34,334 nt of DNA from Sphingobacteriales bacterium (GTDB taxonomy: Bacteria; Bacteroidota; Bacteroidia; Chitinophagales; JADIYW01), in the NCBI GenBank assembly GCA_947460245.1, contig CANHGL010000020.1, forward strand, positions 1 through 34,334, in the 5' to 3' direction. The position numbers and the translations under genes were made by a program. This document shows, piece by piece, positions 1-34,334 of the stretch (position 1 is the stretch's first letter; every line of letters begins with the position of its first letter). The notes under the pieces are model-generated. The model was not told the DNA's origin, searched no databases, and worked only from the letters and a program-made list of their open reading frames with translations.

Positions 1-650
1 TCAAAAGGCAAGAACCAACCTTGCGGATAGCAATAACCAGGGTGTAGTTTTTTGGGTACTACTAGAGAAAAATATTTATTGATATGCGACTCATCATGCC
101 ATTTTGCAATAATTTTCTTCGATAAATCTTTATCTATATTTGATTTTAACTGAAGACACATCTTGAGGAATTCAGGAGACCTTCCTCCTATTAATCCGCC
201 TGCATAGTAATAGACACCTTCACCTGAAGGAATATATGCTGTTGAATTTGCATTCGATTCATAATCGAAATCTTTTCTCTTTTTATGATAGGCTACAGGA
301 TGTAACTGACCAACCAAAAAATTATCTACCGAGTCAGGTAGTAGCTCTTTTTCAGATATATTCTTAATAAATGTATAATTGGCATTAAAAAAATACAGAT
401 AATCCATTTTTTTTAGCTGCTCCGCAATGGATAGAAAAATATGAAATCGCATAAGCGTATCCTTTGGCCATCCTAGTTTTTCCTGAAAAATAACATGAAT
501 ATTTTCCGAGGCTCTCACTTCTTTACTATCCGTAAATACAAAATAATGCTTCTCTATGCCTCTCAATAAATGAAGCTCTGCACTTTTATGAAAACCCTCC
601 CAGAAGGCATCATATTTACCTGTACATATATAGAGTATTCCGACCTTCAT
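1..650 (-). CDS. GT6-family glycosyltransferase (ABO-transferase-like), 3' end cut by window edge
   Basis: Likely transfers alpha-GalNAc or alpha-Gal to a galactose that already carries an alpha-1,2-fucose, the reaction of ABO blood-group transferases and their bacterial homologues. 216 complete codons are visible from the ATG at 650; the end lies outside the window. GT6 hallmarks in order: ILYICTGKYDAFW (5-17), HYFVFTD (35-41), LGWPKDTLMRF (59-69), DYLYFFNAN (83-91), then AYIPSGEG..YYAGG and AKWHDESHINKYF near the cut end. The metal-binding DxD of animal enzymes is NxN here (N89-A-N91), as in known bacterial GT6 enzymes such as the one from Bacteroides ovatus, which work without a metal. No signal peptide, so it is probably cytoplasmic. 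The gene starts 2 nt after the flippase stop, in the same operon as a GT11 fucosyltransferase. Donor choice (GalNAc or Gal) cannot be read by eye. Family call is firm. Confidence 0.9.
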   Translation of the reverse strand, partial: MKVGILYICTGKYDAFWEGFHKSAELHLLRGIEKHYFVFTDSKEVRASENIHVIFQEKLGWPKDTLMRFHIFLSIAEQLKKMDYLYFFNANYTFIKNISEKELLPDSVDNFLVGQLHPVAYHKKRKDFDYESNANSTAYIPSGEGVYYYAGGLIGGRSPEFLKMCLQLKSNIDKDLSKKIIAKWHDESHINKYFSLVVPKKLHPGYCYPQGWFLPF

Positions 651-652
651 TA

Positions 653-2113
653 TTAATAATGATTTTTACGTGGATAAAAGATGCGAGCTACTATATTCCG
701 CCACAGATACAAGAGTATAGAACAAAAAACAAATAATTTAAGTGCTATTTGCAACCATACAGATAAGATCCAAGTATTAATTAAATAGTTTATAATAAGT
801 GCAACTAAAATAATAAGAATAAAATCCAAGAATCTTATTACAGCCGGCACTTTAACGGTAAGAAAATATTTGCATATTATGTAAGTAGATATAAGCATGA
901 ATCCGTAAGAAATGAGCGTAGTATAGGCTGCAGCTACATAACCATACTTAGGAATCAATAAAATATTTAAAATCAGATTTATGATGGCTGCAACAGCAAA
1001 ACTAAAATAAAAGTATTTTACTTTTTTCTCATAATGAAAATAGAAACAGTACAGCTCATTAAGGTCATTAAAAACATAAGACAATATAAGTATCGGCATT
1101 AAATATAAACCTGCATGAAACGATTTATTTAGAGCCAATAATCGACCACCATCAGCAGAAAAAAATATGAAGAAACAAGACAGGGCTACTATCAATTTAA
1201 ACATACTTCTCATCTGAGCAATCACCTCATTTTCTTTATTATCATTCATCAGACTAAATAACCTAGGCCGATTTGCTGTAACGAAGGCAGTAGTTATACC
1301 TGTATAAATAATAGCTATTTTATAAGCATAACTATATAAGCCGGCATCATTACTGCCCTTATAGCTATTAATCATAATAGTATCCAAGTAACCCAAGGCA
1401 AAACCACTAAGACCGATAGGAATAAAACTGATCGAATACTTTAATACAGCTTTCTTAAATGGCATAGCCAAAGAATCTCCTTTAAATAATAAATATTTGC
1501 GAAAGTAAATAAATAGCAAAATAAAAGAGATGATTAATAAAATGATATTTTCTCCCAATATTCGACCACGATAATCCTTGAAAAAATAGACGACAAATCC
1601 TATTGCAGCCATTACCCTGAAGAACTGAATGAAGAACTGCCAAATACCAGAACGAGTACTCTTAAGTTGTGCATTATTATAAGTGTTAAATAGATTAAGA
1701 ACGATATTAGAAAATACACCAATCAACAACCATATAAAAAGCGATTCAGGAATATTCAGAAAGCTCATCAGAGTATCTTTAAATAAAAAGATACAGCCAC
1801 TAAAAATAACAAAGAATACAAGTGATGTTGATAATACAAACTTAACTAAAGGTGAATTATCTATTTGTTCATCAAAATAAAAACGATATAACCCATTAAA
1901 AAGATTCAATGAGAAAACTATACCAAGTATCCTTACCGTATTATTAAAAACCTCATAAACTCCAAAGTCTGACGGAGAAAGTAATTTAGTGAACACAGGT
2001 AAGGTAAAAACCATCATAGCCTGAATAGCCACATAAGAAAACATATAGAGAGAACCATGACGGATAGTGTCATAAAAAGAAAGCTGTTTTATATGTTCTA
2101 TCAATCGCTTCAA
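653..2113 (-). CDS. Wzx-type polysaccharide/oligosaccharide flippase (MATE/MOP superfamily)
   Basis: Integral membrane protein of 486 aa, expected to flip a lipid-linked oligosaccharide across the inner membrane. About 12-14 hydrophobic segments run through the whole length. The N-terminal signature YMFSYVAIQ..FTLPVFTKLLSPSDFGVYE (about residues 23-51) is typical of polysaccharide biosynthesis flippases. The start is TTG (2111-2113), one base after the TGA stop of the upstream GT2 gene. A TAG lies three codons upstream in frame, and the first internal ATG (codon 24) would remove part of the first membrane segment, so TTG is preferred. The one-base gap suggests translational coupling. Sitting among glycosyltransferases, it probably exports the glycan they build. 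Which polymer (O-antigen, capsule or protein-linked glycan) is not shown; no wzy or wza gene is visible here. Confidence 0.88.
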   Translation of the reverse strand: MKRLIEHIKQLSFYDTIRHGSLYMFSYVAIQAMMVFTLPVFTKLLSPSDFGVYEVFNNTVRILGIVFSLNLFNGLYRFYFDEQIDNSPLVKFVLSTSLVFFVIFSGCIFLFKDTLMSFLNIPESLFIWLLIGVFSNIVLNLFNTYNNAQLKSTRSGIWQFFIQFFRVMAAIGFVVYFFKDYRGRILGENIILLIISFILLFIYFRKYLLFKGDSLAMPFKKAVLKYSISFIPIGLSGFALGYLDTIMINSYKGSNDAGLYSYAYKIAIIYTGITTAFVTANRPRLFSLMNDNKENEVIAQMRSMFKLIVALSCFFIFFSADGGRLLALNKSFHAGLYLMPILILSYVFNDLNELYCFYFHYEKKVKYFYFSFAVAAIINLILNILLIPKYGYVAAAYTTLISYGFMLISTYIICKYFLTVKVPAVIRFLDFILIILVALIINYLINTWILSVWLQIALKLFVFCSILLYLWRNIVARIFYPRKNHY

Positions 2114-2114
2114 C

Positions 2115-3146
2115 TCAGTCTATAAATTTATTCCTAAAAAATGAAAACAAAAGAATAGCAAGTTCTTTTTTCAAATGCATAGTACTTTTTTTAGGATTCA
2201 AAAATGCATTCACCTGTTTTAATGCCCTAAATACAGATAAATCATATTTTTTAAGTCTAAGCAATTTCTTTAGCAAGCGGTCATATAGCAATTGCCTCAA
2301 TACTTCATCATTGAAATAATCATACTGCTTATTCAATGATATCAATCGCTCCACCCAAACTAACAATCTATTTATATCCTCCTTATTATTCTTCATGGAA
2401 AAATCAACCAACCCCAGATGTAAATCTGCTTCCTCTTGAGAATACTTGCCTGCAAAATAGAATGCTAACTGATCTAATACCACTTTATTTCTATTACTAA
2501 TTGCATCTTGCGACTGAACCTTAGAGATACTAGCGTCATGCAGTCTGTAAGCCACCAAAACAACTGGTAAAACAACACCCTTGCCACTATAAAGCATCCT
2601 CGTCCAGAAATCATAATCTTCGCAAGGAGGGTAACCAATCCTAAATCCATCTACCGGAACCTTAGACTTTCTAAACATTACCGTAGACGTAACCACCGGA
2701 TTATAGAATAATAAATGAGCCTTAAGTTGATCAGCATCTAGATTAAAAGACCACTTTTCATTTCTTTTGCCTCCCATGGGATTTATTGCAACTGCACTTG
2801 CAGCAACTAAATCTAAAGCTTTATTAGATTGAAAAAGTGCGTACTCTTCTTTTAGTCTATTCTGATCAGCTATATCATCACTATCTAAAAAAGCTAAATA
2901 TTCTGTAACAGCTAAACTGATTAATTTATTTCTGACACGTGTTAATCCTTCATTAATATCGTTTCTGTAATACCTGATTCTTTTATCAGTGAAAGAAGAG
3001 ATTATCTCATGTGTATTATCTGTTGATCCATCATCTATAATAATAAATTCAAAGTCAGAAAGTGATTGAGATAATATACTTTTTATAGCCAATCCAATAT
3101 ACTTCTCAGAATTATATGCCGGCATCAAAACACTTATCAAGCTCAT
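2115..3146 (-). CDS. GT2-family (GT-A fold) glycosyltransferase
   Basis: Inverting nucleotide-sugar glycosyltransferase of 343 aa, expected in the cytoplasm at the inner membrane face. The N-terminal GT-A core shows VLMPAYNSEKYIGLAIKSIL (6-25), the nucleotide-binding IIIDDGSTDNT (35-45) and the metal-binding FLDSDD (86-91, DxD-type D88-S-D90). A later EDYDFW motif corresponds to the usual catalytic-base ED region. The C-terminal 100 residues are basic and helical, without clear membrane segments. It lies in the glycan operon, 12 nt after the FkbM methyltransferase gene and 1 nt before the flippase gene. Family membership is clear; donor sugar and linkage cannot be predicted. Confidence 0.88.
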   Translation of the reverse strand: MSLISVLMPAYNSEKYIGLAIKSILSQSLSDFEFIIIDDGSTDNTHEIISSFTDKRIRYYRNDINEGLTRVRNKLISLAVTEYLAFLDSDDIADQNRLKEEYALFQSNKALDLVAASAVAINPMGGKRNEKWSFNLDADQLKAHLLFYNPVVTSTVMFRKSKVPVDGFRIGYPPCEDYDFWTRMLYSGKGVVLPVVLVAYRLHDASISKVQSQDAISNRNKVVLDQLAFYFAGKYSQEEADLHLGLVDFSMKNNKEDINRLLVWVERLISLNKQYDYFNDEVLRQLLYDRLLKKLLRLKKYDLSVFRALKQVNAFLNPKKSTMHLKKELAILLFSFFRNKFID

Positions 3147-3158
3147 AATCGAATCTGT

Positions 3159-3965
3159 TTAAGACAGTAATTTACGTCTCATTTTCTTATAAACTTTCTT
3201 AAGGCTAGAAAAAACGCTTCTATTCCAAATATAAAAAAATCCTTTCTTTGCTAGTATGAAATCTTTCTTTACCCAAAGCTGATCACCAGCCACAGTATAA
3301 ACCGTATCTTCCAGTTTTATAAAGCCATTAGTGATCATAAAATCTTCTACGTCCTCCTTTAAAGGCTGTTCTTTATATAACTCTATAGCTTCTACTTCCA
3401 ACCAAACCATGTTGATATGGCGTAAAAAATCTCCTGCACCTTTTAACACCAATAGCTCTGCGCCCTGAACATCCATGTGAATAAAATCAATCCGTTCAAT
3501 ATTATTCGACATACAAAATTGCTCCAATGTGTTAGAATGAACTTTTATCTCCTGATTAAATTTTAGCCAAGGATGTATATCAATTGTTCTGGATGGAGGC
3601 AACAAGGAACTGCTCTTATTGCCATAGTCCCAGTTTTCATCTGAAGAACCCTCAGGCTTTCCTGAGGAAACATAAAAAGTTAACTCATCCTGCTTATCAG
3701 ATAAACAGCACTGAAATGGAAAAATATGCTGTTGCGCATTATACTCATCAATGTTTTTTTTTACAAGATCGAAATTGGAAGGAAGTGGCTCAAAACTATA
3801 TATCGTAGCATTGGGGAATAACCTATGATACCTTACAGAACTTTCTCCTTCGCATGCTCCAATATCAAAAATGAATAGAGAAGAATCCTTATCCATTATA
3901 CCCAAGAGGATCTTCTCCTGTTGCTGAAGCTCTTTTGATTCTATATATTTTTGACGCTTATTCAT
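3159..3965 (-). CDS. FkbM-family SAM-dependent methyltransferase
   Basis: 268-aa class I methyltransferase expected to O-methylate a sugar or similar small substrate with S-adenosylmethionine. Motif I is FIFDIGACEGESS (31-43), the acidic ribose-binding FEP follows at 58-60, and the FkbM-typical FIHMDVQGAELLVLKGA lies at 161-177. The last 30 residues are very basic (SSLKKVYKKMRRKLLS), perhaps for membrane contact. The ATG at 3965 directly abuts the TAA stop of the GT11 gene (no intergenic base), so the two are probably translated together. FkbM enzymes occur in many glycan loci, where they methylate hydroxyls of sugars; a methyl ether here could cap or decorate the chain, which is inference. 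Confidence 0.85.
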   Translation of the reverse strand: MNKRQKYIESKELQQQEKILLGIMDKDSSLFIFDIGACEGESSVRYHRLFPNATIYSFEPLPSNFDLVKKNIDEYNAQQHIFPFQCCLSDKQDELTFYVSSGKPEGSSDENWDYGNKSSSLLPPSRTIDIHPWLKFNQEIKVHSNTLEQFCMSNNIERIDFIHMDVQGAELLVLKGAGDFLRHINMVWLEVEAIELYKEQPLKEDVEDFMITNGFIKLEDTVYTVAGDQLWVKKDFILAKKGFFYIWNRSVFSSLKKVYKKMRRKLLS

Positions 3966-4838
3966 TTACTTAACAATCCAGCCTTTAGGAACAAGCTCTA
4001 TAGACTCTGTCTGAAGATTACAAGTCCAATGCTTAGGCACAATTACTACTTTATCAGGGTTGTTATTTAACCATGCTGCCCACCAGCTAAAGGTGCTATT
4101 CGCAATAATATGATGTTTACATATAGACATCAGATAAAAATCTTCTACTGCTGAATTCCCTGAAATCAAAGTACTATTGATATCCCAATGCATCTCCTCT
4201 CTTACCCATTTCTCATCATCTGTAAACAAAAAGAAAGGCACATCATCACCAAACTGGCTTTTCATGTGATTAATCGCCTTTGAATAATAATCTTTAGAGC
4301 ATATACCATGGGCATCCATAGAAGAAAGATTCCTTATATAATCCCCTCTGCGTATATGGATTGCTACTGCATTTGAACTTTTTATTTTATTAATTAAGAC
4401 TGCGTCTTTTGGAATAAATTCTTCTTTAATAGTCAGGCTAGCCCTAATAGAATCTGCGATTTTTTTAAAATACTTGTCGGATTGAAAAAACCCTCTGATA
4501 TAGTAATTACCTTTTAACTCAAGTAAGTGCGGATCAAAACCATACTCATCAAACTTATATTTTTTATTCTTACCAAAAGAAACCAGATGTGTCCATACCC
4601 TTTCTTTAGTAGAAAAATCATGCCCATGAAAATCGTACAATACTTTTTCGTCGGCAATTTGACAATCTACATTAAAGGCATTTAACTCATAATTCCTCTT
4701 AGATGTCCCCTCTACAGAAGATTGCAGAAAAGTAAGATCTACATATAAATCTGTATGATTGAGTTTGGCGAGATGACTGGCAGCAGCATATTGGAAAAGC
4801 TGGTTTCCTAAACCGCCCATTAAACGTACTATGATCAT
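3966..4838 (-). CDS. GT11-family alpha-1,2-fucosyltransferase
   Basis: Expected to transfer L-fucose from GDP-fucose to O-2 of a terminal galactose, giving an H-type Fuc-alpha-1,2-Gal unit. GT11 signatures are complete: MIIVRLMGGLGNQLFQYA (1-18), the GDP-binding HIRRGDY (161-167), FFLFTDDEKWV (202-212) and HHIIANSTFSWWAAWL (242-257). The start was placed at the ATG at 4838 because the family begins with this exact N-terminal motif. A longer frame reaches 4922, but its 28 extra residues do not fit the family and would overlap the divergent gene at 4883. The resulting 290 aa is the usual family length. It is the first gene of the minus-strand glycan operon whose last visible gene is a GT6 enzyme, the classical next step on an H-type acceptor. 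Confidence 0.92.
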   Translation of the reverse strand: MIIVRLMGGLGNQLFQYAAASHLAKLNHTDLYVDLTFLQSSVEGTSKRNYELNAFNVDCQIADEKVLYDFHGHDFSTKERVWTHLVSFGKNKKYKFDEYGFDPHLLELKGNYYIRGFFQSDKYFKKIADSIRASLTIKEEFIPKDAVLINKIKSSNAVAIHIRRGDYIRNLSSMDAHGICSKDYYSKAINHMKSQFGDDVPFFLFTDDEKWVREEMHWDINSTLISGNSAVEDFYLMSICKHHIIANSTFSWWAAWLNNNPDKVVIVPKHWTCNLQTESIELVPKGWIVK

Positions 4839-4882
4839 TTTTTTATTGGATGCGAATTTGTATTTTGCCCTAAAATTACAAA
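4839..4882. promoter_or_regulatory. Short divergent intergenic region between GT11 and ceramidase-like genes
   Basis: Only 44 bases separate the two divergent start codons, so both promoters must lie here or overlap the coding ends. The plus strand has TATTTTG at 4861-4867 and the minus strand TAATTTTA (4872-4879); each resembles the Bacteroidota -7 box TAnnTTTG with one deviation. Neither has a TTG about 19 bases upstream. I therefore do not claim a defined promoter, only that the region probably drives both operons. Confidence 0.3.
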
Positions 4883-6646
4883 ATGTTATCCATTGGAACA
4901 GGAAAAGGTGATATAACCGCATATTTTAATGGATTAGGTATGCTTGGCTATGGCTTACCTAATCATTATATGCTAGGTATCGAAACCCGTCTACAATCAA
5001 GGGCCTTTGTTTTCGAAGAGACAGAAGAGGCCAGAAAGGCTTGTTTTGTAAATTGTGAACTTGGATTTATTACCCCATCCTTAAAGCAAGGCGTGCTTCA
5101 AATCCTTCAGAAGGAGCATCCGGGGCTGGGCTATAATGTTGGTAATCTTCTTATTTCTGCACAGCATACCCATTGCGGACCAAGCGGCTATTCCCATCAT
5201 ATTTTATATAATATGTCAACCCCGGGATTCCACAAAGGGGTGTTTGATAAAATTGTTTCAGGAATTGTTATTTCTATTCTGGAAGCTGAAAAAAATAAAC
5301 AAAAAGGAAGTATAACAATAGGCAAAAGCAGCTTTTCTCCGGATATCCCTGTGAGCTTTAATCGTAATATTGATGCCTATAATTTAAATCCTGAAGTAAT
5401 CAAATACACTCATGAAACAAGGCATTTAGCAGTAGACCGCGAGATGACTGTTTTAAACTTCATAAGTGCTAACGGTAAAGCCCTTGGCTCCATTAATTGG
5501 TTTGCTGTTCACACTACCAATTTACCCAATACCTACTATAAAATTTGTGCAGACAATAAAGGATATGCTTCTACCTATTTAGAGGAATCCTTTACAAAAG
5601 AGAATAAGCATTATGTAGCGGCCTTTGCACAAGGTGCTTGTGGCGATGTATCTGCACGCGTAAAATACAACCCTAAGTTACCTGCTAAAAGAGGCAAATG
5701 GGAAGGATATTTTACTGATGATTTAAAAAGTTCAAAATTTAACGGAACACTGCAATTTGAGAAAGCCAGAGAGATTATAGAAAATAGTACTACTCCAGTA
5801 AAAGAAGAGACTATAGATTATATATCTATGTATGTAGATTTTAGCAATATCCATATAGATCCAAAATTTACAGATGGCAAAACAGAAGGCGTAACTAGTC
5901 CGTCTTGCATGAGTATATCCTTTCTTGAAGGCTCGCAGATGGATGGTCCAGGCTTACCTCTTGCTCTTGGAAAAGTAGCCAGAGTAATTGCAAAAAATGC
6001 GAGAAATAAAGAAATAAAGGAAGCAGCAAAAAAAGGTGGCGCATATGCATCTTTTGTTGAGAGAAAAAACAAGGCTCAAGCCAATAAAGAAATTGGTGTT
6101 GCAAGTGGTGAACGTAGATTTTTGGGTAACCTTGAACCCCTACAGATACCACTTCCCGGATTTATTGATGAAACAATATTAAATATCAAAAAACTTGCTA
6201 AGCAGGGAGGTTTTGAACCAGAGCATCCATGGACGCCACAAGTTCTGACATTACAAATTATAAAGATTGGATCTATCGCAATATGCGCCTTTCCTTTTGA
6301 AATTACCACCGTTGCATCCTGGAGATTAAAGAAAACTATCGAAGAGGCTCTACATGAAAAAGGTGTGGAATTTGTAATTTTGGCGCCTTACTCCAATGAA
6401 TACAATGGCTATATTACTACCTTTGAAGAATACCAAATGCAATTGTATGAAGCAGGTCATAATGTTTTTGGCCAATGGAGTTTAAATGCATTACAACAAA
6501 AATTTACAGAACTGGCAGACTTATTTAAAAAACCATTAAGAGAAAGAAAAATAGAAAATGAGGCCTCACCTGATTTGTTTACCCCTGAGGATTTAAAGAA
6601 ACAGTCTTATTTCAAGAGCAACAGAACACTTAAATTAGAAAGATAA
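4883..6646 (+). CDS. Neutral/alkaline ceramidase-like hydrolase without a signal peptide
   Basis: 587-aa member of the neutral ceramidase family, zinc amidases that cut ceramide into sphingoid base and fatty acid. Family landmarks: [16 protein letters not shown] (9-24), [13 protein letters not shown] (92-104) with zinc-ligand candidate H97, [16 protein letters not shown] (204-219) with H210, DNKGYAS (224-230), [10 protein letters not shown] (248-257) with S257 at the place of the catalytic serine, [11 protein letters not shown] (471-481) with candidate ligand E473, and [19 protein letters not shown] (505-523). The serine hexapeptide reads GDVSAR rather than the GDVSPN reported for characterised enzymes. 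Unlike secreted ceramidases, no signal peptide is present, and the protein is shorter than animal or Pseudomonas enzymes. It leads a probable operon with the CoA-transferase genes (17-nt gap). The true substrate could be another N-acylated lipid. Confidence 0.82.
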
Positions 6647-6663
6647 ACTTAAACACAGATAAC

Positions 6664-7362
6664 ATGTACAAAGTAGTAAAAAATGCAGAGGAGGCAATAC
6701 ACGATATAACAGACAATTCAACTATCCATCTTGGTGGATTTGGACTATGTGGAATCCCGGAAAATTGTATTGCTGCATTAGCTAAAAAGGGCGTTAAAGG
6801 CCTGACCTGTATCTCTAATAATGCAGGAGTTGAAGGATTCGGAATAGGCATCCTCTTGCATCAGCGACAAGTAAAAAAAATGATCTCTTCTTATGTTGGT
6901 GAAAATGCAGAATTTGAGCGACAACTATTAAGTGGAGAACTGGAAGTTGATTTAATCCCCCAAGGTACGCTAGCAGAAAGATGTAGAGCTGCAGCGGCAG
7001 GTATACCTGCATTCTTCACTCCGGCAGGCTATGGAACCGAAGTGGCAGAAGGAAAAGAAGTAAGAGAATTTGATGGGAAAATGTATATCATGGAACACTG
7101 GCTTAAGGCAGATTTTTCTATTATCAAAGCCTGGAAGGGCGATACCGATGGAAATCTGATTTACAGAAAAACAACACGTAATTTTAATCTTCCGATGGCA
7201 GGAGCTGGAAGGATTACCATTGCAGAGGTAGAAGAACTCGTTCCGGCTGGACAGCTGGATCCGGATCAGATTCATACTCCTGGTATTTTTATAAAGAGAA
7301 TATTTGAAGGAGAAAAGTTTGAAAAAAGAATTGAACAAAGAACTGTTTCTAAAAAAGCCTAA
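6664..7362 (+). CDS. scoA: 3-oxoacid CoA-transferase subunit A
   Basis: Alpha subunit (232 aa) of a class I CoA-transferase, probably succinyl-CoA:3-ketoacid CoA-transferase, which moves CoA between succinyl-CoA and acetoacetate. The glycine-rich CoA-binding motif [11 protein letters not shown] is at 24-34. Further family motifs are [60 protein letters not shown] and [20 protein letters not shown]. The beta-subunit gene begins 10 nt after the TAA stop. Other class I enzymes such as AtoD are close relatives, so the exact acyl donor is less certain than the family. Confidence 0.92.
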
Positions 7363-7372
7363 AAAAAACATC

Positions 7373-8032
7373 ATGTTAGATAAAGACGGAATCGCGAAAA
7401 GAATTGCCCAGGAATTAAAAAATGGGTATTATGTCAATCTCGGTATAGGCATACCCACCTTAGTCGCTAATCATATACCGGAAGGCATTAGCGTTACCTT
7501 TCAATCTGAAAACGGAATGCTGGGAATGGGTCCATTTCCCTTCGAAGGAGAGGAAGATGCTGATTTAATTAATGCTGGAAAACAAACTGTTACAGTTATG
7601 CCTGGAGGTAGTTACTTTGACTCTGCTACCAGTTTCGCAATGATTAGAGGAGAACATGTTGATTTAACTATCTTAGGGGCAATGGAGGTAAGTGAAACAG
7701 GAGATATTGCCAACTGGAAAATACCAGGAAAAATGGTAAAAGGAATGGGGGGAGCTATGGATTTGGTAGCCTCTGCAAAACATATTATAGTAGCAATGCA
7801 ACATGTCAATAAAGCCGGAGAATCCAAGTTGCTACCCAAATGCACCTTGCCACTAACAGGCCTGCACTGTGTTAAAAGAATAGTAACGGAGCTTGCTGTA
7901 ATTGATATTACACCGAACGGTTTCAAGTTAATAGAAAGAGCTCCTGGCGTAAGTGTAGATGATATTAAAAAAGCTACTGAAGGAAAACTTATAGTAGAAG
8001 GTGAAATTCCTGAAATGCACCTATACCTATAA
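7373..8032 (+). CDS. scoB: 3-oxoacid CoA-transferase subunit B
   Basis: Beta subunit (219 aa) carrying the catalytic glutamate of class I CoA-transferases: E46 within [12 protein letters not shown] (43-54), the residue that forms the glutamyl-CoA thioester in this family. [17 protein letters not shown] (22-38), [20 protein letters not shown] and [16 protein letters not shown] are also typical. The ATG at 7373 was chosen because [20 protein letters not shown] is the standard N-terminus; the frame opens upstream at 7304 but that stretch is lysine-rich and overlaps scoA. It forms the enzyme with the preceding subunit. Its last six bases overlap, tail to tail, the end of the minus-strand gene at 8027. 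Confidence 0.92.
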
Positions 8033-9361
8033 TAAAGGGATATCTATAAACAATTTCACATTTCCTGCTTCATCCATAGAGTATTCTTTCATGCTGTTCA
8101 ATTTCTCTGCGTCATTACATATAATTAGAAAAAGGTAATCATCTTGTAATACACTCTTTTTTGTAGCAATATAAGGGTCACCTTTATACGAATTGAGATT
8201 AGTAATTTTACACTGATGGTTTTTATTATAATGAGAAGCTATACCCCTAAGCAATACATCAACATTCTCTGCTGACCCTGTAATCATAATTGGATAAAGA
8301 ATATTCTCTGTAAGTTTCAAGCTGGCCAAAAGTTTAAAGAAACCTTTCGGATTTTCTAACTGAAGCGAAAAGTATTCTCCCCAATTAATAGCTAAACAAG
8401 CAGCATCCATTTTACCATTTTCATCCTCTACCATGTATGCACGTGATGATTTTGAATAAAAAAGCACCTTCTCCACTATATTTAGAAACTCCTGCTCTGA
8501 ATGGATATGAAAAAATGTATAATGTTCCTTTTGCGATCTTAACTTCTGGTAGAATTCCCTCAGTCTATCTTTATCATCAGATATATCTATACACTTTTGA
8601 AAGGATTTTTTACTGCCAAAGAATTGGTTTACCATCGTATTATTGGTGAATGCCCATTTCTCATAATGCTTCTGATATAATTTTGTGTTCAGCTCTAATG
8701 CCTCATTGATAGCCTGATTTTCCTTACCCATCGCTCCATAAGTAAAAGCAACATTTTCTTCTACTCCAACGATACTGTGCATAATACTAAACATCAATGT
8801 AAATATTTTTTTACGTCGATACATTTTTCTACCATCCTCCACTCGCTCACTTACCCTGAGCATATTGTAATAATAGCCATCGTAACGCTTACCATCATTA
8901 TATACATCCATTCTATTTACATGGATATAGCCTACTACATTATAGGCTCTCTCTCCTCGTTCATTATTCTTTTGAGGATGTAAAACTACAACAACTAATG
9001 CATTCGTATTGAGCGACAAAACAGAATCTGGGAAATTGTGAAAGTAGGCCTGAAAGGCAAACTTACCCTGACCTCTGTCATTTATATGTTTTTCCGGTAC
9101 AGAAATAATATCCTTACACTGATGAAAGAAATAGTCATTATCAGATACATACCCTAAACCGCCAAGGATATCTCCCATTCTAGGAAGAAAGTTTATATCT
9201 GTAACAACAATCTCCAACGGCTCTTCAAAGATGTCGTATGAATCTATTTCTATAGTTTCATATTTAAACCTTCCTTCACTATCAGGCTCTACCCGTTTGT
9301 AGTTTCTTCTTCTCATATGCTTATTTGGAGGCAAATCTATGTCCGAATAAGCAGTAAACAT
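8027..9361 (-). CDS. Unrecognised conserved-looking cytoplasmic protein, 444 aa
   Basis: I do not recognise this protein. It has no signal peptide, membrane segment or cysteine cluster. The N-terminal 40 residues are polar and basic ([12 protein letters not shown]). Residues about 110-210 read as alternating strands and a basic helix ([20 protein letters not shown], then RMYRRKK-like residues), and the C-terminal half has a second alpha/beta stretch with strands such as YPIMITGS and YLFLIICND. The two halves could each be acyltransferase-like (GNAT) folds, but no acetyl-CoA-binding loop is visible, so this is only a guess. It is monocistronic, convergent with scoB (6-nt overlap of stops, TAG at 8027-8029), and separated from dprA by about 95 bases. 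The ATG at 9361 is the only good start. Confidence 0.75.
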
Positions 9362-9455
9362 ATTTTTAGAAGTTAATTTTATAGATAACTTTTGTCATCG
9401 CCCTTACAACTGAAAAATATACCTAAATAATGGTAATTAGAATCTAGTAAAGCAT

Positions 9456-10568
9456 CTATGAAAGCTTAAAAAACTTTCCTGGAAGGGACTGCACAACACC
9501 CTTCATTTCAAGCTGTAATAATATATTAGCCATTAAGCCCTGAGAGACTCCGGCTAGCAGGCAGAGTTTATCTATACCAAGCTGATTGCCATCTTTTAAC
9601 AGACCAACAACTGATTTTTCGGCATCATCTAGCGCTAAAAGTAACTGTGATTGTACTATAGATTTTTTTTCGGCATAAGATTCCTCTTCATCCCACCCCA
9701 TAATAGTTATAATATCTCTTGCTGATGTTACAAGATGTGCCTTATGATCTTTAATTAACTGATGGCATCCTTCGGAAAATTCATCTTGCACTCTCCCCGG
9801 GAAAGCAAAAACATCTTTATGATAAGAATTAGCTATATCTGCGGTAATCAGCGCTCCTCCTGTTATTGCAGATTCTATTACAATAGTTGCATCCGTCATT
9901 CCAGCAACGATTCTATTCCTGCTTGGGAAATTTTGTCTGTCTGGATTTGTTCCACTTAAGAAATCAGAAACAATCGCGCCATTTTGCTGAAGACTCCTGG
10001 CTACTCCTTTGTGAACAATTGGATAAATTCTGTCCAGGCCATGCGCCAGAACAGCTATGTTTTGTAAATTATATTTTAATGCTGCTTTATGCGCACAGAT
10101 ATCTATTCCATAAGCCAAGCCACTTACCAGAGTAACATTAAATGCAGCAAGATCTTCTATCATCTTCTCCGTCAATGCTCTCCCGTAAACTGTAGCACGT
10201 CGGGTACCCACTATATTTACAAATCGCTCATTATTAAAATTAAATTCTCCCTTACAAAACAAATACAGTGGGGCATCTGCACAATTTAATAAGCGCTTTG
10301 GATAACGTTTATCATAATAAAAGAGGGTTTGAATATTATGCTGTGCAATGAATTTTAGCTCCTGCTCTGCACGCAATAATGCACCATAAGTATCCTCAAA
10401 GGCATGAATAAGAGCCGCACCAACCCCTTTAATCTTCTTTAATTTGCGAGGAGGTAATCTGAATAACTGCTCTGCACTTCCAGCATAACTAATCAACTCT
10501 TTAGCATTTGAATCTCCAACGCCCTTTAATTGCTTCAGCGCAATACCATAAAATAATTCATTATTCAT
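9456..10568 (-). CDS. dprA: DNA-processing protein DprA
   Basis: 370-aa DprA/Smf protein, which binds incoming single-stranded DNA and loads RecA during natural transformation; it may also act in recombination in species not known to be competent. Domain order: helix-hairpin-helix region with KGVGDSNAKELI and KIKGVGAALI (about 8-60), Rossmann-type DNA-binding core with NIVGTRRATVYGR (118-130), LVSGLAYGIDICAHKAAL (147-164), FPSRNRIVAGM (214-224) and ESAITGGALITADIA (232-246), then a C-terminal winged-helix segment (about 305-368). Length and order are standard. It is followed closely (51 nt upstream on this strand) by the outer-membrane barrel gene, which looks functionally unrelated. Confidence 0.95.
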   Translation of the reverse strand: MNNELFYGIALKQLKGVGDSNAKELISYAGSAEQLFRLPPRKLKKIKGVGAALIHAFEDTYGALLRAEQELKFIAQHNIQTLFYYDKRYPKRLLNCADAPLYLFCKGEFNFNNERFVNIVGTRRATVYGRALTEKMIEDLAAFNVTLVSGLAYGIDICAHKAALKYNLQNIAVLAHGLDRIYPIVHKGVARSLQQNGAIVSDFLSGTNPDRQNFPSRNRIVAGMTDATIVIESAITGGALITADIANSYHKDVFAFPGRVQDEFSEGCHQLIKDHKAHLVTSARDIITIMGWDEEESYAEKKSIVQSQLLLALDDAEKSVVGLLKDGNQLGIDKLCLLAGVSQGLMANILLQLEMKGVVQSLPGKFFKLS

Positions 10569-10619
10569 CCCTTTAATAAAGAGACAAATACCTTTATAAT
10601 TCCATAAAATAAAGAAAAA

Positions 10620-12233
10620 TTAGAAGTCGGTATATCTGTTAAACAGATTGGTACGAAGGCTAATACCAAAGAACAGATTATTTTGCGTAACAAATTTATT
10701 CTGTTGATACCTATAGTTAATGAATGCTTCCGCAGACAAATTAATTTTTGGATTTATTAGGTACCCCCCACGGACTTCTGCATTAATTAGTCTTGTTTTT
10801 ACTCCCTGAAGGAAATAATTACCATATGCTTTATTAAGGTCTGGACCAATCAGAAAATCGGAAATAAATATATTACTGCCATTATGCTCATAAGTAGCGT
10901 CCAAACCCTGCACAACATATTGAAATTTTGCGGAAGCTATCCAATGTTTATGCCAGAAGTTTAAAAAAGTAATAGATTCTAAAAAATTGGCACCTAAAGG
11001 ATGTGTGAGTGATTGGTTGAAATTAGTATATGACTGTTCCGGAGCTTTATGAGCGTATACAAAAGGACGGACAATATTAAGCTCTGTCTGAAAATCAAGG
11101 TGGCTGACTTTAAAAATATCATATCCTTTATAACCAAATTGTGCAGCTACTTTTGTTCTGTAAAACCCTTTTGACTTTCTGGCAGCAGCTACATCCATAT
11201 CATCGAGCATGATTTGTGTATAGAAAATCTGTTTTGGGGATGCTTTAAATTTCATCCCTACTCCTAAAACTACGTTATCCGGAGAACCTAAAGCAAATTC
11301 TACTGGCCTTATAAATGCTACCGGAATAAGATAACTAAACTCTATACCGCGAATTTTTGCTGAATCAGAATGAAACCAGGTAACACCTTCAAAGAAGGTA
11401 AACTGCATCCACTTTGCTACATCTACAGAAACCAGATGATAAGCACCATATTTAGTTTTAAAACCCGCAACATCATTACCTAAATTAAAGCCATTAATAG
11501 GACCATATCGCATTACATCCAGCAAATAGGTATACTTTATTCTCCAAAAATTGGTTGTCATTTTCAGGAAGGGCATATTCGAAGCATTATCACTTAAAAA
11601 AAGTGAGCGGTAGCCCTCTCCCCAAAATTGTTTATCATTTCCTATCTGTAGATTAAAGTATTTATTTGGAGAATAGGACAGATAGCCACTAAAGAGCTGG
11701 GAACTTACCCTTTTGCCATTAAAAACCGCCTTACGATAACCTGGCAACACACCATTTTGCAAAGCGTAATCATCAACCTGGCGCAGATAATCCTCCGTTA
11801 CCCCTTGATAAGTAAAGGATAAAGCCAGTTTTTTACCCAAATTTGCTTCCAATCTTGCACCATATCCAATAGTATATTTTAATTTTTTATCCCATGCATC
11901 ATATCCAAATTGGGCATCTATTATAGGATTAATAGCAAAGTAAAATTTCTTCTGCTTAGCAGCAATAGAAAGCATATCTCCCGACTGTAAGCCGAATTTA
12001 AAACCAGATTTCGTAGAATCTAAATCAAATCCAAGCTCCCGTAATGCAGAATCCCCTAAAGCAGACTGTAATTCTGCCATATTATATGGCTTGGCACCGG
12101 TAATTAGGTGAGATGAATTGGAAATATAGCGCTCCAAACGATTTTGCATCTCATAATTCAATGGGAAATTTAACTGCTGAGCATGAGCAGAGAGTACAAA
12201 TATGAATGCTATTGAAGCTAAGATTTCCTTCAT
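10620..12233 (-). CDS. Wzi/RemB-like outer-membrane beta-barrel protein
   Basis: 537-aa exported protein with a signal peptide MKEILASIAFIFVLSAHA cleaved before QQLNF. The rest alternates short amphipathic strands with aromatic girdles (for example YFNLQIGNDKQFWGEGYRSL around 197-216 and repeated FxFxYxxxW-type stretches) and ends in a strand NNLFFGISLRTNLFNRYTDF with terminal Phe, as expected for BAM-inserted barrels. The IGNDKQFWGEGYRSLFLSDN block resembles the Wzi capsule-assembly/RemB gliding-protein family of Bacteroidota. A role in surface polysaccharide attachment or gliding is inferred from that resemblance only. It appears to be transcribed alone or with dprA. Confidence 0.7.
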   Translation of the reverse strand: MKEILASIAFIFVLSAHAQQLNFPLNYEMQNRLERYISNSSHLITGAKPYNMAELQSALGDSALRELGFDLDSTKSGFKFGLQSGDMLSIAAKQKKFYFAINPIIDAQFGYDAWDKKLKYTIGYGARLEANLGKKLALSFTYQGVTEDYLRQVDDYALQNGVLPGYRKAVFNGKRVSSQLFSGYLSYSPNKYFNLQIGNDKQFWGEGYRSLFLSDNASNMPFLKMTTNFWRIKYTYLLDVMRYGPINGFNLGNDVAGFKTKYGAYHLVSVDVAKWMQFTFFEGVTWFHSDSAKIRGIEFSYLIPVAFIRPVEFALGSPDNVVLGVGMKFKASPKQIFYTQIMLDDMDVAAARKSKGFYRTKVAAQFGYKGYDIFKVSHLDFQTELNIVRPFVYAHKAPEQSYTNFNQSLTHPLGANFLESITFLNFWHKHWIASAKFQYVVQGLDATYEHNGSNIFISDFLIGPDLNKAYGNYFLQGVKTRLINAEVRGGYLINPKINLSAEAFINYRYQQNKFVTQNNLFFGISLRTNLFNRYTDF

Positions 12234-12438
12234 AAATAAAGTGGCTGTTAAAATAAATCTTTAATCGATAATAAAATAGATTAAACTCAAAAAGTTATTA
12301 CCAAAGCTCAAATTACCAGATTTACCCGCAAAAACGACAGTTCATCTCATTTTACGTTATCAAAATACTTTACAATACAACACCTATTCAGGCCATACCC
12401 ATATTTAGAAAATAGCACTGTCAGCATAAATTAAAAAT

Positions 12439-12468
12439 AAAAAATCCCGACTGACTAACAATCGGGAC
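12439..12468 (-). terminator. Rho-independent terminator of the DUF2147 gene
   Basis: Read on the minus strand, TCCCGA and TCGGGA form a 6-bp stem (plus one G-U pair) around an 11-nt loop, followed at once by six T and a further T-rich stretch. It lies 22 bases past the TAA of the DUF2147 gene and points in the right direction. Confidence 0.8.
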
Positions 12469-12489
12469 ATAAACTAAATTAAGGATAGC

Positions 12490-12930
12490 TTATTTTATTC
12501 TTGTCCATGTATCTGATTTACCCAGAAAAGAGACACTGCAGATATATCCGCGCAGAAACAAAGTACCATCTGAATTCAACTTCATCATGCCACAATAAAT
12601 TTTACCTTTTTTATATACCTTTCCGTTTACAAACGCTCCATCTGCCTCGTTCCATTTAAAATCGGTAACTGTCTTCAGGCCCATAATTGGTCTGCTACGC
12701 AGTTTTTCATCCGGATTATCTATATCCGTTCTTGGCTTTCCATGGCTGTCATTCGCAACCTTCATCCATACCACCTTACCTTCTATTGCACCGGAAGCAT
12801 TTTTATATAGCTCGATATGATAATCCTTTTCACCTACAAGCCAAATACCGGTTACATTAGGCTCACTTGCAACAGCAAATAATCTACACATCAATAACAG
12901 CAATAAAATTGAAACTATTTTCTTACTCAT
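12490..12930 (-). CDS. Secreted DUF2147 protein
   Basis: 146-aa exported protein with signal peptide (hydrophobic IVSILLLLLMCRLFAVA, cleavage near residue 21-22). The mature part is a single DUF2147 domain: TGIWLV (27-32), EGKVVWMK (49-56), GKPRTDIDNPDEKLRSRPIM (64-83) and the C-terminal RGYICSVSFLGKSDTW. The family is a small periplasmic or extracellular beta-barrel-like fold of unknown function. It is a stand-alone unit with its own terminator. Confidence 0.88.
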   Translation of the reverse strand: MSKKIVSILLLLLMCRLFAVASEPNVTGIWLVGEKDYHIELYKNASGAIEGKVVWMKVANDSHGKPRTDIDNPDEKLRSRPIMGLKTVTDFKWNEADGAFVNGKVYKKGKIYCGMMKLNSDGTLFLRGYICSVSFLGKSDTWTRIK

Positions 12931-13006
12931 TTTTAAGGAATTTAGATGATGAAAATAAAGTATTTATCTGAAATTTTGCTAGGACTAAAAAAAGTTTTTT
13001 TAGTTA

Positions 13007-13432
13007 TTATTTTAAGCGTTTTCTTTTGAAGAATGTTTTAATCAGTTCCGAAGCCTCGTCTTCCATGATTCCACCACTTAATTCGAACAAATTACCTTGC
13101 TGTTTTTTATGCGTATGATCACTAGCAGCAAAAACAACCCTCTGGATCTGAGCCTCTCTTATTGCCCCTACACACATCATACAAGGCTCAAGGGTAACAT
13201 AAAGCGTACATTTATCCAGGTATTTACTGTCCAGGAAGTTACAAGCAGCTGTGATAGCTAGTACTTCTGCATGTGCTGTGGGATCATTCAATCGTTCCAC
13301 TTGATTATACCCCTTGCCTATTATCTTGTCTCCGTGGCATATAACAGCTCCAATCGGCACTTCATCATCTTCAAAAGCTCTTTTAGCCAGCTTCAAAGCC
13401 TCCTGCATGAAAAAAATATCAAAATCTATCAT
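13007..13432 (-). CDS. tadA: tRNA-specific adenosine deaminase (A34 to I34)
   Basis: 141-aa zinc deaminase that converts the wobble adenosine of tRNA-Arg(ACG) to inosine. The zinc and catalytic motifs are complete: H54-A-E56 in AHAEVLAI and P83-C84-M-M-C87 in TLEPCMMCVGAI. The basic tail FFKRKRLK fits tRNA binding. The ATG at 13432 is chosen; a TTG eight codons upstream (13456) is also in frame but sits against the -33 box of the divergent tolC promoter and gives residues not typical of the family. The length matches other TadA proteins. It is divergent from the efflux genes. Confidence 0.93.
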   Translation of the reverse strand: MIDFDIFFMQEALKLAKRAFEDDEVPIGAVICHGDKIIGKGYNQVERLNDPTAHAEVLAITAACNFLDSKYLDKCTLYVTLEPCMMCVGAIREAQIQRVVFAASDHTHKKQQGNLFELSGGIMEDEASELIKTFFKRKRLK

Positions 13433-13459
13433 TCTAGTCCGATTGTAACGTTTCAAAGT

Positions 13460-13489
13460 TTGAAGATAAAACTTTTAGATGTACTTTTG
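13460..13489 (+). promoter_or_regulatory. Consensus Bacteroidota promoter of the tolC-adaptor operon
   Basis: TTG at 13460-13462, a 19-base spacer, and TACTTTTG at 13482-13489, an exact match to the TTG-N19-TAnnTTTG pattern read by the Bacteroidota primary sigma factor. Transcription would start near 13496 and leave a leader of about 50 nt before the ATG at 13547. Confidence 0.75.
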
Positions 13490-13546
13490 CGTAGAGTACT
13501 TCTCTGTCAGTTCAATAGAGATGGTGAAATCAAACAGAATTATATA

Positions 13547-14974
13547 ATGAGACACCACAAATTTTTCACCTTATTTTCCTTACTTATATTTCTTTTTAAC
13601 AGCAGTACTGCCCAAGAGGTGTGGGACTGGGAAAAATGCATTGATTATGCTCTCAAGAATAATATCCAATTAAAACAATCAGGTCTAAACCTAAATCTTG
13701 CAGAAGCAACACTCAAGCAGCAAAAATTAAATTACTCCCCAAATATTAATGGAAGTTCTAATTACAACCTTCGCGTTGGAAATAACTTTAATTTCTTTAC
13801 CAGCGAATACACAAGAGAGACGGTCCACTATCAGGACTACGGGGTAAATATAAGTCAGCCAATATTTGACGGATTAATTACACCAAACAATATAAAGAAG
13901 AGTAAGTTAGATTTAGAGACCCTAAAGCTTGATCAAGAAGTATTAAAAAGCAATATACAATTACAGATTCTTACTGCTTTCCTTAATATCATGAATGCTA
14001 ATGAACAATACAACCAGGCATTCAATCAACACAGCAACACTCAAAAACAATACGAGAACACTCAAACATTAATACAGGCAGGGGCAGCAGCTGAAAAAGC
14101 GCTACTCGACATTGATGCTCAGCTATCAGGCGAAGAACTTACAATAGCACAAATCAAGAATCAACTGGACTTAGCTTATCTTCAGTTGAAAGTTATTCTG
14201 CAACTGGATATTGAAAAAAATATAACCGTTAAAATACCTGAACTTCCAAAAGTGCTTTTATTGGACCCGACAGAAGCCTCTTCTAAAATCTATGAAGATG
14301 CACTCGGATTAAGACCAGAAATTAAAAGTAGCAAACTAAAAATACAAAGTGCTAAGTATTCCATTAATGTTGCGAAAGGGAACTATTATCCTACTTTACA
14401 GCTTATTGCAAATGCAAACACCTTCTTTTCCAGCCAAAGTAAAATTACTTCACAGGTATTCACCGGAAATACTACAGCTGTTGGAATTGTAGAAGGCACC
14501 TTCCAGCGAGTACTTATTCCAGAAACACTTACGCAGCAATCCAAAAATCCTTATAAGAATCAGCTAAACCAAAATCTTAGTTACTCATTTGGCCTATCTC
14601 TAAATATTCCAATTTTTAATAAATATCAGGTACAGACCGCTGTAAAACAAGCTACCATTCAATACAAAAATGCTATACTCAATGAGCAACAGTCAGAAAT
14701 GGATTTATTCAACACCATACAGCAAGCTTACTTAAAAGCCCAGGCTGCAATAGAGAGCTTTAAGAGTGCTGAAAAAAACTACCAAACCTCTAAAAAATCG
14801 TGTACCTATGCTGAAGAGCGCTTATCTGCAGGCAGCATTAACCAGCTTGAGTTAAATCTTGCAAAAAACAATTTACTCACAGCGGCCTCCAAACTCACCC
14901 AAGCTAAATATGAATATATATTCAACACCAAAGTGCTTGATTTCTATCAGGGGAAACCTATAACATTGGAATAA
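13547..14974 (+). CDS. TolC-family outer-membrane efflux protein
   Basis: 475-aa outer-membrane channel of the TolC family. The ATG at 13547 gives a signal peptide (FFTLFSLLIFLFNSSTA, cleavage before QEVWDW); the frame is open further upstream but would run over tadA and the promoter. The mature protein starts with the family motif WEKCIDYALKNNIQLKQSGL and has the two long alpha-helical coiled-coil repeats expected of the periplasmic tunnel (about 95-245 and 350-460), with LSYSFGLSLNIPIFNKYQVQ marking a barrel strand near 340-365. The adaptor gene follows after 17 nt. No inner-membrane pump gene accompanies the pair. Confidence 0.9.
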   Translation: MRHHKFFTLFSLLIFLFNSSTAQEVWDWEKCIDYALKNNIQLKQSGLNLNLAEATLKQQKLNYSPNINGSSNYNLRVGNNFNFFTSEYTRETVHYQDYGVNISQPIFDGLITPNNIKKSKLDLETLKLDQEVLKSNIQLQILTAFLNIMNANEQYNQAFNQHSNTQKQYENTQTLIQAGAAAEKALLDIDAQLSGEELTIAQIKNQLDLAYLQLKVILQLDIEKNITVKIPELPKVLLLDPTEASSKIYEDALGLRPEIKSSKLKIQSAKYSINVAKGNYYPTLQLIANANTFFSSQSKITSQVFTGNTTAVGIVEGTFQRVLIPETLTQQSKNPYKNQLNQNLSYSFGLSLNIPIFNKYQVQTAVKQATIQYKNAILNEQQSEMDLFNTIQQAYLKAQAAIESFKSAEKNYQTSKKSCTYAEERLSAGSINQLELNLAKNNLLTAASKLTQAKYEYIFNTKVLDFYQGKPITLE

Positions 14975-14991
14975 CTTACAATAAGCTTATC

Positions 14992-16284
14992 ATGAAAAAT
15001 AATAAACTACTTTATATTCTTGCACTATTAACAACAATAGTTTTAGTAGCTGTATTCTTTATTTCCAGGTCCAGGAATAAGAATGCGGCCAAGGAAATAG
15101 AGACCGAAATGGTAGCCAAAAGAGACATTATTCAGACTGTTACAGCAAGCGGAAAAATCTATCCGGAAGAGGAAGTAAAAATTAGCTCTGACGTATCCGG
15201 TGAAATCATAGAGCTAAATGTTAAAGAAGGAGCTATTGTAAGAAGAGGACAACTACTAGCTCGTATTAAACCGGAAAGTTATCAGGCAAATGTGGAGCAG
15301 AGCGAAGCGCAGCTGGATAATACCAGAGCACAGCTATCCACGGCTAAAGCAAGAATAGCACAAGCTGAAGCTCAATACGAAAGTGCGCAGACTAATTTTA
15401 AAAGAAGTGAAGAATTATTTACAAAAAAAATAATCTCCAGGGCAGAATATGAAACAGCAACTACTACAGTTCGGACAGCAAAAGCAGAATTGGAAGCAGC
15501 CAAACATTCTGCGGATGCTGCAGACTTTACTATAAAAGCCACAAGGGCTATGATTAAAGAGGCAAAGATTAATCTAAACAAGACTACTATTTATGCACCT
15601 ATGGATGGCATTATCTCCCTTTTAAATGTAAAAAAAGGAGAAAAAGTAGTAGGTACCCTTCAGATGAGCGGTACAGAAATGATGCGTATTGCCAACTTTG
15701 ACAATATGGAGGTTAGAGTAGATGTTAGTGAGGGAGAAATTACCAAAGTTAAACTAGGAGACACCGCAGCTGTTGAAGTGGATGCCTATCTCGACAGAAA
15801 ATTTGATGGTGTAGTAACGGAGGTATCCAACACCTCTAAAGGCGCCTCCTCTCAACTAACCAGCACAGACCAATCCACTAACTTTGTAGTAAAAATCAGG
15901 ATATTAAAATCATCTTACAATGATTTACTCAACGATAGTCCAAAACCATTCCTACCGGGAATGTCTGCAACCGTTGATATAAAAACAAAAAAGAAGAATG
16001 GTGTATTAGCTGTTCCCATTCAAGCAGTAACTACTAAAGACTCCGTTTATAATGGCACAAATCATACTAAAGAACTTCTTTACATAACCAGCAACGGAAA
16101 GGCGATATCAAGAGAAGTTAAAACAGGAATACAAGATGATAGTTATATTGAAATTACTGATGGATTAAAGGGGTCTGAGCAGATAATTACCGGACCATAC
16201 AATACCGTTTCTAAAGAACTTAAAGATGGAGATGCAGTAAAAGAAATGGATAAGGATAAGAAAAAATCATCTGAAGAAAAGTAG
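14992..16284 (+). CDS. Periplasmic adaptor (membrane fusion protein, MacA/HlyD-like)
   Basis: 430-aa membrane fusion protein that would bridge an inner-membrane transporter and the TolC channel. One N-terminal membrane anchor (LLYILALLTTIVLVAVFFI, 6-24) is followed by a lipoyl-like half (SSDVSGEIIELNVKEGAIV, about 63-81), a long coiled-coil hairpin rich in Ala, Gln and Glu (about 95-190), the second lipoyl half (IYAPMDGIISLLNVKKGEKV) and a beta-barrel/membrane-proximal part. The arrangement resembles MacA more than RND adaptors. The tail is highly charged (KEMDKDKKKSSEEK). No MacB-type ABC transporter gene follows; the next gene is convergent rnc. Confidence 0.88.
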   Translation: MKNNKLLYILALLTTIVLVAVFFISRSRNKNAAKEIETEMVAKRDIIQTVTASGKIYPEEEVKISSDVSGEIIELNVKEGAIVRRGQLLARIKPESYQANVEQSEAQLDNTRAQLSTAKARIAQAEAQYESAQTNFKRSEELFTKKIISRAEYETATTTVRTAKAELEAAKHSADAADFTIKATRAMIKEAKINLNKTTIYAPMDGIISLLNVKKGEKVVGTLQMSGTEMMRIANFDNMEVRVDVSEGEITKVKLGDTAAVEVDAYLDRKFDGVVTEVSNTSKGASSQLTSTDQSTNFVVKIRILKSSYNDLLNDSPKPFLPGMSATVDIKTKKKNGVLAVPIQAVTTKDSVYNGTNHTKELLYITSNGKAISREVKTGIQDDSYIEITDGLKGSEQIITGPYNTVSKELKDGDAVKEMDKDKKKSSEEK

Positions 16285-16316
16285 CATCCCCGCATATAGA
16301 TAAATAAGAAAAGCAA

Positions 16317-17042
16317 TTAAACATCCAGCTCCAAGCTTTTGATAGCATTCAAAGAGGCTTGCTGCTCCGCTTCCTTTTTATTTTTACCAATTCCTGTTGC
16401 TACCAGTGCATCATCTATCATCAGTGACACAGAAAAAACTCCCGTATTATCATTAGGGGCAGTATGATGAACAAACGAAAAGATCTTTTTTCTCCCCTGC
16501 ATCCATTCGATTAGATAACTCTTAGGGTCTGATATTGTTTTGTGAAAATAGTCAGCATCAAAATCTTTCATTAAGATATTTGCAACAATCAGAGCTGACT
16601 GTTGCATACCATACTCCAGAAAGTAGGCTCCCATTAACGCTTCAAAAGCGTTACCCATAATATCTGGAGCTTCCTCCAATTGCTTATCAGATAATTTATG
16701 ACGTAAATATTTTACAAAATCAAACTCCGTAGCAACCTTATTAAGATTCTTACGATTTACAATAGTAGCGCGAGCTTTCGTTAATGTACCCTCATCCTTA
16801 CCTATCATTGTATGATATAACACTTCGGCAACTGAAAAATTAATAACTGCATCACCAAGAAATTCCAGACGCTCGTTCTTTTCTTGTGTATTCTTGGTAT
16901 ATGAAGAATGGGTAAGCGCACGGATGTAATGATCTTCTGAATAGATTGGATAGAATCCTATTGCATCATACAACTCCTTAAACTCATAGGGTTTTGTATG
17001 CTGACGCTTTGAAATAAAAAGATTTTTAAAAAACCTGAACAT
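16317..17042 (-). CDS. rnc: Ribonuclease III
   Basis: 241-aa double-strand-specific RNase that processes rRNA precursors and structured mRNAs. The catalytic domain carries the signature NERLEFLGDAVINFS (56-70) with E57, E60 and D64. The second acidic cluster reads MGNAFEALMGAYFLE (129-143): E134 is kept, but the aspartate of E. coli RNase III (D114) is Asn131 here. A double-stranded RNA-binding domain follows (about 173-240, ending GKNKKEAEQQASLNAIKSL). The gene ends the acpP-fabF-rnc run, 15 nt after fabF, a common bacterial gene order. Confidence 0.95.
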   Translation of the reverse strand: MFRFFKNLFISKRQHTKPYEFKELYDAIGFYPIYSEDHYIRALTHSSYTKNTQEKNERLEFLGDAVINFSVAEVLYHTMIGKDEGTLTKARATIVNRKNLNKVATEFDFVKYLRHKLSDKQLEEAPDIMGNAFEALMGAYFLEYGMQQSALIVANILMKDFDADYFHKTISDPKSYLIEWMQGRKKIFSFVHHTAPNDNTGVFSVSLMIDDALVATGIGKNKKEAEQQASLNAIKSLELDV

Positions 17043-17057
17043 ATCTATCTTCTGTTT

Positions 17058-18317
17058 TTAATACTCAAAACGTTTAAAAACTACCGAGGCATTATGCCCC
17101 CCAAATCCAAAGTTATTCGACATAACTGCATTAATATTTTTATCCTGAGCTTCTGTAAACGTAAAATTTAAATTATTATCGAATGCAGGATCATCCGTAA
17201 AATGATTTATGGTTGGAGGAACTTTATTCTTTAAGAGAGAAAGCACAGATGCTATAGCTTCAATCACACCCGCAGCACCAAGAAGATGACCAGTCATAGA
17301 TTTAGTAGAACTGATATTTAAATCATAGGCATGGTTGCCAAAAACTTGCTGAATAGCCTTTACCTCCGCAATATCGCCAAGCGGTGTAGAAGTACCATGC
17401 ACATTAATATAGTCAATGTGATCTGCTGTGATACCCGCATCTTCTAATGCCTCTTTCATAACTTGTATAACAGACGCTCCTTCCGGATGTGGTGCAGTGA
17501 TATGATATGCATCTGCATTCAATGCACCACCAGCTAATTCTGCGTATATTCTGGCATTCCTTTTCTGTGCGTGTTCCAGGCTTTCTATCACCATACAACC
17601 GGCACCCTCTCCCATTACGAAACCATCTCTATCCAGATCAAAGGGACGAGAGGCAGAAAGAGGATTATCATTTCGTTCTGAAAGCGCTTTCATTGCACCA
17701 AAAGCACCAATACCTACTTCTGTAACAGATGCCTCCGAACCACCCACCACAACAACATCAGCCTTACCAAGGCGGATATAATTAAGCGCATCTATCAATG
17801 CGCTGGTTGAACTGGCACAGGCTGCTACTATAGAAAAATTAATTCCTTTGAACCCATACTTTATAGAGATATTCCCACCGGCAAGATCCAGCAACATACG
17901 TGGAACAAAAAAGGGGCTAAAGTATCTTGGATTCCTACCATTTGAAAAGTATTGAAAAAGCTCATCTTCAAATGTCTTTACTCCTCCAAATCCTGAAGTA
18001 AATAAAACACCTACCCTATTCTTATTTAATTCTGGAAAATCAAGCAGAGCAGCATCTTTTATAGCCTCATCTGCACTCACCAAAGCGTACTGCCCAAAAG
18101 GATCTAATTTCTTTATCTCTTTCCTATCAAAAAAATCCTCCGGATGGAAATCCTTAATAGTGCAGGCAAACTTTGTACGAAATTGAGTAGTGTCAAAAGT
18201 AGAGATAGGGCTACAGCCATTTCTACCTTGCATCAGTCCATCTGAAAACAATGGCAAAGAATTTCCTATAGGTGTAACGGCGCCCATTCCAGTAACCACT
18301 ACCCGTTTCCATTCCAT
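17058..18317 (-). CDS. fabF: Beta-ketoacyl-ACP synthase II
   Basis: 419-aa condensing enzyme of type II fatty acid synthesis that extends acyl-ACP with malonyl-ACP. The Cys-His-His triad is visible: C167 in VAACASSTSALI, H307 in INVHGTSTPLGD and H344 in SSTKSMTGHLLGAAG, with the conserved K339. NNFGFGGHNASVVF closes the fold. The start VVVTGMGAVTPIGNS is typical and the length is normal. It lies downstream of acpP (about 78-nt gap holding a weak 7-bp AT stem at 18346-18365) and upstream of rnc. Confidence 0.96.
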   Translation of the reverse strand: MEWKRVVVTGMGAVTPIGNSLPLFSDGLMQGRNGCSPISTFDTTQFRTKFACTIKDFHPEDFFDRKEIKKLDPFGQYALVSADEAIKDAALLDFPELNKNRVGVLFTSGFGGVKTFEDELFQYFSNGRNPRYFSPFFVPRMLLDLAGGNISIKYGFKGINFSIVAACASSTSALIDALNYIRLGKADVVVVGGSEASVTEVGIGAFGAMKALSERNDNPLSASRPFDLDRDGFVMGEGAGCMVIESLEHAQKRNARIYAELAGGALNADAYHITAPHPEGASVIQVMKEALEDAGITADHIDYINVHGTSTPLGDIAEVKAIQQVFGNHAYDLNISSTKSMTGHLLGAAGVIEAIASVLSLLKNKVPPTINHFTDDPAFDNNLNFTFTEAQDKNINAVMSNNFGFGGHNASVVFKRFEY

Positions 18318-18396
18318 CTTAATACATTTTAGTGAAAGGTAAGCATTTAGAATTTATCTTCTAAATAGTATACATAGAGTTAAACTCCCGAAGGGA

Positions 18397-18630
18397 TTAA
18401 ACGTTTGCTTCGAGATAAGCAATCGCCTCACCCACCGTTTTGATCTTATCGGCTTGTTCGTCCGGAATGATGATATTGAATTCCTTTTCAAATTCCATGA
18501 TCAATTCAACTGTTTCCAAAGAATCAGCTTTCAGATCATTTTCGAAACTTGCCTCAAGGGTTACTTCGCTATCTTCTACACCCAACTTCTCTACGATTAT
18601 CTTTTTTACGCGCTCTGCTATAGTTGACAT
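18397..18630 (-). CDS. acpP: Acyl carrier protein
   Basis: 77-aa acidic carrier protein of fatty acid synthesis. The phosphopantetheine attachment serine is S37 in [14 protein letters not shown]. Start taken at the ATG at 18630 ([17 protein letters not shown]), the family standard; a TTG two codons upstream (18636) is in frame but unlikely. It is the first gene of acpP-fabF-rnc and has a good -7 box 28 bases upstream. Confidence 0.96.
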
Positions 18631-18657
18631 GGTCAATGAATTTTAAAAATTGAAGTC

Positions 18658-18692
18658 CAAAATTAGAGTAATTTTTTATAATATCTATACAA
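18658..18692 (-). promoter_or_regulatory. Probable promoter of acpP-fabF-rnc
   Basis: On the minus strand TAATTTTG (18665 down to 18658) matches the Bacteroidota -7 box TAnnTTTG exactly. The nearest TTG upstream (18692-18690) is 24 bases away, slightly longer than the usual 19-23. Predicted leader before the ATG is about 20 nt. Confidence 0.5.
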
Positions 18693-18813
18693 TAAGGGTA
18701 TTTTAATTTACTACTAACCCAATCATTATCAGCAGATTGAAAAAACATCAGGTGAAATGTTGAAAAAGCTGTCCATTTTTTATACCATCCTTACCTAAAT
18801 TGCGAAGGATAAG

Positions 18814-19260
18814 ATGGCAAAACGAGAATTTATAGATGCAGCATTCGATTTTACAATCTGGGGAATCAATTCCGGTATAGAAGATTATCGTCTATGCCTT
18901 AACCTAAATCAATATATAGGCTGTAATTTTAAACGGATGAATGATATAGAATTCTATAGCCCTCAGATTAAAGGATATAAACATTTTAACTCCTTTAGAT
19001 ACAAGAATGAAACAGATTTCTATACTTTGGAATTAATTCAAAATAAGAATTCAGGAAATATCTTCATCCCAGAACTCAAAAACTTTGACTTCTTGTTTTT
19101 GTTTCAAGGGGAAGACGATTACTTTGAGAAAGAAGTCTTCATAGAAAAACTCCGAAAAATACCCGGAGTACAGTCTTTCATAGAATTAGACATAAACAGT
19201 CTTAAGTCAAAACACAACCTTTTAATCAGACACATCAATGATTCCAAAAAGAAAAACTAA
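18814..19260 (+). CDS. IPExxxVDY-family protein of unknown function
   Basis: 148-aa soluble protein of a Bacteroidota family named after a short motif; here it reads IPELKNFDF (85-93), with Phe in place of Val and Tyr. No signal peptide or membrane segment. In this phylum such genes are often found directly before pyruvate kinase, as here: its last 23 bases overlap the start of pyk in another frame, which suggests translational coupling. Function is unknown; a link to pyruvate kinase expression or activity is inference from the gene order. Confidence 0.8.
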   Translation: MAKREFIDAAFDFTIWGINSGIEDYRLCLNLNQYIGCNFKRMNDIEFYSPQIKGYKHFNSFRYKNETDFYTLELIQNKNSGNIFIPELKNFDFLFLFQGEDDYFEKEVFIEKLRKIPGVQSFIELDINSLKSKHNLLIRHINDSKKKN

Positions 19261-20665
19261 AATAGTAGCCACAATAGGACCTGCCTGCAGTAGTGAAGAA
19301 AAATTATCTGAATTGATACTCAGCGGGGTTAATGTATTTCGCATTAACTTTTCTCATGGAAGACACGAAGATCACCAACAGGTTATTGAACGAATAGTTA
19401 AACTCAATAAGGAGCATCAAACACATATTGGAATATTAGCTGATTTACAAGGGCCAAAACTGCGTACAGGATTGATGCAAAATAATGCCATTGAACTTGT
19501 AGAAGGCAAAACTATTAATGTTACCTGCGAAGAAGTTATCGGAACAGAAGAGCTGATCTCTGTTACTTATGAAAAGCTGGCAAAAGACCTAAAGCAAGGA
19601 GAATATATCCTTATAGATGACGGAAAGATTGAATTGCAGGTAGAAGAAATATTAAATGAAAAAATTATCCTCTGCAGAATCATATCTGGCGGTATCCTCT
19701 CTTCAAAGAAAGGATTTAATTTACCGAATACAAAAATAACGCTACCCAGCCTTACTGAGAAAGACCTTGCAGACCTTGATTTTATCATGACGCAACCTGT
19801 GAATTGGTTAGCATTATCATTTGTTCGTACTGCAAAAGATATTCATGAGCTAAGAGAAATCCTAATCAAAAATGAATCTGTACTAAAAATTGTAGCTAAA
19901 ATTGAAAAGCCAGAGGCTGTAAAAAATATTGATAGCATCATCAAAGCAACCGATGCCGTAATGATAGCGCGCGGAGATCTTGGTGTTGAAGTAGCCATGG
20001 AAGAAATGCCCATAATACAGAAAAAGATTGTCAAAAAATGTATCGAACACTCTAAACCTGTAATTATAGCTACTCAGGTGATGGAGTCTATGATAGAAAT
20101 GTCCAGACCATCCAGGGCAGAAATTACGGATGTAGCTAATGGCGTTTTTGATGGGGCAGATGCTATTATGCTGAGCGGGGAAACTTCTGTTGGAAAAAAT
20201 CCTGCTCGGGTAGTACAGACCATTGCCAAAATTATCCGACGAACTGAAGAAGAAGCTGAAATCTATCACAAGCATCTATTACCGGATAAAAATTCAAAAA
20301 CATTTCTATCTGATGCAATTTGTTTCAATGCCTGTAAAATTGCTGAAGATGTCGAAGCTAAAGCCATCAATGGCATGACTTACTCCGGATATACTGCATT
20401 TATGCTAGCCAGCAACAGACCAAAAGCAGAAATACACATCTTTACCAGTAATACAAACCTGCTCAATACACTGAGCTTGGTTTGGGGAGTAGATGTTTTC
20501 TTCTATGATAAATTTGTAAGTACCGATGAATCCATAGAAGACATCATGACTATATTAAAAGAAAAAGATTTTGTTGTTCCCGGAGATATCATTGTAAGTA
20601 CTGCCAGCATGCCTATTAGAGGACATGGAAGAACCAACATGGTAAAAATCAGTAATATCAGATAA
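19238..20665 (+). CDS. pyk: Pyruvate kinase
   Basis: 475-aa glycolytic enzyme that makes ATP and pyruvate from phosphoenolpyruvate and ADP. Motifs: TKIVATIGPACSS (7-19), FRINFSHGRHEDH (35-47), GILADLQGPKLRTG, VAKIEKPEAVKNID with the catalytic lysine, MIARGDLGVEVAMEEMPIIQ and ATQVMESMIEMSRPSRAEITDV. The C-terminal domain is present and of normal length. The ATG at 19238 gives the usual N-terminus, so the 23-nt overlap with the upstream gene is real. No strong terminator follows; GATAAAAT-A-ATTTTATC at 20661-20677 is only a weak AT palindrome. Confidence 0.97.
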   Translation: MIPKRKTKIVATIGPACSSEEKLSELILSGVNVFRINFSHGRHEDHQQVIERIVKLNKEHQTHIGILADLQGPKLRTGLMQNNAIELVEGKTINVTCEEVIGTEELISVTYEKLAKDLKQGEYILIDDGKIELQVEEILNEKIILCRIISGGILSSKKGFNLPNTKITLPSLTEKDLADLDFIMTQPVNWLALSFVRTAKDIHELREILIKNESVLKIVAKIEKPEAVKNIDSIIKATDAVMIARGDLGVEVAMEEMPIIQKKIVKKCIEHSKPVIIATQVMESMIEMSRPSRAEITDVANGVFDGADAIMLSGETSVGKNPARVVQTIAKIIRRTEEEAEIYHKHLLPDKNSKTFLSDAICFNACKIAEDVEAKAINGMTYSGYTAFMLASNRPKAEIHIFTSNTNLLNTLSLVWGVDVFFYDKFVSTDESIEDIMTILKEKDFVVPGDIIVSTASMPIRGHGRTNMVKISNIR

Positions 20666-20779
20666 AATAATTTTATCCTAAGTATTAAACTAATTAAACT
20701 TTCTTAAGTCTAATTTAAATTGCATTGAAATCTGACAAGTCTTATTACTTTTAGAATTAATTATTTCGCAAATATTTTT

Positions 20780-21478
20780 ATGAGATTTACTATTTCTATC
20801 TTTTTGATAATTCTCATTAGCTATGTTCAAACATCGTTTGCCCAGAAATACTCGCCAATACTAATCACTTTTAGCCCCATAATTGAAGAAGAGCAACTTG
20901 TACTTCACAAGCGCTACGTACTAAAAGATAATGATACACTAAGCATTGAAAATCTCAGGTTTTACATTTCCGGAATTCAGCTATTCAATAATAATAATTT
21001 GGTTTGGAAAGAGAAAAACAGCTTCCATTTAATTGACCAGGAAGACACTAACTCCAAAATAATAAGCCTGACTGTTAATAAGAATATCCTCTACAATAAA
21101 GTAAGCTTTAACCTTGGTATTGATAGCCTAACTAATGTTTCCGGTGCTTATGGTGGCGACTTAGACCCTACCAAAGGAATGTACTGGACCTGGCAAAGTG
21201 GCTATATAAATTTAAAGATGGAAGGAATTAGCAGTTTGTGCGGCACTAATAATCATGAGTTTCAGCTACACCTTGGTGGATATCAGGCACCCTACAATAG
21301 CTTACAATACATAACCCTTAGCATCGACAACCCAAAAAAAATAAACATCCTCTTAGATATGTCTGAGGTGATGAAATCTATCCATTTAAAAAAAGAACAC
21401 CATATCATGTCACCGAGTGATAGTGCTGTAAAACACTCTAATACGATTGCAAACTGTTTTAAAATTGCATCGCCATGA
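20780..21478 (+). CDS. MbnP-family exported copper-binding protein
   Basis: 232-aa exported protein with signal peptide (ISIFLIILISYVQTSFA, cleavage before QKYSP). The family core is clear: LRFYISGIQLF (59-69), FNLGIDSLTNVSGAYGGDLD (110-129), GMYWTWQSGYINLKMEG (133-149) and FQLHLGG (161-167). Cysteines C154 and C227 could form a disulfide. In methanotrophs the partner di-heme enzyme MbnH oxidises a tryptophan of MbnP to kynurenine, which creates a copper site; W136 and W138 are the obvious conserved-looking tryptophans here, although which one is modified is not known from sequence. The stop overlaps the MbnH-like start (ATGA). Confidence 0.85.
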   Translation: MRFTISIFLIILISYVQTSFAQKYSPILITFSPIIEEEQLVLHKRYVLKDNDTLSIENLRFYISGIQLFNNNNLVWKEKNSFHLIDQEDTNSKIISLTVNKNILYNKVSFNLGIDSLTNVSGAYGGDLDPTKGMYWTWQSGYINLKMEGISSLCGTNNHEFQLHLGGYQAPYNSLQYITLSIDNPKKINILLDMSEVMKSIHLKKEHHIMSPSDSAVKHSNTIANCFKIASP

Positions 21479-22494
21479 AAAAACTATATGTTATTGGTCT
21501 GCTTTTTTTATTGATGAGTTTCACAGCCAGGAAGCAACTCTTTCTAACTCCTAAAAACTGGCCAGATCCATGGTATAATTTTTCCAAAAACAAGTTATCG
21601 AGGGATAAAATTGCCTTAGGAAGGGCCTTGTTTTACGATCCCATTCTTTCAAAGAACAATACTATATCTTGTGCTAGCTGCCACTCTCAGTTCTCAGCAT
21701 TTACACATGTTGACCATGCCCTTAGCCATGGGATAAGAGATAGCATAGGCATCCGGAATGCTCCGGCGTTAATGAATTTAGCGTGGCAAAAAGAATTTAT
21801 GAGAGATGGTGCCATTAATCATTTGGATATGCAAGCATTGGCACCCATATCCAATGCGGCTGAAATGGGTAGTTCGATAGATAGCGTTGTATATAAACTA
21901 CAAAATACAAAACGCTATCCATCACTCTATTTCAAAGCATTTAGAGATAGTAGCATCACCGGCGAAAAGACCCTGAAAGCCATTGCCCAATTCATGCTCA
22001 CTTTGGTATCTGCAAACTCCAAATATGATAAGGTTTTGCGCAAAGAGGCAAAGTTTACTGAACAGGAGTTAAATGGATATACACTATTTCAAAAAAACTG
22101 TTCTTCCTGCCATCAGGAGCCGCTATTTACTAATGGGAAATTTGCTAATATCGGTCTACCCATAGATAGCATGCTAAAGGACTATGGCAGAATGGGAATT
22201 ACTAAAAATCCAGAAGATTCATTAAAATTCAAGGTGCCTACATTACGAAATATAGAATTTTCGTACCCCTATATGCACGATGGACGATTCAAAAAGCTAT
22301 CAGAAGTACTTAATCATTACACTAAAAGCATTATAATAAGCAAATCAGTAGCTCCAGAATTAATTAATCCCTTAATTTTAACATCTAGGGAAAAAGTGGA
22401 CTTGACTGCTTTTTTATTAACCTTAACAGATAAGGAATTTCTTTTTAATCGGGAATTCTCTTATCCAAAAGAACTTCTATTAAATATTAAATAG
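21475..22494 (+). CDS. MbnH/cytochrome c peroxidase-family di-heme protein
   Basis: 339-aa exported di-heme c-type cytochrome of the CCP/MauG superfamily. The N-terminus is an export signal (KKLYVIGLLFLLMSFTA). Two CxxCH heme sites: CASCH at 66-70 and CSSCH at 209-213. Other family features are IALGRALFYDPILS (46-59), GIRNAPALMNLAWQ (92-105), FKVPTLRNIEFSYPYMHDGR (252-271) and SEVLNHY. Translational coupling with the preceding MbnP-type gene (4-nt overlap) makes MbnH, which activates MbnP through bis-Fe(IV) chemistry, more likely than a plain H2O2-scavenging peroxidase. Discriminating between the two needs the distal heme ligand to be assigned by alignment. Confidence 0.85.
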   Translation: MKKLYVIGLLFLLMSFTARKQLFLTPKNWPDPWYNFSKNKLSRDKIALGRALFYDPILSKNNTISCASCHSQFSAFTHVDHALSHGIRDSIGIRNAPALMNLAWQKEFMRDGAINHLDMQALAPISNAAEMGSSIDSVVYKLQNTKRYPSLYFKAFRDSSITGEKTLKAIAQFMLTLVSANSKYDKVLRKEAKFTEQELNGYTLFQKNCSSCHQEPLFTNGKFANIGLPIDSMLKDYGRMGITKNPEDSLKFKVPTLRNIEFSYPYMHDGRFKKLSEVLNHYTKSIIISKSVAPELINPLILTSREKVDLTAFLLTLTDKEFLFNREFSYPKELLLNIK

Positions 22495-22569
22495 ATAGTA
22501 TCGGAATATTTATCTGAAATTATCGTCTAAAAAGGAAATTATTATCTATAACTAACTATATATATTCTG

Positions 22570-23934
22570 ATGAAAAAAACTATTCTCGCTATTCTGGTAT
22601 CCATCTCGACTATCACTCAGGCACAAACTAATCCTGTAATTATATCCTGGCTACAAAACAATACCACCACAGGCAAGCATTATGTTTCAGGAAACTATAC
22701 CCCTATCGTAGATGCGGTTTTGGCAAATGTGCAAAAGGTTCAATACTCTGGTAGTTTTGTATATATCAGCACACGTGGAATTCCTACCTATATTACCGGA
22801 CCTTTTTTAGGTGGAAATACATCATTAGCCTCAGATCAGAATGCGATCTTCAAACTTCCATTGAATCCAACAAAAAATACTGGCACTCCAACCAATACAA
22901 CCGGTGGAAATATTGGCCTTTTTATCAATGGCGTTGCTTTATTTGATTACCGTGATGGCGTTTCCTGGAAGAACTCTTCTAATTCTATATGCGGCGGACC
23001 TATACAACCGCCCTGCACTGGTGATGGCGTTTGGAACAGAGATGCGATAGTAGCGGAACGAGACGGTTTTGATTGTTCTAAGGCTCATCCAGCTAATGGC
23101 AATTATCACCATCACCAAAACCCAAGTGCCTTTAGATTAGACTTAAATGTCATTTCTACTATCTGTAATTTATATCCATCCGATGGGCTCTACGTTATAG
23201 ACAGCACCAAGCACTCACCGCTTATCGGATTTGCTTACGATGGATTTCCTATTTATGGCGCTTATGGATATAAAAATGCAGATGGGACAGGCGGAATTGT
23301 AAGAATAAAATCCAGTTATAAATTAAGATCTATCAGCACCAGAACTACATATGCTAATGGAACTACGGTTACCACAGGACCAGCCGTTAGCGGCACCTAT
23401 CCGCTGGGTTATTTCAGAGAGGATTACGAATATATCACCACATCACTATCTACACCAGATTATTTAGATGAACACAATGGCAGAATCTGCATAACTCCAG
23501 AATATCCTCAGGGAACTTATGCATATTTTTGTACAGTAGATGCGAAATGGAATTCAGCATATCCGTACGCTGTAGGACCTACCTTCTATGGGGTAAAAAG
23601 TGCAACCAAGGTGGCGTCTATCACAGAATCTGTTACCACTTACACCCCTAGCGTTACTGCGCTCTTCCAAAGCAATATCGGAGACATGAAGATATCTACT
23701 TATCCAAATCCTGCCAGCGATTTTATAGCGCTGCAGATTGGAGAATTCTCACATCAGAATATCTATGTTACCTTGTTTGATATCAATGGAAAAAAGTTAG
23801 CAGAAACCATTATCTATCAGGGCAGTACAATGTGTTATTTTGATACCAGAACACTCTATGATGGTGAATACTTATTATCTATAACAGATAACCAATCAAG
23901 TACAACCAAAAAAGTAATTATACAAAAAGACTAA
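22570..23934 (+). CDS. Secreted YHYH-domain protein with T9SS type A sorting domain
   Basis: 454-aa exported protein. Signal peptide at 1-19 (ILAILVSISTITQAQ). The central part (about 150-340) is a YHYH domain: AHPANGNYHHHQNPSAF (172-188), where the name-giving motif reads YHHH, SPLIGFAYDGFPIYGAYGY (216-234), LDEHNGRICITPEYPQGTYA and YFCTVDAKW. Cys141, 149, 169, 199, 307 and 321 could form disulfides outside the cytoplasm. The C-terminus (about 374-454) is a type A T9SS sorting domain: STYPNPASDFIALQ, VTLFDINGKKL, YDGEYLLSI and a terminal KKVIIQKD. It is therefore probably displayed on or released from the cell surface. YHYH function is not established; the histidine-rich motif and the copper-related neighbours suggest metal binding, which is inference. 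Confidence 0.85.
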   Translation: MKKTILAILVSISTITQAQTNPVIISWLQNNTTTGKHYVSGNYTPIVDAVLANVQKVQYSGSFVYISTRGIPTYITGPFLGGNTSLASDQNAIFKLPLNPTKNTGTPTNTTGGNIGLFINGVALFDYRDGVSWKNSSNSICGGPIQPPCTGDGVWNRDAIVAERDGFDCSKAHPANGNYHHHQNPSAFRLDLNVISTICNLYPSDGLYVIDSTKHSPLIGFAYDGFPIYGAYGYKNADGTGGIVRIKSSYKLRSISTRTTYANGTTVTTGPAVSGTYPLGYFREDYEYITTSLSTPDYLDEHNGRICITPEYPQGTYAYFCTVDAKWNSAYPYAVGPTFYGVKSATKVASITESVTTYTPSVTALFQSNIGDMKISTYPNPASDFIALQIGEFSHQNIYVTLFDINGKKLAETIIYQGSTMCYFDTRTLYDGEYLLSITDNQSSTTKKVIIQKD

Positions 23935-23982
23935 AATTATTAATAGCTTTTAGTTTATTAAAATAACCTATAGTATAAATAA

Positions 23983-24594
23983 ATGCGTGTGAATACCATT
24001 ATAAATTTAGCATTATTACTACTCTTCTGTAGTTTCAACGGAAATAACAATCCACCAGTTTCTGTAATTGGAAATACTATAAGTGATTTTTCTTTAGCAA
24101 ACACTAACGGGCAATTTACATCCTTGAGTGACTATAAAAAAGCAAAGGGATTCATTATAGTTTTTACCTGCAATCACTGTCCTTTTGCAAAACTATATCC
24201 GAAGCGACTTATTGCATTAAGCAACTCCTACCAACCCTTAGGAATCCCGCTTATTGCTATCAATTCCATGGATACCATATCCTATGAGGAAGAAACACCT
24301 TATGAAATGCTAAGAAAGGCAAAAGTTGAAAAATTTAATTTTGCATACCTTTCAGATGCTTCTCAAAAAGTTGGAAAAGCATTTGGTGCAATTCGGACAC
24401 CTCAGGTTTTTGTACTTTGGAAAGAAAATAACAAATGGGTAATAAAATACAGCGGAGCAATAGATGACAATGGTCAACACCCTGAAAAAGCCACGCCGTT
24501 CGTCAGAAATGCAGTGGAAGAACTATTACGCAACAAAGCCGTCTCTACACCAGAAACCCCTTCAATTGGATGCAGAATAGCCTATTCCTATTAA
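23983..24594 (+). CDS. Exported peroxiredoxin/thioredoxin-like protein (PRX-like)
   Basis: 203-aa thioredoxin-fold protein. After an N-terminal hydrophobic export signal (TIINLALLLLFCSF) comes SDFSLANTNGQFTSLSDY (34-51) and the active-site motif FTCNHCPFAKLYPKRL (61-76) with C63 and C66, followed by IPLIAINSMD, YLSDASQKVGKAFGAIRTPQ and VFVLW. The TCNHCP form and the IGCRI ending are typical of the redoxin subgroup often called PRX-like 1. C16 in LLFC is not a good lipobox, so lipoprotein status is unlikely. It follows the YHYH gene by 48 nt and may serve thiol redox or maturation of the exported metal proteins beside it. Confidence 0.85.
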   Translation: MRVNTIINLALLLLFCSFNGNNNPPVSVIGNTISDFSLANTNGQFTSLSDYKKAKGFIIVFTCNHCPFAKLYPKRLIALSNSYQPLGIPLIAINSMDTISYEEETPYEMLRKAKVEKFNFAYLSDASQKVGKAFGAIRTPQVFVLWKENNKWVIKYSGAIDDNGQHPEKATPFVRNAVEELLRNKAVSTPETPSIGCRIAYSY

Positions 24595-24613
24595 ATATAT
24601 TTTATATTTAATA
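24589..24613. repeat. Perfect A/T-only hairpin overlapping a stop codon
   Basis: TATTAAATATA (24589-24599) and TATATTTAATA (24603-24613) are exact reverse complements around a 3-base TTT loop, an 11-bp stem of A/T pairs only. It includes the TAA stop of the PRX-like gene. It could end or protect the transcript, but lacks the G/C stem and T-run of a normal terminator. Confidence 0.5.
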
Positions 24614-24692
24614 TACGTAAGTCATTAAATCAAAACTTACTAATCAAAAAAGGTAAGCCACGAATATTTTAGTCAATTATTCACAAAAGTAG

Positions 24693-24700
24693 TACATTTG
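24693..24700 (+). promoter_or_regulatory. Probable -7 box for the desaturase gene
   Basis: TACATTTG matches TAnnTTTG exactly and lies 16 bases before the ATG at 24717. No TTG is found about 19 bases upstream, so only the -7 element is claimed. It suggests that the desaturase is transcribed apart from the exported-protein cluster. Confidence 0.45.
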
Positions 24701-24716
24701 AGAAACTGCAATTTCA

Positions 24717-25466
24717 ATGATTTACATCTTAATGATTTTTATTTTCCACTGGTTTGTTTCTGTTTTCTTCCAAACCGCTTTTTTACATCGTTATGCATCT
24801 CACAAGATGTTTACTACCGGTAAGCTAAGAGAAAAAATATTTCACTTCATGACCTGGCTGTCTCAAGGTCCATCGTACCTTGTTCCAAGGGCATATGCAG
24901 TTATGCATCGTATGCATCATGAATTTAGTGATACTGATAAGGATCCACACTCCCCACATTTCTTCAAAGATGTAATTAGCATGATGGTAAAGACCAAAGA
25001 AATTTATGCAGGATTTGCCAATGATAAAATTTCAGTAGCCTCTAAATATTATCACGATTTACCTGTATGGAAAACATTTGAATCTTTTGCAGATCATTTT
25101 CTAACGCGTGTTGGATGGGCAATAATATACATTGCAATATATCTTCTGTTAATAATAAAGCTTGATCTTTCTTATTTCTGGCTATTACTACTCCCTATTC
25201 ATTTTTTAATGGGCCCTATTCACGGCGCAATAGTTAACTGGTGCGGTCATAAATATGGCTATAGAAATTTTAAGAGTACTGATGAATCCAGAAATACAGA
25301 ACCTTTCGGAATTCTTCTAATGGGTGAATTATTCCAGAATAATCACCATAAATTTCCGGCATCTGCTAATTTTGCAAAAAAATGGTTTGAATTTGATCCA
25401 ACTTATTCTATTCTTGTAGTGCTGCACTACGTTGGGATTATAAAACTAATCAAGACTAAAAATTAG
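24717..25466 (+). CDS. Membrane fatty-acid desaturase (acyl-CoA/acyl-lipid type)
   Basis: 249-aa integral membrane di-iron desaturase that introduces a double bond into fatty acyl chains. Three histidine boxes are present: HRYASH (24-29), HRMHH (64-68) and NNHHK (near 222), with further histidines in DPHSPH (76-81) and WCGHKYGYRN. Hydrophobic segments at about 2-20, 45-60, 130-150 and 155-175 give the usual four-helix layout. It is near the short end of the family. Delta-9 activity is the commonest among relatives but cannot be fixed by eye. It is convergent with rlmB (10-nt gap). Confidence 0.88.
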   Translation: MIYILMIFIFHWFVSVFFQTAFLHRYASHKMFTTGKLREKIFHFMTWLSQGPSYLVPRAYAVMHRMHHEFSDTDKDPHSPHFFKDVISMMVKTKEIYAGFANDKISVASKYYHDLPVWKTFESFADHFLTRVGWAIIYIAIYLLLIIKLDLSYFWLLLLPIHFLMGPIHGAIVNWCGHKYGYRNFKSTDESRNTEPFGILLMGELFQNNHHKFPASANFAKKWFEFDPTYSILVVLHYVGIIKLIKTKN

Positions 25467-25476
25467 AAGAAAAATA

Positions 25477-26208
25477 CTACTTCTGTCTGTTTACTTCGTA
25501 CAAAGCCATTGCTGTTGCTACAGAGACATTATAGGATTCCAAATCTGAACCCATAGGAAGCTTTACTAATTCGTCTACAAGGCGTACAATCGCATTAGAC
25601 ATACCCTCATCTTCTGATCCGGCAATCAATGCCAAGGGCATCTTTAATTGAGCTTCTGAAATAAATCGATCCGCTGTTCCATCCAATCCAATGACTTTTA
25701 TTCCATTATTCTTAATGTCTTTTATAGTTACACTCAGGTTATCTACTCTACAAAGTGGAATCTTTAGAAGAGCTCCTGCGGAAATCTTGACTGCTACATC
25801 ATTTACCGCAGCACTTTCTTTCTTTGGGAATATAATAGCATGAACGCCCAATCCTAATGCTGTTCTGGCAACTGCACCTAAATTCCTTACATCTGTAACA
25901 TTTTCTAAAATCAAGAGCAAAGGATCCTCTCCTTTAGAAAATACAAAATCAACAATTTCCTGAACATTGTAATAGGTAATTAAGGATGTAATAGCCAATA
26001 CCCCCTGATGGTTCGCCCTGGAAAGCGACTGAATTTTAACTTCAGGAACAAACTGATAGGTTACCTCTTTATCTCTGCATAGCTGCAAGATCTCCTTAAC
26101 TACATCACCTGAAGCAGATTTAGAAAGCAATACTTTCTCTACACCTCTATCCGACTGTAAGAGCTCCAGCACTGGATTTCTCCCTGCAATAATCTGTTGT
26201 TTTGACAA
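25477..26208 (-). CDS. rlmB: 23S rRNA 2'-O-ribose methyltransferase (SpoU/TrmH family)
   Basis: 243-aa SPOUT methyltransferase, probably RlmB, modifying guanosine 2251 of 23S rRNA (E. coli numbering). N-terminal substrate-binding domain begins IIAGRNPVLELLQ (6-18). The three SPOUT motifs are present: LENVTDVRNLGAVARTALGL, LALIAGSEDEGMSN, and LPMGSDLESYNVSVATAMAL, forming the trefoil knot. The start is TTG (26208-26206): an in-frame TAA lies three codons upstream and no ATG or GTG occurs before the conserved N-terminus, so TTG is almost forced. TrmH-type tRNA methyltransferase activity is the alternative. Confidence 0.9.
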   Translation of the reverse strand: MSKQQIIAGRNPVLELLQSDRGVEKVLLSKSASGDVVKEILQLCRDKEVTYQFVPEVKIQSLSRANHQGVLAITSLITYYNVQEIVDFVFSKGEDPLLLILENVTDVRNLGAVARTALGLGVHAIIFPKKESAAVNDVAVKISAGALLKIPLCRVDNLSVTIKDIKNNGIKVIGLDGTADRFISEAQLKMPLALIAGSEDEGMSNAIVRLVDELVKLPMGSDLESYNVSVATAMALYEVNRQK

Positions 26209-26260
26209 TGCTAATTTTTAATAACACAAGATACAAAAAGTTTTCGGGCAGTATGATAGC

Positions 26261-26300
26261 ACAATAAGAAAGGCTACCATTAGGTAGCCTTTCTTATTGT
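26261..26300. terminator. Perfect 18-bp inverted repeat, probable terminator after mscL
   Basis: ACAATAAGAAAGGCTACC (26261-26278) and GGTAGCCTTTCTTATTGT (26283-26300) are exact reverse complements around a 4-base loop ATTA. On the minus strand the stem forms 10 nt past the mscL stop, with a pyrimidine-rich side TTTCTTATTGT after the G/C core, as in an intrinsic terminator. The symmetry would let it act in both directions. It also separates mscL from rlmB. Confidence 0.7.
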
Positions 26301-26309
26301 ATATATAAT

Positions 26310-26687
26310 TTATTTTTTTAATAAATCTCTAATCTCCGTTAACAGCTCTTCTTCCCGAGAGATTGAAGGAGATTCGACAGGCTTTTCTAATTCTTTCTTT
26401 TTAATTGAGTTAACCACCCTTATCACCATGAACAATACAAATGCAATAATCAGGAAGTCTATCACCGCCTGAAAAAATGCACCATATTCTAACTCTGCAC
26501 TACCCACTTTTAAGCTGGCTGCTGCTACATTATGGCCCTGCAATAAAATACCCACAAAAGGCATAATAATATTATCTACTAAGGCCGTTACAATCTTGCT
26601 AAATGCTGCACCAATGACCACACCTACAGCAAGATCAATTACATTGCCCTTCATGGCAAAGGCTTTAAATTCTTTTAAAATACTCAT
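26310..26687 (-). CDS. mscL: Large-conductance mechanosensitive channel
   Basis: 125-aa inner-membrane channel that opens under membrane tension to release solutes during osmotic downshock. The family N-terminus LKEFKAFAMKGNVIDLAVGV (4-23) leads into the pore helix GAAFSKIVTALVDNIIMPFV; the second membrane helix is FFQAVIDFLIIAFVLFMVIR, followed by a charged cytoplasmic helix ending EEELLTEIRDLLKK. Length is standard. It begins 24 nt after the GT117 gene on the same strand, so the two may share a transcript. Confidence 0.96.
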   Translation of the reverse strand: MSILKEFKAFAMKGNVIDLAVGVVIGAAFSKIVTALVDNIIMPFVGILLQGHNVAAASLKVGSAELEYGAFFQAVIDFLIIAFVLFMVIRVVNSIKKKELEKPVESPSISREEELLTEIRDLLKK

Positions 26688-26711
26688 AAGCGACTTTTTA
26701 TAGGTTGAAAA

Positions 26712-29700
26712 CTATTTAAACATTTGCATAGGAGATTGCTGATTCATTTCGATACTTGCACTTTGCACCAAAGCAGGAAATGCTTCATTAAGCTGTTTCT
26801 TAAATTCAGCGTCTTTATACATTATCGCCATCATCTCCATACGCTTTACCATATCTTCAGCAGATTTCTTTTCTCCGTTGTACAACTCTGCAAACTTATT
26901 ATTCGGTAAGTTGTAGAAGCGCAAACAATCCTTCAAGTCTTTAACAAATAAATCCTTTAATGGCTTCGCTTTCTCTCTCGCATCAGCGCGGTAATATAAG
27001 TCAATCCACTGAACACTCAGGATGTTAAAATACCTGTTACTAGGTGAATAATAAGGTGCATTTACGTAAGCGAATTCCTTGCGAATTTTCTCCAGACATT
27101 GCTGCGCTTCCTGCTTTCTATTATTGCGAATCAAATCATCTGCAATACCAAGATTAACACTCTTCAAGGTGTTCATCATTCTGGCAGAATTTTCATCTAC
27201 AAACATTTCATGATCACCCAAACCACCGTATTTAAATTTATTCATAAGTAAATCATAACTTTTGCTCGTGTTATTAACGTAATACCCCCTCTGATTTTCT
27301 TCAAATCTGCAAGGTACGAAGCGCAGAATTTCACCCTCCTGGATCAAGTATTTATCTAATCCGTTGAAATAAACATTTTCAACTGTATTGGCAAAACAAA
27401 TTGGACGACTCCAGTCTGCTGCTGCCACCATAGCCAATACTGCAAGATCAAATTTTATAATCCTACTCTTACCCAGATCCCAAGAAACCTCATCTACAAT
27501 CTTATCCTTAAACTGATCCGGTACTAAATGATTCTTTTCTACTGCTGCGCGGTCTACTTTTAATTTCAACTTCGTGGTTGGTAGATAATTTACAGGTTCC
27601 CCTCTACTGGTTTGCGCTTTAAATTTAGGATCATCACTAAGAATGAATGCCATGATATTTTGTACATCATAAAACTCATTTGGATTAGCTATTCCTGACT
27701 GATCATTAAACTGAATCATATCTCTGCTATTACCACGATATTTATCTTCCGTAAAATCCTTGAAGAAAGGTACCGATCCAGATTTATTAGAAGCGCGATG
27801 CAAGAAATCAATATACCAGTCAACGCCCAATAAACTGAGATTTACTATTCGAACATCCGTTCGAATACCTTCTACTTCCTGAGCATACCAAAGAGGATAA
27901 GTATCGTTATCACCCTGTGTAAATAAGATAGCATTGGGCGGACAGCTTTGCAAGTAATTAGATGCAAAATCACGCGCCATAAAACGGCCATGACGATTGT
28001 GGTCATCCCAACCTGCCTTACCCATCATGTAAGGAACAAAAAGACAGATTAACGTTGTAGCTAACGCAGCAGGTATACCCGGCATTTTTTTGCTCTTCAG
28101 GAATTCATATATAGCAGCTACTGCCAAACCAATCCAAATACAAAAAGCATAAAAAGAGCCCACTAAAGCGTAATCCCGTTCTCGCGGTTCTCTTGGAGGC
28201 TGATTGGTGTATACAATTAAAGCTATCCCCGTAACCAACCATAGCAAGCCAAAAATTACAGTATAGTTTTTATTTTTTGAATACATAAATACCAACCCAA
28301 TAATACCCAGAATCAATGGCAGTAAATAGAACTTATTTCTTGCTTTTTGATTCAAAATCTGCTCTGGCAAACCATCCTGACTTCCCAAATGTGCATTATC
28401 AATGAAAGGTATTCCGGATAGCCAGTCACCGTTCATCTTCTCATTACCAGGTGTTCCCTGATAATCATCCTGCCGTCCTGCAAAGTTCCAAAGGAAATAA
28501 CGCCAGTACATATATCTCAACTGATAAGAGAAGAAATACTTTATGTTATCTCCGAATGTTGGCTTTCCCTGATATTGAGTCCAGTACTGGTACAATGCTG
28601 CTGCAGTTTCTCCATCGTTGGTTGGTCCCATACGAGGGAATAACATTTCATCCTCCGGATTGTAAGTATATTCTATCTTTTCACCTTTTACCTCATAACG
28701 CTTTGTCTTTAAATCCTGGTAATAATCATTCCCTTTACTGCTGTACCCATTTGGCTGTGCATCAAATAGCGGTCCTTTTAACAAGGCTCTTGAACCATAT
28801 TGTTCCCGATTGAGATATGAGAGCAAACTAAAAGCATCCTTAGGATTGTTCATATTAATCGGAGGATTAGCAGCTGCACGAATAGGCACCATTACATAGG
28901 AAGAAAAACCTAAGAAGATAACCAGGTAGCACATTGCAAGAAGCTGCAAATCCGCATGTTTTATCTTGTGTGCATAGTAAATCAAATAAATTAAAATGGC
29001 AAACAACAATACCCATGCAAAAACAAAACCTACATTGAAGGGAAGCCCCAGCGTATTTACAAAGAAATATTCTACACCTCCTGCTAACTTAATTGCATGC
29101 TGAACCACACCTATTTGAACAGAACCTAATAAAATAAATCCGATAATGAAGGCTACTATGAATCCTAATGCAGTAGGTTTAAATTTCTTGAAATAGTATA
29201 TCAATACCGCTACAGGAATCACTAACAAGGACAATAAATGGACTCCCAATGAAACACCTATCATATAGGCAGCAAATACCAACCATCTGTTTCCATGAGG
29301 TAAATCAGCCTCTTCATTCCATTTTACAACTGCCCAAACAACAATAGAAATAAAGAACATGGAAGATGCATAAACCTCGCCTTCTACTGAAGAGAACCAC
29401 ATAGTATCCGAGAAAGAACATGCCAAAGCCCCCACCATACCTGAGCCTATAATAGCCAAAGTCTTATCCATGCTTATTTCTGTATCCTTATCTGCTAATA
29501 ATTGCTTGGCTACCATCGTAATCGTCCAGAAAAGGAACAAGACACAACCGGCAGACATTAGAGCCGAGAGGAAGTTGACCATAACCACCGGATTTTCAGG
29601 GTTAAAGAGCGTAAAAATCCTACCTAAAAGCATAAAAAATGGAGCCCCAGGGGGATGGGCAACCTGTAGCTTGTATACACAGGAAACAAACTCCCCACAA

Positions 29701-29807
29701 TCCCACAAACTGCCCGCGGACTCTAAAGTGGATGTATATTGCCAAAGGGAGATTGCGAAAACAATAAATCCTACAATGGAATTAATACGTTTATATTGAT
29801 TGTTCAT
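26712..29807 (-). CDS. DUF2723/GT117-family membrane glycosyltransferase (protein O-glycosylation candidate)
   Basis: 1031-aa protein with an N-terminal multi-pass membrane half (about 10-12 helices up to residue 640) and a large soluble C-terminal part, expected in the periplasm. The family motif SLWDCGEF (33-40), with acidic D36 and E39, followed by AHPPGAPFFMLLGRIF (50-65), matches DUF2723, a GT-C-type family related to animal TMEM260, a protein O-mannosyltransferase (GT117). CPPNAILFTQGDNDTYPLWY near 640-665 is another family block. The ATG at 29807 is chosen since MNNQYKRINSIVGF is the normal start; the frame stays open upstream only by running into the tRNA promoter region. Probably O-glycosylates exported proteins, by homology. 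It may be co-transcribed with mscL. Confidence 0.85.
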   Translation of the reverse strand: MNNQYKRINSIVGFIVFAISLWQYTSTLESAGSLWDCGEFVSCVYKLQVAHPPGAPFFMLLGRIFTLFNPENPVVMVNFLSALMSAGCVLFLFWTITMVAKQLLADKDTEISMDKTLAIIGSGMVGALACSFSDTMWFSSVEGEVYASSMFFISIVVWAVVKWNEEADLPHGNRWLVFAAYMIGVSLGVHLLSLLVIPVAVLIYYFKKFKPTALGFIVAFIIGFILLGSVQIGVVQHAIKLAGGVEYFFVNTLGLPFNVGFVFAWVLLFAILIYLIYYAHKIKHADLQLLAMCYLVIFLGFSSYVMVPIRAAANPPINMNNPKDAFSLLSYLNREQYGSRALLKGPLFDAQPNGYSSKGNDYYQDLKTKRYEVKGEKIEYTYNPEDEMLFPRMGPTNDGETAAALYQYWTQYQGKPTFGDNIKYFFSYQLRYMYWRYFLWNFAGRQDDYQGTPGNEKMNGDWLSGIPFIDNAHLGSQDGLPEQILNQKARNKFYLLPLILGIIGLVFMYSKNKNYTVIFGLLWLVTGIALIVYTNQPPREPRERDYALVGSFYAFCIWIGLAVAAIYEFLKSKKMPGIPAALATTLICLFVPYMMGKAGWDDHNRHGRFMARDFASNYLQSCPPNAILFTQGDNDTYPLWYAQEVEGIRTDVRIVNLSLLGVDWYIDFLHRASNKSGSVPFFKDFTEDKYRGNSRDMIQFNDQSGIANPNEFYDVQNIMAFILSDDPKFKAQTSRGEPVNYLPTTKLKLKVDRAAVEKNHLVPDQFKDKIVDEVSWDLGKSRIIKFDLAVLAMVAAADWSRPICFANTVENVYFNGLDKYLIQEGEILRFVPCRFEENQRGYYVNNTSKSYDLLMNKFKYGGLGDHEMFVDENSARMMNTLKSVNLGIADDLIRNNRKQEAQQCLEKIRKEFAYVNAPYYSPSNRYFNILSVQWIDLYYRADAREKAKPLKDLFVKDLKDCLRFYNLPNNKFAELYNGEKKSAEDMVKRMEMMAIMYKDAEFKKQLNEAFPALVQSASIEMNQQSPMQMFK

Positions 29808-29822
29808 GGTCTGTATTTGTCT

Positions 29823-29830
29823 CAAAAATA
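29823..29830 (-). promoter_or_regulatory. Possible -7 box for the GT117 gene
   Basis: On the minus strand TATTTTTG fits TAnnTTTG and lies 15 bases before the ATG at 29807. No TTG is seen at the right upstream distance and the region is very T-rich, so chance is possible. Confidence 0.35.
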
Positions 29831-29880
29831 AAAAAAATAAGCTGTTTTGAGCCTTTACCGAGCCAAAGAAAAAAGAGGTC

Positions 29881-29910
29881 TTGAAAATTTGGAAAAAGAT
29901 TTTAACTTTG
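29881..29910 (+). promoter_or_regulatory. Consensus Bacteroidota promoter of tRNA-Gln
   Basis: TTG at 29881-29883, exactly 19 bases of spacer, and TAACTTTG at 29903-29910. This is a full match to the primary-sigma pattern and places the start about 5 bases before the mature tRNA at 29922. Confidence 0.8.
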
Positions 29911-29921
29911 CAGTCCAAAAC

Positions 29922-29994
29922 TGACCTATGGTGTAACTGGCAACACGTCTGATTTTGGTTCAGAAGAGTTCAGGTTCGACCCCTGATAGGTCAA
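29922..29994 (+). tRNA. tRNA-Gln (anticodon TTG)
   Basis: A complete cloverleaf can be folded: acceptor TGACCTA/TAGGTCA (29922-29928 with 29987-29993), D stem GTGT/ACAC (29931-29934 with 29943-29946), anticodon stem TCTGA/TCAGA (29948-29952 with 29960-29964) with loop TTTTGGT and anticodon TTG at 29955-29957, and T arm TCAGG/CCTGA with loop TTCGACC (29970-29986). Discriminator A29994. The U1-A72 pair is typical of tRNA-Gln. The 3' CCA is not encoded. It reads CAA, and CAG by wobble. Confidence 0.97.
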
Positions 29995-29995
29995 C

Positions 29996-30023
29996 AAACC
30001 TCACTATTTAGTGAGGTTTTTTT
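29996..30023 (+). terminator. Rho-independent terminator after tRNA-Gln
   Basis: AAACCTCACT (29996-30005) pairs with AGTGAGGTTT (30010-30019) over a 4-base loop ATTT, and the T-run continues to 30023. It starts two bases after the tRNA, so the tRNA is a single-gene transcript. Confidence 0.9.
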
Positions 30024-30092
30024 ATTTATATAAGCTTGAGCAAGAAAAACTGCTATTAATAAGCAGCTAGAATGAATTAACTGTTAAAGATG

Positions 30093-30248
30093 TTAAAGAA
30101 TACGTCGGCCCTGAATTATCCTAAGAATAACGGCTATCAAAGCAATAATGAGTAAAATATGTATTAAGCCTCCGGCATGAAAGGATAGGAATCCAATTGC
30201 CCACGCAATTACTAAAACAATAGCAATAAAGTATAATAAATTACCCAT
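30093..30248 (-). CDS. lmo0937-family small membrane protein (DUF5670-like), 51 aa
   Basis: A short gene read directly from the minus strand: ATG at 30248, TAA at 30095-30093, 51 residues. The protein starts MGNLLYFIAIVLVIAWAIGF, continues with HAGGLIHILLIIALIAVILR and ends IIQGRRIL, giving two short hydrophobic helices split by an HAGG turn. This pattern matches the lmo0937 family of tiny membrane proteins, common in soil and plant-associated Bacteroidota and other phyla, with no known function; some relatives are stress-induced. It stands alone between the tRNA terminator and the methyltransferase gene. Confidence 0.85.
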   Translation of the reverse strand: MGNLLYFIAIVLVIAWAIGFLSFHAGGLIHILLIIALIAVILRIIQGRRIL

Positions 30249-30566
30249 AATAGCACTTTTGATACTTATGATTGCCTGACCTCAAGTTTTAGACTCGATT
30301 TTAAAAGTGACACATAGCATACAGCATCGCTACCTACCCGCCTGAACTCTACAAAAACTAAATTGTAAAAAACGAATCTCTCTTCACGCTTCAGCTCTTC
30401 AGAACTTAACACTATCATTCCTAGTATGCCATGTGTCTTGAATAATCATCTATCAAGCAAACCAAACAACTTAGGACAAAGATGAAAAGAAGCAGGCTAA
30501 ATGGCCTTATACAACTTTCGTAAAAAGTTATATTATTATCATTTTAAAAGAAATACAATTATAAAA
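30249..30566. other. Intergenic region without a recognised gene
   Basis: About 318 bases between the lmo0937-type gene and the end of the methyltransferase gene. Every frame is broken by stops within a few codons, apart from trivial peptides. I see no tRNA, promoter of consensus quality or strong terminator; AACTTT-CGTAA-AAAGTT (30513-30529) is a weak hairpin without a T-run. It probably holds the promoter of the small membrane protein. Confidence 0.6.
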
Positions 30567-31460
30567 TTACGCTTTTTTAAAGACGTAAATAAGACTGGAA
30601 TAATTCCCCGTTAGTGTTGCAGAATTGTTACTTTTCAAGCCGGAAAAAACAGCCTTGAGATAAGATAAAAATCTATTGGTACCTCTATGCCATTCGCTAC
30701 GCAGGGATACATAATAAGCATCCAATAGTAAAGGGTGTTGTTCGATACTCGTAAACTGATGCTGGGTAACAATCTTTTTAATAGTGTTAGGCGAAAAATG
30801 ATACAAATGTCGAGGAACATCAAGTGCATCCCAATATTTACCATATTTTTTTGCATCTAAACTTTCGATATTAGGCACAGCAATCATGAGTACTCCTCCA
30901 GGTTTCAACCATACGTTGAATAAGGCTATTTGAGCATGCAAATCATGAACATGTTCTAATACATGCCAAAGCGTAATAACATCATACTTACCCGGCAATA
31001 AAGCAGCAGCATCCTCTATAGAGAATATATTGAGCTGATTTACACTCTTTGCGACTGCCCTTGCCTGTGCATCAGGCTCTATGCCTTCAGCCATTATTTC
31101 ATGAGATTGGATATACTTCAAAAAATCACCCGTACCACATCCGAAATCCAATAAAGAAAAATCTTGTTTTTTATTTACAGATTGCTGAATAATCTCCAGT
31201 TTCTTTCGCATCATATATTTACGGGCATAACGGTAGATATGCTGAATAAGTCCGCCGCTATGGCTATTGTGCGACATATACTCCGGGGAAGAATAGTATT
31301 TACCAATTTCGATATCATCTGGTCTTGGATTCGTAAATACGAAGCCACAATCTTTACATTGCACAATATCAAAATATTCTTTCGCGTAATTATCTTTTGC
31401 TTTAAAAAATAATTGGAAATCTGATTTGCCACAGCAATAACAATTTTGAATAGTTTGCAT
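30567..31460 (-). CDS. Class I SAM-dependent methyltransferase with N-terminal zinc ribbon
   Basis: 297-aa methyltransferase. A four-cysteine ribbon (C7/C9/C10 region and C35-K-D-C38) precedes a class I fold with motif I SLLDFGCGTGDFLKY (102-116), acidic GIEPD (126-130) and the post-motif YDVITLWHVLEHVHD typical of methyltransferase type 11/23 families. PGGVLMIAVPN is the usual motif III. The substrate is not evident; relatives with this architecture often act on sugars or lipid intermediates. It follows the 2OG oxygenase gene by 25 nt on the same strand, suggesting a two-gene unit that tailors one compound or surface glycan. Confidence 0.85.
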   Translation of the reverse strand: MQTIQNCYCCGKSDFQLFFKAKDNYAKEYFDIVQCKDCGFVFTNPRPDDIEIGKYYSSPEYMSHNSHSGGLIQHIYRYARKYMMRKKLEIIQQSVNKKQDFSLLDFGCGTGDFLKYIQSHEIMAEGIEPDAQARAVAKSVNQLNIFSIEDAAALLPGKYDVITLWHVLEHVHDLHAQIALFNVWLKPGGVLMIAVPNIESLDAKKYGKYWDALDVPRHLYHFSPNTIKKIVTQHQFTSIEQHPLLLDAYYVSLRSEWHRGTNRFLSYLKAVFSGLKSNNSATLTGNYSSLIYVFKKA

Positions 31461-31485
31461 GAGTTATATTTTCAGCAGCTGAATA

Positions 31486-32319
31486 CTATTTATTTCTAAA
31501 TCTCTTTAAAGTTTTTATAATCACAGGAGGACATAGATCGACCGCGACATTCACCAACATATTAAAAAACTGCATTCTAAAAGAATCCTGACCTTTTCTT
31601 GCTGTAAACGTGGTGACAATTTTTTGTCCATCGCCAGACTCAACTTCTTCTTTTGGCCTACCGTTAGTATAATAATACAAAGCCAGAGACCTCCTACTTC
31701 TATCCGGCGGACAAGTTAATGGATCAGGATGGCCATGCCAGGAATAATCTGTAGTAGAGAACAGGGCCAGGCGATTAAATACCGGCAGGATTTTCTTTAC
31801 ACATTTACTCATATCCCTTTCCCATAATTCAAAATTACCGCCATACTCCGCTTTCCAGTCTTCGTTCAAATAAATCAATATATTCAGTCTTCTATCTAAA
31901 TTTGTAAGCTTATGTTTATGAAAATCTACATGCATCTTTAGATAACCTCCCGGCTTAATTTCATGAAAACCACCCCCTTCAAAATATGGATCTGCGATAA
32001 GTGTTTCTTTAATACCCGTAAGGTGTTGTAAAAACTCGAGAAATGGCTGTGAATTCAAAAAATGGACAAAAGCCTTAGTATTGTCTCCGAAGCGGTATTC
32101 CCCTTTGGTAGCAAGTTTAAGCTCATTGGGATTCTCATATTGAATATCCGATTTATCCTTGCCAATTTCAGGGAATTCTGACAATACACTTTTCAAGGCA
32201 TTCTCCTCAAAGAAATCATCAAAATAGATATTGGGAAATGGAGCTGCAGTAGCATATTCTGCATTTTTTTGCTTACCCAATTCAAGTAGGTCCGGAATAG
32301 AAATTTTAAGGAAATTCAT
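31486..32319 (-). CDS. 2-oxoglutarate/Fe(II) dioxygenase (prolyl-4-hydroxylase-like)
   Basis: 277-aa non-heme iron oxygenase of the double-stranded beta-helix type. The iron triad appears as H130-V-D132 in GGYLKMHVDFHKH and H195 in DYSWHGHPDP; R209 or R210 in DRSRRSLALYYYTNG would hold 2-oxoglutarate. LNILIYLNEDWKAEYGGNFE (145-164) is the usual strand pair of the P4H-like fold. No signal peptide. Bacterial relatives hydroxylate proteins, amino acids or glycan precursors, so the substrate stays open. First gene of a pair with the zinc-ribbon methyltransferase. Confidence 0.85.
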   Translation of the reverse strand: MNFLKISIPDLLELGKQKNAEYATAAPFPNIYFDDFFEENALKSVLSEFPEIGKDKSDIQYENPNELKLATKGEYRFGDNTKAFVHFLNSQPFLEFLQHLTGIKETLIADPYFEGGGFHEIKPGGYLKMHVDFHKHKLTNLDRRLNILIYLNEDWKAEYGGNFELWERDMSKCVKKILPVFNRLALFSTTDYSWHGHPDPLTCPPDRSRRSLALYYYTNGRPKEEVESGDGQKIVTTFTARKGQDSFRMQFFNMLVNVAVDLCPPVIIKTLKRFRNK

Positions 32320-32457
32320 ACAAGATCATTATCAAGTGTAAAAATAGGCAATTATTAAGTATATCTCAGGTTTCATAAACATCAAAAAAACTAATTTTAT
32401 ATTAACAGCTTTTGCAGCTTTTATTCATAAATTCACACATCCAATAAGATTACCATT

Positions 32458-33273
32458 ATGTCGATGCACAAAGAAATTAAAAAAATTACTACACATAAGC
32501 TTCGTGAAATGAAGGAAAGGGGAGAAAAAATCTCCATGCTTACCGGTTATGACTACTCGATGGCAAAGATTTTAGATGATGCTGGTATTGACATTATACT
32601 TGTTGGTGATTCTGCTTCTAATGTAATGGCCGGGCATGAAACTACCTTGCCTATAACACTGGATCAGATGATTTATCATGCACAGAGTGTGGTGAGGGCT
32701 GTTGAACGCTGTTTTGTAGTGGTAGATCTTCCTTTTGGGTCTTATCAGGGAAATTCTTTGGAAGCATTAAATGCCTCTATTAGAATTATGAAAGAAACCG
32801 GTGGACATGGCGTAAAATTAGAAGGAGGAAAAGAAGTGGGAGAATCCATCATCAGAATTCTTACTGCTGGCATTCCTGTAATGGGACATTTAGGATTAAC
32901 CCCACAATCCATTTATAAGTTTGGTACTTATACGGTTCGTGCTAAAGAAGAAGAAGAAGCGGAGCGCCTCATTGAAGACGCAAAATATTTAGAAAGCATT
33001 GGCTGCTTTGCATTAGTACTTGAGAAAATCCCTGCATCCGTTGCAAAGAAAGTTTCGGAGAGCATCTCAATCCCTGTAATTGGAATTGGAGCCGGACCCC
33101 ATGTAGACGGACAAGTTCTGGTTACCCATGATATGCTGGGCATCACACATGAATTTAAGCCTCGCTTTTTACGTCGCTATTTAAATCTTTATGAAGAAAT
33201 AAAAAAGGCTACAGAGCAATATATTTCAGATATTAAACGCAAGGATTTTCCAAATGAAAAGGAACAGTACTAA
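32458..33273 (+). CDS. panB: 3-methyl-2-oxobutanoate hydroxymethyltransferase
   Basis: 271-aa first enzyme of pantothenate (and so CoA) biosynthesis; adds a hydroxymethyl group from 5,10-methylene-THF to alpha-ketoisovalerate. Family motifs are [19 protein letters not shown] (28-46), [17 protein letters not shown] (47-63) with metal ligand D51, [13 protein letters not shown] (87-99) with D90, VKLEGGKE (119-126), and [14 protein letters not shown] (187-200) with catalytic E189. [17 protein letters not shown] closes the barrel. No panC neighbour; it is convergent with the PurF homologue (10-nt gap). Confidence 0.97.
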
Positions 33274-33283
33274 ACTGCTTTCA

Positions 33284-34334
33284 TCAATAAGCCCTTATAT
33301 CTTTACCTTCCATAAAATTAATGAAGGCATTCAGTGCCACACGATTTCCACCAGGCGTAGGATAATCTCCTGTGAAGTACCAGTCTCCTAAGTGATTAGG
33401 GCAGGCAATATGCAGACTATCAATTTTCTGATAAATAACCTGAACATCCGAGAAAGTATTTTTAGGTTTAACGATTTCAGCAATTTTTTCAGAAATCTGT
33501 TCGTCAGTATACGGCTCATAAACCTGCTTCACTAAATTACGTACTTCTTGAAAAGGTTTAAATAGTTCTTCTTTACATGCCTTGTACAAATCTTCTAATA
33601 CAGCGTATTCTCCACTTTCTTTCCAAAGCTTGATGGCGGCCTGAAAGGCAACAAAGCTGCCCATTTTACTCATGTCTATACCATAACAATCCGGATAACG
33701 GATTTGTGGAGCGGAAGACACTACAATAATTTTTTTAGGCTGAAGCCTGTCGAGCATGGTAAGAATGCTTTCTTTGAGCGTTGTACCCCGAACAATTGAA
33801 TCATCCAGAACCACCAGGGTATCTTCGTTATTCTTCACCACACCATAGGTAACATCATATACATGACTCACCAGGTCATTACGGAAAGCATCCTCTGTGA
33901 TAAAGGTGCGCATTTTCACATCCTTCACTGCAATCTTTTCAATACGCGGCATAACAGAAAGCTGTTGCTGCAGTAGCTCCATAGAAGGAATTTCCCCGCT
34001 ATCGTATGCCGCTAATTTTTGCAGTACATTTTGTTTCTGAATCTCTTCTGTCATTCCCAAAAAGGCAACCTCTGCCGTATTAGGAATATAGGAAAATACC
34101 GTATTTTCTAAGTCGTAATTTACTGCTTTGAGTACCGCAGGCACCAGTAATTTACCGAGCACTTTTCTTTCCTGATAGATTTCAAAATCACTGCCTCTGG
34201 AAAAATAGATACGCTCAAAACTGCAGGCTTTTCTTTCTTGAGGCTTAGTACATTCCACCTCTCCAATACTACCATCTTTTTTTATGATCAGAGCATGTCC
34301 GGGTTTAATCTCCTGTACTTTACTCCTATGTACA
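33284..34334 (-). CDS. Amidophosphoribosyltransferase-like protein (PurF homologue), 5' end outside window
   Basis: The C-terminal 349 residues of a class II glutamine amidotransferase fused to a phosphoribosyltransferase domain; the reading frame stays open to the right edge, so the N-terminal glutaminase half is outside. Visible parts: EIKPGHALIIKKDG and CSFERIYFSRGSD, the linker typical of PurF, then the PRPP-binding loop VVLDDSIVRGTTLKESI. The C-terminus (WYFTGDYPTPGGNRVALNAF) is the form seen in Bacteroidota-specific PurF homologues rather than the short E. coli form. PurF makes phosphoribosylamine, the first step of purine synthesis; whether this copy is the main enzyme or a paralogue cannot be decided here. 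TGA stop at 33286-33284. Confidence 0.88.
   Translation of the reverse strand, partial: VHRSKVQEIKPGHALIIKKDGSIGEVECTKPQERKACSFERIYFSRGSDFEIYQERKVLGKLLVPAVLKAVNYDLENTVFSYIPNTAEVAFLGMTEEIQKQNVLQKLAAYDSGEIPSMELLQQQLSVMPRIEKIAVKDVKMRTFITEDAFRNDLVSHVYDVTYGVVKNNEDTLVVLDDSIVRGTTLKESILTMLDRLQPKKIIVVSSAPQIRYPDCYGIDMSKMGSFVAFQAAIKLWKESGEYAVLEDLYKACKEELFKPFQEVRNLVKQVYEPYTDEQISEKIAEIVKPKNTFSDVQVIYQKIDSLHIACPNHLGDWYFTGDYPTPGGNRVALNAFINFMEGKDIRAY

Follow-up and report, generated by a model that had tools for sequence, protein, structure and literature searches.

Does an operon that carries a GT11 fucosyltransferase, a GT6 glycosyltransferase and a flippase direct the synthesis of a glycan of the ABO blood-group type in a bacterium of the Bacteroidota? 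This question is raised by the first genes of the DNA analyzed here, a stretch of 34,334 nucleotides from a Sphingobacteriales bacterium that is referred to below as the window. PMC4202792 discusses bacterial ABO-like enzymes in terms of gene acquisition from a vertebrate host and of molecular mimicry. The best reading of the locus, which we consider fairly probable, is that its product contains an A-type trisaccharide that would be formed in the order H, then A.

Gene order in the window and continuation on a second contig

The operon is encoded on the minus strand and its genes are described in the order of transcription. The first gene, GT11a, encodes a putative fucosyltransferase (3966-4838; PF01531 128.4-129.8 bits, cut-off 23.9, the value of 129.8 bits being obtained with the longer frame 3966-4922), and its H-I-R-R-G-D-Y stretch is kept across a 20-row alignment. 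It is followed with a gap of 0 nt by an FkbM-type methyltransferase gene (3159-3965; PF05050 75.7 bits; TIGR01444 92.4 bits, cut-off 37.7), whose product possibly performs sugar O-methylation. After 12 nt lies a GT2 glycosyltransferase gene (2115-3146; PF00535 113 bits), for which no NCBIfam equivalog above cut-off was found, and after 1 nt a Wzx-type flippase gene with a TTG start (653-2113; PF01943 49.5 bits and PF13440 33.3 bits, both above cut-off). A further 2 nt separate the flippase gene from a BoGT6a-like GT6 gene that is truncated by the contig end (1-650, frame 3-650; PF03414 115.5 bits, cut-off 25; NF041524 286.7 bits, cut-off 250). An earlier note on this DNA had described an operon of GT11, GT2, Wzx-type flippase and GT6 genes; all four were verified by Pfam and the spacings of 0-12 nt agree with it, but the FkbM gene had been omitted. 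The flank outside the pathway is formed by a neutral/alkaline ceramidase-like gene on the plus strand, divergent from GT11a (4883-6646; PF04734 368 bits). This neighbor also adjoins GT11a in the related genomes G001-G004 and G006-G008.

The GT6 frame is open at base 3 of the window, whose base 1 marks where contig C20 ends in the 85-contig assembly (genome G000). A GT6 C-terminus, comprising 51 residues, opens contig C3 of the same genome (C3:1-157). We infer a junction of C20 and C3 at this point, and alignment to the complete GT6 of a relative (G008) yields an estimated gap of approximately six bases. Directly after GT6 and overlapping its stop by 4 nt, a second GT11 gene is located outside the window (GT11b; C3:154-1041; PF01531 111.2 bits, cut-off 23.9). 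With a GT6 C-terminus and GT11b on C3, the operon extends past the window end. GT11 matches in the G000 genome were obtained in these two places only (the match on C3 covering 154-1035), and GT11a and GT11b share 40% identity. Downstream of GT11b on C3 come the gene of a large membrane protein, which matches YfhO below threshold, and a GT2 gene. The YfhO-like protein was considered as a possible ligase and rejected, with a Pfam score of 18.2 bits that lies below the cut-off of 28.5 and a model that is unusable at a mean pLDDT of 44.3.

Conservation of the locus and linkage of GT6 with GT11

The order GT11a-FkbM-GT2-Wzx-GT6-GT11b-YfhO-like was found on one unbroken contig in G008 and G002. FkbM is absent at the corresponding spot in G003, while G007 contains extra genes between FkbM and GT2 and its contig ends within GT11b; in all of these genomes (G008, G003, G002 and G007) GT11b follows GT6. 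That genus relatives share the gene order of the window makes it more than a chance arrangement. Among the 13 genomes of the family sample, GT6 was detected in five, all of which belong to the eight genomes of the window's genus, and GT11 was detected in ten. The frame of the locus, with the ceramidase-like gene next to GT11a at one end, Wzx, and GT11b-YfhO-like at the other, is also kept in G004 and G006. No GT6 was found in these two genomes (86% and 95% complete), an absence that is uncertain because the genomes are incomplete and their contigs are broken inside the locus. GT11b is preceded by a GT2 gene in G004 and by a methyltransferase-like gene in G006. The tree of the ceramidase-type proteins places G004 and G006 together with G000 and G007 (support 89/91, below star level); GT6 was likely lost or replaced in both of the former. 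Neither GT6 nor GT11 was found in G005 (85% complete), and two genomes of another genus (G011 and G012) keep GT11b-YfhO-like without GT6. GT11 is thus kept in G004, G006, G011 and G012 without GT6, and within the locus the fucosyltransferases seem to be constant whereas GT6 seems to vary.

A genome scan with conserved-peptide patterns yielded 135 GT6 loci, the best 80 of which were used to follow the linkage more widely. Four of these loci come from the genus of the window and several are near-identical loci of Gemmiger, and the 80 loci are therefore not independent cases. GT11 was searched with a profile built from ten genus sequences, for which a score of at least 100 was required; matches at E 1e-5 were present in 61 of the 80 loci, and four of them that scored below 100 (L057, L058, L063 and L076) were dropped. 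GT11 was thus found within approximately 8 kb of GT6 in 57 of these best 80 loci, not every one of which has 8 kb on either side, and is absent from the other 23 within the available stretch. For loci longer than 16 kb the count is 38 of 52. The GT11 gene is positioned directly downstream of GT6 on the same strand in 24 of the 57 GT11-bearing loci, directly upstream in 4, further down in 15, further up in 10 and on the other strand in 3. One locus (L130, titled Candidatus Kuenenia) contains a GT6-GT11 fusion, a single 541-aa frame with PF03414 followed by PF01531, which is a single case on a short 5.7-kb metagenome contig. The window's genus contributes four of the 57 GT11-bearing loci. Chitinophaga alhagiae T22 and a Sphingobacterium strain are examples of cultured bacteria that carry both genes.

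In an even sample of 395 Bacteroidota genomes, 42 carried GT11 and 3 carried GT6. The three GT6-bearing genomes, a small number, all have GT11 as well, at a distance of about 0.1 kb in G382, about 0.9 kb in G103 and in the arrangement described above in G000. In the latter genome, GT11 is missing from the contigs of the other three flippase-family matches. A GT6 tree of 81 rows, which left out the second GT6 fragment of L069, requires at least 12 changes in the presence of a GT11 neighbor, which argues that the link was gained or lost repeatedly. The presence of GT11b without GT6 in G004, G006, G011 and G012, together with the 23 of 80 GT6 loci without GT11, indicates that neither enzyme strictly needs the other.

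The cyanophage P-SSM2 likewise carries a pair of GT6 (PSSM2_268) and GT11 (PSSM2_265), approximately 1.5 kb apart. Its GT6 shares 36.8% identity with the window GT6, and this locus differs in that it belongs to a phage and that no flippase is present among the annotated features shown. The P-SSM2 GT6 matched 71 phage records and the P-SSM2 GT11 matched 103. Among the 60 GT6 records and 60 GT11 records listed, at least 30 phage records carry both genes within 1.5 kb, many of which are near-identical ACG-2014f isolates. The GT11-GT6 pair spans Bacteroidota, Pseudomonadota, Bacillota, Patescibacteria-type lineages and cyanophages. Searches of the open-licence PMC literature gave no paper that describes a general GT6-GT11 gene pairing, or the fusion, in its title or at the start of its abstract.

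These arrangements bear on the question which of the two GT11 enzymes would act together with GT6. The earlier note had paired GT6 with the GT11 at the operon start, but the partner is probably GT11b, because it directly follows GT6 in the genus, a position that GT11 also takes most often in other loci (24 of the 80 loci). The alternative that GT11a prepares the GT6 acceptor and GT11b acts elsewhere is less likely: GT11a is part of the same operon and is kept in relatives, yet it persists without GT6 in G004 and G006, and the position directly after GT6 is taken by GT11b. It retains some weight because BLAST scores against the GT11s of other GT6 loci show neither GT11a nor GT11b to be consistently closer.

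Predicted donor and acceptor of the GT6 enzyme

Structures of BoGT6a from Bacteroides ovatus (PDB 4ayj and 4cj8; PMC3961637) are the best solved relatives of the window GT6 (4ayj, E 1.3e-67), followed by the human ABO transferases (E approximately 1e-23). Identity with BoGT6a amounts to 51-54%, and the predicted model of the GT6 part encoded in the window (mean pLDDT 93.5) matches 4ayj at a TM of 0.95 and 51% identity. Both enzymes have NAN in place of DXD (N89-A90-N91 in the window GT6), the AGG donor triplet, a catalytic Glu (E187) and the fold in common. Judged by its profile match, the NXN motif, the catalytic Glu and the C-terminal Lys/His/Arg residues, the window GT6 is a member of the bacterial metal-independent (NXN) clade. 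Table 2 of PMC3961637 gives 18 ligand-contact residues of BoGT6a; 15 of the 18 fall within the window GT6 part and 13 of these 15 are identical. The C-terminal contacts Lys231, His239 and Arg243 are matched in the alignment with G008 and, by eye, in C3:1-157. Differences concern Asn69, which corresponds to Asp64 in the window GT6, and Thr134, which corresponds to Asp129 and is Asp or Asn across five genus members.

BoGT6a is reported to transfer GalNAc independently of metal to 2'-fucosyllactose and similar acceptors, which results in A-like products (PMC3961637). The donor-specificity residues of the window GT6, which the earlier note proposed to read from an alignment with a characterized enzyme, are A-like, with the AGG triplet found in BoGT6a. 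From this triplet, metal-independent GalNAc transfer to Fuc-alpha-1,2-Gal is predicted for the window GT6. AGG is also the commonest triplet in the GT6 set (23 of 82 rows).

Thr134 of BoGT6a touches a GalNAc that lies in the acceptor site (PMC3961637), and Asp129 is consequently the main reason in the sequence to doubt the predicted acceptor. The Asp or Asn residue at this contact in the genus would fit a different arrangement, in which GT6 and the GT11 enzymes target separate residues of a single glycan. GalNAc would then go onto a sugar without fucose or with some other modification, the fucoses would be attached at other places and an ABO-type unit would not arise. The occurrence of GT11b and GT6 each without the other and the FkbM methyltransferase, which hints at a modified sugar, would fit it as well. 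We nevertheless regard this arrangement as rather improbable, as direct adjacency is recurrent (24 downstream and 4 upstream among the 80 loci) and GT6 and GT11 occur in a single frame. The Thr134 position is moreover variable, with Thr in 34, Pro in 29 and Asp in 6 of 82 aligned GT6 rows, and hence varies next to GT11 also. A B-type or other variant, in which GT6 would move Gal or another sugar instead of GalNAc onto the fucosylated galactose, is very improbable: the donor choice of human GTA and GTB rests on four residues (PMC4202792) and GalE is present for UDP-Gal, but the AGG triplet is shared with the GalNAc enzyme BoGT6a, the corresponding residues of human GTB are Met266/Ala268 (PMC4202792) and a UDP-GalNAc-type epimerase is present.

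The genes for precursor supply are distributed over other contigs. Two neighboring genes on C19 were assigned to GDP-fucose synthesis, gmd with 590.7 bits (cut-off 415) and fcl with 499.6 bits, just under the cut-off of 500, and GalE is encoded on C1 (295.6 bits, cut-off 262.3). An epimerase on C14 is closest to WbpP (E 2.7e-105) and WbgU, which have a role in UDP-GalNAc synthesis. By these matches, the genome holds GDP-fucose genes and, by similarity, a UDP-GalNAc gene.

GT11 enzymes are almost exclusively alpha-1,2 fucosyltransferases (PMC8439653), and HhFT2 of Helicobacter hepaticus is described as a GT11 enzyme with alpha-1,3 activity that makes Lewis x (PMC4202792). For GT11a and GT11b, we infer an alpha-1,2 linkage to galactose. 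No solved GT11 relative was found, with a best E of 0.1 for the single sequence and 0.11 for a 20-row profile.

The predicted glycan and its place among prokaryotic surface structures

For the A-type trisaccharide, the locus suggests the following pathway. Assembly of a single fucosylated oligosaccharide would take place in the cytoplasm, on a carrier lipid. GT11 would transfer L-fucose from GDP-fucose, most likely in alpha-1,2 linkage to galactose, and create an H-type unit. The metal-independent GT6 would then link GalNAc alpha-1,3 to the fucosylated galactose, which would complete a blood-group-A-like trisaccharide. GT11b would probably be the partner of GT6 in these steps, GT11a would place another fucose or act elsewhere, and FkbM may methylate a sugar. 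The Wzx-type protein would flip the oligosaccharide outward, for presumed display at the surface. The succession of GT11 and GT6 leading to an ABO-type unit had been proposed in the earlier note and gains support from the likeness to BoGT6a, the widespread GT6-GT11 linkage, the fused frame and the precursor genes, although GT11b replaces GT11a as the likelier partner. No galactose-adding enzyme was identified, which counts against the A-type reading.

A search of the genome for PF04932 (Wzy_C) yielded two places, both on C1 (one above and one below the cut-off), and none on C20 or C3. Since a flippase is present and no PF04932 polymerase match was found on C20 and C3, one oligosaccharide is a likelier product than a polymer; the Wzy component of a Wzx/Wzy-dependent O-antigen locus was not detected on these two contigs with PF04932. 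Compared by description, the predicted pathway of the locus resembles that of the E. coli O86 O-antigen, which employs the GT6 enzyme WbnI and an alpha-1,2-fucosyltransferase (PMC4202792), in that GT6 and GT11 both contribute to a single surface glycan and an H unit precedes the GT6 step. E. coli O86 is of B-type (PMC4202792), whereas the window locus has an A-like donor triplet and no PF04932 match on C20 and C3. A DNA search of the E. coli set with an Acinetobacter GT6 gave no match. The outer-glycan loci of Bacteroidota O-glycosylation (LFG type), as described in PMC12871550, likewise contain a flippase, several glycosyltransferases and a species-variable interior. Bacteroides-type loci are defined by metG beside the flippase. 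The window locus differs in its named neighbors, which in L028 are ceramidase, CoA transferase, DprA, prolyl oligopeptidase and GT genes and do not include metG. The Bacteroidota O-glycan fucosyltransferases covered in PMC8698959 group as GT2 and not as GT11. For D-[ST]-[AILMVT] sites, whose enrichment in exported proteins would point to such O-glycosylation, the observed/expected ratio was 1.45 in 30 export-like proteins and 1.26 in 95 other proteins, pooled from five genus genomes and separated by a crude rule. The glycan may accordingly be borne by protein, LPS or another carrier.

A blood-group-like epitope had been expected to be unusual in this organism. With BoGT6a from Bacteroides ovatus (PMC3961637), an ABO-type enzyme is already known in the Bacteroidota, which weakens this expectation, but GT6 itself occurs rarely in the phylum sample (3 of 395 genomes). 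As A-type bacterial enzymes are already known via BoGT6a, the breadth of the GT6-GT11 pairing is more interesting than the window locus alone. The enzyme pairs, one of which naturally occurs in one frame, are potential tools for making blood-group oligosaccharides, and the bacteria that carry them are possible environmental sources of A-like antigens. It is possible, and is proposed here tentatively, that GT11-GT6 represents an old and mobile 'H then A/B' module of prokaryotes and phages and not host mimicry, with GT6 in this genus being exchanged for other genes while both fucosyltransferases stay, which would parallel the ABO/H polymorphism at the level of species. That the pair is found in uncultured Chitinophagales-type bacteria, many other lineages and cyanophages suggests that the chemistry has a role of its own on the surfaces of prokaryotes and phages.

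Divergent start of the operon and start codons

The first gene of the glycan operon, the GT11 gene GT11a (3966-4838, minus strand), and a ceramidase-like gene are read divergently, and their start codons are separated by a gap of just 44 bases (window 4839-4882). This gene neighbourhood is conserved among the relatives. TTG was found as the start codon of the flippase frame in the window (653-2113, minus strand) as well as in the congeneric genomes G008 and G003, and the same codon starts the second GT11 gene, GT11b, in G008, G003 and G002.

Other genes in the window and in the G007 locus

The 444-aa frame at window 8027-9361 gave no Pfam matches; the relatives L028, L029 and L031 have similar-looking frames at the corresponding position. 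MbnP-like, di-haem cytochrome c peroxidase/MauG-like and YHYH proteins are encoded consecutively at window 20780-23934, the last bearing a type IX sorting tail. The glycan locus of the relative G007 encloses, on the opposite strand, a gene (L031:8527-14076) whose 1849-aa product carries PKD and CHU_C type IX secretion domains.

Fused frames and a phage cluster

In a contig titled Candidatus Kuenenia, GT6 and GT11 are joined by a short linker in a single reading frame (L130:2098-3741; 541 aa counted from 2116). Fused frames in further GT6 loci combine GT6 with GT2 (L104:8001-9614), GT6 with a flippase domain (L121:8001-10007) and GT2 with GT11 (L086:10556-12451). One cluster in cyanophage P-SSM2 (AY939844.2 194494-211108) contains GT6, GT11, GT2, GT25 and several nucleotide-sugar epimerases.

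A YfhO-like protein downstream of GT11b

Directly 3' of GT11b lies the gene for an 896-aa membrane protein (L034:1064-3754), whose YfhO match was sub-threshold and whose structure prediction yielded an unusable model. Its relatives were found near GT6-GT11 in the Chitinophaga loci L081 and L089, and also in L093. This YfhO-like protein is a candidate for a periplasmic transfer step.
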